Source: Nitrospirota bacterium | GTDB taxonomy: Bacteria > Nitrospirota > Nitrospiria > Nitrospirales > UBA8639 | Assembly: GCA_011088105.1 (NCBI GenBank) | Contig: JAALKI010000008.1 | Coordinates: 1-64,000, forward strand | Direction of reading: 5' to 3' | DNA: 64,000 nucleotides | Part shown: positions 1 through 64,000 of the stretch, piece by piece | How positions within the stretch are numbered: position 1 is the first letter of the stretch | How the letters are laid out: each line of letters begins with the position of its first letter | The notes under the pieces: model-generated | Told to the model about the DNA's origin: nothing | Databases searched by the model: none | What the model saw: the letters and a program-made list of their open reading frames with translations, nothing else | Translations under genes and position numbers: made by a program

Positions 1-940
1 TCTGTTGCTGAAACCGTTGAGTTACGAAAGGCAAAGACATGCCATCTTCGTATTGCCCCAGCGTTTCACTAATTTTCTCGATTCGCACCCCCGTTGCTGG
101 ATGTGTGGAAAAAAAGCGAGACTGCGTATATTCTTTTTGAGCCTCCAATGTTTTCAAATAGGTTTGAAGACCAATGGGATTGTAACCTGCTCGATAGGCA
201 AATTCGATCCCGAATACATCCGCTTCGTATTCTAAATCTTTGTCTAAGCCCTTCGTAAAAAGCTTATCAGTGATCTCATCAATCACATTGGAAAACATCT
301 GAGAATCCTTTTTCATCGCGGACAAGGTCAGTTCTGAGACATTGGACAGCACCGCCCCTCGACGAATGGTACTCAGCATGTGTTTTTGTGTCACATGCGC
401 TACTTCATGAGCCAACACACCCGCCAATTCGGCTTCGTTTTTTAGCGTTTTGAGTAGGCCGAGGGTAATAAAAATATATCCTCCTGGCGCAGCAAATGCA
501 TTCTGGTCCAGGTCATTCAAAATGGCAAACCGGTACGTGAGGTTCGGACGATCAGAAACCTCGCCGATGGTCCTACCAACCAGATTCACATATCGCGTCA
601 ACGCATCGTTGCGATATTCGCCACCAAATCGACTAAAGGCTTCTACGGCCACGGCCTCACCAATGATAGCCTCTTCTTCCTCGCCAATAGGTTGCAAAGC
701 CTGGACGACACCCAACCCTTTTTTGAAAAGGTCAATATCTTTTTTCTTCGCACCAAAAATTCCGCCCAGGCCATCGATCAGGCCAGGTTGCTCTTCTTGC
801 GAAGCCTGGCCTTGAGAAGAGGATTCTTTTTTCTGTTGTGGTGCCGGTTTGAGCAAATCATCAAAAAACCCGCTGGCACCTTGTCCTGTGCCGAGAAAAG
901 TCAGGGCCATCAACATTACAGTTAAATAGGCTCTCTTCAT
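1..940 (-). CDS. M48-family metalloprotease, exported (3' end cut by window edge)
   Basis: The reverse strand is open from an ATG at 940 to the window edge, so the C-terminus is missing. The product starts with a hydrophobic signal peptide (MKRAYLTVMLMALTFLG), followed by a low-complexity Gln/Ser linker. At about residue 178 it has the zinc motif HEVAH, and about 60 residues later EYEAD supplies the third, glutamate, ligand; a later STHP fits the family's conserved HP. M48 peptidases of this periplasmic BepA/LoiP type degrade misfolded envelope proteins or help outer-membrane assembly. The start overlaps the stop of the upstream SH3 gene by 4 bases (ATGA), so the two are probably translationally coupled. 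Family assignment is secure; the exact substrate is not visible. Confidence 0.9.
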   Translation of the reverse strand, partial: MKRAYLTVMLMALTFLGTGQGASGFFDDLLKPAPQQKKESSSQGQASQEEQPGLIDGLGGIFGAKKKDIDLFKKGLGVVQALQPIGEEEEAIIGEAVAVEAFSRFGGEYRNDALTRYVNLVGRTIGEVSDRPNLTYRFAILNDLDQNAFAAPGGYIFITLGLLKTLKNEAELAGVLAHEVAHVTQKHMLSTIRRGAVLSNVSELTLSAMKKDSQMFSNVIDEITDKLFTKGLDKDLEYEADVFGIEFAYRAGYNPIGLQTYLKTLEAQKEYTQSRFFSTHPATGVRIEKISETLGQYEDGMSLPFVTQRFQQQ

Positions 941-1452
941 TGTCCACCTCCTACGTATTCTCCGACCCCACCTTCTTGTTGAAACCGTGCCAATTCTTCA
1001 TTAGAGATCACAAGTTGTTCCATATTTTCCACAGATTGCCTATGAATCGGATCAATCTGTTTATGTTGGGCATACTGATTGGTTGTTTCTTTCAAACCAC
1101 GGATACTCCCCCCAGAACGGGCTTCTTTGGCCATCATCCTGTTATTCCCCGTTAAGCCTGATAACCCACTGCCACCACTTTTCCCAGCCGGCTTTGTTTT
1201 GGAAATTTTAAATTTGAAGACCCAGCCGGTTTTGCCATTACTCAATATCACGTAATATTGACGACCAGCTTTTTTCATGACTTCGACTTGATCCCCTATT
1301 TCCAGCGTCGTCACCACAGATGACGTGGGTGATTTCTCAGCTGTAACCTTAACCCCATTCTTTTTCGCATACATTGTTTCTGCGAATGCGGACACGGCTC
1401 CCATGAACCAGATAGCCGCCGCAAGCACTGCAACCCAGCCTACTCGTTTCAT
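937..1452 (-). CDS. Exported SH3-domain protein
   Basis: The 171-residue product has a signal peptide ending near AVSAFA, then a bacterial SH3-like domain (roughly residues 25-85) with the typical pattern of a variable start, an I-GDQVEV strand and a GKTGWVF strand. The C-terminal half is charged, Gly/Ser-rich and probably disordered. I chose the ATG at 1452 because GGGGGA lies 4-9 bases upstream; an in-frame ATG further up at 1530 lacks such a site and would put residues ahead of the signal peptide. Bacterial SH3 domains often bind cell-wall peptides. The gene sits between the giant CHAT gene and the M48 protease and overlaps the latter by 4 bases, which suggests a shared envelope role; this is inference. 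Confidence 0.8.
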   Translation of the reverse strand: MKRVGWVAVLAAAIWFMGAVSAFAETMYAKKNGVKVTAEKSPTSSVVTTLEIGDQVEVMKKAGRQYYVILSNGKTGWVFKFKISKTKPAGKSGGSGLSGLTGNNRMMAKEARSGGSIRGLKETTNQYAQHKQIDPIHRQSVENMEQLVISNEELARFQQEGGVGEYVGGGQ

Positions 1453-1582
1453 GATTTCCCCCATTGCTGCCAATAATAATGCCTCTGCATCATGGCTTCT
1501 GCCTGTTTCATACCTAGACACATCCTTCATATTTCCTAAGCGATATACGCATCTTGTCTATCTATTTTCTATAGTGTTTTGA

Positions 1583-4500
1583 CTATTGATAATCGCCAAC
1601 CAAACTAAAGCCTGCCCAATATGAAGGATGTGGGAAGTCTCGTTTGACGAGTAACTGAGCCTGACGCAAGCTTTTTGCCTTATCCATTGTGACATAGTTC
1701 CGATAAAAATGTTTCATCAGGACAGACGTCGAGAGATCATCAACTCGCCACAAAGCCGACACCAACGCATGCGTCCCGGCATAGATAAAGGCTCGGTTCA
1801 ACCCAATCAGCTCACCCGCTTCCAATTTCCCTAAGCCTGTCTGACAGGCACTCAATGTCACTAAATCAGCATTAATCTCCAATCCAAAGACTTCCTTCAC
1901 CGTTAACCGACGATTTGTGGGAGCATTGGAGGCTAGCCATAATGAGGAAAATAACGGATTGAATTCATCAAACTCACCATGCGCGGCAAGGTGAATAACC
2001 CCATAATCCTTAATGTGTTCAACAAACCATTCCTTTGTAGCTTTGGCTCCGGTCAAAATATCCATATCCGGATAGTTCCATTTAATACTCTGCGCCTCCA
2101 GCTCTGCCAAGGGAAGATCATAGTTATAATTTCCCAGGTCCGGATTCCCCACAGCTAATACCTTTGTGGCTTTTTCTGTTCGGCGCTGCGCAAAGGTAAA
2201 TTTCAAAACAGAAGCAGCTGGCGTATAAAAAATCGGGTAGCGATCAACGAGATATTCTTCTGCATGTTTTAGAGCCGCAAAGGAAAGAAAATGAAGTGGG
2301 CCATCTGGAATAATCCCAAGGTATTTAATGTCTTCAAGATCTTGGCGAACTGGAGCAATAAGATAGGCATACAGAGCCTGCAACTCATCATCCACCGACT
2401 CTACCTGCTGAACGGCTTGGCGGTACCGTCCGATGATTTTCGCAATCGCTTCTTCGTTAGCAGGAATGGGATAAAAGGTTACACCAGATTCTTGAATCAG
2501 CCAGACATAGCTGCCCTGGGTACTGACCATATACGATAAGAGCCCGACATCAGGCGCAATCATCTGTTGCACGTCTTGCAGCGTGAGCGGGTCCACGGAT
2601 ACAAAAGAACTCAGCCCTGGATTCTGTTGCTTCAGTTCCAAGACCATTTGATCATACCGTGTTTTGGCATCTCTATACCGTGCCACCACATCAGCCGGTG
2701 GCTCCTCATATGACCCCACTTCAGTCTTCAAGGCCTCGACACGACGGGACATGACAGAAATGGTATCTAACGCCTGCTGATCGGCTTCATTGTTCAACGT
2801 AAGCTTTTGATTACCCAATAAATCGATAAAACTTCGAGACCGAGACCGTTCTAAATAATTGAACGCCTCATCAATCCGGTCCATTTCAATCAGAAGCCTA
2901 ACCGTTTCCCGGTAAAGATCCTGTTTGTTGACTTGGAAACTATTCCGCAATTCATCAATTTTCAAAGATGCGCGCATCCCCTCGACTACGGTCACTGCAT
3001 TGGCATACCAGGAAAAGGCATCGACATGGTTCCCTTGTTCCCATAAGATTCCACCTTTACCCTTTGCTGCGCGCCATTCCACTTCCTTAATGCCATATCG
3101 TTTGGCTCGTTCATAAGCTTGCGTATAATAACCAATGGCCTTTTCCGATTTTTTGAGCGTCCGGTTCACATTGCCCAATTCCAGTAATGCCTTCACCCAA
3201 TTAATCGCATTCTTAATCGCTGCGCTCGTTTGTTCCGCTTGAATAAAGTTCTCTTCAGCTTCAACAACTTTGCCCATTTTGAGTTGGGATATCCCAATAT
3301 TGCGATAGTCATATCCCAAGCCCCATCGGCTATTGAGCACTTCGTCAATGTGCTTGGCCTGTTCAAAATACTCAAGAGCGGTCACATAATCCCCTTGTTG
3401 CCGATAGACTAACCCTACATTATTCAGTGATGATGCCAACTCCGTCTTAATATCAGCCTCTTGGGCCATAGTCACCGCTTCGTGTAATGACAACAAGGCT
3501 TTTTCCGAATCATTCAAAGTCCAGTACATCAGACCTCGTGTGTTGTGAACCATGATCGTTAACTGGGTATCTCCGGCGTCTCGCGCCAGCGTGTCAGCTC
3601 GCGATAAGAATTGAAATGCCTCTTGATAGCTGCCTCTAAACCAGGAGGTATTGGCAAGGTACAAATACCCTGAAGCGATCAGAAAAGGATCGTCCAGCTC
3701 TTTACCAATTTGCCTTCCCTGCTGATAATATTGGTCAGCTTGTTCAAATAACCCTATTTTTTCATAGGTCAGCCCAATCTCATACAATGTTTCCGCTTCT
3801 CCACGACGATCTTCAAGCTCCCGATAAGACTCTAATGCCACAGAAAAGTTCTTTCTAGCTTCTTCATAACGTCCCAAGCGAAGATAGTAAATCCGACCGA
3901 TTCGGCGATGTTGGGTCGCCACATCTCCAACTTCGCCAATTTCCTCATAGAGCGCATACGAGCGGCCAAAGTCCAACAAAGCTTCGGAGTAAGCTCCCAT
4001 GTTTTCCCTAACCACCCCAAGTGTGGCGATTCCTTCAGCAAGCCTATCGAGTTCCTCTGCTTGCAACCACAGCACATTCGCACTTTCTAGGTGCTGGATA
4101 GCGACATCAAACTGTTCCAACCTCGAATAGAGAATGCCCAATTGATAGAATGCTTCTGACCGTTCCTCAGACGTTGCCGTTTCACCCAATGCCTGTAACA
4201 ATTGGTTTTGATGAAACACCGCAGTTTGATACTCACCAATTTTATAAGCCGCATCCACAACCAACTTTGTCAATTCGCGAAAATCTTCCATTTTATCAGC
4301 ATAGTGAATCACGGACAGGGCATGAATCATATGTTGAAGCGCTTGAGGATACTGCCCCTCCTGATAGAGCGACACCGCCGTGTTCAGTTGATCCGCATAG
4401 ATGGCCGACGCAAATGCCATTTTTTCTTCTTCATTCATCCCCGCATAGCCATACAGCACAAAGGACGATGCCACGGCACTCACGTCTTGGACCTTGGCCG

Positions 4501-7500
4501 AAGCCTGGGCAACCGCTTCATGCGGAGGCATGTCAGTCAAACGGGCCAGATATTGTCCGACAAATTGCTCAGCCGTCTCCTTATCATATCTCCCATGGCC
4601 TACAATGACATGGGGAAAGCCCGACCGGATCAATGCATTCACCAGTAACGCTGTAGATGCCTCATGTTCTTTCGTACTATTCAAGATAATGGCCGTATGA
4701 TGAGTCGATCCGGCTAGATTTCGCACACGAATAAACTCACGAACTCGTAACTGTTCGTTGACCGTAAAGGCTAAATCTTTTTGACGATTCATCGTAACAA
4801 ACACATCTGTCATCTCAATAAGTTTGGAGTCGCTCACAGGGTCACCGTTCAGAGTCTGCAAAGAAAATGAGACAGCACCTGCTGTTGGCATCAGAAGAGC
4901 AGAACGCTTGCTGGCAACGGTGACATTTGTATAAAACAGGCTTCTTTGGTGGAACCCATTGATAATCTCATAACTATTCGACACTCGTGTTACCGGGATC
5001 GTATTCGGAAAGAACGCCTGAGCTTGCGTGAGAAGTGATTCGGCGGTCGACAGATAGCCTAACCCCGGTTGGCGAAGAATCTCCTGAACCTGTGTAACAT
5101 TCCCTTCTATAGGAAAATATTGTACGTGCGTCCCATGATGGATAAACCCATGGCTCTGCTCGATACCAGGAACAACCTTCATGTAGCGATGTTCCGCATT
5201 AACCGCGACAGAAAGAGTTTCTGCCGTCAGTGGGTATTGCCAAAAATACGAAACCGCCCACGGATATTCTTCGTATAAGGCAAATAGGACCTCTTCCAAT
5301 TCAGCCGAAAGAGCCTCGAGCTGCTCCGGCTGGCCTTGGCTCAACCCATGGCGAATCTCTTTGATCAAACTGCCAAGATCTTCCGCATACTCGCCTACTC
5401 CCGTTAAAAAAAACTCTTCGCCCATCACCTCATACAGCATGAGGCTCATTTTCCGCATGGCTAATTGTTCTGCAATGATAAAAGCTTGCTCATATCGACC
5501 ATCTTCAACAAGCCCGTCAACATAAAGAGCAGATAACCGATCCAAGAATGGCATGACTGCGCTAATATGTTGACGAGGCAATGCTTGAGGGGGATACCGC
5601 ATCAATTCGTCAAATGCTTGACGAAGCCATACCTGACGCTCATCCGGTTTTTCAGCATGTTCAGCTTGCAAGACAGACCATAACCAACTATTCCAAACCC
5701 CGACCATCTCAGCCAATCCGTTCAGATTTTTCTGTAGTCGCGCAGAGGCCTCCTGATTGTTCCCAGCCAGCGCAATATCTCTCATATTCAAATCAAGCAT
5801 GAGCAACAAAGAAGCGTTAGGCCCATCAGGAAAAATCGTGTGATCCTCCAGCATCGCTCTGGCTTTTACATAATAAGACCAAGCGTGTGTTTTGAGGGTA
5901 TACAGCATGTGGAGATGTTCAACTGCGTCTTCAATATTGTCTGAGCTGTGAGCGAATGAATCGGAAAGCGCTGAAAGGAGAAAGGCCACGTTTGTCAGCG
6001 CATAGAACGTCTGAGGATCTTTCTGTTCTTCAGCAATCTGTTCATCTAGCGCCTCAACCAACACGGCGACAATATCCCATTCAATTTCCTCCCCTGTGAG
6101 AAACTGTTCAGCGAAAAGGCGAGAAAGGTTATACACATTGATGCGTGTTCCAAAATTCAAGTCTAGCGTTTGCGTATAGCCTAGAGATTGACGCATGTAA
6201 TCAATGGCCTCGACAGGCAACTCAAGCTGATGAGACAACAATCCAATCCGATTGAGCACCACGGCTTTTTCTGTCAACCGTGCAACATTCGTGTCTGCAT
6301 CAGGGCTGGCGGCAATCAACGCAAGCTTTTTGAGATAATACTCTCGTGCTGGCGCCGGTTCCTTAAGTTTTTCATAGGTCCCCGCAATGTAACTGAACAT
6401 GAGTTTTTCTTCGCCGATGGCATCAAATCCACTCGCGGCTTCTGACCCACCACCCCCAAGCGGAACTTCGACATTGAAGAATCCTGAACCTTTTTGTTTC
6501 TGCTTCCCTCCAAATTGTTGGATGGAATCCAAGCTAGCGAAGTAACTCTTCAATGCGTTCTTTAAAGCCTCTCGTTCTGTTTGATTTCCAGAAGAACCGA
6601 GATTGTAGAGATTCACCCCGATATTGCGTTGGAGCAACGCAAGGTTTTTCCGGTTACCTAACTCGAGGTTGATTTCCATCGCCTGAGAATACGACTGGAC
6701 GGCCTCTGAATACCGCCCTAAATCCTGTTGCGAAAGCCCCAAACGTTCCAACAGCTCAGCCCTGAGAATGGGTTGATCGTCAGGGACTCGTTTCAGTGCT
6801 AATCGATACTGGCCAATCGACTCTTCGCTATGTCCTGTCTTGAAACAAGCTTCACCAAAGTTTTTTCGAAACAACAGCTCCGTCGTAGGATCCCGGGTGA
6901 TGCTGTGCGATTGGTCACGTTGCCGGTAATGGCGATACGCCTCAGGATAATTAGCTAAGGCCATATAGGTATTACCCAAATTCAACAACAAGTTAGATTC
7001 TACTATCGGAAATTGAAATTCGTCGTTGAGATCCAAGGCGATACGGTATGCCTGTTCCGCTTTCTCCAAATATCCATACTTCCCATCAATTTGTTCTACT
7101 TGTTCATATGCCCACCCCAACGTTTGATAAAAATATGGAATCCCAGGATCAAGTCCGATTGCCTGCTCTATCAAACTGATGACGCTGAAAAAATCCGGGG
7201 GATTCGAATATGAAAGCGCCAGCCCCAGACTATATCGATAGACCGCATGCTCGGGATTAGCCTCAACCTGTTTTCTATACACAGCTTGGACGGCAGGAAT
7301 TTCCTTCAACATCACCTTTGTATTGATGTACTCTCGATGTGCCTCCACCGACTCCGGATAGGTTTGCGTTATAGCCAAAAGCTCTTTTGCGGCAATTCGC
7401 ACCTCACCGATTGCTCGGTTTTTAATAGCCTTCCTCACAAGCTGTAGCACCATGAGGCGCTTGACTCGATCAAGCTCAAGCTGATTAGTCCCTGTATGTT

Positions 7501-9355
7501 CCACAAGTGCAGCATAGACATCGGCTGCTTCCTCATAACGTTCTGCAGCCGAAAGAATTTCTGCTTTTTGGGTGTATGCTCGCTCAACCATTTCAGGAAA
7601 AGGCAGCGGCATGGTCAACACCTGATCCAAGACAGCAATCGCTTTGAGTTGTTCCCCATTTTTTTCATACAACTCAGCCATGCGAAGACGCGCCGATGCG
7701 ATCAGTAATGGCAACGACGAGTAAGCATCAACTAAGGTTTGGAGCGAAGCGGTCTGTTGATGCACATCCGTCCCCCGCTCTGAAACTGCAATGGCTTGAG
7801 TCACGGCACGTCGCCCCCAGGAACTATTCTCTCCAAAGAGAGTAATGACATCCACAAACACCTGGAGCAGACTCGACTCATCACCCAGCGCTCGGTACCC
7901 TATCCCACGTGTAAACAGGGCCTTAGCCCTCACATCCTTATTCTCCAATCCGTCAACTTTCGCCAGATAATCCAATGCAGACAGAAAATCACCACCAAGC
8001 AAATGCAACCGCCCGACTTCAATGAGTGCTTGTCCATACACCATATCGTCAGATCGATGGTTTTCCCCAATTACCAGCAAGTCTGCAACGTGCTTTTGAA
8101 TAAGCCGCGTCAATCCTGCTTGACTGAGTTGCCCTACGTGCTGGCGAAGATTCAAGACAATCGTTTGAAGCCGAGCCAAGGCACCGATGCGGCCATTCTC
8201 TCCTGCATAAGGCTCCAGAACCTGTTGCGCAAGGGTAAAGTGTCCCGCCTCGACTAGTTGCTCTACATAAGCAAAATCAAATTCCGCTCGTTGTGTTACG
8301 AGGAGGTCAGGCGCAAGATTTCGGGAAATGTTGGTGAGCCCCAAAATCCCAAGGTCCGTTTCATCCCGGTCGAAATGCCATGTGGCCTGCTCATGAGCTT
8401 GGTCAAACGACGCATATCCATTCAGGAAACGCTTGAGAGTCAGTCGAAAGATATCGCCGTTCCGAAGATCAGAAAAATAGACAACCCCCTGGGTTTCCAC
8501 AGGATACAGATGAAAATGATTAGCAGGCGTCAGTTGATACAATGAGTCTAACTGATGGGTCGCCTGATTCATCTGCCCAGTCCAGATTGAGGACTGATCA
8601 TCTGTGTTTACGACCCCATCTTCATTTGTATCTTCTTGATATCTGGCAAAGACAAGCATTCCCGTATCCGTCATGACTGGAGACACATCCAAGTCTGTCC
8701 CCACCATGAGTTCAACACGATCTTCAGACTCCGCACCAGGTAATGCATAGAGATTGCCCTCATGGGCATAGACAATCCAACCATCCTGTGTGATTGAAAA
8801 GGTAGAAGCATGAGTGACCACTTCCTGTTCAGCGCCATCAAGAAGCGAGCGACGAAAAACTCCCCGTTTCTCGCTGACAAGGTCTTGCTTGAGATAAAAG
8901 ATGACATCTTTTTGCAAACTCCATTGCGGGAGGGAATCGCCACTAGATAAGTCCGTTAAGCGTTTTTCTTCACCCGTCACCACATCCAGGAGATAGATGT
9001 CTCCTCGAGGGTCTGTTTTGTTGGAGACATAGAGCAACTGACTCCCGTCCGCATTTAATGATGGATTTCCATCTACGGCAGGGTGGGTCGTCAATTGGCG
9101 TGGGAGGGAAATCGCCCTAGCTGATAACGATTTGAGCCAGATATCCGCATTCCCAGCTCGTTCTGAGACAAAGGCCAGATACCGTCCATCTTGCGAAGGC
9201 GCCGGGAAGTAGTCAATAGCCGGATGAGAGGTTATTTTTTCAGGCGTACTGGCAAGAACCAGATCATGACAGAACCACAAAACACACCCTACAGCCACGA
9301 GGCCTGAAAGAAAAAAGGCATGAAGTAATCTCACTTGACTGCTTTTTTGACCCAT
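1583..9355 (-). CDS. Giant TolB-like propeller / TPR / dual CHAT-domain protein
   Basis: The product has 2590 residues. An N-terminal hydrophobic segment (residues about 8-30) looks like a signal peptide or anchor. Residues about 40-350 hold TolB/WD40-like blades (for example PSQDGRYLAFVSERAGNADIW split over blade strands), with an EF-hand-like Asp-rich loop near 245. Long TPR tracts follow (about 370-1200 and 1650-2160). The C-terminus is a CHAT caspase-like protease domain with a catalytic His in HLAAHGEF (about 2457) and Cys in SACQTG (about 2503), ending with the usual WAGFSLVGD. A second region near 1400-1625 resembles a CHAT domain without those residues. The start has GGAGA 8 bases upstream and overlaps the lipoprotein gene by 25 bases. 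It probably acts as a scaffolded protease in or facing the periplasm; substrates are unknown. Confidence 0.85.
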   Translation of the reverse strand: MGQKSSQVRLLHAFFLSGLVAVGCVLWFCHDLVLASTPEKITSHPAIDYFPAPSQDGRYLAFVSERAGNADIWLKSLSARAISLPRQLTTHPAVDGNPSLNADGSQLLYVSNKTDPRGDIYLLDVVTGEEKRLTDLSSGDSLPQWSLQKDVIFYLKQDLVSEKRGVFRRSLLDGAEQEVVTHASTFSITQDGWIVYAHEGNLYALPGAESEDRVELMVGTDLDVSPVMTDTGMLVFARYQEDTNEDGVVNTDDQSSIWTGQMNQATHQLDSLYQLTPANHFHLYPVETQGVVYFSDLRNGDIFRLTLKRFLNGYASFDQAHEQATWHFDRDETDLGILGLTNISRNLAPDLLVTQRAEFDFAYVEQLVEAGHFTLAQQVLEPYAGENGRIGALARLQTIVLNLRQHVGQLSQAGLTRLIQKHVADLLVIGENHRSDDMVYGQALIEVGRLHLLGGDFLSALDYLAKVDGLENKDVRAKALFTRGIGYRALGDESSLLQVFVDVITLFGENSSWGRRAVTQAIAVSERGTDVHQQTASLQTLVDAYSSLPLLIASARLRMAELYEKNGEQLKAIAVLDQVLTMPLPFPEMVERAYTQKAEILSAAERYEEAADVYAALVEHTGTNQLELDRVKRLMVLQLVRKAIKNRAIGEVRIAAKELLAITQTYPESVEAHREYINTKVMLKEIPAVQAVYRKQVEANPEHAVYRYSLGLALSYSNPPDFFSVISLIEQAIGLDPGIPYFYQTLGWAYEQVEQIDGKYGYLEKAEQAYRIALDLNDEFQFPIVESNLLLNLGNTYMALANYPEAYRHYRQRDQSHSITRDPTTELLFRKNFGEACFKTGHSEESIGQYRLALKRVPDDQPILRAELLERLGLSQQDLGRYSEAVQSYSQAMEINLELGNRKNLALLQRNIGVNLYNLGSSGNQTEREALKNALKSYFASLDSIQQFGGKQKQKGSGFFNVEVPLGGGGSEAASGFDAIGEEKLMFSYIAGTYEKLKEPAPAREYYLKKLALIAASPDADTNVARLTEKAVVLNRIGLLSHQLELPVEAIDYMRQSLGYTQTLDLNFGTRINVYNLSRLFAEQFLTGEEIEWDIVAVLVEALDEQIAEEQKDPQTFYALTNVAFLLSALSDSFAHSSDNIEDAVEHLHMLYTLKTHAWSYYVKARAMLEDHTIFPDGPNASLLLMLDLNMRDIALAGNNQEASARLQKNLNGLAEMVGVWNSWLWSVLQAEHAEKPDERQVWLRQAFDELMRYPPQALPRQHISAVMPFLDRLSALYVDGLVEDGRYEQAFIIAEQLAMRKMSLMLYEVMGEEFFLTGVGEYAEDLGSLIKEIRHGLSQGQPEQLEALSAELEEVLFALYEEYPWAVSYFWQYPLTAETLSVAVNAEHRYMKVVPGIEQSHGFIHHGTHVQYFPIEGNVTQVQEILRQPGLGYLSTAESLLTQAQAFFPNTIPVTRVSNSYEIINGFHQRSLFYTNVTVASKRSALLMPTAGAVSFSLQTLNGDPVSDSKLIEMTDVFVTMNRQKDLAFTVNEQLRVREFIRVRNLAGSTHHTAIILNSTKEHEASTALLVNALIRSGFPHVIVGHGRYDKETAEQFVGQYLARLTDMPPHEAVAQASAKVQDVSAVASSFVLYGYAGMNEEEKMAFASAIYADQLNTAVSLYQEGQYPQALQHMIHALSVIHYADKMEDFRELTKLVVDAAYKIGEYQTAVFHQNQLLQALGETATSEERSEAFYQLGILYSRLEQFDVAIQHLESANVLWLQAEELDRLAEGIATLGVVRENMGAYSEALLDFGRSYALYEEIGEVGDVATQHRRIGRIYYLRLGRYEEARKNFSVALESYRELEDRRGEAETLYEIGLTYEKIGLFEQADQYYQQGRQIGKELDDPFLIASGYLYLANTSWFRGSYQEAFQFLSRADTLARDAGDTQLTIMVHNTRGLMYWTLNDSEKALLSLHEAVTMAQEADIKTELASSLNNVGLVYRQQGDYVTALEYFEQAKHIDEVLNSRWGLGYDYRNIGISQLKMGKVVEAEENFIQAEQTSAAIKNAINWVKALLELGNVNRTLKKSEKAIGYYTQAYERAKRYGIKEVEWRAAKGKGGILWEQGNHVDAFSWYANAVTVVEGMRASLKIDELRNSFQVNKQDLYRETVRLLIEMDRIDEAFNYLERSRSRSFIDLLGNQKLTLNNEADQQALDTISVMSRRVEALKTEVGSYEEPPADVVARYRDAKTRYDQMVLELKQQNPGLSSFVSVDPLTLQDVQQMIAPDVGLLSYMVSTQGSYVWLIQESGVTFYPIPANEEAIAKIIGRYRQAVQQVESVDDELQALYAYLIAPVRQDLEDIKYLGIIPDGPLHFLSFAALKHAEEYLVDRYPIFYTPAASVLKFTFAQRRTEKATKVLAVGNPDLGNYNYDLPLAELEAQSIKWNYPDMDILTGAKATKEWFVEHIKDYGVIHLAAHGEFDEFNPLFSSLWLASNAPTNRRLTVKEVFGLEINADLVTLSACQTGLGKLEAGELIGLNRAFIYAGTHALVSALWRVDDLSTSVLMKHFYRNYVTMDKAKSLRQAQLLVKRDFPHPSYWAGFSLVGDYQ

Positions 9356-9903
9356 TCGCCATTCTCCAATTGAATCATGTCCCCAGATCGAGCTTTATCA
9401 CGATTCAATGAGGCAAACATTTTCCTGATGCGAGGCAAATCTTTATCAGAAAGTTTTTCATTTGTTTCAATGACCCGGTGCATCACGACCTCACGATCTG
9501 CATTTTCTTCTTCCACCAGGTTCTTTACAAATGGCATCTGACCCGCTTCAACCAGATCTGGAGACAAGAGCGTGATCATCCCTTCGTTATTTTCCCCAAG
9601 CGCCTTAAGCTTTTTGAGTCGATCAATATCGTCTTTGTTAAAGGAAGCTCGCTGAATGGCTCGAATAACTTTCTTTTTTCCCGGCGGGATTTCCGGAGTT
9701 TTCTTGAGCTTCCCTTTCGGATCAATATATCGGACCGAGGCCACCAATAGAACTTCTTGATTGAGCTCCTGATATGTGCCAAGCACCTGATTCTCAAGAG
9801 CCGTACGCTCATCAACAACGGTCACCCCAACCAATGGACCACTGCAACCCACCAAAAGCCCTGCCAACCACCAAACAATAGCGTTCTTATGATTTTGATT
9901 CAT
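9331..9903 (-). CDS. DUF1318 (YdbL-like) lipoprotein
   Basis: The 190-residue product begins with a short positive N-terminus, a hydrophobic stretch and the lipobox LVGC, so it should be a lipoprotein. The C-terminal third carries the DUF1318/YdbL pattern: repeated Arg/Asn-rich helices, then a short GDMIQLENGEWVKK ending that matches the family's usual finish. In other bacteria YdbL is encoded with YnbE and the AsmA-like YdbH; neither is present here. The middle has charged helices with no recognised domain. It is the first gene of the minus-strand operon and overlaps the giant CHAT gene by 25 bases. The ATG at 9903 has GAGAAGG just upstream. The lipoprotein call is firm; the DUF1318 match is judged from memory of the family pattern. 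Confidence 0.75.
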   Translation of the reverse strand: MNQNHKNAIVWWLAGLLVGCSGPLVGVTVVDERTALENQVLGTYQELNQEVLLVASVRYIDPKGKLKKTPEIPPGKKKVIRAIQRASFNKDDIDRLKKLKALGENNEGMITLLSPDLVEAGQMPFVKNLVEEENADREVVMHRVIETNEKLSDKDLPRIRKMFASLNRDKARSGDMIQLENGEWVKKAVK

Positions 9904-10042
9904 GGCCTTCTCGCAAGTTTTTTCTTAATTTATGAGTGTGACGTGATTGCACTAATCATCATGAAACCACATAGGCACAACATACCAAACGAAATCCAAA
10001 ATTTGAACGCTCGTTTGTGATGCCTCAAGGTCTATCCCCTAT

Positions 10043-10969
10043 TCACAGTCCATCTCGTTCTTCGCGTGGAATAGTTAATTTTGCATCGATAAAATCCTGG
10101 TGAGAAAGATCAAGGGTCTTCGCAATCATCTTGATTTCTTCAATTTCCTGGTTAGATGTCTTATTCGCTGCATTTGCAACCATAAATAGACATCGAAGAA
10201 ACGTCTTTCGTTCCTCAAACGTCGTGTAATCACGCAAGCCTCGACCTAACCGAACAACATCCAAGCCTTTGAGGATTCGGACGCGACTAATTTGGACAAC
10301 CAGGCAAGCTAATTTTTCAGAAATCCCCCAAATCTTGACCAGCGATTGCACCATGGCCTTTTCTTCTTGTTCACAGATTTCTTGATCCAGCCATGCCACT
10401 CGTGCGAGCAACCCAGCAGCCAAACAGACTTTTTTAATTTCCTGTTCAGAGAGCACAAGAGGAGTCCCCTGATTGTCCATCTCGGTCACGAGCTGAAAAT
10501 ACACCGTATTCTTAATGTAATCCTCTAGACGACTTTCCCGACGGCCCTCCCCCTCATAATGAGCCATGCGTGACCGGACAGCTCGTCGAATCGGCCTCGT
10601 AAGGTGAGAGAATAACCCCACTCGTTTTTCTTCAATATCCCGGCGTAACGTCTCCCACATGGCGACTTCTGCCTCATCCATCTGACCATCAACCTGAACC
10701 AGGTTAGAAAGTGTCTCAAGGACTAATGTCTTATCGGCAGCAGAGGTCATGCCATCCAGAACCCGCTGAAGCAACTGATGTCGCTCTTCTTCACTGACCG
10801 GAGCAACCAGATATAACTCCAGTTGCATCCAGTCTTCACCGGAAATATCCGGCAGGAGAAAGAGCAACTCTTTCAAGGCATTTACTTCTTTATGATGTAA
10901 GGTTCCATCCACCCACGCAGCTCCGATCAGGAGTTTCCCAAGATTCAGGATAAATGCTTTGTCCGCCAT
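10043..10969 (-). CDS. TerB-like domain protein (two tandem TerB-type modules)
   Basis: The 308-residue, mostly helical product resembles tellurite-resistance TerB-like proteins. Its N-terminal part has the typical opening in which a helix is followed by A-WVDGTLH-KE, then a second half-module with VQVDGQMDEAE (about residues 85-100). A second copy starts near residue 175 with ARVAWLDQEICEQEE and ends near 280. These acidic motifs resemble the metal-binding helices of TerB. No signal peptide is present, so it is likely cytoplasmic. AAGGAGAAGG lies directly before the ATG at 10969. It is separated by 139 bases from the lipoprotein operon and divergent from the FGE-like gene. Actual involvement in tellurite or stress response is not shown. 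Confidence 0.75.
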   Translation of the reverse strand: MADKAFILNLGKLLIGAAWVDGTLHHKEVNALKELLFLLPDISGEDWMQLELYLVAPVSEEERHQLLQRVLDGMTSAADKTLVLETLSNLVQVDGQMDEAEVAMWETLRRDIEEKRVGLFSHLTRPIRRAVRSRMAHYEGEGRRESRLEDYIKNTVYFQLVTEMDNQGTPLVLSEQEIKKVCLAAGLLARVAWLDQEICEQEEKAMVQSLVKIWGISEKLACLVVQISRVRILKGLDVVRLGRGLRDYTTFEERKTFLRCLFMVANAANKTSNQEIEEIKMIAKTLDLSHQDFIDAKLTIPREERDGL

Positions 10970-11232
10970 ACCTTCTCCTTTTTGCCAATTGATAGTCTTG
11001 TATCCAATGAATGCACATAGATATCACGATGCATGGTCACTTCCTCCATGACCAGACAACATGGCAAATTGATCTTGCCAGAGTTCCAACACCCACGCAA
11101 CATGCAGGAACCATACCCATGCTATGAATTGAGGTTTTTGACATGATCTATGTACAATGTGCTCCGTGAAGAGTAAGAGTTTTTCAAACAAGGCACTGCT
11201 GAGTTGGTGAAAAAACGCTAGAGGAGACGCTG

Positions 11233-12132
11233 ATGGGGAAATCGTTTACGCATCAAAACCGACGCACTTTTTCACTGTTCGTCTTAACCGCATTGATCCT
11301 TGTGAGCCTAAACAGTCTCTCTACGGCTGGGGACGGCGAAGCCGAACCGGAACCCACGGACCGTGAAACCGTGTTTATTGGACAAGATGGCGCGCCCATG
11401 GTCACAATCCCAGAAGGGAAGTTTCTCATGGGTTCCTATGAAGGACCTCGGAATCAACGGCCAGAACATACCATCTGGCTTGATACCTACCTCATTGATC
11501 AATTTGAAATCACGATGAATCGCTATCAAAAATTTTTAGATGAAACTGATCATGATCCTCCTCCCTTGTGGGATGACGGGGCCTCTTTTGAAGTCGGTGA
11601 CCGCCCAGCAGTAGGAATGAATTGGTCAAGTGCTCTCACCTATTGTAAATGGGCAGGCAAACGCCTGCCTACTGAAGCCGAGTGGGAAAAAGCTGCCAGA
11701 GGCACTGATGGGCGACGTTATCCTTGGGGCCATATGCAACCCTTTGTCGACATTGCCAACTATAATCGCGGAGTCTGGGTCGATTATGCGATTACACTCA
11801 GATCCGTCACAGCTGGCATCAAAGGCATGAGCATTCGACATGGTTTAAAAGAAGGTGGGAAAAGCCCGTATGGCCTATACCACATGTCTGGAAATGCCGC
11901 AGAATGGGTGGTCGATTGGTACGATCGCAACTACTATGAACAAAGCCCACCGCGCAATCCAACAGGTCCTGAATCTGGAGAAAAAAAGGTCTTGCGTGGT
12001 GGGTCATGGGAAGATATGCCTAAGCGATTACAAGTCACCGCTCGCGGGTCAGCTGAGCCAAATTTTCCGGAAGAAGCCAATGACTTAACTATCGGTTTTC
12101 GATGTGCTATGGATCCCACGACATCATCATAA
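11233..12132 (+). CDS. Exported FGE-sulfatase-fold (SUMF1-like) protein
   Basis: The 299-residue product has a signal peptide (about residues 12-32) and then a formylglycine-generating-enzyme-type fold: GKFLMGS, a YLIDQFEIT strand, the RLPTEAEWEKAARG block, GLYHMSGNAAEWVVDWY and LRGGSWED, ending in IGFRC. The Cys pair that true FGE enzymes use for oxygen activation is not seen between the LRGGSW block and the C-terminus, so this is probably a binding or scaffolding member rather than a sulfatase activator. GAGGAGA lies 6 bases before the ATG at 11233. It precedes a TPR/outer-membrane barrel gene on the same strand by 209 bases. FGE-fold proteins often accompany envelope or polysaccharide loci. 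Confidence 0.85.
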   Translation: MGKSFTHQNRRTFSLFVLTALILVSLNSLSTAGDGEAEPEPTDRETVFIGQDGAPMVTIPEGKFLMGSYEGPRNQRPEHTIWLDTYLIDQFEITMNRYQKFLDETDHDPPPLWDDGASFEVGDRPAVGMNWSSALTYCKWAGKRLPTEAEWEKAARGTDGRRYPWGHMQPFVDIANYNRGVWVDYAITLRSVTAGIKGMSIRHGLKEGGKSPYGLYHMSGNAAEWVVDWYDRNYYEQSPPRNPTGPESGEKKVLRGGSWEDMPKRLQVTARGSAEPNFPEEANDLTIGFRCAMDPTTSS

Positions 12133-12356
12133 CGGGTATTCATCTCATTCAAGAGTCATACTACAAACGTAAAAGCCTAAAGGTAACACCCATCCATTCC
12201 ATGTGTTAAGCTACTTGCAAAGTAGGTTATTTTTTGGTAAGAAGCTGAACCTTCGATTACAACTAAATTCTATCATCGTACCTTATCTCCATGCCTGAAA
12301 CCTCTAGAGTCATCGTATCTCAACGCAAAAACACATCGTAAATGGATAGGCTTATT

Positions 12357-13775
12357 ATGCGATTCTTGCTTGCTAGCGTCACCCTCTTTCTTACATTCGC
12401 CCTAGGAAACTCATTCGCCATAGGGGCCGAGAACTTTTTCAAACTCAAGCAGGAAGGGATTCAGGCTCGAACAGAGAAAATTTGGGAGGTTGCTATTGAC
12501 CGATTGAGTCAGGCAGCGGACATTCGTCCTGACGATGCCGAAATCCAATACCTCCTTGGAACATCGCTCGGATTCTCAGGGCAATATCAAAAAGCCCAAG
12601 CGGCACTTAGACGTGCCCTAGCCATCAATCCACACTATGGAGATGCGACCTTGGCTCTTGCTCGAAACATAAGTTGGGGCGGAGACCATGAGTCAGCCTT
12701 GGCAGAAATCACACAGTTTCTTGCAAAACAAGACAACAATGCTGAAGCGCTTACACTTGCAGGACGATTGAATTATTTCCTCAATCATTATGATCGTGCG
12801 TACACCTACTATACGCGTTCCCTTCAAATAGATCCTGAAAATGTCGAAGCCCTCATAGGCAAGGGAGACGTCCTCCTAGCTCAGAGTCGTTACAAAGATG
12901 CCGAAAAGACCTATGCCATGGCAGCCAAAGTAGCCCCTGATGCCAAAGGGCTTGATAAAAAATTAAGGGCAAGCCGGGAGCGGCCCACACGTTGGCGCGT
13001 AGATCTCAATGTCGAAGGAACATTTTTTGAGGAGAATCAAGCCGATTGGTATCACACCAACATGCAAACAACCTATACGTATTCCCCTCGCACCAATGCC
13101 TGGTTTCGTTACGAGTTCTTTGAACGCTTCAAGGATGATGGACACCTGTATACTTTAGGTGGCAGTCACCAAGTTCTCGATTGGCTCCAGGCCCGAGCGT
13201 CAATAGGGATTAGTGGTCCCCGAGCCCCCTACCTCGGCAAGGAGTATTATCAACTAGGAGGTACGGCTAGACTCTGGAAAGGTAGTCAAAGTAAGGTACT
13301 AGGACAGAAGCTTATCGGCCCCACATTCCTAACCGTTGAGAACTACATCAGTCGCTTCGACAGAAGGGGGGTCAGTAGCGTTTATAGAATAGACCCTGGA
13401 CTGATACAGTATATTGGAAAAAGGTTCTGGGTAACCTTTCGTGCAGTAAACATGTGGGAATTCAAAAATGATCTTTTTGATTGGGGGTATTTCATTAGGG
13501 GTGACTGGCAACTGCTTGACCACCTTCGCTTATATGCTGGATACGCAGATGCCCCTGAACCATCAATACAAGCACAGGAATCCCGCGATAATATCGCCCG
13601 CATCCTACGCACACGCACAATTCTAGGCGGACTCGTTTATGATCTAACACCTCGCTTTGGAATTAATCTAACCTACTCCCGTGACCATCGTGACCTTGAG
13701 AAAGGCAGTGGACGCCCCAGCCAGCATAACACTATCGCCCACACGGCCGTACTTGGAACTACAATTCGGTTCTGA
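12357..13775 (+). CDS. TPR plus outer-membrane beta-barrel protein (YaiO-like)
   Basis: The product has a signal peptide (cleavage near FAIGA) followed by four to five TPR motifs (about residues 25-195), for example around the LGTSLGFSGQYQKAQAALRR block. From about residue 205 to the end, alternating aromatic-rich strands form a predicted beta-barrel, and the chain ends in Phe as outer-membrane proteins usually do. This is the YaiO-like arrangement; PgaA and BcsC also combine TPRs with an export barrel. I preferred the ATG at 12357, with GGATAGG upstream, over 12342, which has no ribosome site. Together with the nearby GT2 and HEAT genes it could export a polysaccharide, which is inference. 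Confidence 0.8.
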   Translation: MRFLLASVTLFLTFALGNSFAIGAENFFKLKQEGIQARTEKIWEVAIDRLSQAADIRPDDAEIQYLLGTSLGFSGQYQKAQAALRRALAINPHYGDATLALARNISWGGDHESALAEITQFLAKQDNNAEALTLAGRLNYFLNHYDRAYTYYTRSLQIDPENVEALIGKGDVLLAQSRYKDAEKTYAMAAKVAPDAKGLDKKLRASRERPTRWRVDLNVEGTFFEENQADWYHTNMQTTYTYSPRTNAWFRYEFFERFKDDGHLYTLGGSHQVLDWLQARASIGISGPRAPYLGKEYYQLGGTARLWKGSQSKVLGQKLIGPTFLTVENYISRFDRRGVSSVYRIDPGLIQYIGKRFWVTFRAVNMWEFKNDLFDWGYFIRGDWQLLDHLRLYAGYADAPEPSIQAQESRDNIARILRTRTILGGLVYDLTPRFGINLTYSRDHRDLEKGSGRPSQHNTIAHTAVLGTTIRF

Positions 13776-14121
13776 GCTCAACACACGTTGTATGCCCATC
13801 CTCTTTAGCAATAAAGGCAATAATGTTTTGTAATTTTTGAATGATCGACTGTACGAGCGCTTGTTCCTCTCGTTTTATTATCTTGAGCTCAGCCTCAGGA
13901 AGCCTTTGAAACCGTTCTCCATGTTGCGTAGTTCTTTTTGTCTAGCAGCTACTTACTTCTCATAGCGCTTTATCTTTTCCGCTATCGTTCTTTTAGCTTT
14001 TCCTGCGTCTTTTGTCGACTGAATCACACATTGCACATCAATAGAGCTAAGCTTAGATTCGGCAAAGGCCGTAGGCCTATATTATACCAATGCTAACAAC
14101 AACTCCTAACGATGTGATCAT
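13759..14121 (-). pseudogene. Decayed OmpH/Skp-family periplasmic chaperone
   Basis: On the minus strand the three frames together read like a small OmpH/Skp protein. A hydrophobic start at 14121 runs into a signal-peptide end (TAFAESK), then SSIDVQCVIQSTKDAGKAK, which resembles the family's N-terminal strand and first helix. A TAA interrupts the helix and is followed by VAARQKELRNME; after a further frame change comes a stretch from RLPEAELKI through ALVQSIIQKLQNIIAFIAKEDG, matching the family's C-terminal coiled coil and last strand. The family is normally about 160-180 residues; here the coiled-coil arm is shortened. The end runs 17 bases into the barrel gene on the other strand. The rest of 13776-14361 shows no gene. 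Assignment rests on pattern recognition. Confidence 0.5.
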
Positions 14122-14361
14122 TGCTACGATTAAATTAATTGGTACTCTAAATCATATAGGGACATTTCAGGTTCATATAATCAGATACCATCCCATGTTG
14201 AATTTCTCTGTTTAGTTATCATATAGTGATGCACAATCAAGCCGTTCCTAGTCCCTTATGGTACCTCATGAGATCAAAGCTGAAACGTTCTGCCTGATAA
14301 AGACCATGGCTACGCCTCTCTATTCACATATATGACGTGTCATCACCTAGGGAGACTGAAA

Positions 14362-15423
14362 ATGAGAAGATTGCCTTCTTCCTTCCGTATCCTGCCTGCG
14401 ACATTAGGTATCCTGCTTGTCGCTTCTATTGCGCCTGCGCAAACGATTGATGTCCCCATTATGGCACCCAAACGGGTGTTTGTCCTCCAAAACTATGTTG
14501 ATAATTTTAATTTTGGCCTTAAGGCAGGTGGTGAATTACGACCGTTTGGCAAGGTACTTGGCGAATTTGTCCTTCAGGACGGTGTAGGCAATCGGTTGAA
14601 ACCTCACTCTGTGACCGGAGTTGACACTGCGGCCTATTTATCCACCATTGATGAAGGATTTGGGGCTAGCTCTAACCAGGATTTCATCGGGTTCAGTAAG
14701 AGATTTGCCACAGCCACAAACCTGGAAAGCAAACTCTCCAGTAATACCATCGATGCGAGCGGATTTAAATCGATTTCATATTTTGTAAAAAATGCCGGGG
14801 ACACAAGCTATTCCGAAGCTTCCGTCTCGTTGGAGCTTGTGATTGGCGATGGAGGTGATGTTACAACTACCGATAACGAGGACAAATTTACCGGAAGCGT
14901 CTGGGGCCAAGCGGCACCAAAACCTATTGCGAGTATCAAAGGCAACAGTGAGTATAATGAATTTGAGCGAATTGACCTGACACTCAACGGATCAATCAAA
15001 GGCATAAAGGGTGGCTTTAAACGCATCATCGGGCCAACAGACAAAACAACTCACACAAACCTAACCAGTGAGTTATTAAAGCAAATAACTGGGGTTAACA
15101 TTGTGATGCATAGTGGTGGAGAGAGTGGAATCCGTCGTGCTATTCTTGTTGATGACATTAGTTTTTCGAATTTCAGTCTGGTTGTGGAACAAGAAAAAGT
15201 CTTTACTAAACCCGACAATACGACAACCATCATAAAATTCATCACCACTCTCACAACCAACTCAAGCAAATCAAGATCAGGCAAAGATATTTGCTTTACG
15301 ATCAACCAGGACATCGCGAACCAAACCTGTGTCCCAACAAATGATCAGGGCCAGGCGGTCTTTAATTTTCCTGTCACACCTGAAACCGCTATCTTCACTA
15401 TTGATGTCGAACCAGTTTTATAA
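14362..15423 (+). CDS. Exported protein of unknown function
   Basis: I do not recognise this gene. The 353-residue product has a clear signal peptide ending in APAQ (about residue 26). The rest is rich in Ser, Thr, Gly and Asn with alternating beta-type strands and no trans-membrane segment, typical of a secreted or surface beta-sandwich protein. Two Cys near the C-terminus (in KDICFTI and NQTCVP) could form a disulphide in what looks like a small Ig-like tail domain. The ATG at 14362 follows GGGAGAC by 5 bases; an upstream ATG at 14332 lacks this. It lies between the TPR-barrel gene and a two-TM membrane protein on the same strand. Confidence 0.6.
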   Translation: MRRLPSSFRILPATLGILLVASIAPAQTIDVPIMAPKRVFVLQNYVDNFNFGLKAGGELRPFGKVLGEFVLQDGVGNRLKPHSVTGVDTAAYLSTIDEGFGASSNQDFIGFSKRFATATNLESKLSSNTIDASGFKSISYFVKNAGDTSYSEASVSLELVIGDGGDVTTTDNEDKFTGSVWGQAAPKPIASIKGNSEYNEFERIDLTLNGSIKGIKGGFKRIIGPTDKTTHTNLTSELLKQITGVNIVMHSGGESGIRRAILVDDISFSNFSLVVEQEKVFTKPDNTTTIIKFITTLTTNSSKSRSGKDICFTINQDIANQTCVPTNDQGQAVFNFPVTPETAIFTIDVEPVL

Positions 15424-15478
15424 CGAACAGGCGTCGAACAAACCATAGCGAACACACCAAGGCAAGAAGGGACTAGTT

Positions 15479-16369
15479 TTGCTTCTGTTGTTTGACAAAG
15501 ACATCATGCCATCCACGGGCACGCAAACTCATCCCTTCCGTGCTTCTTCTATCAAGACGTCTCTATTCGACGGGTATGGGAAGCTAAAATTCAAGATATA
15601 TAAAATATACTGTTTGGTTAAGCGAATCCTTTTTATCGGATTTTGGGGTGGGATTGGCCTGGGGCTTCTCTGTTTGGGAGTCAGTCTTCTGACGTCACAA
15701 ATAATTTCCTGGAAAGAGAGTGGAGTCTGGAACACCGCTGAACTTCATGTACTTGTGGATACGAATTTACAGCAAATAAAGAACGGGGAGAGGCCGCAAC
15801 ACCCATTCCTTCTTCAATTTGCCGAATGGTTTCATGAGCCACAGCGTTTTCATGCATTTCACCAATTTCTTGTTGGTCTTCTGGTATGGCCCTACCTTCC
15901 TTATGTTTCCATTGCGATAGGAGGATTATTCATCCTTCAAAACTTCACTGGATCCAAAAAAATTAAAGAGAAGCACTACAATGCTCTCATTAACTATTAT
16001 CTTTATAATGCCAGACAGCTTTATGAAGCAGGTACAGCCCTTATCCATCCCCACAAACAATTGGCACGAGGCACAGGGACCTTTCACAAGGGGATAACCT
16101 ATTGCGCCAATGTGGCATTGAAGGAAAAGGAATCAACGAGTGCTGTCCTAAAATTTGATGTCACACTTACCAATGTTGATGCCACAACGGTATTCTCTGA
16201 TAACATTGATATTTCCATTCCCAAAAAAGCCATCTACAAACGATTTCGTTTGTGCTACCCCTTTGAATCTCACGGAGTTGACTTCCCTGAAATGTACATT
16301 GTCATTGCTCCTATTAGCCAGGAGATCATGGTCGTACTTATTGGACCCAAGCATTATATGTCCCCCTAA
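15479..16369 (+). CDS. Inner-membrane protein of unknown function (two TM segments)
   Basis: I do not recognise this gene. The 296-residue product has two strongly hydrophobic segments, about residues 50-75 and 130-155, separated by a loop of roughly 55 residues that should face the periplasm. The C-terminal 135 residues are soluble and probably cytoplasmic. The start is uncertain: a TTG at 15479 has AAGGGA six bases upstream, whereas the first ATG at 15506 has no such site. It follows the unknown exported protein by 55 bases and converges on the GT2 glycosyltransferase, so it may belong to the same envelope system; a synthase accessory subunit is one possibility but nothing in the sequence proves it. 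Confidence 0.55.
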   Translation: MLLLFDKDIMPSTGTQTHPFRASSIKTSLFDGYGKLKFKIYKIYCLVKRILFIGFWGGIGLGLLCLGVSLLTSQIISWKESGVWNTAELHVLVDTNLQQIKNGERPQHPFLLQFAEWFHEPQRFHAFHQFLVGLLVWPYLPYVSIAIGGLFILQNFTGSKKIKEKHYNALINYYLYNARQLYEAGTALIHPHKQLARGTGTFHKGITYCANVALKEKESTSAVLKFDVTLTNVDATTVFSDNIDISIPKKAIYKRFRLCYPFESHGVDFPEMYIVIAPISQEIMVVLIGPKHYMSP

Positions 16370-16710
16370 AAAATTGGTCTCCAGCTCATTTATTCACTTT
16401 CCAGATAAAACCTACAATGTTATTCCAAGCGGTTGATCGCCAATCTTTTCGATCATAGCCAGCCAAAATACTCACATTCTGCACACCAAAGAAGTATTTT
16501 AGTTGGAATACCTTTTTACCACAGGAGCCAGATTATTTGGTGAAATACAGCAGAATAAACCGAAGAGGAGAAACAAACTGGTCATTTCACTCAGTAAGAA
16601 GAAACGCAGAGGGGAGGCTGACCATCAAGAAGGTGGTCAACGAGATATGGAGCTTAGGCCTTCAATACGCTAAACCGACATAGCAAAAGGCCCTCTATTG
16701 TTCCAGACAC
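16370..16710. other. Intergenic stretch with a possible minus-strand gene remnant
   Basis: No intact gene fits. On the minus strand an ATG opens a short hydrophobic, signal-like peptide (MTSLFLLFGLFCC), which stops within 30 codons; another frame then reads coding-like residues (VFQLKYFFGVQNVSILAGY, then DRKDWRSTAWNNIVG) to a stop near 16390. This could be a broken exported protein. No homologue is recognised. Confidence 0.3.
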
Positions 16711-18300
16711 CTATGATGGCGTTGAACTCGGGCGGTACTTTGAGAATCCTCTCCTTTCAACCTTACCCCATTCCTTTTTCCCCATAAAAAATCGCCATAA
16801 CCCCCTTACCCGCCAGTAGGTCGCAATTTGGCGGTAGCCAAAGTTTTCGATAATAGCCACACCCGTCAGGATGAGCAAATCCTGCACACCAGGAAATCGT
16901 TTAAGCTTTAACTCCTCAAGAATAAGCGATCCAATACTGATGAATGTGGAAAAGACAAACGTCAAGATCACATAGGCGATAAGAAACTCTAAACTCAAGA
17001 CATCAAGAAACCAGAAGGTCGGAATAAGCACATAGCCCATAGCCTCAAGAATAGGCCCCAGGACATCAGCAATAAGAATGGTAGGCATGGTCAAAAAACC
17101 AATCCGACCATAACGGGGATTAAATAACATCCACAAGTGATTACTAAACACTTCCATCGCCCCTTGAGCCCAACGAGTCCGTTGTCGTCCAAGATCATCG
17201 ATTTTTTCGGGAACCTCTGTCCAGCAAACAGGTTCTGGGGTATAACTAATTTGGTAAGGCCGTTGTTCACGATACATCAGGTGGTGAATCTTCATGATAA
17301 TTTCCATATCTTCACCCACCGTCCCATGGCTATATCCACCAATTTCTTTCACGACATCTCGGCGAAAGATGCTAAAGGCTCCAGAGAGAACAGAGATAGC
17401 TCCGATATAACTCCAGGCCAGGCGCGCCGCAACAAAGACACGAAGGTATTCAACCGTCTGAAGAAGCACTAAGAGTTTGCGCGACAAAGCCACGGTCTGG
17501 ACTTTCCCTTCCTTGACAGTACAACCATTCGCAATGCGCACCATCCCACCCAGCGCAACAAGATCAGGCATTTGATTAAACGGTAAGACTCCTCGCAGTA
17601 AGGCATCTGGTTCTAAAAGCGAATCGGCATCAATGACACAAAACAGCGGAAAGCGCGACAAGTTAATGCCCGCATTAAGCGAATCTGACTTGCCTCCGTT
17701 TTCTTTGTCCACAAGGAATAAATTCGGGGTCTGCGAAGATCCATAAATCCCTCGGATCGCAGTATGCTTCAACCCTGGCTGATAATGACGGGAAATACGC
17801 GCCAGCTTAAATGCATCAAGAATCACCTGTAAGGTTGCATCTGTTGACCCATCATTCAGGACAATGATTTCAAAGTTTCGTAATCGGAGAGAAAGGAGAG
17901 ACTGAATACTTTCGACAACTGTCGCTTCCTCATTATAGGCTGGGATCAATATGGATATCGGAAGACTGGAATCCGTCGTCATCAACCGTTCCATACCAAT
18001 GTCTTCTTTCAGTGGTGGACGGCTTTGTTGGACGAAATAGACCAGGATCAGTTGAAATAAATAGATGAGATTTTGAAAAAACCCTAATGCGGTAATACCG
18101 ATAGAGATGCTTAACCCAAAGATATACAGGAAGGGCTCCAGATACTCAAAGACCCCTTCTAGATAAGCCGTAAGGGAAGAGACGCCTTGAACGCCTCCTC
18201 CAATACTTTCTATACCTTCTTGGGCATCTACAGACACCTTATCAGAAAAAATGGTGAATTTCTCTTGAAATACACCTAACCATTGACTGAAAAATGACAT
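16711..18300 (-). CDS. Membrane glycosyltransferase family 2 (processive synthase-like)
   Basis: The 529-residue product has a hydrophobic segment near 55-90, then a GT2 domain: ILIPAYNEE (about 118-126), VLNDGSTDAT with the first Asp, an IDADS DxD motif (about 223), a GED acid (about 331) and QRTRW (about 373), the Q/RxxRW motif of processive synthases. Three to four further membrane segments follow (about 395-470), as in poly-N-acetylglucosamine or hyaluronan synthases. It should polymerise a sugar chain and move it across the inner membrane. Its ATG overlaps the stop of the upstream HEAT gene by one base (TAATG), so the two are coupled. Sugar specificity cannot be read from the sequence. 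Confidence 0.88.
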   Translation of the reverse strand: MSFFSQWLGVFQEKFTIFSDKVSVDAQEGIESIGGGVQGVSSLTAYLEGVFEYLEPFLYIFGLSISIGITALGFFQNLIYLFQLILVYFVQQSRPPLKEDIGMERLMTTDSSLPISILIPAYNEEATVVESIQSLLSLRLRNFEIIVLNDGSTDATLQVILDAFKLARISRHYQPGLKHTAIRGIYGSSQTPNLFLVDKENGGKSDSLNAGINLSRFPLFCVIDADSLLEPDALLRGVLPFNQMPDLVALGGMVRIANGCTVKEGKVQTVALSRKLLVLLQTVEYLRVFVAARLAWSYIGAISVLSGAFSIFRRDVVKEIGGYSHGTVGEDMEIIMKIHHLMYREQRPYQISYTPEPVCWTEVPEKIDDLGRQRTRWAQGAMEVFSNHLWMLFNPRYGRIGFLTMPTILIADVLGPILEAMGYVLIPTFWFLDVLSLEFLIAYVILTFVFSTFISIGSLILEELKLKRFPGVQDLLILTGVAIIENFGYRQIATYWRVRGLWRFFMGKKEWGKVERRGFSKYRPSSTPS

Positions 18301-19364
18301 TACACGCTCATATGCTTTTCAATCAAAACCATTTCTGCCATCTCTTTTCCTTGACTCGTTCCTTGCGCCAAGTCCTCCAAGACCTCAACGCCTTTCGTTC
18401 CTATAGTCACAAGGGCACAGCTGGCAGAATACTGCCCCCCCCAGTCCGTCTCATCTTTTACTAAGCGGACTAACGACGGGATTGTTTCACTTAAACACAA
18501 CTGCCCTGCACACCGAGCGGCTTGTGCTCGCACTTGCCAATGGGAATCTTCTAGCCCCTCGAAAATCATTGGCAGCGCACGCGGAGTCCAGAAACCCGGC
18601 AGACACCGAAAAAATGCCATACGCACCTGAGGCGAAGGATCTTGAGCCAACGGGAGCAACAACGAGGTACCTTTGGTGTAACGCAGATGCCCTAACGTCT
18701 CCATAATCAGGACCTTGCTTGTCTCTGCAGTTGGTCCTGCTGGCATTGCCGCCAGAATTTCTAACAGACGTGGTGCTGCCGTCACCGTTAAGCGCCGAAA
18801 CATATTCTGAAGCACTAAAGCCTGCGGACCCAATGTTAAGTCGAGTTTCTCAAAAAGCAGATCCACAGAGTACAACGACTCTGTCTCAATGAGAGTGCGC
18901 GCAGCAGCAATTCGAATATCATGCACAGGATCATCGAGAAGCGTGTGCAGAAAGGCGATGACACGAGGATCGACAAAATACGCTAAGCTGGCAATGGCCT
19001 CCAGCCTTTCCACCAGCGGTCTCTGCTGAGCAATGGTCGCAACATGATCGGGAATCCCTAGAAAGACAAGTAGGTCTGTCAGACGATGGTGATCCTTGAT
19101 TTGAATACTCTTGAGCAATTCATAGGTATTCTGTACCAGGCAGCGCAGATCAGGGGGGGTCAGCGTCTGTTTCACCTCATCTCGCGTCGTAGTGCCTCGC
19201 AGATAGGCAAAAATCTGCGCGAAGAGACGTTGACGGCGTTCTGCTGTTTGCTGATCCAAATAGCGAGACACAAACCGCCGCCCAATTAAGATAAAGAGTA
19301 ACAGACATGATAAACCCATCATGACAAAACAGGTTATCCAAATAATGCGCAGAATATCCATCAT
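18300..19364 (-). CDS. Membrane-anchored HEAT-repeat protein
   Basis: The 354-residue product begins with one trans-membrane helix (about residues 7-28) followed by a positively charged stretch, so the remainder should be cytoplasmic. From about residue 105 there are five to six HEAT-type helical pairs; the clearest are DDPVHDIRIAAARTLIE, DPSPQVRMAFFRCL and DSHWQVRAQAARCAG. HEAT arrays act as protein-binding scaffolds. The gene is translationally coupled to the GT2 glycosyltransferase, so it probably scaffolds or regulates that synthase. Two ATGs at 19364 and 19361 are equally possible; neither has a strong ribosome site. Confidence 0.8.
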   Translation of the reverse strand: MMDILRIIWITCFVMMGLSCLLLFILIGRRFVSRYLDQQTAERRQRLFAQIFAYLRGTTTRDEVKQTLTPPDLRCLVQNTYELLKSIQIKDHHRLTDLLVFLGIPDHVATIAQQRPLVERLEAIASLAYFVDPRVIAFLHTLLDDPVHDIRIAAARTLIETESLYSVDLLFEKLDLTLGPQALVLQNMFRRLTVTAAPRLLEILAAMPAGPTAETSKVLIMETLGHLRYTKGTSLLLPLAQDPSPQVRMAFFRCLPGFWTPRALPMIFEGLEDSHWQVRAQAARCAGQLCLSETIPSLVRLVKDETDWGGQYSASCALVTIGTKGVEVLEDLAQGTSQGKEMAEMVLIEKHMSV

Positions 19365-19623
19365 GCTATGTAGAACGCGCCTAACAGTTCAAACGTCCCA
19401 ACCGACTTTTTCAGAACTTAGTCAAGAAAGTTACGTAATTTTCACAACAAATGTCTAGGCCGCTACCATTCATGATTGAAACGTCGTTCGGGCATTTATC
19501 TGATCTCAAATCAAAACGATGTAATTATGCCACAGAACGATAAAATTTTAAACTTTATTTTTTCTGTATGATTGAGCAGCCCATCGACAAAGGAGAAAGA
19601 TAGACTTCACGATAAATGGATTT

Positions 19624-20721
19624 TTAGGGGCTGAAGGAGAAAGGGAGAGTTTGAACAACCCCAGGATAGTGAGTGCCATTGCTCTCAACAGTCAACGCGG
19701 TATCAGGTTTGGTGAAATCTCGAAGGGAAAATCCTAACGCAATGGTCTTTTGGAGTATTGGAGAATGCACCGCACTGCTCACCCACCCCACCTCACGCGT
19801 TCCACTGAAAAGCTTGGCTTTTTCAAGAGGCAAATGATCAGAGGGAACCTCAAGCACGAGGCCCACGAGTCGCCGCTTGACCGTTCCATACGTATCCATA
19901 CGCGCGACCACTTCTTGCCCTGGATAACACCCTTTACTAAGACTAAAAGCTTTTCCTTCCAAATTGGCTTCTGGTGGAACAATGTCTTCATTCAAGTCTG
20001 GGCCAACGTGAGGATGACCAGCCTCTATGCGTAGCGACTTCCGTGCAACGGTACCAAAAGGGTGAAGCTTCAGAGTTTTCCCCACCTCCCAAAGCTTTTC
20101 CCATATTGGTACAAACCCGTCCCGTGGAATAAAAACGGTGAGGTCGGTTTCACCCGTTTCTTCAGTTCGCGCTAAGATAGCCTGATGCCCATTCACATTC
20201 TGTTTGCTGAAATGAAGAACCGGCAGATGCTCTATCTCAAAACCTAATGCTTGTTGAATCAGATGACCGGCCTTCGGACCACTCACAAGCAACTGCCCCA
20301 AGGTTTCTCGAGAATCATTCATTTTGGCTTTCGTACCATATAGGAGAAACTTCCGAAAAGTTTGAAATGTGGCATTGCCAATTTCTCCCACATCTTCAAC
20401 GAGAAGTGCCTCTTCTAAACGATAGACACGGAAATAGGACAACATTTTCCCTTTGTGGTTCATGATACTAGAATAAAGCCCTTGTCCAGATTCAAGGGGA
20501 AGAAGGTCATTACTGATAATACTCTGCAACCACGCAATGCGGTCATCACCAGTGACCAAAATTTTTCCGCGATGGGAAAGGTCGGCAATGCCGACATGCT
20601 GACGGACGGCTAGGTATTCCGCGACAGGATCGCCATAATGCACGGGAATCTCCCACTCCTCGATAGATTGGAATTGCGCGCCCAGGGACTCATGCTGAGA
20701 GTGCAGAATAGATTGGGTCAT
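19624..20721 (-). CDS. ygfZ: YgfZ/GcvT-like tetrahydrofolate-binding protein
   Basis: The 365-residue product has the GcvT-like fold, opening with EWEIPVHYGDPVAEYLAVR and containing the YgfZ signature KGCYPGQEVVAR near residue 265, whose Cys and Gly-Gln-Glu are characteristic. YgfZ/IBA57 proteins bind folate and help assemble or repair Fe-S clusters in certain enzymes. It is unlikely to be a true aminomethyltransferase, since no glycine-cleavage partner is nearby. The ATG overlaps the stop of the pseudo-receiver gene by 4 bases (ATGA), which makes it the last gene of the thiC operon. ThiC in the same operon is an Fe-S enzyme, a plausible functional link. Confidence 0.85.
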   Translation of the reverse strand: MTQSILHSQHESLGAQFQSIEEWEIPVHYGDPVAEYLAVRQHVGIADLSHRGKILVTGDDRIAWLQSIISNDLLPLESGQGLYSSIMNHKGKMLSYFRVYRLEEALLVEDVGEIGNATFQTFRKFLLYGTKAKMNDSRETLGQLLVSGPKAGHLIQQALGFEIEHLPVLHFSKQNVNGHQAILARTEETGETDLTVFIPRDGFVPIWEKLWEVGKTLKLHPFGTVARKSLRIEAGHPHVGPDLNEDIVPPEANLEGKAFSLSKGCYPGQEVVARMDTYGTVKRRLVGLVLEVPSDHLPLEKAKLFSGTREVGWVSSAVHSPILQKTIALGFSLRDFTKPDTALTVESNGTHYPGVVQTLPFSFSP

Positions 20722-21110
20722 AACGCAGAACCATTCGAGGCACCGATCATTTCTTCCAACAGGGCAAGCGTGCGTGCAGAAAACTCATTGCGGGAGACAA
20801 TTTTGTTGATGCCAAGACGTTTGGCTTCTTTCCAAGCTTGCACTTCTTCATGATTAGCAAAGGCCAACACAGGAAGATGTTGTGCTTGGCTATCGCTTCT
20901 CACTGTTTCAAGAATCTGAGTCGCATCAAGCCGATCATCATTCATGTTGACGATGAGAGCCATGGGTTCCATTTTGGAGAGGAGCCCCACGACGTCTTCC
21001 TGCTTTCGCACGCGTTCCAGTGTATAGCCCTGCGGACGAAATGCATCACGAATTTTTGTATAAAAGAAGATGTCACTAACACCCACAAGAATGGTTTTTG
21101 TTATAGCCAT
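20718..21110 (-). CDS. Receiver-like domain protein lacking the phosphoacceptor (pseudo-receiver)
   Basis: The 130-residue single-domain product follows the CheY pattern of alternating strands and helices, but the key residues are replaced. The acidic pair after the first strand reads GVSD, the phosphoacceptor position after the third strand reads VNMND with Asn in place of Asp, and the conserved Lys region reads KIVSRNEF. Such pseudo-receivers act by protein binding rather than phosphorylation. The ATG at 21110 has AAGGA eight bases upstream; a GTG directly before it is also possible. It lies 24 bases after the TPR gene and overlaps ygfZ by 4 bases. Confidence 0.7.
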   Translation of the reverse strand: MAITKTILVGVSDIFFYTKIRDAFRPQGYTLERVRKQEDVVGLLSKMEPMALIVNMNDDRLDATQILETVRSDSQAQHLPVLAFANHEEVQAWKEAKRLGINKIVSRNEFSARTLALLEEMIGASNGSAL

Positions 21111-21134
21111 CACTTATTCCTTTATCAACAACAG

Positions 21135-21650
21135 TCAATTCATCAAGCTCATCAAGCGCATCATAGCCCGTTTGGCCAATGTGTACTCTGGATTCAACGT
21201 CACCGCCTGCTTGTACGATTCAATCGCCCGCTCCCATTCGCCTTTTCGTTCATAGATTCGTCCCAAGTTCATATGGGGAAAAGCCGGGCTTTCATAGCGT
21301 TTGGCTTGCATGGCCCGTTCAAGCCAGGGGATGGCTTCATCCCATCGATTTAATTTGATGAGGTAGGCGCCAATGTCGTTATAGGGATTGCCAAAATCAG
21401 GATCGGTTTGAATCGCCCGATGACATTCTTCAATCGCTTCATTCAATTGTCCCATGAAGCTATACGTCCATCCAAGAAACGTATAGGCTTCGGCAGTAGG
21501 AAAAAGCTCGATAGACCGTTTGTATAACTCCACAGCATCATCCAACTGCCCCTTCATTTGGATCTCATAGGCCTGTTGGAACAAATGCCACGCAGTGACT
21601 TTGTCTTCTTCCTGGCCTTCTCCCTGACAAACAAAATCTTGCAAGTCCAT
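21135..21650 (-). CDS. TPR-repeat protein
   Basis: The 171-residue product consists of about four TPR units after a 20-residue acidic start; clear copies begin near AYEIQMKGQLDDAVELYKR, EAYTFLGWTYSFMGQLNEA, FGNPYNDIGAYLIKLNRW and HMNLGRIYERKGEWERA. No signal peptide is visible, so it should be cytoplasmic. AGGAAA lies upstream of the ATG. It stands 44 bases after thi4 and 24 before the pseudo-receiver, probably on one transcript under the TPP riboswitch. TPR proteins bind partner proteins; none can be named. Confidence 0.8.
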   Translation of the reverse strand: MDLQDFVCQGEGQEEDKVTAWHLFQQAYEIQMKGQLDDAVELYKRSIELFPTAEAYTFLGWTYSFMGQLNEAIEECHRAIQTDPDFGNPYNDIGAYLIKLNRWDEAIPWLERAMQAKRYESPAFPHMNLGRIYERKGEWERAIESYKQAVTLNPEYTLAKRAMMRLMSLMN

Positions 21651-21694
21651 CGTGTGTTTCCTAAAAATTCACCAAGGATACCGCCGTGATCTCT

Positions 21695-22495
21695 CTAGGC
21701 ATCCTTAAATTTGGCATGAACCAGTTCGGCCGCTCGCCGTCCTGATAATAACATGGATCCAAACGCCGGCCCCATTCGTGGTGACCCGTCAACCGCCGCA
21801 ACAGCAAGCCCCGCCACAAAACAATTCGGGTAAATCTCCCGCGTATTATCCACAACCATCGCTTCCGAACGAGCAACCCACATGGCACCATTCCCCGGGA
21901 CGGTTGCGACCAGATTACGTCGGTGCAACAAATCAACCACAACCGCATCATGTCCGGTAGCATCCACAACAACCTTACTTTCCAGGGCAATAGGATCCAC
22001 ATGAATATGGTCATGGCCAGCCATCTCGACGGTCGCATTATTCACCACAACACCCTCTAAGTTCCTGTCTTGACGTAAAATCAAATCCACAACCTTTGTT
22101 AGATTCAAGACCTTGACACCTGCATCATACGCAGCGGCAATAAGGCGGGCTGTGGCATGGGGAGGATCAACGATCGTCATCCCTTCACATTCTTTAATGG
22201 GTTTATGAGGAATCCCAAGTGCTTCCAGAATTTCATGCGCCGGGTGGCAGAGGGTGGCTTTATTCATGAGGTACCCCCCGGACCAAAATCCACCCCCAAG
22301 GGCTAAACTTTGCTCAATCAACAACGTGCGGTATCCGACCTTAGCCAAGTCATGCGCACACAGCAGCCCAGAAGGGCCAGCCCCGACGATGATGACGTCG
22401 CTCTCAATAAGTTGATCAAATTCCTTAAAATACTCTCTGGCAATATGCCGAGTAATGTCCCGCTCTCGAAGAGGGGCCGGAGTGAGATTCCTCAT
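21695..22495 (-). CDS. thi4: Thi4-family thiazole synthase
   Basis: The product (266 residues from the ATG at 22495) has an N-terminal dinucleotide fold, SDVIIVGAGPSGL, then GGGFWSGGYLMN, and ends with the Thi4-type AAVDGSPRMGPAFGSMLLSG. Thi4 makes the thiamine thiazole carboxylate from NAD and glycine, replacing the ThiG/H/O route. The fungal enzyme sacrifices an active-site Cys after the TTGHDG block; here the matching ATGHDA block is followed by VVVDLLHRR with no Cys, and a His is present, as in catalytic archaeal-type enzymes that use sulfide. An alternative GTG at 22525 would overlap thiC by 17 bases; the ATG has AGGAA ten bases upstream. It directly follows thiC under the TPP riboswitch. 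Confidence 0.87.
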   Translation of the reverse strand: MRNLTPAPLRERDITRHIAREYFKEFDQLIESDVIIVGAGPSGLLCAHDLAKVGYRTLLIEQSLALGGGFWSGGYLMNKATLCHPAHEILEALGIPHKPIKECEGMTIVDPPHATARLIAAAYDAGVKVLNLTKVVDLILRQDRNLEGVVVNNATVEMAGHDHIHVDPIALESKVVVDATGHDAVVVDLLHRRNLVATVPGNGAMWVARSEAMVVDNTREIYPNCFVAGLAVAAVDGSPRMGPAFGSMLLSGRRAAELVHAKFKDA

Positions 22496-22508
22496 GACTA
22501 CATTATTC

Positions 22509-24485
<1,977 letters not shown>

Positions 24486-24501
24486 TCAAAGACGTGCTCA
24501 A

Positions 24502-24534
24502 AATAAAAAAGCCACATCAGGGTAATGATGCGGC
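24502..24534 (-). terminator. Riboswitch-controlled intrinsic terminator upstream of thiC
   Basis: In the transcript, GCCGCATCA (24534-24526) pairs with TGATGTGGC (24519-24511), nine pairs including one G-U, with a 6-base loop TTACCC and a run of U at 24510-24502. The first five bases of the stem can instead pair with GCGGC at 24564-24560, at the edge of the aptamer, giving an antiterminator. TPP binding should therefore stop transcription before thiC. Confidence 0.85.
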
Positions 24535-24559
24535 TTCATCACAACGCATGTTCTGTCAT

Positions 24560-24648
24560 GCCGCTTCCCTACGCTGGTATGATCCAGGTCAGGTAATGAG
24601 GGTTGTCTCTTCAATGAGAGACTCTCAGCCTATCGACTCCCCTAGCTA
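24560..24648 (-). promoter_or_regulatory. TPP riboswitch (THI element)
   Basis: On the minus strand the conserved core elements occur in order: CTAGGGGAGTC, then GGCTGAGAG, then ACCCTCATTACCTGA, then GGATCATACCAGCG and TAGGGAAG. These match the thi-box aptamer that binds thiamine pyrophosphate. It lies in the leader of thiC, between a promoter-like site and a terminator, so it should shut off thiC and the downstream genes when TPP is plentiful. Confidence 0.96.
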
Positions 24649-24661
24649 TGAGTAAGAGATG

Positions 24662-24691
24662 ATCGTACTCCCTGGTTTTTTCGATTGTCAA
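24662..24691 (-). promoter_or_regulatory. Sigma-70-like promoter for the thiC operon
   Basis: A perfect -35 TTGACA (24691-24686) and a -10-like TACGAT (24667-24662) are spaced by 18 bases on the minus strand. Transcription would start near 24655, just before the riboswitch aptamer. It is divergent from nadA. Confidence 0.65.
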
Positions 24692-24927
24692 TTCTTCTTT
24701 TTCAGAGTACGCCCTCCTTACCCTTCCTAGTCAGGATCAGATAGGCAAATAATGGAGAGTAGAGTCCATAAGCGGGAAGACATCCAGAGAGAATGTTTCT
24801 TATCATCCCTACTATTGCAAGAGCCTGGATATTTGTTAAAATTTGACTATGAGCTAAGGACGAGTCAGTCTTTCTTCCAGGAAAACCTGTTACTCCATCA
24901 TATTGGTCTTCCATTAGAGGTGAGCGT

Positions 24928-26031
24928 GTGATTGCAGCCGAGGTTAGAGAATTACCGATTTCAGATTATCAGGATCTCTCGCAAGACGAACTCCAAGAGC
25001 GAATTACTGCTGCCAAACGCATGCTCGGTGATAATGTCTTGATCTTAGGGCATAATTACCAACGCGATGAGGTCATTATCCATGCTGACCTCCGGGGTGA
25101 TTCGCTGTTATTATCAAAATTAGCCGCTGAACGATCAACATATCCTTATGTGGTTTTTTGCGGTGTTCATTTTATGGCCGAAACAGCGGATGTCCTAAGC
25201 CAATCAAACCAAACCGTTATTCTCCCAGACCTAGCAGCAGGCTGTTCGATGGCTGATATGGCTGCAATTGAACAGGTTGATCAATGTTGGGACGAACTGG
25301 GACGCGTGCTGGCGGTAGAAGAGGAAGTCACCCCAGCCGTCTATGTCAACTCCGCCGCTGACCTGAAAGCCTTTTGCGGAGAACATGGAGGCATCACATG
25401 CACATCCTCGAATGCACGAGCCGTGATGGAATGGTGTTGGGCTCGCCGTGAGAAAATTCTGTTTTTCCCCGATGAACATTTAGGGCGAAACATGGCCAAT
25501 ACCATGGGAATTCCACGGGAACAGATGATTGTCTGGGATCCGTTTCTCCCCTATGGAGGCAACACCCGTGACACCATTCAACAGGCTCGCCTCATTCTGT
25601 GGAAAGGCCATTGCAGCGTGCATCAAATGTTTCAACCAACACATATCCAATATTTCCGCAAGACCTACCCCGGCATTCAGGTTATTGTCCATCCAGAATG
25701 CCATGAGGATGTAGTGAATCAGGCGGATGTGGTAGGGTCAACAGAATTAATCATTCGAACAGTTAGCCAAGCTCCTGCGGGAACAAGCTGGACCGTGGGT
25801 ACTGAACTCAATCTTGTGAATCGCCTCAAACATGAACAGACGGACAAACAAGTCTTTTTCCTCTCCCCCACCGTATGCCGATGCGCCACGATGTTTCGCA
25901 TTGACGCCGCTCACCTGTGCTGGGCTATGGAAAATCTTGCCCAAGGGCAGGTCGTCAATCAGATTCGTGTTCCGGCAGACGAAAAAGCTCTGGCCAAAGT
26001 TGCGTTAGACCGGATGATGGCCATCAGCTAA
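24928..26031 (+). CDS. nadA: Quinolinate synthase NadA
   Basis: The 367-residue product condenses iminoaspartate with dihydroxyacetone phosphate to quinolinate in NAD synthesis, using a 4Fe-4S cluster. Family blocks seen are LGHNYQRDEV, VFCGVHFMAETA (first cluster Cys), DLAAGCSMAD, CTSSNA, PECHEDVV (Cys) and SPTVCRCATM near the C-terminus. The start is a GTG at 24928, with GAGG seven bases upstream. Length fits the longer bacterial type. nadB and nadC are not in the window. Since Thi4 uses NAD as substrate, its divergent position beside the thiC-thi4 operon is suggestive but unproven as a link. Confidence 0.95.
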   Translation: MIAAEVRELPISDYQDLSQDELQERITAAKRMLGDNVLILGHNYQRDEVIIHADLRGDSLLLSKLAAERSTYPYVVFCGVHFMAETADVLSQSNQTVILPDLAAGCSMADMAAIEQVDQCWDELGRVLAVEEEVTPAVYVNSAADLKAFCGEHGGITCTSSNARAVMEWCWARREKILFFPDEHLGRNMANTMGIPREQMIVWDPFLPYGGNTRDTIQQARLILWKGHCSVHQMFQPTHIQYFRKTYPGIQVIVHPECHEDVVNQADVVGSTELIIRTVSQAPAGTSWTVGTELNLVNRLKHEQTDKQVFFLSPTVCRCATMFRIDAAHLCWAMENLAQGQVVNQIRVPADEKALAKVALDRMMAIS

Positions 26032-26073
26032 CGCCATCCATGGCTGTGTACCCCCAGAGATTGTCTCGTTTTC

Positions 26074-28944
26074 ATGGATTATAAATCGACACTGAATCTT
26101 CCTCAAACGCCCTTTCCCATGAAGGCAAATTTGCCTCAACGGGAACCTGGCATGTTAAACAAATGGGAACAAGAGCATCTTTATGCACACATTCAAGAAG
26201 CGCAAGCCGAATGCCCGCTCTATATCCTGCATGATGGCCCGCCTTACGCCAATGGGCATATTCATATTGGCCATGCCCTCAACAAAATCCTCAAAGACAT
26301 CATTATAAAATCTAAGACGATGGCAGGCTATCGGGTCCCCTACATTCCAGGTTGGGACTGTCATGGTTTGCCCATCGAGCATCAAGTCACAAAGAGCCTC
26401 GGAGAAAAAAAGAAAAGCCTGAGCGCCATAGAATTACGACGGTTGTGTAGAGAGTACGCTGAAAAGTTTTATCGTATTCAACGTGAGGAATTTCAACGAC
26501 TGGGGATCCTGGGTGACTGGGAACATCCGTACCTCACCATGAGTCCGGAATATGAATCCTCGATCATTCGCGAATTTGGAAAATTTGTGGAGAAAGGCGG
26601 GGTCTACAAAGGGCTCAAACCGGTGTTGTGGTGCACAGTTGATCAAACAGCACTGGCGGAAGCCGAAGTGGAATATGAAGACCACACATCGCCTTCAATC
26701 TTTGTCAAATTCCCTTTTTACAAAAGCCCGGCAGAGTTAGCCAAGCCTGACAACCTAGGCATTCCGGCCTTAGCCCACGTGCAATGTGTATCCATGGTAA
26801 TATGGACAACAACCCCATGGACGCTACCAGCCAATCAAGCCATCTGTCTACATCCAGATATCGACTATGCATTTGTCCAAATCGGACAAGAAGTCTTCGT
26901 CATTGCCGAAAAGCTGCTCGATTCGGTGGCCAAGGCCTGTGGGTGGACAGCATACGCAACACTCGCTGTGAAAAAGGGCCGAGACGCCCAGGGTGGGTTC
27001 GAAGGCTTGACCTGTACACGCCCCCTCACTCATGGCCTTTCACCCATTCTCCTTGGAGAGTTTGTCACATTGGAGCAAGGTACGGGGTGCGTGCATATTG
27101 CCCCGGGTCATGGAATGGACGATTATCTCCTGGCATTGGCCTATAACAGTAGGCGCGAGGGAAACAGTCTGGAGAACCCGCTCGAGATAGTTGTCCCCGT
27201 TGATGAAAAAGGCCGATTGAAGGAAGAAGTCCAAGATTTTGCGGGGCAACAAGTCTTTAAAGCCAATCCTGGTATTATCGAAAAACTCGACCGTCTTGGC
27301 CTTCTCGTCGGTCACGGAACCGTGGACCATTCGTACCCCCATTGCTGGCGATGTAAACACCCCCTCATTTTCCGGGCAACGCAACAATGGTTTGTCTCAA
27401 TGGAACATGGGGAATTACGAAATCGCGCACTCAAAAACATTGAGCAAGTACAATGGATTCCTGAACAAGGCCGCGATCGAATCCATGGAATGATTGCAAA
27501 TCGCCCAGACTGGTGTCTCTCGCGACAACGACTATGGGGAACACCCATCCCGACATTAATCTGTACCTCGTGTGACGCCACCTTGGCTGACCCGACCATC
27601 ATTGCCGCCATTGCAGATTTGGCGAGTCACGATGGAGCGGACGTATGGTTCCAGCGATCTGTAGACGAATTATTACCACCAGAAACAACATGTCCGGAGT
27701 GCCATGGCACCGCATTTAAAAAAGAAGAGGATATTCTGGACGTCTGGTTTGAATCAGGCGTTAGTCACGCAGCCGTTGTGAAGGCACATGGCAAAGAATG
27801 GTGGCCAGCTGATTTATATTTGGAGGGATCAGATCAACATCGAGGCTGGTTTCACAGCGCCCTGTTGGCATCCATCACGACTGAAGGTACAGCTCCCTAT
27901 AAAGCTGTCTTAACGCATGGATTTGTCGTTGATGGGGCAGGAAAGAAAATGTCCAAATCAGCAGGCAACGTCGTCACCCCTCAAGAGATCATCACCCAAC
28001 ATGGAGCAGACATTCTTCGCTTATGGGTTGCCGCACAAGATTATCAAGAAGACCTTCGTATTTCATCAAACATCGTCAAACAATTAGTCGAAGCCTATCG
28101 CAAGATTCGCAATACCACCCGTTTCTTACTGAGTAACCTCTACGACTATGATCCCACGCTCCATGTCGTGCCTATTGACCAACTGTCCGAACTTGACCGC
28201 TGGGCATTCATTCGTCTGTCGCATTTAGTCGATCAAGTACGAAAAGCCTACCAGGATTTTGACTTTCGCCAAATCATCCATGAAATTGACTATTTTTGCG
28301 CGGTCCATATGAGTGCCACTTATTTGGATATCTTGAAAGATCGACTGTATACCTTTCCCAAAAATTCATCGATTCGACGGGGATCCCAGATGGTCCTCTG
28401 TGAGATTGCAGTCACATTAGCCAAACTGCTCGCCCCTATTCTGTGTTTTACTGCTGAAGAAATTTGGGGAATGTTGCCCACCGCTGCTCGAGGCAATCCA
28501 GAGACCTCCAGCATTCACTTAACTGCCTTTCCTTCGCCACCCGTCGTGGCTCATGGACAGGCGCTTGATGAACGGTGGACATATTTGCTCGCAGTCCGAA
28601 CCGTCGTGCAAGGATCTTTGGAACAACAGCGGCGTGAAAAAATCATTGGCTCTTCCTTAGAGGCCAAAGTGGATCTCTATGCCGATGCTGACCATTATGC
28701 CCTGCTTCACCCTTATGCATTAGACCTCCCTGCCTTGTTCATTGTTTCCCACGTCACCATTCACCAACAGGCATTCGATGGTAAAAACCAGCATCTCACC
28801 TCCGACCCTTCATTGGGCATTATGGTTGATGTAGAAAAGGCCGAAGGACAAAAATGCGAACGATGTTGGAACTACCGGCCCACGGTCGGAACAGATAGCC
28901 AACATCCCACCATCTGCGATCGTTGCCGAGAGGCCATTCAGTGA
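26074..28944 (+). CDS. ileS: Isoleucyl-tRNA synthetase
   Basis: The 956-residue class I synthetase has the HIGH motif (as HIHIGH, about residue 63), the CP1 editing domain with the TTPWTLPANQAI block, WDCHGLPIE, the KMSKS loop as KKMSKSAGN (about 626) and a C-terminal zinc finger CERC ... CDRC, so it is the common bacterial type. It charges tRNA-Ile and is essential. The ATG at 26074 has only a weak ribosome site. It lies 42 bases after nadA and its stop overlaps the lspA start (GTGA), so the three genes probably form one transcript. Confidence 0.97.
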   Translation: MDYKSTLNLPQTPFPMKANLPQREPGMLNKWEQEHLYAHIQEAQAECPLYILHDGPPYANGHIHIGHALNKILKDIIIKSKTMAGYRVPYIPGWDCHGLPIEHQVTKSLGEKKKSLSAIELRRLCREYAEKFYRIQREEFQRLGILGDWEHPYLTMSPEYESSIIREFGKFVEKGGVYKGLKPVLWCTVDQTALAEAEVEYEDHTSPSIFVKFPFYKSPAELAKPDNLGIPALAHVQCVSMVIWTTTPWTLPANQAICLHPDIDYAFVQIGQEVFVIAEKLLDSVAKACGWTAYATLAVKKGRDAQGGFEGLTCTRPLTHGLSPILLGEFVTLEQGTGCVHIAPGHGMDDYLLALAYNSRREGNSLENPLEIVVPVDEKGRLKEEVQDFAGQQVFKANPGIIEKLDRLGLLVGHGTVDHSYPHCWRCKHPLIFRATQQWFVSMEHGELRNRALKNIEQVQWIPEQGRDRIHGMIANRPDWCLSRQRLWGTPIPTLICTSCDATLADPTIIAAIADLASHDGADVWFQRSVDELLPPETTCPECHGTAFKKEEDILDVWFESGVSHAAVVKAHGKEWWPADLYLEGSDQHRGWFHSALLASITTEGTAPYKAVLTHGFVVDGAGKKMSKSAGNVVTPQEIITQHGADILRLWVAAQDYQEDLRISSNIVKQLVEAYRKIRNTTRFLLSNLYDYDPTLHVVPIDQLSELDRWAFIRLSHLVDQVRKAYQDFDFRQIIHEIDYFCAVHMSATYLDILKDRLYTFPKNSSIRRGSQMVLCEIAVTLAKLLAPILCFTAEEIWGMLPTAARGNPETSSIHLTAFPSPPVVAHGQALDERWTYLLAVRTVVQGSLEQQRREKIIGSSLEAKVDLYADADHYALLHPYALDLPALFIVSHVTIHQQAFDGKNQHLTSDPSLGIMVDVEKAEGQKCERCWNYRPTVGTDSQHPTICDRCREAIQ

Positions 28945-29447
28945 ATCAGAGACGTCGGCACGCAATCTTAGCTGGAGTAGCCTTCTTTATCGTCGCCCTT
29001 GATCAAGCAACCAAAATCTACATCATGCAAACGATGCGCTTGCATGAATCGATTTCGATCATCCCCGGGGTGTTCAACCTGACCTATATTCGAAATCCTG
29101 GAGCTGCCTTTGGCATTTTTGCCAGTAGTAGCGGGGCCTTCCGCATGGTGTTTTTTCTCCTTACCTCACTCTTTGCCCTCGCCTTGCTTGGCACAATCTT
29201 CTATCGGCTCCACCCAAAAGATTGGTGGGGCCAACTGACCGTCATCAGCATTTTAGGAGGGGCAATTGGGAATCTCCTAGATCGGTTACGGTACGGAGAA
29301 GTGGTGGACTTTCTCGACTTCTCTGTCAAAGGCTACCACTGGCCAGCCTTCAATGTCGCAGACAGCGCTATCAGTGTGGGCGTCATCTCTCTCTTGATCC
29401 TCTTCGCCTTTGAGAATAAGCGGCCTGAGTACACTTCATCACCGTAA
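28941..29447 (+). CDS. lspA: Lipoprotein signal peptidase LspA
   Basis: The 168-residue inner-membrane protein has four hydrophobic segments and the signature blocks DQATK, NPGAAFG, NLLDRLRYGEVVDFLDF and FNVADSAISVG, which carry the two catalytic Asp residues. It removes signal peptides from lipoproteins, of which at least two are encoded nearby (9331 and 49900). I chose the GTG at 28941, which overlaps the ileS stop (GTGA) and has GAGAGG upstream; an in-frame TTG at 28923 lies inside ileS. The ileS-lspA order is common in bacteria. Confidence 0.95.
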   Translation: MNQRRRHAILAGVAFFIVALDQATKIYIMQTMRLHESISIIPGVFNLTYIRNPGAAFGIFASSSGAFRMVFFLLTSLFALALLGTIFYRLHPKDWWGQLTVISILGGAIGNLLDRLRYGEVVDFLDFSVKGYHWPAFNVADSAISVGVISLLILFAFENKRPEYTSSP

Positions 29448-29869
29448 GAACTACCCAGATCGCCGTCACTTGAATTCAAGCATCGTGAGTGAGAGGGGTC
29501 AAGTCTAGTTTTATTATTTTAAGGCAATACTACATTGGCCAGTATTATCATGTGCTGGTACGAACGCCAGAAGCTAATCGGCAACAGATCAGGCGCCATA
29601 TCGCTATTGCCCTAGTATGATAAATACAGTGAGATTTCACAGAGGTTTGAAGGGAAGCACTATGCAGGCACCGGCATTCACCATGTTGAAACCAACTTGG
29701 CCCAAGAAACTCTAGTGGAAGAGGGAAGCCATGAAAAACCGACATCATCGGAAAAACACATGGCCTCCCTCTCTTCTTGTTTCTGTGTCCTAGAAAATTG
29801 CCTTCCCCTTACCACTCTAGTTTTCTGAGGAAGGGGCAGCCAAGGCAATCATGAAAATTGACACACTTT
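29448..29869. other. Intergenic stretch between convergent lspA and catalase
   Basis: No reading frame with coding character was found. It contains one long imperfect inverted repeat (see 29717-29776) and, closer to the catalase, short complementary CCCCTT/AAGGGG arms near 29805-29840 that might be a weak terminator. Confidence 0.5.
29717..29776. repeat. Imperfect long inverted repeat with inner hairpin
   Basis: GGAAGAGGGAAGCCATG at 29717 faces CATGGCCTCCCTCTCTTC at 29759, giving a 15-17 bp stem with two interruptions. The loop of about 25 bases contains a second small hairpin, CCGA-CATCA-TCGG (29739-29751). It may be a structured RNA, a terminator or a relic of a mobile element. Confidence 0.5.
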
Positions 29870-31323
29870 TCATTGGTTGTTCAGCGCTTTCCTTACTAAA
29901 TCACCGTATTCTTCACTCACGTTATCGAAATGCCGCAACATTCGGTCTTGAATGTCTTTTTTCGCCACGCTGAGTGAAGCGGCAATATTCATGACCAGCT
30001 GCCTTTTCTGAGTACCATCCATGATCGCAAACAGGTTGGCTGGTTGGCTGTAGTCATCATTACCGTCACGATGATCAAATCGATCCAATGATGCCGATGA
30101 AAGCCTAACTGGGGGCTCCTTGTATGTAGCATCACTGCTTGGATGTGCTTGACCATCAAAAGTTGTATTGTCGTATGAGCCGTAATTCTTTTTTCCCGTT
30201 TGGTAGGGGCACATTTGTCCATCCCGTTGATAGGTATTAACAGATCCTGCACGAGGTCGATTGACATCCAGCGCATGATAATATTTGTGCCAAGCCGGTA
30301 TCGATGGGCATCGGGATAGGCAAACAATCGTGCCTGAAGCATCTTATCAGGACTTGGGCCAATACCCGGAACAAAGTTTGACGGAGACAAGGCGCTCTGC
30401 TCCACTTCGGCAAAATAATTATCTGGGTTCCTGTTAAGCTCCAGTTGGCCGACCTCAATCAGCGGATAGTCTTTATGGGACCACACTTTCGTGAGATCAA
30501 AGGTCCACGGACTTTTCTCAGCTTCTTTTTCTGGCATGATCTGAACATGGGCTGTCCAAGAAGGATAATCCCCCCTTTCGATATGATCAAAAAGGTCTTC
30601 TTGCGCCGCCCAAGGACGATGTTTGACAATCTCACCCGCTTCTTCATTTGTCAGACATTGGACCCCTTGGTTGGTTTTAAAATGCCATTTAAACCAAAAC
30701 CGCTCTCCCTTTGTATTCCAAAAGCTAAAGGTGTGAGAACCATATCCATTCATATGTCGAAAGCTTTTAGGGATACCTCGGTCACTAAAGAGAATGGTGA
30801 TTTGATGTAACGACTGAGGGTTTTGTGACCAAAAGTCCCAAACGGCATCAGGATTTGTGACGTTTCGCATCGGACACCGTTTCTGAGAATGAATGAAATC
30901 CGGAAACTTGAGCGGATCTCTCAGAAAAAAAACCGGCGTGTTATTGCCAACAACATCATAATTCCCCTCTTTCGTGTAAAACTTCATGGCAAACCCTCTG
31001 GGATCTCGAATCATATCGGATGATCCTTGTTCACCTGCCACGGTACTGAAGCGAAGAAAGAGATCGGTTGTTTCACCTTCATGCTGCAGAAAACTCGCAA
31101 TCGTGAAATCTTTGAGACTCTTCGTTAAGGTAAAGGTTCCATAGGCCCCAGATCCTCGAGCATGGACAACCCGCTCGGGAATACGTTCACGGTTAAAGTG
31201 GGCCAGCTTTTCAATTAAATGATGATCTTGAAGTGCTAACGGGCCTCTTGGGCCAACAGACAAACTATTTTCATCATCAGCCACAGGCATTCCAAATGAT
31301 GTAGTGAGTAAGTGCTTTGCCAT
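29870..31323 (-). pseudogene. katA: Heme catalase with a frameshift near codon 347
   Basis: The first frame (ATG at 31323, AGGAGG upstream) encodes a clade-3-type monofunctional catalase through the catalytic His ([11 protein letters not shown]), distal Asn ([10 protein letters not shown]) and proximal heme Tyr ([16 protein letters not shown]). Right after LGTN, at about 30281-30285, the frame is lost. Two extra bases, or one missing, bring back [18 protein letters not shown] in another frame, which runs to a stop at 29870 and completes a protein of about 483 residues, the normal size. The lesion is in the sequence AATATTAT and could be a real mutation or an assembly error. If real, the truncated protein would keep the heme site but lose the C-terminal helical domain. 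It is divergent from oxyR. Confidence 0.88.
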
Positions 31324-31433
31324 AAATCCTCCTTCGCTTTCTTAAAATGTTGTTCTTCGGTTCTCCCTCATCGATAATAGAAGTTATCGCAAAGGCTACG
31401 TGATAAGTAAAATACTATTTTTTTTATATATCG

Positions 31434-31448
31434 ATAGATATTTTCTAT
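31434..31448. promoter_or_regulatory. OxyR-type half-operator between katA and oxyR
   Basis: ATAG (31434-31437), seven bases, then CTAT (31445-31448) exactly matches one ATAG-N7-CTAT unit of the OxyR consensus. It lies just before the oxyR ribosome site (AAGGAGGGG), fitting autoregulation. A further palindrome, GATAA-6 bases-TTATC, sits near the katA side at 31373-31388. Confidence 0.6.
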
Positions 31449-31463
31449 CAATAAGGAGGGGCA

Positions 31464-32363
31464 ATGACCTTAACCCAAATCGAATATATTTTGGCGGTGG
31501 CGAAAGAGAGAAGTTTCCGTGGTGCAGCGCACACTCGGTTTGTCACTCAACCAACACTGAGCATGCAAATTCAAAAACTGGAAGATGAATTGGGAGTACT
31601 GATTTTTGATCGATCACAGTCACCAATCCTTCCTACAAAAATTGGCACACTTATTATCGACCAAGCGAAAGTGTTGTATCGTGAGGCTATGAGAATTCCT
31701 GAAATCATTCAGACTCAAAAGTTCGGGCTTGTCGGTGAATTGAGCGTTGGCATCATTCCAACCATCTCTCCGTATTTGGTCTCCCTCTTCCTCAAATCAT
31801 TCAACAAGAAATATCCTCACATCGACATCAACATCTCTGAGCTCACAACGCATGCCTGCCTTAAGCATTTAGAACAGGAAGACATTGACGTAGCCATCCT
31901 TGGTACAAAGGAAGAGGAAAAGCCGTTTGTTCAGGAAAAGTTATACGATGAAGAATTTATGTTGTTTGCGAATAAAGACAATGCCTTACTGAAAAAGAAA
32001 ACGGTTTCAACTTCTGACATCAACCTGAAAGATCTTTGGTTGCTAGAAGAAGGCCATTGCTTAAGCGACGCCATTATCACGACATGCAACCTTCGACAAG
32101 ATGTCTCACAACTTCCAGGACATTTGAATTTTAAAATTGGGAACCTTGAGTCTCTTCGATTATTGGTGCAAGAAAATTTTGGCTATACCCTGTTACCCTA
32201 TTTTTCAACGCTTAAACTCAACCCGAAAGAAAAGAGACTCTTACGAACATTCTCTGATAGAAAACCTCAACGTACGGTCTACCTCACTTTACGAAGAGGA
32301 TACTTAAAAGAAGCATTCGTTCACGCCTTGAAATCTGAAATGTTAAGCTCATTACCGAAATAG
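31464..32363 (+). CDS. oxyR: LysR-family peroxide sensor OxyR
   Basis: The 299-residue product has an N-terminal LysR winged helix-turn-helix (residues 1-60) and a two-lobed effector domain. In the EEGHCLSD block, Cys falls at residue 199, and a second Cys at 208 follows nine residues later; this is the spacing and numbering of the peroxide-sensing disulphide pair in Escherichia coli OxyR. It should activate the divergent catalase under peroxide stress. AAGGAGGGG precedes the ATG. Both redox Cys are intact although the catalase is frameshifted. Confidence 0.93.
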   Translation: MTLTQIEYILAVAKERSFRGAAHTRFVTQPTLSMQIQKLEDELGVLIFDRSQSPILPTKIGTLIIDQAKVLYREAMRIPEIIQTQKFGLVGELSVGIIPTISPYLVSLFLKSFNKKYPHIDINISELTTHACLKHLEQEDIDVAILGTKEEEKPFVQEKLYDEEFMLFANKDNALLKKKTVSTSDINLKDLWLLEEGHCLSDAIITTCNLRQDVSQLPGHLNFKIGNLESLRLLVQENFGYTLLPYFSTLKLNPKEKRLLRTFSDRKPQRTVYLTLRRGYLKEAFVHALKSEMLSSLPK

Positions 32364-32462
32364 CCATTCGCGGATTCATATAATAAGTGCAATTTCTCGA
32401 GCCACTCGCCTCGGGTACGATGGTGGGCTGTCGCAATCAATGTCACAGCAGGAGGAGTCTCG

Positions 32463-32579
32463 ATGAAATCGTATCAACAGTTACGGCAAGAAGAGAGATT
32501 TTACATCTGGCAAGCCCGGCGGGAGGGAAAAACGCAAAAGCACGTCGCCGAGACGCTGGGCCGGCATCCCTCTGGAAGC
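32463..32579 (+). mobile_element. IS30-family transposase remnant (N-terminal fragment)
   Basis: An ATG at 32463 with AGGAGGAG upstream opens a frame whose first 37 residues (YQQLRQEERFYIWQARREG, then KTQKHVAETLGRHPS) match the helix-turn-helix start of IS30 transposases. Exactly where the family continues with TISRELRRN the match ends and the DNA becomes the truncated WD40 gene of the opposite strand. The upstream 100 bases may hold the IS left end, but I could not define an inverted repeat. Confidence 0.8.
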
Positions 32580-35500
32580 TTACATATGGTCATGGGAACA
32601 CGATATGACGTATTTTTCACTAAGTACATCAACATCATTGACTCTGGCAATGTGTCCTTTAAGAATTAAGTCACTTGACTCACAACCAACTGTCCACACT
32701 TTTACCGTGCAATCATCAGACCCAGAAATAAACCTTTGTCCGCTGGGAAATATTGCCAATGAATTTTGACGAGCTGTGAGACCAGAGATCGACTGATATT
32801 CTGTTCCCTTTTCAAAACTCCAAACTTTTATAGTCTGACTATCAACTGCGGAAACAATAAACTGAGAATTTGGTGTGACAGCCAAGGCTCTTACCCAATA
32901 ACGCCCTTGAATCGGAATAGTCATTTTAAGTTTTACTTTCTCTAAATCCCAGATTTTTATAGTTCGATCGTCTGAAGCCGAAATGAGATATTTCCCGTCA
33001 TCCGTTGATGCCAAAGCTCGTATTCGGTCAGTATGGCCAAAAAAGATCTTAGTGGGTAGCATAGCATCCAAATTAATCAGTGCTATAGTGGCATCCCCAG
33101 CAGAGGAAAGGATATTTTTTCCATCAGACGTGAATGCAATCGGCCAATGATTCCTTTCAATAGGGGCATGAGTTTGTGTTCTATTATCCAATTCCCAGAA
33201 TCGCATTGTACGATCATCTGAAGTGGATACCGCCCGTTTTCCATCAGGAGAAACTACAATTGCTCTGACACGTTCAAAGTGACCTTTAAAAGGAAATGTA
33301 TTGGTCTCCTCTGTTAAATCCCAAACTCTTAAGGTGTGATCATCGCTTGCAGAAACAGCAAAGGTTCCATCCGAAGATAACGCCACGGAATTGACGCACG
33401 CATTATGTCCTATGAAAGTTTGCCTTAGTGTACACTCGCGAACAGACCACATCTGGATCTTATTATCTTCACAAGAGGCCAACACATACTTTCCATCTGG
33501 TGTCGCACCCAATCCCTTTACTCCGATTGCTTTCCTTAATACTTTAAGAAAAATTCCTTTCTGGAAATCCCACAGGCGTAAGGTATCATCACTCGATGCA
33601 AACACTAGATTTTGATTATCCGGCATGATAGATAGTGCATTCACGCGATGAGTATGTCCCTTTAAATCATACCTTTCTGTCCCATCCTTCAAGTTCCATA
33701 CCTTAATGGTTCGATCATCTGAAGCGGAAATCAGCCAGTTACCACATGAGGTGACTTGTAACACATTAATTTTGGCTAAGTGCCCTAATAGAGTCCTTTG
33801 TATCACTCCATTCTTAAGGTCCCAAACTCTCAATGAGTGATCATCAGTAGCAGAAATGGCATACTGACCATCAGGGGTCACTGCCAACGCTAAAGGCCGG
33901 TCCACATTATGGTAGATCGTTTTTTCTAATTCCGAATTTGCTAGGTTCCAGATCCTCAATGTTCTATCGTCGGAGATCGATACTGCCTGCTGTCCATTAA
34001 AGGACACGGCCACAGCTCTGACCCAATCTTTATGTCCTGCAAACGTTCTTACTTCCTTACCTTGCTTTGGATCCCACAACTTCAATGTGCAATCATCAGA
34101 CCCTGAAATCACCAAGGACGATTGGGGAACCATTGCTAGGCAACGGATTCGTCCATGGTGGCCTTTGAGAGTCAAAATAAGAGTCCCACCTGGAGGCGTT
34201 AGATTAGGTTCTAACGGAATTAACCAAGGGGCACTCCGCCAACTCATTGCTTTTTCACGCAACATAGTAATTTCTGGAGAATGATCATCATGGAGACGGC
34301 CCAATAATTGTCTAGCAAGTTGTTTTTTATCCTCCGCCAAGACATGCGCAGAAAGTTGAAGAGTGCTGGCTACAACTCGTAATTTGTGATCGTTTGGTAC
34401 AAGGAGGAAATCTCTCAAGAGACTGTTTATATTTGTTGCTTCAAGTTTGGCTTGCAACCAATGAAAATCTAAAAGAAGATTTCTTAATTCCAACTGTCTT
34501 TCTGCTTTTACCAAATGATAGGAAAACCAATGCCAGGCATAATTACTCGAAAGCCTTAAAGGGTCACCCCAAGAATTTAATAAGCGACCATGCAAAGCCG
34601 GGGAATCTATAATTTGGCCCGCCATATAGGCCCGCATAACATCATGGACACGACACATCGAAGTTCTTAAGTTGAAAACAAGAAGAGAAAAATTATCAAA
34701 TTGCTGAATCAACTCCTCTACCTCAAAATCATCTAAGCCCCACAGCATGCTAATTTCTTTCAGAGGTATTTGTTCATCTTCTGGGAAAATGGCGAGTTCA
34801 AAGTAACGCATCCGTTCTGCTTCTTTGAAATGATCAAGACTTACTTCGATAGTTCGAGTAATTGCCTGATGGCGTTCTTGTGGATTCCATTGATCAAAGG
34901 CACTGACACCTTGTTTATCTAGTTTACGGTTGAGATATGAGACCGCTCCACGAATGGTGTCTCCTCTCTCAAGACGATGCCGTAATGCAGCCCCCGCCAG
35001 TTCTAAAAGCAACGGCCATTCGCCTAATCGACGAGCCAGATGTTGAAATAATTGAACATTCTCGTTCCCTGAAGTCAGCCGATTTGTGAGCATTTCCACA
35101 GCTTCTGGATTTGTCATTTCATTGACGTTTACACTTTTGGTTTCAGCAGCAACAGAAAAATTGCGAGTAGTAATAAGTCGAGCACTGTGTTTTCCAATTC
35201 GTAGGAAGGGACGTAGATGTGTTAAATCCCAGACGTCGTCGATAACAATGAGGCAATTCAGATCCTCTAGCTTTTGGGCTAGATGAATTGTGACATCTTC
35301 TTCATCGATAAAACCCGGACGTTGACCTGTGAGTGCCGCATATAATTTCGTCAATTCTTCTCGAATCTGAGGTCTTTGGCCTAAGGTAACCCATAGAATC
35401 CCATCATCATAGGCTGTAATAATATCATCGTGATGACATATAGCAGAAGCCAACGTTGTTTTCCCTAGTCCTCCGGCACCGCGAAAAGATGTCGTGATTG

Positions 35501-35597
35501 TTATTGGCTCCTCTTTATCTTCTCCCAGAAGAAAATTAAGGAGCTGGTTAAACTCCCTAGGGCGTTCAATCAGATTTTTGGGTAAGTCAGGGGCCAT
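32580..35597 (-). CDS. NB-ARC STAND NTPase with WD40 propellers (C-terminally truncated, severed from TIR domain)
   Basis: The NB-ARC region shows a P-loop (GAGGLGKTT), Walker B (CLIVIDDVWD), a sensor TTR (RLITTRNFS), GLPL-like WPLLLELAG and an MHD-like VHDVM, followed by twelve complete WD40 repeats and the first half of a thirteenth. The frame ends abruptly at CSHDHM-stop, where the DNA joins an IS30 remnant; two seven-bladed propellers would need fourteen blades. The same frame continues upstream past a TAA at 35664-35666 into a TIR domain. The ATG at 35597 is the first possible start after that stop but has no strong ribosome site. Such TIR/NB-ARC/WD40 proteins are NLR-like immune or signalling ATPases that oligomerise on ligand binding. 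Codon and base use look AT-richer than neighbours, suggesting transfer. Confidence 0.85.
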   Translation of the reverse strand: MAPDLPKNLIERPREFNQLLNFLLGEDKEEPITITTSFRGAGGLGKTTLASAICHHDDIITAYDDGILWVTLGQRPQIREELTKLYAALTGQRPGFIDEEDVTIHLAQKLEDLNCLIVIDDVWDLTHLRPFLRIGKHSARLITTRNFSVAAETKSVNVNEMTNPEAVEMLTNRLTSGNENVQLFQHLARRLGEWPLLLELAGAALRHRLERGDTIRGAVSYLNRKLDKQGVSAFDQWNPQERHQAITRTIEVSLDHFKEAERMRYFELAIFPEDEQIPLKEISMLWGLDDFEVEELIQQFDNFSLLVFNLRTSMCRVHDVMRAYMAGQIIDSPALHGRLLNSWGDPLRLSSNYAWHWFSYHLVKAERQLELRNLLLDFHWLQAKLEATNINSLLRDFLLVPNDHKLRVVASTLQLSAHVLAEDKKQLARQLLGRLHDDHSPEITMLREKAMSWRSAPWLIPLEPNLTPPGGTLILTLKGHHGRIRCLAMVPQSSLVISGSDDCTLKLWDPKQGKEVRTFAGHKDWVRAVAVSFNGQQAVSISDDRTLRIWNLANSELEKTIYHNVDRPLALAVTPDGQYAISATDDHSLRVWDLKNGVIQRTLLGHLAKINVLQVTSCGNWLISASDDRTIKVWNLKDGTERYDLKGHTHRVNALSIMPDNQNLVFASSDDTLRLWDFQKGIFLKVLRKAIGVKGLGATPDGKYVLASCEDNKIQMWSVRECTLRQTFIGHNACVNSVALSSDGTFAVSASDDHTLRVWDLTEETNTFPFKGHFERVRAIVVSPDGKRAVSTSDDRTMRFWELDNRTQTHAPIERNHWPIAFTSDGKNILSSAGDATIALINLDAMLPTKIFFGHTDRIRALASTDDGKYLISASDDRTIKIWDLEKVKLKMTIPIQGRYWVRALAVTPNSQFIVSAVDSQTIKVWSFEKGTEYQSISGLTARQNSLAIFPSGQRFISGSDDCTVKVWTVGCESSDLILKGHIARVNDVDVLSEKYVISCSHDHM

Positions 35598-35663
35598 GAA
35601 TGGCCTACGCGGTGCTCGGCAAGGACTTTTCAAATAATTAACGAACGTATCCCACTCATTCGC

Positions 35664-36029
35664 TTAGTCAAAGAATTGAGACTTTCTCATCCACAAAGGC
35701 AATCTAGAAAAAGCTAAATCTTTGTCTGGCACTCCTTTTACTGGATAAACGCAAACTCCCCTTTCCCGAGCATAACGCCATTCCTTTTCGATAATTGGAG
35801 ACTTTAGGGCGTTAGGAGTTATCACCAACACCAGAAATTTAACCACATCCAGTGCTTCGGAAATTTGTTTCCACCAACTGATTCCACCTTCCAAGCAAAT
35901 TCGATCTTGCCAAAGAGTAATTTCAGGCTCCTTCTCTTGCAGACGCTTTCGCAATTCAGTGGCAATCGCCTCTCCATCACTACGAGCATATGAAAGAAAA
36001 ACTCGAGGACGGTCTTTTAGATAATCCAT
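35664..36029 (-). CDS. TIR domain, cut off from the NB-ARC part by an in-frame TAA
   Basis: The 121-residue product begins with DYLKDRPRVFLSYARSDGE, the first strand of a TIR domain, and contains ITLWQDRICLEGG, the SWWKQISEAL helix, SPIIEKEWRYA with the helix-C Glu positions, and SRLPLW before the stop. Bacterial TIR domains usually hydrolyse NAD or make cyclic-ADP-ribose-type signals when clustered. After the TAA the same frame reads ANEWDTFVNYLKSPCRAPR, the linker that normally joins TIR to NB-ARC, so the stop looks like a recent nonsense mutation, for example TTA to TAA. The ATG at 36029 is preferred over a TTG at 36047. Confidence 0.85.
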   Translation of the reverse strand: MDYLKDRPRVFLSYARSDGEAIATELRKRLQEKEPEITLWQDRICLEGGISWWKQISEALDVVKFLVLVITPNALKSPIIEKEWRYARERGVCVYPVKGVPDKDLAFSRLPLWMRKSQFFD

Positions 36030-36346
36030 AAAGAATAGTCTATTCAAGCAAGAAATTTGTGCTTAGAATTCATCATTAAAATGGCTAAATTGAAGAGAGA
36101 TTCTCGCATTGAAAAACAAATGAAATCAATGAGTTTTACAAGAAGGCTTCAAAATTTTAAAATGCAGAAAATGTTATCTTAAAAAGATGTTTTTAATATA
36201 TGGCCATGTATATCACCTATCTACCTTTATCAACGTTTCTTGCAGTTTTACCTTGATTTTCAATTTCATTTTTTGATGTGTGAGAAGAGGGCGTGCGTTT
36301 GATAAAGTTTTTCTTTTCACTCACACTCAAATAAAAGAGGCATTCT
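36030..36346. other. AT-rich intergenic stretch upstream of the TIR gene
   Basis: The stretch is visibly richer in A and T than its neighbours and carries no convincing gene. A 33-codon frame at 36081 lacks a ribosome site. A weak hairpin ATCTT/AAGAT followed by T's lies near 36176-36200. Confidence 0.45.
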
Positions 36347-36835
36347 ATCAGCACCATCTATGATATCCCCTGCCAAACCATCAGTGGCGAGGACCAATCG
36401 CTCTCTAAATATCAAGACCATGTATTATTGATTGTCAACACGGCCTCTCAATGTGGGTTCACTCCACAATTTCAAGACCTTGAGGCTCTCTACAAACAAT
36501 ATCACGCGCAAGGCTTTGCCGTATTGGGATTTCCATGCAATCAATTTGGCAGTCAAGAACCAGGCAGCCATGAAGACATTCTTAGCTTTTGTCAAACGAA
36601 TTACGGTGTCAGTTTTCCCATGTTTGCAAAGATCGACGTGAATGGCCCCCATGCCCATCCACTCTACCAATATCTTAAAAACGCGGCCCCAGGCCTGCTA
36701 GGATCGGAAGCCATCAAATGGAACTTCACCAAATTTCTTGTCGATAAATCTGGAAAGGTCTATGAACGTTTTGCCCCGACTACCAAACCAGAGGCCATAG
36801 CCCCTGCCATTCAAGCACTTTTGAAGAACTCGTGA
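36347..36835 (+). CDS. Glutathione peroxidase-like thiol peroxidase with anomalous start codon (ATC)
   Basis: The product shows the family blocks NTASQCGFTPQ with the peroxidatic Cys at about residue 36 (Cys, not selenocysteine), LGFPCNQFG with the resolving Gln environment, and KWNFTKFLVD with Trp and Asn of the catalytic tetrad. Coding similarity clearly extends upstream of the first in-frame TTG (36428) as STIYDIPCQTISGEDQSLS. The residue preceding that stretch, where the family has Met, is encoded by ATC at 36347, with AAGAGG seven bases upstream. Either ATC is used as a rare start or the gene has lost its ATG. Bacterial members usually reduce hydroperoxides with thioredoxin. It lies 4.9 kb from oxyR. 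Confidence 0.8.
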   Translation: MSTIYDIPCQTISGEDQSLSKYQDHVLLIVNTASQCGFTPQFQDLEALYKQYHAQGFAVLGFPCNQFGSQEPGSHEDILSFCQTNYGVSFPMFAKIDVNGPHAHPLYQYLKNAAPGLLGSEAIKWNFTKFLVDKSGKVYERFAPTTKPEAIAPAIQALLKNS

Positions 36836-36921
36836 AAAATCCTATCTTGTGTCTTTCTCCAAGAGTCGGCTAGCCGCGTTTCCAGAATGCCTTGTGCGCC
36901 TCGAAGACTTCAGCTTTATTC

Positions 36922-37042
36922 AACGGCCGTTAGGCTCTTTTGGGTCCGTACGGACGTGTGTGTCAGGCAAAACCGAGATATTTTTGAATGATGCACCATG
37001 CCTCTTATAGGCAAAAAATCCTGTGCCTCTTATGCCAGGCAC
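36922..37042. repeat. Cluster of four palindromes downstream of the peroxidase gene
   Basis: Within 121 bases there are perfect palindromes AACGGCCGTT (36922-36931) and GTCCGTACGGAC (36944-36955), and two related hairpins TGCCT-CTTAT-AGGCA (36999-37013) and GTGCCTCTTATGCCAGGCAC (37023-37042). The surrounding gap 36836-37227 has no gene. They may be protein-binding sites or a terminator region. Confidence 0.5.
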
Positions 37043-37227
37043 GCCACACAGCTGAGAGCTCTACACGTTCCCTTTTTCTGTACCCTTCTTCTTTTTTTGA
37101 TCCCCAATTAAAAAACTAGTAGTCAAACGCTTCCAAACTGACTACACTACACCAGAAACTCATTAACCTATTCTCAATAGACACATAGGACTTATTGTTT
37201 TCCGATTCAAGAAAGGACACCTCACAC

Positions 37228-37596
37228 ATGGCCCAGCAATACAAACATTTTTCCGAGGGAGATTTTGGGGAATTGCACGGATACACAGAAAAGGATGCCC
37301 CAGCCGGTACCATTGCGCTCGTGGAAGAAGATGGGACAACTCTCACACCAGCAGGCATCAAGTTTTGTCAGAAACGAGGGCTCTCCACACCAACGGTTGA
37401 AGCCATCCGCGTGTTACATGCCCAATATCATTCACCAGCCTTGAGCCATGCCGTTGAAGCACAAGCCCTCAGCGCCACATTCGTCAGAGAGCAACAGGAG
37501 AAGACCAAAAGAGTCTCTGAAGAACTCCGGTTAGACTGGGCAGCTCAAGACAAAGCCTACAAGCAACAAGTCGCCGCTAAAAAAGACACACCCTAA
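37228..37596 (+). CDS. Small protein of unknown function
   Basis: I do not recognise this gene. The 122-residue product is hydrophilic, with a beta-type N-terminal half (GTIALVEEDGTTLTPAGIKF) and a helical, Gln/Glu/Lys-rich C-terminal half likely to form a coiled coil. It has one Cys and no signal peptide. The ATG at 37228 has AAAGGA ten bases upstream; an in-frame ATG at 37195 has none. It is followed 43 bases later by the tiny Lys-rich gene, perhaps in one operon. Confidence 0.65.
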   Translation: MAQQYKHFSEGDFGELHGYTEKDAPAGTIALVEEDGTTLTPAGIKFCQKRGLSTPTVEAIRVLHAQYHSPALSHAVEAQALSATFVREQQEKTKRVSEELRLDWAAQDKAYKQQVAAKKDTP

Positions 37597-37639
37597 CTCT
37601 ACGTATCCATAATCATCCATATGCACGAGGAGTATTCCG

Positions 37640-37738
37640 ATGGGAAAAAGTCAGGATTCTCGTAAAGAAACCAAAAAGAAACCAGCCAAAACCATGAAAG
37701 AAAAGCGCGCTGACAAAAAGTCAAAGAAAAGCAGCTAG
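37640..37738 (+). CDS. Tiny lysine-rich protein (32 residues)
   Basis: The frame starts with ATG six bases after GAGGAGT and ends at TAG. The product is almost half Lys, Arg and Glu (for example KETKKKPAKTMKEKRADKK), with no hydrophobic segment; it resembles the short basic peptides found in many bacteria, of unknown role, possibly nucleic-acid binding. The good ribosome site and its position 43 bases after another small gene support reality. Confidence 0.6.
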   Translation: MGKSQDSRKETKKKPAKTMKEKRADKKSKKSS

Positions 37739-37775
37739 GGGCTATTCGAGATACGTGAATAAACGGTTTTGAGAG

Positions 37776-38300
37776 TGATCTGCCCCCTTTAAACCACGCT
37801 ATTGTCTATGTAACAGGCTTAGAACAATTTAAAGGAGAGGCCTATGCTACGCGTGAAATTTTCTATCGAACACAGCATCCGCAAACTCCGCAAAGCAGAG
37901 GTATGGCTTGCTCAAGGGCAAACGAGCAAGAATCTCTATCGGAAATGAGCTATGACCGCCCCCCTACCATCGCTGACGTCATGAGTATGGGGGCCTGAAA
38001 CTCGATCAGGCGAAACGTCTAAAGAACTTGGAGCGAGAGAATATTCGATTGAAGCTAGCCGTCACCGACCTGACCCTCAACAAGCTAATTTTCAAGGAAG
38101 CGGCCAAGAGAAATTTCTAAGCCCCACCCGGCGATGGCTGGGGGGCGTGACCATCGGACAACAATTAGGCGTAGCCAAATAACGCATATGTCAGGTGTTG
38201 AGACAACCATGATCAACCCAACGGTATGCGGCTCATCCTCATAGTACTTTGGGATACAAACCACCAACACCTGAGGTCAAGACAACTGAGGCATCTATTC
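37776..38300 (+). mobile_element. IS3-family element remnant with decayed orfA/orfB
   Basis: A likely left end TGATCTGCCCCC (37776) is followed by an ATG (37844, with AAAGGAGAGG upstream) opening an orfA-like frame (RVKFSIEHSIRKLRKAE) that stops early. Another frame then reads YGGLKLDQAKRLKNLEREN and ends in KEAAKRNF, the conserved end of IS3 OrfA, with a Trp replaced by a stop. Next come orfB pieces: LSPTRRWLGGVTIGQQLGV, RICQVLRQP and, after a large internal deletion, HSTLGYKPPTPEV from the C-terminus. No right end was found. The element is dead. Confidence 0.8.
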
Positions 38301-38476
38301 CAAAATACGCATGACTTACATTACATCATGGAACAATCACTGAGAACGAGGCAAAGCCGACCAATTCTCTTTGTCACTAGATCGCTTTCCACGCGAAAGA
38401 GGAATACACGTAAGCCCTTTGCCCATTACAAACATGAGAATAGCTTCACACAATTACGATAGTAAGGAGAAGAACG

Positions 38477-38644
38477 ATGCCAAAGGCGAAACGAGAAAAA
38501 AACTGTGCGACATGCGAAGATGGTGGGTCCATACGCATGAGCTTTATGGTTTGCGGACGATGCGCGTATCATTTTTGTAGTCGCCATGGCGATCCAAATT
38601 TAGAAGAATGTACCACCTGCCTTGACGGTGCTGAGGACACGTAG
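38477..38644 (+). CDS. Small Cys-rich zinc-binding protein (55 residues)
   Basis: The frame starts with ATG seven bases after AAGGAGA. The product contains four Cys-based pairs: CATC, CGRC, HFCSRH and CTTC, spaced like a double zinc knuckle or treble-clef-type fold. There is no signal peptide. I do not recognise a named family. It is too short for usual gene calls. It lies between the IS3 remnant and tex. Confidence 0.7.
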   Translation: MPKAKREKNCATCEDGGSIRMSFMVCGRCAYHFCSRHGDPNLEECTTCLDGAEDT

Positions 38645-38696
38645 GCTGGCGGACTCCTGTTGAGCTCTCTATACGACATTCACGAATCGGGAAGAC

Positions 38697-40850
38697 TCAG
38701 GAATTCTTACTTGAGCCCGTTTTCATGGATAGTGCAATGCGTCGGCATGGGATGTCGACCTTCAACACAGTCACATTGACGTGTTGGTTTACCTGTACAA
38801 CGGTGTTGGGATCACTGACAAACCGATTGGCAAGCTGACTAATATGGACAAGGCCATCCTGATGCACCCCGATGTCAACAAAAGCGCCAAAGGCCGTCAC
38901 ATTGGTCACAACCCCGGACAGGATCATCCCGGGTTCGACCTGTTCGAGAGAGTGTATGCCTTCATGAAATTGTACCGGTGCAAATTGCTGACGCGGATCA
39001 CGTCCAGGCTTGGCCAATTCGGTCATAATATCATCTAAAGTTGGCTTGCCAACTTCCTCCGTGACATATCGATGAAGATCGAGGGTATGTTGTCGATCAG
39101 CATCGTTCAGCAACTCCTTCACCGTACAGCCCAAGTCTTTGGCCATCACGTGAACCAGGGAATATCGCTCAGGATGCACGGCACTGGCATCGAGCGGATG
39201 GACTCCATCCGTGATACGTAAAAATCCTGCAGCTTGCTCAAAGGCTTTTGGTCCTAAGCGGGGAACGTGTTTTAAAGCCATCCGACTCTGGAACGGGCCA
39301 TGTTCCTGTCGATATGCCACGATGTTCATGGCGAGTTGTGACCCTACACCAGACACGGCGGTAAGGAGTTGCGGGCTTGCCATGTTGACATCCACCCCAA
39401 CCCGATTCACGCAACTGACGACTACATCCTGGAGACGTTGCTTTAAGATTCCTTGATCAACATCATGTTGGTACTGCCCTACCCCAATAGCCTTGGGATC
39501 GATTTTCACGAGTTCAGCTAAGGGATCCATTAGCCGCCGTCCGATTGAGACAGCCCCACGTATGGTCACATCCTGATCGGGAAATTCCTCACGGGCGATT
39601 GCGGATGCAGAATACACCGATGCCCCGCTTTCATTGACCATCACAATTGGAATGTCCGAGGACAATGGGACCGTGCGCAGGAAGGTTTCAGTCTCTCTCC
39701 CTGCCGTCCCATTACCAATAGCGATGGCCTCAGGCTGAAAACGTTGACACAAGGCCACAATCGTTTCTCTCGCTTTGGAAGCAGCCGATGCACCCTGATG
39801 TGGATAGATCGTCTCTGTCTGACGCAAATGACCTTGCCGGTCAAGACAGACAACTTTACATCCAGTGCGAAACCCTGGATCTATAGCCAGTACCGTTTTC
39901 TGCCCCAAGGGTGACGCCATGAGCAATTGTTGGACATTTTGTGCAAAAACCTCAATGGCGATCTGATCAGCACGGGATTTTGTGAAGAGACGGGTTTCCG
40001 TTTCCATAGATGGCGCAAGAAGCCTCGTAAAACTGTCCTGGATGGCCATGATCACCTGAACCGATTCCGGCCCACTCCCTTTCAGAAACAGGCGATGCAA
40101 AAGAGACAACGCCGTCTGTTCCGGCACCACGATACGAATAGTCAGAAAGCCTTCCTGTTCCCCCCGACGCATGGCCAGCACACGATGTGAGGGCGCCGTC
40201 GCCACGGGTTCTTCCCATTCGACATAATCTCGATATTTGCTGCCTTGGACATCTTTCCCTCGTATCCCTGTGGTCTTCACTATCCCCTGTTCCTCAAATA
40301 GTCCCCGCATGGAGGCGCGTGCTTGCGGATGTTCATTGATCCATTCGGCCATAATATCTCGCGCACCACTCAACGCCTTTTCCACCGACGCTATTCCCTG
40401 TTCCACATTGAGAAACTTCTTGGCTTCAGCTTCGACATCCAACTGGGAATCTTGAGCCCAGAGACTCTGTGCCAGCGGTTCAAGCCCTTGTTCTTTAGCA
40501 ATGAGAGCCCGCGTGCGGCGTTTGGGGCGATACGGTAAATAAAGATCTTCCAATTCTGTCATCGACGTGGCCGCGTGCACCTGCCTTTGCAGCACATCAG
40601 TGAGAGCACCTTGGTCTTCCAGTGAAGCCACAATGACAGCACGCCGTTTATCCAAGTCTCGCAGCTGGACGACTCGATCCCGAATAGACGTAATGATGAC
40701 TTCATCTAACCCACCTGTTTTTTCTTTTCGATAGCGTGCGAGAAAAGGAACCGTGGCACCATCATCGAGAAGTTCTACCGTAGCCAGCACCTGTCTATTC
40801 GAAATCCCTAGTTCTAACGCAATGGTGTTGTCATACGATTGTGTGTTCAT
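38697..40850 (-). CDS. tex: Tex-family RNA-binding transcription accessory protein
   Basis: The 717-residue product has the Tex N-terminal helical region with VPFLARYRKEKTGGLDE, the YqgF-like resolvase-fold domain with AIDPGFRTGCKV (about 320), helix-hairpin-helix motifs around LLTAVSGVGSQLA, and a C-terminal S1 domain (GVVTNVTAFGAFVDIGVHQ, about 635-705). Tex binds nucleic acids and affects transcription and antibiotic or toxin tolerance in several bacteria. Length and domain order are typical. It is a single gene, with ylqF 101 bases upstream on the same strand. Confidence 0.95.
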   Translation of the reverse strand: MNTQSYDNTIALELGISNRQVLATVELLDDGATVPFLARYRKEKTGGLDEVIITSIRDRVVQLRDLDKRRAVIVASLEDQGALTDVLQRQVHAATSMTELEDLYLPYRPKRRTRALIAKEQGLEPLAQSLWAQDSQLDVEAEAKKFLNVEQGIASVEKALSGARDIMAEWINEHPQARASMRGLFEEQGIVKTTGIRGKDVQGSKYRDYVEWEEPVATAPSHRVLAMRRGEQEGFLTIRIVVPEQTALSLLHRLFLKGSGPESVQVIMAIQDSFTRLLAPSMETETRLFTKSRADQIAIEVFAQNVQQLLMASPLGQKTVLAIDPGFRTGCKVVCLDRQGHLRQTETIYPHQGASAASKARETIVALCQRFQPEAIAIGNGTAGRETETFLRTVPLSSDIPIVMVNESGASVYSASAIAREEFPDQDVTIRGAVSIGRRLMDPLAELVKIDPKAIGVGQYQHDVDQGILKQRLQDVVVSCVNRVGVDVNMASPQLLTAVSGVGSQLAMNIVAYRQEHGPFQSRMALKHVPRLGPKAFEQAAGFLRITDGVHPLDASAVHPERYSLVHVMAKDLGCTVKELLNDADRQHTLDLHRYVTEEVGKPTLDDIMTELAKPGRDPRQQFAPVQFHEGIHSLEQVEPGMILSGVVTNVTAFGAFVDIGVHQDGLVHISQLANRFVSDPNTVVQVNQHVNVTVLKVDIPCRRIALSMKTGSSKNS

Positions 40851-40951
40851 CGTCTCAATGAATCCTTCTTACCATGAATGCCTATCATTCCCTATTTTTC
40901 ATAAAGATATTGGCAACAGTTGAATAGAAACCAAAGGCCGAGTCAAGCAAC

Positions 40952-41809
40952 CTAGACCAGAGGCTGGCATGGTTCTGGTCGCTCCAGGCTGGTGCGACCC
41001 AGGATGCCGTTACGGTATTCTGTCAGCAAGATTCTGGCTGCTTTTTCCTTATCCAATTCTCTAGCCTTGCCTTTACGCATGCATCCTCGTTTTGTCGCGA
41101 TGGCTTCGAGCACGCCCACACCATCGAGCCCATCTTCTATAAACCCATAGCGCGCTGTGAGCAGACCAGGATAGCGCGCAAGAAGGGTGGTGGCGAGGAA
41201 TTCGGCGATTTCTTCATCAATGACTGCATTGGCGCCAATCGCATGGATGGTCGCGAGCATGAGACCCACGATTGGATGTTTGATTTTTGGCCACAATAGG
41301 CCTGGTGAATCGATCAATGTCGTACGGCTATTGAGGATGTGGCACTGCTGGCTTTTGGTTACGGCCGGTTCGTTCCCCACCTGTGCCAGGCGGCGCTTAA
41401 GTAATGTATTCACGAGTGTGGATTTACCAACGTTGGGGATGCCCATGATCAGCATCCGTAACGGCTTTGTCACGCTGTTGCGAGACGGAGCCAGAGGCTG
41501 ACAGAAGCTAGGTATCTTGGCAGCCTGTCCCGCACGCTTGCCAGAAAGGGCAATGGCATTCAAGTGATCTTCCTGATTGTATTTGTTCAACCAGGCTTGG
41601 GTAACGACAGGGTCAGCCAGATCGGCTTTATTGAGCACTTTGAGACAAGGACGCTGGCGATGCTGCCGCAGTTCGGCGATCATCGGATTGCTGCTCGCTT
41701 CCGGCACACGTGCGTCCAACACTTCGACGATGACATCGATCGCCTCCATCGTCTTCGCCACTTCTCGGCGCGCCCTATTCATGTGACCAGGAAACCATTG
41801 TATCGACAT
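40952..41809 (-). CDS. ylqF: Ribosome-biogenesis GTPase YlqF/RbgA
   Basis: The 285-residue product begins with QWFPGHMNRARRE and has circularly permuted GTPase motifs: G4 NKAD (about 62) precedes G1 GIPNVGKST (about 125) and G3 DSPG (about 171). A C-terminal helical domain follows with RGCMRKGKARELD, the usual RbgA ending. It helps late assembly of the 50S subunit. The ATG at 41809 is preferred over a TTG at 41815; AAGGGAG lies about ten bases upstream. Confidence 0.93.
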   Translation of the reverse strand: MSIQWFPGHMNRARREVAKTMEAIDVIVEVLDARVPEASSNPMIAELRQHRQRPCLKVLNKADLADPVVTQAWLNKYNQEDHLNAIALSGKRAGQAAKIPSFCQPLAPSRNSVTKPLRMLIMGIPNVGKSTLVNTLLKRRLAQVGNEPAVTKSQQCHILNSRTTLIDSPGLLWPKIKHPIVGLMLATIHAIGANAVIDEEIAEFLATTLLARYPGLLTARYGFIEDGLDGVGVLEAIATKRGCMRKGKARELDKEKAARILLTEYRNGILGRTSLERPEPCQPLV

Positions 41810-41889
41810 GGGCAAAGGGCTCCCTTATGAAAAACGCTTTCTCTCTTGGGTTACCGAACAATATGTCTGTACCGTCACGTCAACGGTGG

Positions 41890-43113
41890 TCACTGTGGTA
41901 ACGCCTCCTCTACACTTCGTCCAAGGAGAATACATCCGTAGCCTACGACAAACAGCATATAAGCTCCACTCCAACATAACGCTGCCACACCGAGGACGAT
42001 GGTACTCGATATGTCTATGCCGGGACCGAATACTCGTAGTATCGCCCCCAAGTTGACCAGAAGATAGATCATCACGGTCAAGGGTCCTGCATGCTTAATT
42101 CGCCCCGTGTGACCCAGGCTAGCCCGAGTCATCACCGCCAAGGTCATCACCCCCACAGCGCCCGTCGTCAGCGCATGTAGTGCATCTTCCATGGGCAGGC
42201 CTCCCCCAAGACTGGCCCCGCCAATGGCCAGCAGTGCCATCACCAGCCAACCATACCCCACATGCAACACCAACACTAACGGCTCACGCCATGTAAGCCA
42301 GCCATGCCAGCGTATCAGACGAACGAGATTGATCACACCACCAACTATTAACATCCAGCCAGTCATAATCGCCTGTGGGTCAAGCATCCATGCGATCGCG
42401 GCAATACCAATCGACACGAGCGCAATCCCATCAAAAGGAGAAAAAGGCACGGGCCGTTTCGCCATGCCTTGCTGAACTAAAAAATCTTCGGTAAAACCAG
42501 AAGTCACGCGTCCTCCGATCAATGCAAGTAGCACCATAACCAACGCAAGCGCCATGCGCTCAGCGAAGTTTGTTGCGGCATCACTGAGCCATAAAACATG
42601 AAAGAGAATGTTGGCGCTCGCATACAGACTCATGAGCATCCCCATCGGCAACCGATCCCAGGCCTTGCTGGCAACAATTTCTCGCCACACCACCCCTGCC
42701 ATCACAACCAGAAATGCTGCATCCACAATGGCCGAAGCGAGAGGAGAAAACCACGGGAGCACGATAGCGAGGCGTCCTGCTAACCATAGCGTCACAAGCA
42801 GCATGAGCGGCCACCCTCGGATTGGAGGACGATCAGTCCAATTGGGCATGGCGGTTAGCAAAAACCCCGCGATCACACAGGGCAGAAAGCCAAAGGTCAT
42901 TTCATGGGCATGCCAATCTCGCGGCGCATAGAGAAACGCCATGTTGCCTGATCCAGCAAAGATGAAAACCCAGATAGGAATGGCGACGCCCACAAATAAG
43001 GCCGCACTCAAAAAGAATGGGCGAAATCCATACGAGAAGAACGCTAGTTCTTGGGAGCTCGCTTTTCCTTTAGGAGAATGGTGTCTCATCTCTACACGCA
43101 ATATCTTTCTCAT
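41890..43113 (-). CDS. nnrS: NnrS-family membrane protein
   Basis: The 407-residue product has about twelve hydrophobic segments and the NnrS hallmarks: FRPFFL near the start, RDWHAHEMTFGF with two His, LTAMPNWTDRPP and later GGRVTSGFT and HALTTGAVGVMTLAVMTR with conserved His. NnrS is a heme- and copper-binding membrane protein that protects against nitric oxide stress. This suits a nitrogen-cycle organism. Two ATGs are possible (43113 and 43089); neither has a strong ribosome site. Confidence 0.93.
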   Translation of the reverse strand: MRKILRVEMRHHSPKGKASSQELAFFSYGFRPFFLSAALFVGVAIPIWVFIFAGSGNMAFLYAPRDWHAHEMTFGFLPCVIAGFLLTAMPNWTDRPPIRGWPLMLLVTLWLAGRLAIVLPWFSPLASAIVDAAFLVVMAGVVWREIVASKAWDRLPMGMLMSLYASANILFHVLWLSDAATNFAERMALALVMVLLALIGGRVTSGFTEDFLVQQGMAKRPVPFSPFDGIALVSIGIAAIAWMLDPQAIMTGWMLIVGGVINLVRLIRWHGWLTWREPLVLVLHVGYGWLVMALLAIGGASLGGGLPMEDALHALTTGAVGVMTLAVMTRASLGHTGRIKHAGPLTVMIYLLVNLGAILRVFGPGIDISSTIVLGVAALCWSGAYMLFVVGYGCILLGRSVEEALPQ

Positions 43114-43285
43114 TCACCGTATCTCTAGAAAGTGCATTATACCTATCTCCATGAGCATATGGTGAAACACGAGAAAAGCGCTTGAGGGAGACAGTCTATC
43201 CTGTTCTGACGACAAGGTGTTATGGCATACTTGTTAGAGCACATCCGTTGACGAATAGATCCATTCTGTCACAAGGAGGTATCCC

Positions 43286-43645
43286 ATGGGACCAACGAAA
43301 GCTATTGTCAAAGATGGCGGTATCTATAATGCAAAAACCGGGATGCTTATCAAGGACGGGCTCACGACCCATGAGACCATTCAGGACTATGCGACCCATC
43401 ATTACATTGTCCTTCCTGTTGTGAATAAAACTTGCCAACCATGGTTGCTCGATGGCCAACCAATTTATTGTTTACGAGGCACTCGTTATGAAAACCTCCA
43501 AGACGAAGTGCTGCACTTAGCACGATGCCCGGATTGTGGCGGCATGGGCATCCGAGATGATGAACCAATGGTCGAATCTGACTGTATCCGGTGTGTGTCC
43601 TGCGGCCATGAGTTTGATACTCGGTTGGAGATGATGGAAAGTTAG
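43286..43645 (+). CDS. Zinc-ribbon protein of unknown function
   Basis: The 119-residue product has an N-terminal beta-rich part that I do not recognise, and a C-terminal zinc ribbon: CPDCGG at about 81-86 and CIRCVSCGHEF at about 100-110, giving the CxxC ... CxxC layout. AAGGAGG lies eight bases before the ATG. No signal peptide is seen. It is followed by the alpha/beta hydrolase 62 bases later. A nucleic-acid or regulatory binding role is possible, but no target is visible. Confidence 0.75.
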   Translation: MGPTKAIVKDGGIYNAKTGMLIKDGLTTHETIQDYATHHYIVLPVVNKTCQPWLLDGQPIYCLRGTRYENLQDEVLHLARCPDCGGMGIRDDEPMVESDCIRCVSCGHEFDTRLEMMES

Positions 43646-43707
43646 AAACCCTCGTCCTTCCAACCATTCCACGCATTAGGCATCCACATAAGGGACGAGA
43701 GATCGTC

Positions 43708-44472
43708 ATGATGAATCACACAACCCATTTTGACGTACCTGGAACAGATTCAAAATGTATTGTCGGTGACCGTCTCCAGGGGCAAGATCGACAAATTCTC
43801 TTTGTGAACGGATTTCTTTCCAAACGGTGGGGCAACAAAAGCAAAGCCCTTGCCGACTTGTGTCGTCAGCGACATTGGGGATTCTGCTGTTTTGATTTTC
43901 GTGGCAACGGCGACTCACAGGGCATCTTCAGCGACTATACGCTTTGTGATTGGCTAGACGACGCTCGAGGCATCACCACTATGCTTGCCGACGGCCCCCC
44001 CCTGACCATTATCGGTTCTTCCTTAGGCGGATGGCTCGCGTGGCTCATCGGGCAAGAATGTCCTCACGTAAAACAGCTTGTCCTCCTCGCTCCAGCGTTT
44101 AATATGATGGGGAAACGAGCGCAGGTCATTTCTTCAACTCGGCGCCAACAATGGGAAGAAACCGGCTGGATGCCTTGGGCCGATGATACCCTTCATCGGG
44201 ACTTTCCGCTTTCCTGGAAATGGGTTGAAGAAAGCGAAACCTTATGGGCTCGCCGATTTGACTTACCCAGGCCGGTCCCCACACGCATTCTGCATGGCCT
44301 TCAAGACGATGTCATTTCTCCATCAGGAAGCTGGCAATTCGTAGAACATCTTCTCACACATGATCCACACTACCCCATTGAACTCCTTTTGAAGACAGGC
44401 GACCACCGGTTTAGTAGCCACTTGAATTTGATGACATTTTTGGAAATCGCCAGCCAGATTCAGCCGGGGTAA
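43708..44472 (+). CDS. Alpha/beta hydrolase
   Basis: The 254-residue product has the alpha/beta hydrolase order: oxyanion strand region FVNGFLSKRWG, DFRGNGDSQG, the nucleophile elbow GSSLGGWLAW (Ser about 112), the acid in HGLQDDVIS and the His in TGDHRFSS. The SSLGGW elbow and short lid resemble ABHD10-type thioesterases or acyl hydrolases. No signal peptide is present. Substrate is not predictable from sequence alone. Confidence 0.85.
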   Translation: MMNHTTHFDVPGTDSKCIVGDRLQGQDRQILFVNGFLSKRWGNKSKALADLCRQRHWGFCCFDFRGNGDSQGIFSDYTLCDWLDDARGITTMLADGPPLTIIGSSLGGWLAWLIGQECPHVKQLVLLAPAFNMMGKRAQVISSTRRQQWEETGWMPWADDTLHRDFPLSWKWVEESETLWARRFDLPRPVPTRILHGLQDDVISPSGSWQFVEHLLTHDPHYPIELLLKTGDHRFSSHLNLMTFLEIASQIQPG

Positions 44473-44604
44473 AAGAAACCCTTTTTCGCTCATGCAACTT
44501 ACGCATTACTTGCCTGATCAACAAAAGACAAAGCATGAGCTTCTTCACCATGTTCGTCACAAAATTCTGTGAGCTATGTCATGACATCCACCACTTCACT
44601 CCAG

Positions 44605-45381
44605 TTACCTCGTCCCTCTTGACAATTCACGCAACTGGGCATATCGCTGCCGGTCTTCCTCATATTGAGGAAGCCGATAGACCTGATCTATTTGAATGGC
44701 TCGTTCCAGACACCGAAGCGCTGAGAGTGAGTCCTTTCGCTCAACATACACATCGGCCAACAAGCGAAGTGCTCCGGCCTCTCCAACCCCATTTCCTAAT
44801 TTTGCAAAATGTTCAGTCGCATTGTTGAAACAGGCTTCCGCCTTTTGAAAATGACCAGTGAGGAGAAACGTTTTCCCCAATTGTCCATAGGTCGTGGCTA
44901 AACCATCTTCATTCCCAATTTTTCTATGGTATTCGAGGGCTGTATGAAACGCGTCAATAGCCCGTTCAGGTCTATCCAATTGAAGTTCTTGGAGCGCGAG
45001 ATTGCTATAGAGAATGCCTAAGGCCCGGGTATTATCCAATGGTGTCAAGACATCAATGGCTTCTAAATAAAAGGCCCGTGCCTTCTCCGGCTGGCCCGTA
45101 TCAGTTTTGAGATTTCCAAGATTGACGAGTGTTTCGCCAATGGCATTGCCCTCTTGTACTGTTCGTTGGATCTCAAGAACTTCCCGATAACAGGCCTCTG
45201 CTTGCTCAACATCTTCCAACAGCGCACAGACATTCCCAAGATTGCCTAACGCTTCGGATAAGGCCTGCGGAAATTGTTCTTGTCTCGCCTCATTGACAGC
45301 CTGTTCGTACCACAACCGCGCCTTTGAGAGGTCTCCACGATGGAGGAAAATCTCACCACGACGAGAAGCCGAACTAGACAT
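44605..45381 (-). CDS. TPR-repeat protein
   Basis: The roughly 258-residue product is built of about six TPR units of the Rapsyn/kinesin-light-chain-like type (ALGNLGNVCALLEDVEQAE, ETLVNLGNLKTDTGQPEKA, LGILYSNLALQELQLDRPE, ATTYGQLGKTFLLTGHFQK). There is no signal peptide. The start is uncertain: the ATG at 45381 or a TTG at 45411, neither with a clear ribosome site. It converges on the alpha/beta hydrolase gene and is divergent from the 1002-residue membrane protein. Confidence 0.78.
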   Translation of the reverse strand: MSSSASRRGEIFLHRGDLSKARLWYEQAVNEARQEQFPQALSEALGNLGNVCALLEDVEQAEACYREVLEIQRTVQEGNAIGETLVNLGNLKTDTGQPEKARAFYLEAIDVLTPLDNTRALGILYSNLALQELQLDRPERAIDAFHTALEYHRKIGNEDGLATTYGQLGKTFLLTGHFQKAEACFNNATEHFAKLGNGVGEAGALRLLADVYVERKDSLSALRCLERAIQIDQVYRLPQYEEDRQRYAQLRELSRGTR

Positions 45382-45639
45382 GCTATTAAGTTGACTATAC
45401 TGTTTGCTCAATTTCGTTTGGAATCAGCATTGAGTCTATAAAAAGTTGGCAGGGCTCTTCAAAAAGGCTATACTTTTGTCGAATACGCTGCCAACACTTG
45501 CATTCGGAGTTAGAGAATACCAAAGGTCGACTGCCTATGGATGGCATGCAACTTGGACCTTCTGATCTTCCCTCTTGCCTAGTCCGTACCCAGCTTTATT
45601 CCATAAATTCTCTCCTTGGGTATCACGGAACTGATCATT

Positions 45640-48600
45640 ATGACTGACAAGCAAGACGATAAACCCAAATTCCCAGTGGCCAGTATGTTAGCCATGATGG
45701 CTATGATAAGCGGTCTCGTAGTTTCTCAAGTTCCGTTGGAAACCTCACGGCCTATCGGCAAGGAAGCAAAAAGCCAGCTTTTTGTAGTTGACGATCGCGT
45801 GCAATCACGCCTCTGGCAGGACCCGTTTGAAGCGATTGAATCCCATATCGACAAAGAGAGAAAACGCGCGAACGAGCTCAACATGCCTATTCATCACGAT
45901 CACAAATTGAAAGATTTGGCACACGAGATCCATGATTCGCTTGCACAAGAGGAGCCATCGTTTACCATTATGCCGATTATGGTAGACGGCAGTCCATATT
46001 CTAATGGGATTGAGTCACGTCTGCGGCATCGCTATGCCATTGTCTCTGCATTGGAAGGCGTAGAGTATCTCCCCGAAAGCGCGGAATATATTCGCTTTAT
46101 CAAGTGGGCGCACAGCAGGAAATCGCACCCTCCCGCATTGATCCTTCCAGTTGAGTGGTATAAGCCAAAACCTAGTCTTGGGGAAAAAGCACCTCAGGTC
46201 ATAATCATCTGGCTAAAGGATCAAGACTTTAGCGACAAACCGTTAGCAAAACTTGCCCACCTCGTTAAGGATCTTAGGAATTCTTTTCAGCAGGCTCAAT
46301 TTAGAATTCTTGGGCCACGTGGATCTGGCACTCTTGGCACAATGGTCAAGGAAGCGAACAACCATTCGGATGCTTTGAAACCACTGCAGGGAGTGGAGAT
46401 CTTTTCCTCTTGGGCCACAGCTCATGATACCTTTTTGATAGGCGACCCACCTGATAACGCATCAAAGGCCTCACCAGAACCCAGCACGATAGAGGATAGA
46501 TTTTCGGAATTAGGTATCACGCTGTACCGCACTATCCAGAACGACGCAATCCTAGCAGAGCAACTGATCAGAGAGCTATGTCTGCGGAACGTTAATGTTG
46601 GCGCTGTTTGTTCGACTTCAGAAAGTCCCCATCATATCGCATTAATTTCAGAATGGGATACGTTGTACGGACGAGTTTTGCCCCGCACTTTTGTTGCGGT
46701 CGCCGAGAATAACGGGAAAGGGCAAGCTAGTTCTGAACTGGAACGACATATCAATACTCTCCGTCGAGGCAATTGGCCTTCATGGACACATCACTATTCC
46801 TACTTGGCTGGACTTGATGGTGAGCTACCGCCTAAGGACCACGACAAAAGCACATCAGAGCATTCACTCAATAAGAAGGTAGAGGAAAGAACAAAGCGCG
46901 TTGCCCAGGGGATGGAACTCCCCGAAGGTCGAGGACAACTGGATTACATTCGTCGATTAGCTAAAACCTTACAGGAAGACGCGGCCGATGTACCTGGAGG
47001 GTATCGCGCTATCGGTGTTCTGGGCAGTGACGTCTACGATAAACTATTGATTCTCCAAGCCTTAAAGAAGAGTTTTCCTCAAGCTATCTTTTTCACCACC
47101 GATTTGGATGCTCAATTAACGCATTCCGGTCAGTGGCCATGGACACGCAATCTGATTATTGCATCACACTTCGGTCTTCAACTACGACAAGACCTCCAGA
47201 AACCCATTCCTCCTTTTCGGGACAGCTATCAAACAGCACTGCTCTTTTCGGTTTTGCAGGCCTTAAAAGATATAGACAAGCGAAAGGTTATCACTGAGGT
47301 CCCGCCGAGGATGTATGAGATTGGGCGTCAGGGCCCCTTTGATCTGAGCGCGCTTGATAACCCGGAATCTCCATTCAGCATCCATCCTGAGCGATTGGAT
47401 CTGAATCCTTTAACGGGCTATCCACGTCAAGTCAATTTTTCTTCGATCCTCATTCTAGTCATTCTGCTTATCCTCATCATAATCCTTGCCATGTTGATTA
47501 GCAGCCGAGTGTGGACCACACTCATTCATCTGATGACCAATGGTCGGTTTTGGGCTATAACGGGGATCGCTATGATCATCGTGCTTGGTTTGACTTTTTG
47601 GGGCATAAGCGATAGAGCTGACGGTGAGCCTTTTACCCTGACAGAAGGCATTAGTGTCTGGCCAACACAGGGAATCCGTTTACTTTCATTCTTTTTATCC
47701 GGAACATTTTTTCTCTATTCAGGATGGAGCTTGCGAAAAAATGAAGGAGAGTTAAAAAAAATCTTTAGACTTCCTGACATCCAAGAGAACTGTCCCAAAG
47801 ATTCACTGTTTCAACGCGTGAAAGGCATCCACGACTGGTCCCAATCCTCGCCGCACGTTACCATCCAGCAGCTGTGGCTCGACTATTTGCAACTTGGCCA
47901 TTGGAAAAATCGGTGGATACGGTATGGCCCGCAAGCGGTCCTGTACCTCTGTTTTGGTGTTTTGTTGATGGGATTGTTCGGCCAACCCCATACCCCTTGC
48001 CGTGGCGAAGTGTGCTTTGACATTAGTAATGCAATCCTGGCAGCGAGCGTCGTGGGCATGGTTTTGTTGATTTTCTTTGTCGTGGATGCGACTCGGCTCT
48101 GCCGACGATTGATCAAACATCTCGTAGAAGAGTCAGTCCAATGGCCTGAGGATTTCCTCAAACAAGAGGCCAAAAAGCGAGGTGTTCAAGAATCCTTTGT
48201 GCGTGAATGGCTTGGCATCGATTTTATCGCACAACGAACGGCCGTCATCGGCCAGCTCATCTATTATCCCTTTATCATTTTGTTTCTCATGTATGTAGCT
48301 CGACATTCGTATTTTGATCGTTGGGACTTTACCATTGGCCTCGTTATTCTTTTAACCCTTAATGTCGCCTATGCCTTCGGAAACGCTGTGGCCCTACGAC
48401 AGTCAGCTAAAAATGCTAAACGAGCGGCTCTTTTTCAATTAAAGAGCAAGCTACTGCCGTTGTCAGATCAAGTCCCAGCTGAAAAAGAATCCAAACACCA
48501 AATTGAGAGGGCCATTAACGCGATAAAAAATAATCATGATGGCGCGTTTCTACCCGTTACCTCACACCCGATTTTCGGCGCAATCGCTTTGCCTTCAGGA

Positions 48601-48648
48601 GGATATGGGATAGTACTGCTGATGGAGTATCTTGCCAACACATTTTGA
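45640..48648 (+). CDS. Large unrecognised membrane protein with periplasmic-binding-like region
   Basis: The 1002-residue product has one N-terminal hydrophobic segment (about residues 15-30), a soluble region of some 570 residues, then about six to seven trans-membrane helices (from about 605 on) with a soluble C-terminal tail. Within the soluble part, GYRAIGVLGSDVYDKLLIL followed by AIFFTTDLDAQL and later IPPFRDSYQT resembles a type-1 periplasmic-binding (branched-chain-receptor-like) fold, and an EWDTLYGR block precedes it. I cannot name a family. The ATG at 45640 has GGAA nine bases upstream. A sensory receptor is one reading, but no kinase, cyclase or protease signature was found. It stands alone. 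Confidence 0.65.
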   Translation: MTDKQDDKPKFPVASMLAMMAMISGLVVSQVPLETSRPIGKEAKSQLFVVDDRVQSRLWQDPFEAIESHIDKERKRANELNMPIHHDHKLKDLAHEIHDSLAQEEPSFTIMPIMVDGSPYSNGIESRLRHRYAIVSALEGVEYLPESAEYIRFIKWAHSRKSHPPALILPVEWYKPKPSLGEKAPQVIIIWLKDQDFSDKPLAKLAHLVKDLRNSFQQAQFRILGPRGSGTLGTMVKEANNHSDALKPLQGVEIFSSWATAHDTFLIGDPPDNASKASPEPSTIEDRFSELGITLYRTIQNDAILAEQLIRELCLRNVNVGAVCSTSESPHHIALISEWDTLYGRVLPRTFVAVAENNGKGQASSELERHINTLRRGNWPSWTHHYSYLAGLDGELPPKDHDKSTSEHSLNKKVEERTKRVAQGMELPEGRGQLDYIRRLAKTLQEDAADVPGGYRAIGVLGSDVYDKLLILQALKKSFPQAIFFTTDLDAQLTHSGQWPWTRNLIIASHFGLQLRQDLQKPIPPFRDSYQTALLFSVLQALKDIDKRKVITEVPPRMYEIGRQGPFDLSALDNPESPFSIHPERLDLNPLTGYPRQVNFSSILILVILLILIIILAMLISSRVWTTLIHLMTNGRFWAITGIAMIIVLGLTFWGISDRADGEPFTLTEGISVWPTQGIRLLSFFLSGTFFLYSGWSLRKNEGELKKIFRLPDIQENCPKDSLFQRVKGIHDWSQSSPHVTIQQLWLDYLQLGHWKNRWIRYGPQAVLYLCFGVLLMGLFGQPHTPCRGEVCFDISNAILAASVVGMVLLIFFVVDATRLCRRLIKHLVEESVQWPEDFLKQEAKKRGVQESFVREWLGIDFIAQRTAVIGQLIYYPFIILFLMYVARHSYFDRWDFTIGLVILLTLNVAYAFGNAVALRQSAKNAKRAALFQLKSKLLPLSDQVPAEKESKHQIERAINAIKNNHDGAFLPVTSHPIFGAIALPSGGYGIVLLMEYLANTF

Positions 48649-48757
48649 GCTAAGATCGGTGTTCGCTGTTTCGGACAGCACTCTTTGAAAAGACCGCCCC
48701 TCCAAACGATACCTTATAAACTTGGCATTTTTCGTGGCTTCTGTTAAGAAGAGAGAC

Positions 48758-49824
48758 ATGAAGATCATCTGGTTGTTGATAGGAGCTTTCGTTCTTTGCC
48801 CGTCTATCGTGCTTGGGGCCACACTTTCGCAAGGGGTTTCAGATGGACAAGCTGAAGCTGCCGTATGGTCTTCTCCGGAAGCATGTGAACAAGCCGTGAA
48901 ACGAGGGGAACAGATGGCTGCAGACACACCATCGACACTTCGTCTTGCGACCTGGAACCTTCGCTGGTTTCCGAATGGTCAACCCGACGATCGACGTGAT
49001 CGACCTTCTCAAAAAACCGATCTTCATTGGCTCGTGTGTACCATTATTTGGATGCACGTCGATGTTCTTGCTATCCAGGAAAGTTTGGCCTCTCGCGAGG
49101 CAAACCAAGCCTGGGATCATGTGCTCACTCTCTTACGCAAAAAACTGGCGGCCGGTGGCTGTGGTCTCGTCAACGCTGCGGTAAACCCGACCACCCCCAT
49201 ATCGGCTATTTGTGGAATGATTCGCAGGTGTCATTATCGAAATTCAATAGTCTTTGGCAATTGAATGCTCGTGCGACATCAAAAAATGACCCATGCGCCA
49301 AAGGCCTTCGACCAGGCTACTATGCATGGGTGCAATCACGCAGCCCACATGGAGCAGACTTTCATCTGATCGCTCTCCACTCAAAATCTGGTCCTACCGT
49401 TTTTGCCGTTGAAGATCGGCATCGAGCGCTGAATCAAATTGACAAGGCCGTCGCTCCTCTACTACCACATGACCAAGATGTGATGATCTTAGGTGATTTT
49501 AATTCGATGGGAGCAGGCGACCGCCGTTCTCTCCGGTATGAGCTCAAGTCCATTCACCGAATGGTGCGGAAAGAGTCTCCTGGATTTAAAGATCTCTCGC
49601 TTACCCCTCAATGCACACACTATTTCCGTGGGAGAGGGGGGCAGTTGGACCATATCCTGGCAGCAAGTGGCATGACTGAAATAATGGAAACTACAGCTCG
49701 TGTTACTGGTTACTGCAGTGTCGCACAGTGCCGACCAATACAAGGCGCGTACCCCCTCGCCTATCGCCAACTTTCCGATCATTGTCCTGTCATTGTCGAG
49801 ATCGACGACAATGACAGTGATTAA
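48758..49824 (+). pseudogene. Endonuclease/exonuclease/phosphatase-family protein, frameshifted
   Basis: The first frame has a signal peptide (MKIIWLLIGAFVLCPSIVLG) and the opening EEP motifs LRLATWNLRWF and LAIQES with the metal-binding Glu. The remaining motifs occur in another frame: LIALHSKSG, MILGDFNSMGAGD and a final LSDHCPVIVEI with the catalytic His. The switch lies at about 49135-49165, after LLRKKL and before RCGKPDHPHIGYLWN, in or just after a run of A at 49138-49144, so a one-base indel would restore one 355-residue exported DNase I-like protein. Whether the lesion is real or a sequencing artefact is open. Confidence 0.8.
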
Positions 49825-49899
49825 TCATTCATATTTTCCCTACCAGACTATAATCTCATGACATGACCTTCTGATAGTTAAAACATTCCCTTGCTACTT

Positions 49900-51756
49900 A
49901 TGAAGAAGCCTTCATTATGGGCAGACTTGGTGCTTGTCCTTTTCACGGCATGCAATCAGTCATATCAAAACTCGTGGTCAACTCCTTCCACGGCAACTCC
50001 CACGACTAATCAGACATTTCTTCGAAATTCTCAATACCTCACAATGCGCGATGGGATCAAGATTGCCATTGATGTCTACCTCCCCGCGCAACCGAAAAAG
50101 CCCACACTCCTCCCAACTATTTTGCACCAAACCCGATATTGGCGATCTCTTGATTATCGATGGCCATGGTCTTGGTTCAAAGACCAGACTCCACGTGGCC
50201 TCATGGCTCTCTATGCTCAACGGTTCTTGGAGCAAGGCTATGCCTGGGTTGATATGGATGTACGAGGCTCTGGGGCATCATTTGGGTCTCGACCCTATGC
50301 TTTTTCGATGAAAGAAATTGAAGATGGCGCAGAAATTGTAGAGTGGATTATTCAGCAACCATGGTCCAATGGAAAGATCGGAGCGTTAGGCATTTCGTAC
50401 GGCGGAACAGCCGCAGAACTCTTGTTAGTCAATCAACATCCAGCGGTGCAGGCTGTTGCGCCCATGTTCTCAGGATTTGATTTATATTCCGAAATTGCCT
50501 TTCCCGGTGGAGTTCATCTTTCCTGGTTTACGCAAACATGGAGCTTTATTAACAGGAAATTGGATCAAAATGAGTTGCCTTTTAGCAGTTGGCTCACAGA
50601 CCTTGTTGTCCAAGGTGTTCGACCTGTTGATGAGGACACCGACTCCACCTTGCTCCAGCAAGCGATCAAAGAGCACAAGCCTAATTGGAGTCCCCATCAA
50701 GAAGCCTTGGGGCTCACATTTCGTGACGATGTACCACCTTCCCATGCCACGACGAGTATTGACTGCTTAAGCCCCCAAACGTACATGGAGACCATTTCAC
50801 AATCGGGAGCGGCTATCTATGGCTATAGCGGATGGTTTGACGGAGGATACTCATTTGCAGCAATCAAACGGTTTTGGGCTCACAACAAGCCTGGCCACCA
50901 ATTAACGCTTGGCCCTTGGGATCATGGGGGCAAACGCCATGTTAGCCCGATCAATCAAGGCCCTGCATATTTTGATCATCAAGCTGAACTTCTCTCGTTT
51001 TTTGATCGGCATCTCAAACCATCCACTGGCAGCGGTGATGAACACTCCCCTGTTCACTATTATACTATGGTTGAAGAACGCTGGAAGTCTGCAAATTCCT
51101 GGCCGCCTCCATCGACAAAAACCCCTTACTACCTGGATGCGCATCGCAGCCTTTCAAAAGGCCTGCCAGCAGCTCATCCTGGGTTCGATCGCTATCCAGT
51201 CGATCCTTCAGCTGGAACAGGACCTCACACTCGATGGAACACATTGGTGGGGAAACCCTTGCTCACGCCTTACCCCAATCGAGTCACACGCACTGCCAAT
51301 CTTCTGGCTTATACCTCTCCTTCGCTGGAACATGATATGGAGGTCACAGGCCATCCGATCCTGACGCTTTTCATAAAATCGACGACACCTGATGCGACAC
51401 TTTTTGCCTATATCGATGATGTAGATGAGTCAGGAAATGTCACCTATGTCACAGAAGGGATGTTACGCGCATTGCACCGGCAACTCCAGAATCCACCAGC
51501 CTTCTATCCAACGGACCTTCCCTATCGAACCTATACACAAAATTCAGGGAGTCCACTCCAACCACATCATGTCACCAGGCTTGTCTTCGATATGCTTCCC
51601 ATCTCCTATCAATTTAAAAAGGGACATCAGATTCGCTTAACCTTAAGCGGAGCAGACCAAGACCATTTCACCTCGTTACCTGGGCCACCATCGACATTGA
51701 CCTTCTTGTTTTCAGAGACACATCCCTCTCGTTTGGACCTCCCTGTTGTTCGATAA
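49900..51756 (+). CDS. CocE/NonD-type S15-family hydrolase, predicted lipoprotein
   Basis: The 618-residue product begins with a short hydrophobic segment and a lipobox-like LFTAC. It has the S15/CocE layout: DIY-LP-type VYLPAQPKKP start, DVRGSGASFG, nucleophile elbow GISYGG (Ser about 163), acid in GWFDGGYS, His in GPWDHGG, and a C-terminal jelly-roll beginning near the DMEVTGHPILTLFI block. These enzymes are esterases or X-Pro peptidases. The ATG at 49900 replaces a TTG at 49891. Its stop is six bases from the stop of the convergent NicO gene. No promoter or ribosome site is clear. Confidence 0.85.
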   Translation: MKKPSLWADLVLVLFTACNQSYQNSWSTPSTATPTTNQTFLRNSQYLTMRDGIKIAIDVYLPAQPKKPTLLPTILHQTRYWRSLDYRWPWSWFKDQTPRGLMALYAQRFLEQGYAWVDMDVRGSGASFGSRPYAFSMKEIEDGAEIVEWIIQQPWSNGKIGALGISYGGTAAELLLVNQHPAVQAVAPMFSGFDLYSEIAFPGGVHLSWFTQTWSFINRKLDQNELPFSSWLTDLVVQGVRPVDEDTDSTLLQQAIKEHKPNWSPHQEALGLTFRDDVPPSHATTSIDCLSPQTYMETISQSGAAIYGYSGWFDGGYSFAAIKRFWAHNKPGHQLTLGPWDHGGKRHVSPINQGPAYFDHQAELLSFFDRHLKPSTGSGDEHSPVHYYTMVEERWKSANSWPPPSTKTPYYLDAHRSLSKGLPAAHPGFDRYPVDPSAGTGPHTRWNTLVGKPLLTPYPNRVTRTANLLAYTSPSLEHDMEVTGHPILTLFIKSTTPDATLFAYIDDVDESGNVTYVTEGMLRALHRQLQNPPAFYPTDLPYRTYTQNSGSPLQPHHVTRLVFDMLPISYQFKKGHQIRLTLSGADQDHFTSLPGPPSTLTFLFSETHPSRLDLPVVR

Positions 51757-51762
51757 TGGTGG

Positions 51763-52458
51763 TTATCCAATATGCGACCATGCCAGGTATCCCCCAAACC
51801 CAATAGCAAAGCAGCCTGCCCCCAGTCTAAGATTTGTGGACCATCGACCAAGTCTTTGGCCTGATAGCAGAAATGGCACACTGATAAGCATACTCATCAG
51901 GAGCATTCCTCCAATGGCCCCCAAACCAAATAAGAAGATATACAGCATCCCTAGGGATATCGTTGACATTGTCGTCATGATGGCAAGGCTGAGTGCTGCA
52001 CTCCCCGCTAGGCCATGGACCATACCAACAACCAACGCCTTGCACTTAGACATATGCGCATGATGGTGAGGCTCTGGGCTCCCTGCTTCATGAACATGGA
52101 GGTGCACGTGCATAGTTCCCTCATGCTGATGCGGGTGCCAATGAACCGTATACGAGTGAAAAGCCCGCCAGATGACATTCGCACCAAGGACGATAATCAT
52201 TCCTGCAACGATGATCTCTAATCCTGTGGCCAATCGATCTGGAATGACCCATTTGAAAGAAAGCACAACCCCACCAACAATCATCAAGGACAATGTATGA
52301 CCCACTCCCCACCAGAGGCCTAAGAGTGAAGAGTCCCGAACATTCTCTGATTCTGTTACCAGCGTTCCAACGGCAACCAAATGATCAGGATCAAACGCAT
52401 GCGCCAGACCAAGCGTGAACCCCAAAACCAACGATGTGACGACCAGGTCTTCTATCAT
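51763..52458 (-). CDS. NicO/UreH-type nickel-cobalt transporter
   Basis: The 231-residue membrane protein has about six trans-membrane helices and the family signature HAFDPDH (HX4DH) in its first helix, followed by GVGHTLSLM. A cytoplasmic or periplasmic loop is very His-rich (HWHPHQHEG, HVHLHVHEAG, PHHHAHMSK), suggesting metal capture. Such proteins move nickel or cobalt across the inner membrane. The start overlaps the stop of the upstream O-methyltransferase gene by four bases, so they are co-translated. Confidence 0.85.
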   Translation of the reverse strand: MIEDLVVTSLVLGFTLGLAHAFDPDHLVAVGTLVTESENVRDSSLLGLWWGVGHTLSLMIVGGVVLSFKWVIPDRLATGLEIIVAGMIIVLGANVIWRAFHSYTVHWHPHQHEGTMHVHLHVHEAGSPEPHHHAHMSKCKALVVGMVHGLAGSAALSLAIMTTMSTISLGMLYIFLFGLGAIGGMLLMSMLISVPFLLSGQRLGRWSTNLRLGAGCFAIGFGGYLAWSHIG

Positions 52459-53120
52459 CTCGACGCTTTGTATGCCCGGTTAGGTGTGATCACAAGCACT
52501 CCATCTCGAATCGTCAAGAGCACTACGGACACACGTGAATCAGCCCGGACCACACGATTGAGTTCTTGAATGGCTGCTGTGGACGCATCCAGTGGAGGGT
52601 CACACATAACATCACCATTCCATAAGACATTGTCGATGAGAATCACGCCTTGTGGCGAGATCAATTCCACGGCCCGCTGGTAATACTTCACATAGTTGAC
52701 TTTATCTGCATCAATGAAAATCACATCAAACGGTCCCGTCATATTTGCCAAACTTTCCAAAGCTGGACCTAGTTGTATGGTAATCTTGTGCCCATGAGGA
52801 CTTTGCCTAAAATATGTTTTAGCAAGATCCGTCGAACTGGGATCACTATCACAGGTAACGATCTTCCCGTCATGTGGGAGCACTTCGGCGAAACAGAGCG
52901 CGCTATACCCTGTGAACGTCCCAATCTCCAAGACATGCTGCGCGCAAACAAGTTGCGCCATCATCTTGAGAAATGCCCCTTCTAATGGCCCCACCACCAT
53001 TTGTGGGCATTCCATCGTTCGGTAGGTTTCCTCTCGAAGCTGCCGACAGACATCCGATTCTATCATCGAATGAGCTTCTGCATATGCTTCAATTTCAGGC
53101 AAGACCAATGATTTCATCAT
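52455..53120 (-). CDS. Class I SAM-dependent O-methyltransferase
   Basis: The 221-residue product is of the caffeoyl-CoA/catechol O-methyltransferase type. Motif I is VLEIGTFTGYSAL (about 60-72), the metal-binding part is FIDADKVNYVKYY (about 132-144), and IDNVLWNGDV follows. The methyl acceptor is unknown. The ATG at 53120 has GAGGG six bases upstream; an in-frame ATG at 53171 does not. It overlaps the NicO transporter gene by four bases (ATGA). Confidence 0.9.
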   Translation of the reverse strand: MMKSLVLPEIEAYAEAHSMIESDVCRQLREETYRTMECPQMVVGPLEGAFLKMMAQLVCAQHVLEIGTFTGYSALCFAEVLPHDGKIVTCDSDPSSTDLAKTYFRQSPHGHKITIQLGPALESLANMTGPFDVIFIDADKVNYVKYYQRAVELISPQGVILIDNVLWNGDVMCDPPLDASTAAIQELNRVVRADSRVSVVLLTIRDGVLVITPNRAYKASR

Positions 53121-53535
53121 CAAACCCTCAGGATTATTCCATGGCACCCGCTGACTAATGCACCCATACACTATGTTTTCGCTCTGTCGTTTGCCTTATC
53201 TCTTCGCTCCTCAAGTTCAATTTCAACCCCATGCGGATTGCAACAGGACGCTTAAGGAACCAAGCATGAACTATCATAAATAGCTAATAGGGTCAAAAAG
53301 ACAATCCAGCCGTTGACCAATTGCCGAAGCTGCGATTGATTCTTTCGATGGAAGAAGGAAGCATCGTTGGACAGTTGGATTTTACCACCACACCTGATTG
53401 GGCAAAACCCATTGTCGTTGCGGCACTGAAATGGCATCAGTAACGATTTAATTGTTTCTTATCGTTATCCGCAGTTCGAGGTTTCGCAACGACCACCCCA
53501 AACTGAAGAACAATCCTTCCCCGATACCAGTTATA
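53121..53535. other. Intergenic stretch with a short coding-like tail
   Basis: No complete gene fits. A plus-strand frame from about 53290 to the TAA at 53441 reads coding-like residues (LRLILSMEEGSIVGQLDF, then TTTPDWAKPIVVAALKWHQ) but lacks a start with a ribosome site. It could be the end of a broken gene. Confidence 0.3.
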
Positions 53536-53901
53536 TTATTCCGCATCACGATGGACGGTCGCTGGAGAAAACGCGGGGACACAGATCGTGACATATTCTG
53601 CTCCATCTGATTCAGAGGCACTATACCTCACCCATTCTCCCGGCTCACAAACCACAGCCTGGCCGGCATGCACATCTAATACGCCGTCCTCATATTCCAC
53701 TCGCAACTGCCCCTTCAGCATGATCTTCGTTTCGGAAAAATCAGGACGCTGTCCAACTTCTGACCAGCCAGGCGGACACACAATCCTGGCAATACTGACG
53801 GCATCGTTTTGTGTCGAAATCTTTCCGACATACTCTTCAATGAGTTTTGGCTTTCTGCCAAGCGGTGTGATGATGCTCGGTTGTTCAATGAGGTGTGGCA
53901 T
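53536..53901 (-). CDS. Cupin-domain protein
   Basis: The 121-residue product is a single small beta-barrel of the cupin type: GWSEVGQRPDFSETKIMLKG resembles the first cupin motif with its Glu, and DVHAGQAVVCEPGEWVRYS the second, but the His residues that usually hold the metal are mostly missing, so it may not be a metal enzyme. GAAGGAG lies seven bases before the ATG at 53901; a longer start at 53973 would overlap the next gene. It is followed in the other direction by an unrelated 109-residue gene. Confidence 0.72.
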   Translation of the reverse strand: MPHLIEQPSIITPLGRKPKLIEEYVGKISTQNDAVSIARIVCPPGWSEVGQRPDFSETKIMLKGQLRVEYEDGVLDVHAGQAVVCEPGEWVRYSASESDGAEYVTICVPAFSPATVHRDAE

Positions 53902-53959
53902 ACCAAACTCCTTCCTCTCCAATACGAAAGACTCCTCACAAGATACCGGCTCAGGCTCT

Positions 53960-54289
53960 TTATGAGGCCTCAAATTGTCTCAGCTGCGCTTCAATGAAGT
54001 TCAAGATTTGTTCGGCATCCTCAACCATGCCATCAGTGAGATTCATCCCTAACGCAAGATCGTCTTCATCCAACGTATCCACAAACCCCTGTTCCTGAAG
54101 CAGACTCACGTCCCAAAAGAGAATTCCTGTATTCACAAATTTTCCATCAATGATGGCCGTTGCGGTAATGTTATCGCCATGCTCCGTGGGCGTACTCACA
54201 AACGAAAGCTTTGTCCCCGTCTGTTTGGCTCCTTGAATAAATTCCATAAATATTTTGATTCTTTGCAAACTCGCAAGATCCATCTCCAT
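53960..54289 (-). CDS. Small protein of unknown function
   Basis: I do not recognise this gene. The 109-residue product has a helical start (LASLQRIKIFMEFIQGA), a beta-hairpin region (LSFVSTP ... ITATAIIDGK) and an acidic helical end (LDEDDLALGMNLTDGMVED). No signal peptide is seen. AAGGAG lies nine bases before the ATG at 54289, which decides the start over 54355. It is 58 bases upstream of the cupin gene on the same strand and its promoter region holds a Pho-box-like repeat. Confidence 0.65.
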   Translation of the reverse strand: MEMDLASLQRIKIFMEFIQGAKQTGTKLSFVSTPTEHGDNITATAIIDGKFVNTGILFWDVSLLQEQGFVDTLDEDDLALGMNLTDGMVEDAEQILNFIEAQLRQFEAS

Positions 54290-54318
54290 ATGATTGTTCT
54301 CCTTACAAAAGACCTCAG

Positions 54319-54696
54319 ATGCACTCCCAAGAAATGTTACAAAGCTGTAACCCAATAAGCACCCGAATGCAATACTGCCTCGCTAGAGTAAGACAAACAA
54401 GACCAGCATCTTTTTACCAGAATGTTCAGGACATGCTCATATCTTCCATAGAGAAACACTTCAAGACTCAGCCTACTCGTCGGATTGACGAGGCGATTCT
54501 CTTTGCCCTTCGATCCGGCGTACCGATGCGTGTTGAGCATCTGGTCTTCTCCTTGCCCCAATTTACTTGGAAGGAAATATTTCCCACGATAGAACGGATG
54601 AAGGATGCGGGTATCATTACGCTCTATCAACGAGACAGCCGCATAGAAATTGCTCATGCTCAACATCATCTTAAAGGACTCTTTAATCATATTTAA
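54319..54696 (+). CDS. Possible winged-helix protein upstream of the pst operon
   Basis: The plus-strand frame reads up to 125 residues. The last 80 (RRIDEAILFALRSGVPMR, LPQFTWKEIFPTIERMKDAG, IITLYQRDSRIEI) resemble a winged-helix fold, with three helices and a beta wing. No good ribosome site precedes 54319, 54367 or 54433, and a Pho-box-like repeat lies inside the first codons of the longest version, so a later start is likely. The opposite strand is also open over most of this interval, which lowers confidence. If real, it is a candidate local regulator of phosphate genes. Confidence 0.4.
   Translation: MHSQEMLQSCNPISTRMQYCLARVRQTRPASFYQNVQDMLISSIEKHFKTQPTRRIDEAILFALRSGVPMRVEHLVFSLPQFTWKEIFPTIERMKDAGIITLYQRDSRIEIAHAQHHLKGLFNHI
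54334..54351 (+). promoter_or_regulatory. Pho-box-like direct repeat (upstream copy)
   Basis: ATGTTAC, four bases, CTGTAAC: two 7-base units with a 4-base spacer, the layout of PhoB sites (CTGTNAY repeats). It also forms a perfect inverted repeat GTTACA-N4-TGTAAC. It lies 45 bases upstream of the minus-strand gene at 54289 and before the possible winged-helix gene. Confidence 0.5.
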
Positions 54697-54701
54697 CATG
54701 T

Positions 54702-54719
54702 TCGTAACATACCTGTTAC
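54702..54719 (+). promoter_or_regulatory. Pho-box-like direct repeat before pstS
   Basis: TCGTAAC, ATAC, CTGTTAC: two 7-base units with a 4-base spacer, 49 bases before the pstS ATG. It also forms a perfect inverted repeat GTAACA-N4-TGTTAC. Position before pstS strongly suggests PhoB control. Confidence 0.6.
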
Positions 54720-54768
54720 CTGCAGGCTACATTCAACCATTATTTTTCACATGTAAAGGAGGCCACCT

Positions 54769-55803
54769 ATGCCAACAATTTGTACCGCCGCCCTGTTCCA
54801 CCTAACACAGAACGCACGCGCGCGAATCCTTCGCTATACTTCTTATAGCCTAGCCTGTGCCTTCACACTCTTGTTCGTGAGTACGGTATACGCAGGTGCT
54901 GGTTCTATGGTCGACCCGAACTGGAAACCCTATTCACGCGTAAGTGGGATATCCGGAAATGTTAATAGCATTGGGTCTGATACCCTCAATAACCTCATGA
55001 CCCTTTGGGCTGAAGGATTTCGGAGGCAATACCCCAATGTAAAAATTCAGATTGAAGGAAAGGGGTCGAGCACCGCTCCCCCAGCACTTATTGAAGGGAC
55101 CGCACAACTGGGCCCAATGTCTCGAAAAATGAAGGGGAAAGAAATCGATAAGTTCGAGGAAAAGTTTGGCTACAAACCCATACCATTTCCAGTTACCATT
55201 GATGCGTTGGCCGTCTATGTCAACAAGGATAATCCTGTTCAGGGAATGACAATGCCTCAAATCGATGCGGTCTTTTCAAAATCCAGGCGACGAGGCTACG
55301 AACAGGACATCAAAAAGTGGGGCGAGCTTGGAGCCGATGGACCATGGAAAAATATTCCGATTAGTCTCTATGGAAGAAATTCAGCCTCTGGCACATATGG
55401 GTACTTTAAAAAATATACTTTGAAAAATGGAGACTATAAAGATCAAGTCAAAGAGCAACCAGGATCCGCGTCCGTTGTCCAAGGAATCACAAAAGATCGC
55501 GCCGGTATCGGCTATAGTGGCATCGGCTATAAAACCTCTGGGGTACGAGCGATTCCCTTAGCTAAAAAGAATGGTGCGCCTTATGTTAAAGCGACATTCG
55601 ATAACGCCTCGAACGGAACGTATCCGCTTGCACGATTTCTCTATGTGTACGTGAATAAAGCTCCGGGAAAGCCACTTTCGCCATTGGTCAAAGAGTTCAT
55701 TCGATACATTTATAGTACTGAGGGGCAACAGGTCGTCATTAAAGATGGGTACTTTCCGATCCCCCAAAAATTCATCAACAAACAGCTTACGCATCTAGAC
55801 TAA
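54769..55803 (+). CDS. pstS: Phosphate-binding protein PstS
   Basis: The 344-residue product has a signal peptide (about residues 20-43) and the PstS two-lobed fold: NSIGSDTLNNLM, GKGSSTAPPALIEG (phosphate-binding Ser/Thr), SRKMKGKEID, and GRNSASGTYGYFK. It captures phosphate in the periplasm and passes it to PstCA. AAAGGAGG precedes the ATG by seven bases. It is the first gene of the pst operon behind a Pho-box-like repeat. Confidence 0.93.
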   Translation: MPTICTAALFHLTQNARARILRYTSYSLACAFTLLFVSTVYAGAGSMVDPNWKPYSRVSGISGNVNSIGSDTLNNLMTLWAEGFRRQYPNVKIQIEGKGSSTAPPALIEGTAQLGPMSRKMKGKEIDKFEEKFGYKPIPFPVTIDALAVYVNKDNPVQGMTMPQIDAVFSKSRRRGYEQDIKKWGELGADGPWKNIPISLYGRNSASGTYGYFKKYTLKNGDYKDQVKEQPGSASVVQGITKDRAGIGYSGIGYKTSGVRAIPLAKKNGAPYVKATFDNASNGTYPLARFLYVYVNKAPGKPLSPLVKEFIRYIYSTEGQQVVIKDGYFPIPQKFINKQLTHLD

Positions 55804-55848
55804 CCTATCAACCTTCGTCTGACGGTTTTCTGCGAAGAAAATCGTCAG

Positions 55849-58194
55849 ATGACGACTTTTGTTGTACGCTCCCCGGGCCCTCAAAACCTTATGGCTTCAG
55901 CAAATCATTCTTCCCAGGCTCCAAACATTCATCATTCCTCTCTCAACCCATCGCCTTTGCGTCGTTCCGGCACAACTTCTCGGCGCATTCGGGCTTTGGC
56001 GGATCGGGGTGCAGCCGTCATTGTCTGGGTAGGTGGCCTCGCCACAATTCTGAGCATTATGGGGATTTTCATCTACTTGCTCCTAGAAGTCGTCTCTCTG
56101 TTCCTCCATTCAGAATCTTCAGAACAGACATCATTTTCTATAGATACGACGGGCTCAAACCATTTTGACAGTCTGGCCATTGGCATCGATGAATATCAAG
56201 AAATTGCCTATGTGCTTTATCAGGGCCAACTAGGGTTTTATGATCTGGCCACGTCTCAACTTCGTCCATCGCCCGGCATGGTTTCTGTAAGCAAGACACC
56301 GATCACGGCCATTGGCAGGGCCAGCGGACGAAACCATCATATCGCTATGGGCACGCAGGACGGTCGAGTCCTTTTTCTTATGGTCCAATTCAGATCTGTC
56401 TTCGAGAATGGTGTCCGAACAATTGTGCCAAGCTTTTCGATGGGAGACCCCATCGAGATAGATACTGACCAGTCACCAATTACAAAAATTGCCTGTCAAC
56501 CTAGTGATGAGGGCATAACCATCGCCATAGTCACTAAAGCCGGAAAAATCTGGGTTGCAAAGATTGAAGAGGCTGGAGGCTTGTTGTCGGAAAATGAAAC
56601 CATGGTACGACGTATGGAGTTACATACACCTGACGCCACAACGGTTTCTACCCTTCTATTAGATCAATTAGGAGAAACCCTGTTCCTTGGAACACACGAT
56701 GGACGTCTCGTCCATTGGGATCTTCAAGATATTGAGAACCCTCAATTGCTTAGCACCACACACATTGGACATACGAAAGACTCCATTACAAGCCTTGCGT
56801 ATCTCATTGGCGACCGGACCATTATTCTCGGGACCCAGTCGGGAACGGTGTCCGCGTGGATGCCAATGCACACCTCTAATACAGAGAGCGGCACACAATT
56901 GACGAAGGTACGTGACTTTGTCACACATCCTGGTGCCATTACGGCCATTTCCCCATCCAAACGAGATAAAGGGTTTGTGACCGCTGACGATCAAGGTCAT
57001 GTGTTTTTGCATCACTCAACTGCCGCACAGACCATTCTTGCTTTTCATGGATATGAGTCACCTATTCAGGATTTGGTGTTTGCCCCCAAAGCCAATGGCC
57101 TTGTGACCCTTGATGCCCAACAGCAACTCACACGGTATGCACTTGATAATCCACACCCAGAAATCACGATGAACACGCTGTTTACCCCGGTACTCTATGA
57201 GGGCTATGACCAGCCAGCGCATATTTGGCAATCCTCAAGTGGCTCCGATGACTTTGAGCCAAAATTCGGCATGTGGCCGCTCATTTTTGGAACCCTGAAA
57301 GGGACAATGTATGCCATGTTGCTAGCTGTGCCGTTGGCTGTGATGGGGGCTATCTATACCGCGATGTTTATGTCACGAGAGTTGCGCGCCATTGTGAAAC
57401 CCGTGATCGAAATTATGGCTGCCTTACCATCGGTTGTCTTAGGATTTCTGGCTGGGCTGTGGTTTGCCCCTTTATTAGAAGAGATTTTCCCAGCTCTTCT
57501 TGCCATGAGTGTGACGATACCACTGAGCGTGATGGCAGCCTGCCTGGGGTGGCAGTATGTGCCAAAATCTCTCCAAGCTCGACAACGTTGGGGGCTTGAC
57601 CTGGTCATTCTCATGATCGTGTTAGTCGGGACCATTAGTGTCTGTCTGAGCAGCAATCACATAATTGAATCATGGTGGTTTGATGGAAATTATAAAGAAT
57701 GGCTATTGACGGTTTTTGGGTTTCAATATGATCAACGCAATGCATTAGTCATCAGTTTTGCGATGGGGTTTGCTGTCATTCCTATCATTTTTAGTATTTC
57801 GGAAGACTCACTCTCCAATGTTCCCAAACATCTGCTTTCCGGCTCTTTGGCCTTAGGCGCCACTCCGTGGCAAACACTCACGAAGCTTGTTCTGGTTTCA
57901 GCCAGCCCCGGCATTTTCTCTGCACTCATGATTGGATTTGGCCGAGCTGTTGGAGAAACGATGATTGTCTTAATGGCCACGGGGAACACTCCTATCATGG
58001 AGTGGAGTATTTTCAATGGTTTTCGAACACTCTCGGCGAATATTGCTGTCGAGATGCCAGAAGCCCCCCACGGTGGAACGCTGTATCGAGTGCTTTTTTT
58101 AGCAGGGTTACTCTTATTCACCTTTACGTTTTCTATCAACACGATTGCTGAAATCATCCGGCAACGTCTACGAGCAAAATACAGTCAATATTAA
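55849..58194 (+). CDS. pstC: Phosphate permease PstC with periplasmic propeller insert
   Basis: The 781-residue product is about 450 residues longer than ordinary PstC. After a disordered start and one trans-membrane helix (about 62-90) comes a region of WD40-like blades (about 100-460), for example MGTQDGRVLFLMVQF, LFLGTHDGRLVHWDL, IILGTQSGTVSAW and GFVTADDQGHVFLHH. The standard permease core then follows with about six helices and the EAA loop (about LSNVPKHLLSGSLALGATPW). Such long PstC proteins occur in other bacteria. It forms the transport channel with PstA. The start at 55849 is 45 bases after pstS, without a strong ribosome site. Confidence 0.9.
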   Translation: MTTFVVRSPGPQNLMASANHSSQAPNIHHSSLNPSPLRRSGTTSRRIRALADRGAAVIVWVGGLATILSIMGIFIYLLLEVVSLFLHSESSEQTSFSIDTTGSNHFDSLAIGIDEYQEIAYVLYQGQLGFYDLATSQLRPSPGMVSVSKTPITAIGRASGRNHHIAMGTQDGRVLFLMVQFRSVFENGVRTIVPSFSMGDPIEIDTDQSPITKIACQPSDEGITIAIVTKAGKIWVAKIEEAGGLLSENETMVRRMELHTPDATTVSTLLLDQLGETLFLGTHDGRLVHWDLQDIENPQLLSTTHIGHTKDSITSLAYLIGDRTIILGTQSGTVSAWMPMHTSNTESGTQLTKVRDFVTHPGAITAISPSKRDKGFVTADDQGHVFLHHSTAAQTILAFHGYESPIQDLVFAPKANGLVTLDAQQQLTRYALDNPHPEITMNTLFTPVLYEGYDQPAHIWQSSSGSDDFEPKFGMWPLIFGTLKGTMYAMLLAVPLAVMGAIYTAMFMSRELRAIVKPVIEIMAALPSVVLGFLAGLWFAPLLEEIFPALLAMSVTIPLSVMAACLGWQYVPKSLQARQRWGLDLVILMIVLVGTISVCLSSNHIIESWWFDGNYKEWLLTVFGFQYDQRNALVISFAMGFAVIPIIFSISEDSLSNVPKHLLSGSLALGATPWQTLTKLVLVSASPGIFSALMIGFGRAVGETMIVLMATGNTPIMEWSIFNGFRTLSANIAVEMPEAPHGGTLYRVLFLAGLLLFTFTFSINTIAEIIRQRLRAKYSQY

Positions 58195-58198
58195 AACC

Positions 58199-59836
58199 AT
58201 GTCATATCACGCATTCAGAAAATTTTGGGATTCCGGCACCCTCTTCGTGTGGTTCTGTGGAGGAGGATTGGGACTCTCGTTATTGATGATTGCTGGCCTG
58301 TTACTTCTGATCATGGCCAATGGGTTAGGCTTTTTTTGGCCAAAAGCCTTAGTCCAACTTTCTCTCAATGATGGCACACAGGTTCTGGGACAGATGAATG
58401 CAAAAGAAATGATTCCCTATTCCAACACACCTGATGCACCAGAAGGGAAACATCGTATTCAGCTGAAGGTTGGCAACCGTGATCTCTATGGACTGGATTT
58501 CCGTTGGATCGATGAAGATGCCATCCAAGCTCGGTCATACCCCAAGGACGCCGTGTTCGTCGAACGACGTGAGTGGGGAAATTTCTTTGGGAAGATTCTA
58601 GAAGTCCGAAAGGGGTCAACGGTCTTGGCCTCAGGCAGCCAATCCGGATGGAATGCACTCCAACCGTTGGTTCACCATGCCAATGAAATCCATGAAACCA
58701 TCCAACATGTGGAAACCGATGTCATTGGAGAGATTAACTACGAGATGGAAGACATCCGGTTACAGCTTCGCGGTCTGAACCTTACGGAGCATCCAGATGA
58801 CCAGGAAAAACACTCTCTGAACGCCCAATTGGAAACCTTACAATCGATTTATGAAAAAGAAGCCGAAACGTTACGAACTCTCTACGATTCATTGCGTGAT
58901 TACTCCGTGGTCTTCATCGACGCCAACGGCCAAGCACAATCCCTTCCTGTCGGACAGATCATTCGTGTTCTACATCCGAACCAAATGCCCTGGCATGAAA
59001 AAGCCTTGGTCTATCTCTCTAATATCTGGATGGTATTAAGCGAAGAACCCCGAGAAGCCAATACTGAAGGTGGAATTTTCCCGGCTATTTTTGGCACCAT
59101 CATGATGGTCTTGATGATGAGCATCGCTGTAGTCCCTTTTGGCATCCTCGCGGCAATCTATCTGAATGAATATGCTCATCAGGGAATCTTAGTTCGATTT
59201 GTTCGTATTGCCGTCAACAATCTTGCGGGTGTGCCATCGATTGTCTTTGGCGTGTTTGGCTTGGGCTTCTTTGTCTATGCCGTAGGCGGAACGCTTGACA
59301 CCCTGTTCTTTCCTGAGTCATTGCCCACACCTACCTTTGGAACCGGAGGATTATTATGGGCCTCATTGACGCTGGCACTCATGACCGTTCCAGTGGTCAT
59401 TGTTGCTACAGAAGAAGGACTCTCTGCCGTCCCTCGAGAATATCGCGAAGGCTCATTGGGGTTAGGCGCCACCAAACTTGAAACCCTTCTTCGGGTTGTG
59501 ATTCCATGTGCAATGCCAGGAATACTGACGGGGCTAATCCTAGCTATTTCTCGCGCAACTGGCGAAGTTGCCCCACTGATGCTCACGGGTGTCGTGAAGC
59601 TGGCCCCTTCCTTGCCATTAGACAGCTATTTTCCCTTTCTGCATATTGATCGAAAATTCATGCATCTGGGTTTCCATATTTATGATGTCGGGTTTCAATC
59701 TCCCAACGTGGAAGCGGCTAAACCTATGGTCTATGTCACAACCCTGGTGTTGGTGGCCATCGTGGTGATCCTGAATTTAACGGCCGTCGCCTTGCGCAAT
59801 CGAATGCGAAGAAAATATTCAGGATCAACGGTGTAA
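58199..59836 (+). CDS. pstA: Phosphate permease PstA, long form
   Basis: The 545-residue product has an N-terminal helix (about 15-45), then a soluble insert of roughly 240 residues that includes a Glu-rich coiled-coil region (LETLQSIYEKEAETLRTLYD), and a C-terminal permease domain with six helices and the EAA loop VPREYREGSLGLGATKLET. The ATG at 58199 lies just after the pstC stop; an ORF start at 58145 would run far into pstC. Like PstC, it is larger than the E. coli protein. Confidence 0.9.
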   Translation: MSYHAFRKFWDSGTLFVWFCGGGLGLSLLMIAGLLLLIMANGLGFFWPKALVQLSLNDGTQVLGQMNAKEMIPYSNTPDAPEGKHRIQLKVGNRDLYGLDFRWIDEDAIQARSYPKDAVFVERREWGNFFGKILEVRKGSTVLASGSQSGWNALQPLVHHANEIHETIQHVETDVIGEINYEMEDIRLQLRGLNLTEHPDDQEKHSLNAQLETLQSIYEKEAETLRTLYDSLRDYSVVFIDANGQAQSLPVGQIIRVLHPNQMPWHEKALVYLSNIWMVLSEEPREANTEGGIFPAIFGTIMMVLMMSIAVVPFGILAAIYLNEYAHQGILVRFVRIAVNNLAGVPSIVFGVFGLGFFVYAVGGTLDTLFFPESLPTPTFGTGGLLWASLTLALMTVPVVIVATEEGLSAVPREYREGSLGLGATKLETLLRVVIPCAMPGILTGLILAISRATGEVAPLMLTGVVKLAPSLPLDSYFPFLHIDRKFMHLGFHIYDVGFQSPNVEAAKPMVYVTTLVLVAIVVILNLTAVALRNRMRRKYSGSTV

Positions 59837-59929
59837 TGGAAAGACCCTAATACGGAAGCATTCGCTCTGCCCTACGCACGTTCGCACTTTTCGTAACAAG
59901 AGCTATAGAGAACTGAGAAGCACAGAATC

Positions 59930-60730
59930 ATGAACCTGCACATGCCTCCTTATTCAAAAGCCCCTGCCACGAAGATGACTCCCAAGATTCTCATTCAAAA
60001 TATGAATTTTTTTTATGGGGCAACCCAAGCCCTCTTTGATGTCAATTTAGAGGTGCCTGCACAGCAGATCACCGCCTTTATTGGCCCATCTGGATGCGGA
60101 AAGTCTACGTTGCTTCGCTGTTTAAACCGCCTGAATGATCTGGTTGACGGATCACGGTTGGAAGGACAGATTTTGTTAGATGGACAAGATATTTATAGGG
60201 CTGATGTCGACGTGACAGACTTGCGAACTCGTGTCGGCATAGTTTTTCAAAAAGTGAATCCTTTTCCAAAAACTATTTACCAGAATGTGGCCTACGGCCC
60301 CCGCCTCCAGAAAGTCAACCGTCGTGCGACTCTTGATGACATTGTTGAAAAGAGTTTACAGGGTGCTGGACTATGGGAAGAAGTCAAAGATCGGTTACAT
60401 GCCAGCGCACTCAGTCTTTCAGGTGGGCAACAACAACGACTCTGCATCGCTCGGGCACTTGCCGTGAACCCCAATGTCTTATTGATGGATGAGCCGTGCT
60501 CAGCCCTGGACCCAATCTCCACCGCTAAGATTGAAGAATTACTCCATACCCTAAAGGAGCAACTCACGGTTGTGATTGTCACGCACAATATGCAGCAAGC
60601 GGCTCGAGTATCGGATTACACCGGCTTCTTTCTTCTTGGGGAACTGATCGAATACGATAATACAAAGAAGATTTTCACGAACCCCGGCGATCAGCGCACG
60701 GAAGACTATGTGACTGGACGATTTGGATGA
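59930..60730 (+). CDS. pstB: Phosphate transporter ATPase PstB
   Basis: The 266-residue ABC ATPase has Walker [10 protein letters not shown] (about 51-59), a Q-loop in VFQKVNPFP, signature [15 protein letters not shown], Walker [14 protein letters not shown] and the His switch VIVTHNMQQ. It energises PstCA. It lies 93 bases after pstA and 33 before phoU. The ribosome site of the ATG at 59930 is weak; an in-frame ATG at 59975 is possible but leaves out part of the family's N-terminus. Confidence 0.96.
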
Positions 60731-60763
60731 CAAATACGATCTCAGCATGCTCAAGGAGGATTT

Positions 60764-61417
60764 GTGCAACGCCATTTTGATGAAGAACTCGCTGACCTGA
60801 AGGGCAAAATCTTACGGATGGGCGCCCTGGTCGAAGAGCAAATTACGGAAGCCATGAAAGCCTTGACCGAACGCAACGAAGATCTGGCTCGACAGGTCAT
60901 CGAAAATGACAAGCGAGTCAATACGATGGATGTTGAGATTGATGAAGCCTGTCTGGAATTCATGGCACTGTACCAACCAGCTGCTCGAGATTTGCGATTC
61001 ATTACTACAGCCATGAAGATTTCTACGGAGTTAGAACGGATGAGCGATCTCGCTGAAAACATTTGTGAACGCGCGCTCGAGCTCAATACTGAGCCTCAAC
61101 TCAAGCCGTATATCGACATCCCCATCATGGCCGAACGGGCCATGGCCATGGTTCGGGAGTCACTCGATGCCTTTGTCAAAGGCGATGCGGCCTTGGCACG
61201 CAAAGTCTTAGGAGATGACGATAGTGTTGATGATTTAACCGAACAACTATTTCGAGAGTTATTGTCATTTATGATTGAAACGCCTCAGACAATTTCACGC
61301 GCCATTCGTCTTTCCTTTATAGCCAAATATATCGAGCGCATTGCAGACCACGCCACGAACGTTGCCGAACTCGTCGTCTACATGGTAGAAGGAAAGATTA
61401 TCCGGCATACTGTTTGA
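60764..61417 (+). CDS. phoU: Phosphate-signalling protein PhoU
   Basis: The 217-residue helical protein has the two PhoU repeats, each with a metal-binding-type ExxxD motif: EIDEACLEFMALYQPAARDL and the ELERMSDLAENICERA helix in the first, and IERIADHATNVAELVVY in the second. It damps Pho-regulon signalling when phosphate is sufficient and balances PstSCAB flux. The start is a GTG at 60764 with AAGGAGG upstream. It ends the pst operon. Confidence 0.95.
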   Translation: MQRHFDEELADLKGKILRMGALVEEQITEAMKALTERNEDLARQVIENDKRVNTMDVEIDEACLEFMALYQPAARDLRFITTAMKISTELERMSDLAENICERALELNTEPQLKPYIDIPIMAERAMAMVRESLDAFVKGDAALARKVLGDDDSVDDLTEQLFRELLSFMIETPQTISRAIRLSFIAKYIERIADHATNVAELVVYMVEGKIIRHTV

Positions 61418-61519
61418 GTGGAATTTCCACACCAGGATCTTTGTCTCTGAACACCATGGCGCCACGGCAAAAGAGGAATTCTTCAGATGTGAGGGAGCGA
61501 ATCAACATCTTTCCTACCT

Positions 61520-62323
61520 ATGAATGCACGTCCTCTTCTTGATCCTCCAACCCTGCAGTCTCTCCTTAAAACCGCTGTCCGTGCAGCAAGAATGGCTGCT
61601 CCTCAGATTCTCCAGCGATTTCGACAAGGGTCCCTCTCGGTCGAAGACAAATCCGATGGCTCTCCTGTCACCATTGCTGACCGCGAAGCAGAAACAACGA
61701 TCCGCAACATCCTGCAGGATACAGAATATCCCTGTGCAATCGATATTCTCGGCGAAGAACACGGGTTGGAGGGAATAGGAACCCGCTTACGCTGGTTGGT
61801 TGACCCTATTGACGGCACTCGATCGTTTATCAATGGCATTCCCTTGTTTGGAACAATTGTTGCCCTTGAAGATACCAGAGAACAGCGTGCCTTAGTCGGC
61901 GTTATTCACTTGCCGGTCTTGGATATGACATATGCTGCCGGTCGCGGATTAGGCACCACCTGTAATGGCACGCCCGTACATGTCATGCCCTATGCCACGA
62001 TTGAAACAGCCATGGTCGCCGTCGGAGATCCAGCTCAATTCGCCACCGCCAATCAGGGACAGGCTTACCGCCAGCTACAGACACTCTGTCCGTACCTTCG
62101 TGGCTATACCGACTGCTTTGGCCATACATTGGTTATTAATGGAGCAATTGGCGCCATGCTCGACCCATCCTTAAACCCCTGGGATGTTCAGGCAACACAA
62201 GTATTAGTAGAAGAAGCCGGTGGCACTATGCTCCTTCGCCCTTCCGCTATGTTCAATAAAGTCGATGCCTTATTCGGGAACCCGAAGATGGTAGCATTTC
62301 TCGCGCAGGCGCTGTCGTTTTAA
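61520..62323 (+). CDS. hisN: Inositol-monophosphatase-family phosphatase, probably histidinol-phosphatase
   Basis: The 267-residue product has the family metal motifs: GEEHG (about 77-81), DPIDGTRSFING (about 94-105) and NPWDVQATQVLVEEAGG (about 221-237). HisN-type members often show DGTRSFI rather than DGTxNF, so histidinol phosphate is the likely substrate, in histidine synthesis; inositol phosphatase remains possible. It follows phoU by 102 bases on the same strand without its own obvious promoter. The ATG at 61520 has no strong ribosome site. Confidence 0.85.
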   Translation: MNARPLLDPPTLQSLLKTAVRAARMAAPQILQRFRQGSLSVEDKSDGSPVTIADREAETTIRNILQDTEYPCAIDILGEEHGLEGIGTRLRWLVDPIDGTRSFINGIPLFGTIVALEDTREQRALVGVIHLPVLDMTYAAGRGLGTTCNGTPVHVMPYATIETAMVAVGDPAQFATANQGQAYRQLQTLCPYLRGYTDCFGHTLVINGAIGAMLDPSLNPWDVQATQVLVEEAGGTMLLRPSAMFNKVDALFGNPKMVAFLAQALSF

Positions 62324-62359
62324 ACCAGTACGCTATGGGTTTTTGAGAAAGTTTTGTGC

Positions 62360-63808
62360 CTACGGATGTGGTTCACCATTCTCATGGTGTACGTGCAAGA
62401 GCTCTCGACCAGCCGAAAGAAGGTCCTGAAGTTGGTCAGGGGTTGAGGCTTCGGCGTAACAGCGCACAATGGGTTCCGTCCCCGAGGGCCGTATCAAAAA
62501 CCAACTGCCATCACCCAGAAGTAATTTGCACCCATCCAGTTGATTGACTGAGTCTACCGATTTTCCAGCAAACAATGTGGGAGGGTGTTTCATTGTTTTA
62601 GCTAAAGTTTCTCGCATATTCTCGGTCACGGTCACATCTTCACGCTTCGTGTAACGCGGACCAACGCGACGAAATAAATCCTCAAGAAGTTCTTTGATGC
62701 TCTTTCCGGTTTTCGCAATCATCTCCACAACGAAAAGACAGGCTAACATTCCATCTTTTTCTGGAACATGTCCGGCAATAGACATGCCAGCGCTTTCTTC
62801 TCCCCCCATGATACATTCCCCTTTAGAGAGGAGTTCTCCAATAAATTTAAACCCAACCGGCGTTTCATGAATGGCAAGCCCGTATTGCGACGCCACCGCA
62901 TCAATGAGATGGGTCGTGGCAACGGATCGAGCAATACCACCGGTCCATGACCGTGTCACGGCCAGATAATCCACTAAGAGCGCCAAGATAAGATTCGGAT
63001 CAATAAACGTGCCGTCCCGATCAATGATGCCAAATCGGTCAGCATCGCCATCAGTGGCCAAGCCTAAATGAGCGCCTTCTCGTTTTACTGTCTCCTGAAG
63101 TTCTTGTGTCGTCTCAACTGTGGGTTCCGGCCGTATCCCACCAAAGTATGGATCTCGCCAGTGATGTAACACCGCCATTTTTGCTCCAGCTTTTCGAAGA
63201 AAATCATCGAGATAGCCACGAGACGTGCCATATAGCGGATCCATGACCAAACGCAGTTGGCCTTGACGAATAGCCTCAACATCAATGTGTTGTTCTAAGC
63301 CAACGAGATATTCCGGTCGTGGATCGAACATTCGGATAAGTCCGCTACGTTCCGCCCTTTCGCATGGCATCCATTTAATCGCACCGCCTCCATGTTGAAG
63401 TGGCGCAATGCGTTGTTCAATAGCCTGTGTCGTATGGGGAAGAGCTGGCCCTCCCCAAGCAGGAGTGAACTTAATGCCGTTATATTCCGGTGGATTGTGA
63501 CTAGCAGAAATATTAATGCCGCCAGCTAATTGATGGCGAAGAACGTGAAACGCGATCGTGGGCGTTGGAGTTTCTCGATCGCAGAGCAAGGAAGGAATAC
63601 CATGTGCTGCCAACACTTCTGCAGCAGCCTTGGCAAAATTTTCACCAAGAAACCGGCCATCATACCCAACAAGCACCCCCTGCCCACCTAGTTTTTCTTG
63701 ACGAAGGTATTGGGCAATGCCCTGACACACAGTCCTGGCATTATGAAAGGTAAATTCTTCTCCCAGGATAGCGCGCCACCCAGAAGTCCCAAATTTTATG
63801 GTTTCCAC
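62360..63808 (-). CDS. Phosphoglucomutase/phosphomannomutase family protein
   Basis: The 482-residue product has the four family loops: phosphoserine loop SASHNP (about 101-106), metal loop DGDADR (about 245), sugar-binding loop GGEESAG (about 330) and phosphate-binding RPSGTEP (about 446). It interconverts hexose 1- and 6-phosphates, feeding polysaccharide or glycogen synthesis. The start is a GTG at 63808 with GGAGG upstream. It converges on the hisN-like gene. Sugar specificity cannot be told from sequence. Confidence 0.93.
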   Translation of the reverse strand: METIKFGTSGWRAILGEEFTFHNARTVCQGIAQYLRQEKLGGQGVLVGYDGRFLGENFAKAAAEVLAAHGIPSLLCDRETPTPTIAFHVLRHQLAGGINISASHNPPEYNGIKFTPAWGGPALPHTTQAIEQRIAPLQHGGGAIKWMPCERAERSGLIRMFDPRPEYLVGLEQHIDVEAIRQGQLRLVMDPLYGTSRGYLDDFLRKAGAKMAVLHHWRDPYFGGIRPEPTVETTQELQETVKREGAHLGLATDGDADRFGIIDRDGTFIDPNLILALLVDYLAVTRSWTGGIARSVATTHLIDAVASQYGLAIHETPVGFKFIGELLSKGECIMGGEESAGMSIAGHVPEKDGMLACLFVVEMIAKTGKSIKELLEDLFRRVGPRYTKREDVTVTENMRETLAKTMKHPPTLFAGKSVDSVNQLDGCKLLLGDGSWFLIRPSGTEPIVRCYAEASTPDQLQDLLSAGRELLHVHHENGEPHP

Positions 63809-63973
63809 ACCATGCCCCCTCCCGTGTCAATCATAGGCATAACTTCCAGGTTACCAAACCCTGGCTAAAGAAGGCTACCATGAAGCCGTTGCGTCTCAAA
63901 GAGGTATTTTGAGATCCTGGGACGAGAAAATTTCTCCGAAAAACCTTGATAATGTGCGAGGAGTGACACACGC

Positions 63974-64000
63974 ATGCGCTATTTCGCAAGACTTCGATTC
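63974..64000 (+). CDS. Possible start of a gene cut by the right window edge
   Basis: An ATG at 63974 with GAGGAG ten bases upstream opens a plus-strand frame (MRYFARLRF) that runs off the window. Too short to identify. The stretch 63809-63973 holds nothing else clear. Confidence 0.35.

Follow-up and report, generated by a model that had tools for sequence, protein, structure and literature searches.

A giant exported (predicted) TPR-CHAT protein with an internal pseudo-CHAT domain in a conserved envelope operon of Nitrospirales

The window analyzed here, a stretch of 64,000 nucleotides at the start of contig C67 from a genome of 2.6 Mb, encodes a giant protein that carries two CHAT domains in one chain, of which the C-terminal one keeps its catalytic residues and the internal one has lost them. 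The giant is a variant of the TPR-CHAT proteases and belongs to a conserved operon of envelope genes. The internal domain is maintained by purifying selection, and we put at about one-half the probability of our main reading, namely, that the giant is exported and acts as a scaffold protease, its dead CHAT serving as a docking or allosteric module, with a role in envelope maintenance or quality control.

Domain architecture of the giant protein

From the N terminus, the order of domains is signal peptide, TolB-like propeller, TPR array, helical linker, pseudo-CHAT, TPR array, helical linker, and CHAT (Table 1). The predicted signal peptide coincides with the sole strongly hydrophobic stretch of the whole protein (residues 1–36). 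The second TPR array contains about 12 repeats within about 470 residues of the AF2 model. The C-terminal domain scores 209.5 bits with the Pfam CHAT profile (PF12770; cut-off 24), and both members of its dyad, His2459 and Cys2504, are present in 22/22 aligned sequences covering the two positions. A preliminary description had proposed the propeller, the TPR arrays on either side of the internal domain, and a C-terminal CHAT with catalytic His and Cys, and all three are confirmed by profile matches, with further agreement from phmmer against solved TolB for the propeller and from the AF2 model for the arrays.

The giant appears to contain two copies of the whole TPR-linker-CHAT unit, because the stretch of the internal unit that is aligned by hhalign to the C-terminal module takes in the TPR tail and the helical linker as well as the CHAT domain. 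The linker-containing internal unit aligns with E-values of 6.5e-4 and 2.2e-3, and the pairwise comparisons overall range from 6.5e-4 to 0.02, i.e., the similarity is modest. Either a duplication or the joining of two paralogs could have produced this layout. A first reading from the letters alone overlooked the apparent repetition of the TPR-linker unit in front of the pseudo-CHAT.

Table 1. Features of the giant gene, its protein product, and the adjacent operon genes in the window.
Feature	Window positions	Strand	Remarks
M48 metalloprotease	2..940	(-)	signal peptide, HEVAH motif; runs off contig edge
Exported SH3-like protein (predicted)	937..1530	(-)	Pfam SH3_3 4.3e-5, below cut-off; conserved downstream of the giant
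Giant exported protein (predicted)	1583..9355	(-)	single ORF, ATG start, 2590 aa
C-terminal CHAT protease domain, residues 2324–2588	1592..2386	(-)	Pfam 6.7e-62
Catalytic Cys2504 (LSACQTG)	1844..1846	(-)	invariant in 22 sequences
Catalytic His2459 (LAAHGEF)	1979..1981	(-)	invariant in 22 sequences
Second TPR array, residues about 1650–2120	2996..4408	(-)	Pfam and AF2 model
Internal pseudo-CHAT, residues about 1390–1645	about 4421..5188	(-)	CHAT fold (modelled); catalytic Cys and His lost
Helical linker before pseudo-CHAT, residues 1281–1389	5189..5515	(-)	resembles linker before C-terminal CHAT; hhalign
First TPR array, residues about 400–1080	6116..8158	(-)	Pfam TPR matches
TolB-like beta-propeller, residues about 39–330	8366..9241	(-)	PD40 5.4e-16; phmmer vs solved TolB 2.8e-12
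N-terminal signal peptide, predicted, residues 1–36	9248..9355	(-)	hydropathy scan
DUF1318 (YdbL-type) lipoprotein-like gene	9331..9903	(-)	Pfam 6e-9; conserved directly upstream of the giant

Fold of the internal domain

The Pfam CHAT profile matches the internal region over its positions 174–270 (E 1.4e-4; window 4478–4759) with 21.9 bits, which is under the curated cut-off of 24 bits, and so the region is classed as a CHAT-like pseudo-domain and not as a Pfam member. When the internal domains of orthologs, which are not independent of one another, were searched separately, 13 of the 18 matched the same profile at E<=1. Profile comparison aligns the internal domain with the C-terminal CHAT in the expected register, again with modest E-values. 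Searches with profiles of both modules against the sequences of solved structures yielded no useful match, and therefore the comparison of folds is decisive.

The AF2 model of residues 1281–1650, computed from 18 sequences with no templates, has a pLDDT of 85.1 and a pTM of 0.89. In the Foldseek search of this model against the PDB, ranks 1–36 are all occupied by CHAT/separase-type or axonemal central-apparatus structures with probabilities of 0.98–1.00, namely, DdvA, the TPR-CHAT of Craspase, separase, SAVED-CHAT, and two axonemal central-apparatus assemblies; with the next match the probability falls from 0.99 to 0.08. The best single match (2.1e-5) is DdvA (PDB 8rw5, 8rot), a transmembrane anti-sigma factor by PDB title. 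The model thus supports the assignment of the internal region to the CHAT/separase-type caspase domains by fold, as had been anticipated from the motif pattern; the segment itself stands, while its borders, earlier placed at residues about 1400–1625, are shifted to those given in Table 1. The explanation that the CHAT-like match is due to chance and that the domain is something else could appeal to the Pfam score below the cut-off, but it has next to no probability in view of the matches in the majority of orthologs, the expected register in the profile comparison, and a confident model with CHAT/separase-type or axonemal structures at its 36 top PDB ranks and a sharp fall after them. A non-CHAT identity was ruled out by the model together with the Foldseek ranking.

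Loss of the catalytic dyad

At the aligned Cys site of the pseudo-CHAT (around residue 1560, ILNST in the window) the residues vary, with Cys in no ortholog, and most orthologous internal domains contain no Cys at all. The aligned His site (FVTMNR in the window) lacks His in all orthologs except a divergent subgroup (L023/L046 and L038), where the motif IHPP or LHPP places a His about one column off the aligned dyad site, the alignment of catalytic sites being approximate at such low identity. Since Cys is missing at the aligned site, the His-Cys dyad that defines the CHAT family (PF12770) cannot form in this domain. The alignment supports the view, first suggested by the missing active-site motifs, that the internal domain is a pseudo-protease.

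Maintenance of the pseudo-CHAT

Every ortholog that extends over this region has the pseudo-CHAT, among them 14 distinct complete ORFs of 2590–2667 aa, and the domain was seen only in ORFs that, where complete, also carry the active CHAT. In one truncated copy (L025/L047) the sequence breaks off in a stretch of N, and this copy was not scored as a natural loss. Median pairwise dN/dS values (NG86) rise from 0.043 in the active CHAT through 0.08–0.09 in the TPR arrays to 0.15 in the TolB part and 0.16 in the pseudo-CHAT. The pseudo-CHAT is under purifying selection, which is weaker than that acting on the active CHAT.

Three explanations of these observations have to be compared. If the domain were an evolutionary leftover of the TPR-CHAT duplication or fusion, acting as a passive spacer between the TPR arrays, one could understand why it is among the quickest-evolving parts of the giant, with orthologs 31–43% identical to the window over the pseudo-CHAT vs. 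59–73% over the C-terminal module, and why its median dN/dS is roughly four times as high as in the active CHAT. On the other hand, its dN/dS, ranging from 0.12 to 0.36, is always well under 1, the domain is never lost and never shortened in complete orthologs, and its residues invariant among 18 sequences include H1402, H1406, R1471, H1553, and H1582; we consider a leftover unlikely. The invariant residues could also mean that the domain has acquired a new function, in binding or in catalysis, that has nothing to do with the C-terminal protease, e.g., recognition of a ligand or metal by histidines. Of the four histidines, three (H1402, H1406, and H1553) occupy places at which the C-terminal CHAT has no conserved His, in favor of such a role, whereas H1582 has a conserved counterpart in that domain (H409 of A6), and we regard this explanation, too, as doubtful. 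The conservation and the purifying selection speak against a relic, and the pseudo-CHAT may possibly be an internal regulator of the giant, as the preliminary description had suggested. As an observation in its own right, the four invariant histidines (window 4421–5188) might form a ligand or metal site.

Operon structure and neighboring genes

The giant sits in a conserved envelope operon. The gene order in most relatives is an AsmA/DUF748-like gene, the DUF1318 lipoprotein-like gene, the giant, the SH3-like gene, and the M48 protease gene. In the window, the DUF1318 gene and the start of the giant share 25 bases, and the M48 and SH3 genes share 4. The M48 protein of the window is 68% identical to that of locus L043, and the Pfam M48 profile is matched in the relatives. 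AsmA is not obligatory in the operon, since the window's own genome carries it on a different contig (C32), and in one copy from Candidatus Nitrotoga (L035) the upstream AsmA gene is absent. Of the same 60 genomes, 12 contain the giant and 12 the DUF1318 gene, with 10 genomes in common (Fisher p 5e-8, ignoring phylogeny), and among the four mismatches two genomes (G029 and G048) are fragmentary assemblies.

A TerB-domain gene (window 10043–10969, minus strand) precedes the DUF1318 gene in the same orientation, but is not seen at that place in the operons of relatives. It was considered as an operon member for its size, which is similar to that of the relatives' downstream gene, and was rejected, as the latter encodes the M48 protease. 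Further along, a protein with an FGE-sulfatase (formylglycine-generating enzyme-like) domain is encoded divergently from the operon (11233–12132, plus strand). Two more distant genes of the window encode a protein with an APAF1-like layout, i.e., NB-ARC, APAF1-like helical/winged-helix, and WD40 repeats by Pfam (32580–35633, minus strand), and a 1010-aa product without Pfam families at E 0.001 (45616–48648, plus strand).

Phylogenetic distribution

The giant is found in 12 of the 60 near relatives, the window's genome included, and in 5 of 296 genomes sampled across the phylum. A contig search with a single protein query gave no match, and the same search with an alignment query gave 20 loci. 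Named records with the giant come from Nitrospirota (Nitrospirales, Nitrospira sp., UBA8639) and from two Candidatus Nitrotoga genomes; a plasmid search with the internal domain produced no match. The giant is thus restricted to some Nitrospirales and these two Candidatus Nitrotoga genomes.

The latter, Candidatus Nitrotoga sp. BS and M5 (L033 and L035), are betaproteobacterial nitrite oxidizers and carry the giant together with its operon partners. Over the C-terminal half, their copies are 83–89% identical to the group to which L018, L028, and L034 belong, while most other Nitrospirales groups are only 53–66% identical to one another, far below the Nitrotoga match. The simplest reading of these identities is a transfer of the giant between phyla of nitrite oxidizers. 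The Nitrotoga copies may instead represent assembly contamination, against which it can be said that two Nitrotoga assemblies carry the giant in differing contexts. In L035, genes looking like surE, pcm, and nlpD were read by eye upstream.

Comparison with known systems

With other TPR-CHAT proteases (PF12770), e.g., Csx29 of Craspase and exported TPR-CHAT lipoproteins, the giant shares the TPR superhelix, the helical linker, and the His-Cys CHAT. It differs from them in having two units per chain, the first of them dead and placed behind a TolB-like propeller, with a signal peptide at the start; a CRISPR or gasdermin partner was not seen beside the giant. A related genome of the same order encodes two single-CHAT TPR proteins with lipobox-like starts (L052, 6567–10151, and L053, 6504–8945), which are about 45% identical to the C-terminal CHAT of the giant over the CHAT domain and are possibly simpler relatives of its second half.

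By layout, the nearest analogue of the two-CHAT arrangement is the eukaryotic separase, which likewise joins a helical superhelix to both a pseudo-protease domain and an active caspase-like domain within one polypeptide, and whose structures are among the best fold matches of the internal domain in Foldseek. As in separase, a helical-repeat superhelix lies N-terminal to a caspase-like His-Cys protease. The separase pseudo-domain directly precedes the active protease domain, whereas in the giant the second TPR array and linker (residues about 1650–2320) lie between the dead and active domains, and the resulting spacing of about 680 residues counts against a separase-like arrangement. Moreover, the giant is bacterial, predicted to be exported, and without securin; cleavage of cohesin and inhibition by securin, which characterize separase, would not be anticipated in a bacterium. 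The two domains of separase are named PPD and APD (PMC5919728), and CHAT was reported as the prokaryotic family nearest to separase (PMC9729208), but the literature is not uniform, as an earlier modelling paper had not detected the second caspase-like domain of separase (PMC4626109).

The neighborhood of the giant resembles ydbH-ynbE-ydbL of E. coli, where an AsmA-type protein is also encoded together with a DUF1318 protein, a combination seen in most relatives' operons. The locus of the giant adds the CHAT giant itself, the SH3 protein, and the M48 protease, and a small lipoprotein of the YnbE type was not noticed there. YdbH, redundantly with YhdP and TamB, is required for outer-membrane lipid homeostasis (PMC8593681).

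Proposed function

In our main reading, the giant would reside in the periplasm, as suggested by its signal peptide and its neighbors, and the propeller and TPR arrays would bind partners. The C-terminal CHAT, judged by its retained dyad, would be a working cysteine protease, and the dead CHAT would dock a partner or substrate or restrain the C-terminal CHAT, in a separase-like combination. Together with the AsmA-like, DUF1318, SH3, and M48 proteins, the giant would most likely participate in maintenance or quality control of the envelope, i.e., in lipid transport or at the outer membrane. The AF2 model of residues 1391–2590 has a pTM of 0.50 with low confidence at the C-terminal CHAT and is too uncertain to judge a contact between the two CHAT domains. 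A bolder version of this reading, which we consider a long shot, is that of a periplasmic separase counterpart, spread between unrelated nitrite oxidizers, in which the dead CHAT senses in what state an AsmA-type lipid bridge or an outer-membrane partner is and gates the live CHAT in the service of envelope quality control.

The arrangement had been called unusual and without a described example at the outset, and in the open literature, searched for CHAT domains in tandem or in degenerate or pseudo form, no account of two CHATs in one bacterial protein turned up. Eukaryotic caspases and separase are well known to have pseudo-protease partners, but no report of a dead CHAT inside a bacterial CHAT protease was found. 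As no prokaryotic family is held to be closer to separase than CHAT, the giant offers a bacterial setting in which deletion could test what a pseudo-caspase domain does. The distribution of the giant suggests its transfer between two phyla of nitrite oxidizers, and CHAT proteases, mostly discussed for CRISPR and cell death, are here tied to an envelope operon with lipid-transport-type proteins.

Follow-up and report, generated by a model that had tools for sequence, protein, structure and literature searches.

The question raised by this locus is what has become of an immune-type receptor gene whose reading frame, on the minus strand, carries a TAA codon between a TIR domain and an NB-ARC domain. 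A preliminary description of the window (the whole stretch of 64,000 nucleotides that was analysed) held that this would otherwise be one TIR-NB-ARC-WD40 gene, and that the effector had either been disarmed or worked as a split or readthrough system. Having set the gene against its relatives, a structure model and its surroundings, we suggest that it is most likely dead or dying and not a new split system; more specifically, that it probably belongs to the fused, horizontally mobile TIR-NB-ARC-WD40 genes of the STAND type (bacterial NLR-like) and was inactivated recently.

The interrupted frame and its relatives

The TAA is in frame with both sides, as first described, and is the sole break in a frame that runs from TIR through NB-ARC into about 13 WD40 blades (Table 1). 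The TIR part opens at ATG 36029 (with TTG 36047 as an alternative start), and downstream of the TAA the same frame stays open for 1027 codons, until a stop at 32580-32582. Read through the TAA, it aligns end to end with relatives that are single open reading frames, the residues ANEWDTFVNYLKSPCRAPR after the stop being set against DREWETFINHLKSPCQAAR in the nearest relative (L048). Because this alignment runs straight through the stop, the observation is not one of chance juxtaposition, and the candidate explanation of two unrelated genes that merely adjoin is excluded. None of the relatives has a TAA in the stop column; L048 (codon TTG) and the cyanobacterial L028 both have Leu there, so that the Leu originally proposed to follow FFD or FYD holds for this nearest branch, but not for the other relatives, which have Thr, Glu or similar.

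Table 1. Features of the interrupted receptor gene and its 3′ border (positions in the window).
Feature	Position	Strand	Basis
TIR domain frame	35667..36029	-	121 residues from ATG 36029 to the stop; Pfam TIR_2, E=4.6e-15; structure model
In-frame TAA stop	35664..35666	-	Sequence; L048 and L028 carry Leu here
Last TIR helix and linker ANEWDTFVNYLKSPCRAPRRPF, now 3′ of the stop	35598..35663	-	Helix 126-134 of the read-through model; alignment
In-frame ATG, best candidate restart for a TIR-less product	35595..35597	-	AGG-6 nt-ATG; linker Met in relatives
NB-ARC and following helical region	34190..35597	-	Alignment; PDB matches to AfsR, Apaf-1 and plant NLRs; boundaries approximate
WD40 array, 12 complete blades and a truncated 13th	32583..34190	-	Pfam WD40; alignment with the 14-blade L048; start approximate
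Junction of truncated WD40 array and IS30 fragment	32573..32583		IS30 homology ends at 32572; L048 homology ends at about 32586
IS30-type fragment, left end and start of transposase gene (MKSYQQLRQEERFYIWQARREGKTQ...)	32369..32572	+	96% identical to G000:C41:4615-4818 over 204 bases

Whilst the part upstream of the stop is recognised as TIR by its Pfam profile, WD40 repeats dominate the Pfam matches downstream; the middle region is NB-ARC by both profile and fold comparison, with its Walker A (GAGGLGKTT) and Walker B (LIVIDDVW) motifs present and aligned with those of the relatives. Glu83 of the TIR domain, the candidate catalytic residue, is invariant in all relatives and, in a profile search of the PDB, aligns with the Glu of the SARM1 ‘HKEI’ motif; a search of the PDB with the single TIR sequence found no match. 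We have filed the gene as a broken member of its family: TIR, NB-ARC and WD40 domains follow in order, with the candidate NADase Glu and the Walker motifs in place, but its frame is interrupted where that of all intact relatives is continuous, and its WD40 array is incomplete.

Relatives were scanned for in 396 genomes of the phylum and 236 of the order. L048 (genome G225, of the same order) is 65% identical over TIR and NB-ARC, and is one protein of 1206 residues with fourteen blades; four others from the order (L049-L052, in G008, G048, G045 and G043 respectively) are 49-52% identical, again with TIR and NB-ARC in one frame, and fused relatives are also present in a Cyanobium bin (L028, 54%) and in an alphaproteobacterial bin (L029, 44%). 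TIR and NB-ARC thus form one unbroken frame in all of the intact relatives found, which supports the view of an otherwise single gene and argues for its recent inactivation. The preliminary description had allowed for close relatives with separate TIR and NB-ARC genes; there were none in the genomes scanned, and a natural two-gene system was rejected as a class for this locus.

Two of the eight relatives in the order are themselves broken, one (L053, genome G080) by many stops and frame changes, in a genome whose genus label is the same as that of the intact L048, and the other (L054, genome G035) by three stops and a frameshift. With two genomes of the order carrying broken copies, decay of the TIR-NB-ARC-WD40 gene is therefore, to judge from these sequences, recurrent in the order, which again favours the inactivation of the copy described here. 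The L048 and L053 loci share downstream neighbours that by eye resemble a PP2C-type phosphatase and a cyclase/FHA-type gene, with the receptor gene intact in the one and dead in the other at what looks like the same site.

A search of plasmids returned one fused, distant relative (Rhizobium, 35% identity, 98% of the query covered), the remaining matches being partial and mostly NB-ARC-side. Within the same genome no second full copy was found, the matches being to WD40 repeats apart from one short, weak TIR-like hit, and a literature search on the TIR-NB-ARC-WD40 family in this bacterial group found no paper.

A stop within the predicted TIR fold

The read-through TIR-NB-ARC segment was modelled from a nine-sequence alignment (mean pLDDT 80.9). 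In the model, TIR strands and helices occupy residues 10-115 and the last TIR helix residues 126-134, with the stop at residue 122; it is thus predicted to lie inside the TIR fold, such that the 121-residue product would be without the last TIR helix, which would instead open the downstream frame. One would expect a functional split to fall at a domain boundary, and on the model this one is not domain-clean. The position of the stop favours inactivation and, along with the want of a naturally split relative and of a good ribosome site for the second frame, speaks against a split system. Of the second frame as first described, the frame itself stands, but its nominal start (the in-frame TTG at 35633) is not credible, because translation would then set in within the last TIR helix; no ribosome site is evident for this TTG either.

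A better candidate for restart is the ATG at 35597, which has a weak AGG six bases upstream and sits at the start of the NB-ARC part. It nevertheless strikes us as improbable that translation restarts there and yields a TIR-less NB-ARC-WD40 protein retained as a decoy or regulator. In favour of this explanation, the frame after the stop runs open for over 1000 codons with its ATPase motifs preserved; but the Met is an ordinary internal linker residue in every relative (L028, L029 and L048-L052), its ribosome site is poor, the WD40 array has lost its end and no relative has a TIR-less, split form. The further idea that one nonsense change turned a killing receptor into a non-killing sensor, for example one that regulates other STAND or TIR proteins or serves them as a decoy, we regard as very improbable.

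It is also conceivable that some readthrough of the TAA gives low levels of the whole protein, although we would call this extremely improbable. The frame is the same either side of the TAA, but none of the 41 tRNAs identified, from 42 candidates in the genome, is a suppressor that reads the stop codon (which in turn favours inactivation); no relative shares the stop, and the downstream product, too, would be without the end of the WD40 array. We know of no evidence that TAA followed by G is a leaky context. A stop-codon readthrough gene was likewise rejected as a class for this locus, and of the alternatives originally offered it is disarmament that stands, in keeping with the fused relatives and with a second lesion at the 3′ end, whilst the split and readthrough systems find no support.

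The lost 3′ end and the neighbouring genes

The WD40 array breaks off in blade 13 of 14 (at SCSHDHM), 51 residues short of L048, which runs on through blade 14. Adjoining the break is a 204-base IS30-type fragment that closely matches a copy on contig C41 of the same genome (Table 1), where the transposase reads on past the fragment's break point; its identity to a further copy, on C20, is 74%. By comparison with L048, this 3′ truncation is a second lesion, independent of the stop and unmentioned in the preliminary description, and its place beside a fragment of an element common to the same genome adds to the case for inactivation. The simplest reading is that a deletion or rearrangement joined an IS30 copy to the gene; the lesion is not a base-call error, though, much less probably, it may be an assembly join at a repeat. 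Elsewhere in the same genome, a contig ends inside this IS30 element, within its first 28 bases (G000:C49:29190-29217, L057), and from this contig end further IS30 copies probably lie at assembly breaks.

The IS30 fragment starts 5 bases past the stop of an apparently intact gene for a LysR-type regulator (31464-32363, plus strand), which, from its place beside katA, is probably OxyR-like. The catalase gene katA itself (29870-31323, minus strand), downstream of the receptor gene, is frameshifted near 30285, its Pfam catalase match stopping at profile position 343 of 383, with the catalase-related C-terminal domain intact in another frame. On the other side of the receptor gene, upstream, the glutathione peroxidase gene gpx has ATC (36347-36349, plus strand), with a good ribosome site (AAAGAGG) before it, at the position of the ATG start in its five nearest relatives. 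About 20 other genes of the window, by contrast, have family matches in long unbroken frames.

This clustering of lesions in katA, gpx and the receptor gene suggests either local decay, consistent with inactivation, or a locally poor consensus. The latter bears on the main rival to gene inactivation, namely that the TAA was miscalled in the consensus of a 70-contig draft assembly, with TIR and NB-ARC still forming one protein and the WD40 array shortened. A single-base stop may be such an error, the small lesions in katA and gpx may point to poor consensus nearby, and the rest of the receptor frame is open; however, the 20 or so other genes show no breakage, no fault in base calling would account for the loss of the 3′ end at the IS30 fragment, and members of the family are broken elsewhere in the order. 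On balance, we consider a consensus error unlikely.

Age, origin and kinship with known receptors

If the gene has been inactivated, as we prefer to think, its good preservation has to be accommodated: since the frame is otherwise open, and both the Walker motifs and the candidate catalytic Glu are still there, the decay must be recent or the remnant must have been kept. With no further stop in 1027 codons, the nonsense change would, if the rest is unconstrained, be younger than about 2% neutral divergence. Lineage-specific changes after the stop number 51 against 28 in L048 with one outgroup (p=0.013) and 57 against 41 with another (p=0.13), and the contrast of post-stop changes with the TIR part gives p=0.08; relaxed constraint after the stop is thus only suggestive, a point that counts against recent inactivation. 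As to origin, GC3 is 0.35 in the receptor gene against 0.42-0.59 for the other window genes measured, and in the tree the gene falls beside a cyanobacterial copy and L048, whose genome belongs to a different family of the order, and not beside the copies from its own family; its horizontal acquisition is likely.

By analogy with Apaf-1, plant TIR-NLRs and antiviral STANDs (PMC13174449, PMC12881547, PMC10907252), two seven-bladed WD40 propellers in the intact relatives would keep the NB-ARC ATPase inactive until a trigger is bound, whereupon the NB-ARC part would assemble into a ring and the clustered TIR domains would cleave NAD+, such that the infected cell is stopped. In the copy described here, the nonsense codon ends translation after 121 residues, with loss of the connection between effector and switch, and the sensor end is lost in blade 13 of the double propeller, at the IS30 fragment; with the chain broken at both ends, we infer that no working receptor is made. 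The likely history, we suggest, is that a suicide-type module costly to its host was lost, with insertion sequences playing a part.

Taken by itself, the stop codon provides no evidence for new biology. The family does, however, offer a clear example of gain and loss of a bacterial NLR-like gene, intact in some relatives and dead both here and in at least two genomes of the order, and the intact L048, L049 and L051 would be good test cases for an Apaf-1-like, TIR-armed receptor, more useful than the stop. These three (same order; L048 from G225) share the domain order of the gene described here, at 48-65% identity over TIR and NB-ARC, but unlike it have one unbroken frame and a complete C-terminus.

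Among known systems, the plant TIR-NLRs (RPP1, ROQ1) have a TIR followed by NB-ARC as here, RPP1 (7dfv) being the best fold match of the model, although their sensor is an LRR and not a WD40 array. In Apaf-1, as in this gene, a double WD40 array comes after the NB-ARC (fold match 1z6t, E=3.5e-9), but the N-terminus of Apaf-1 is a CARD and not a TIR (PMC13174449). The antiviral STANDs (Avs, bNACHT) have the same effector-NTPase-sensor layout (PMC10907252), and a bacterial TIR-TPR protein (9m0n) matches profile positions 10-199, from TIR into NTPase; in each of these, the NTPase class or the sensor differs from that of the gene here. An anti-phage role of the WD40 type could be proposed only by analogy with Avs, bNACHT and TIR systems, and the PADLOC matches are to the TIR parts of other systems. 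Finally, a stretch at about 37990-38125 (plus strand) looks by eye like what is left of an IS3-type transposase (LDQAKRLKNLERENIRLKLAVTDLTLNKLIFKEAAK), with no intact frame.
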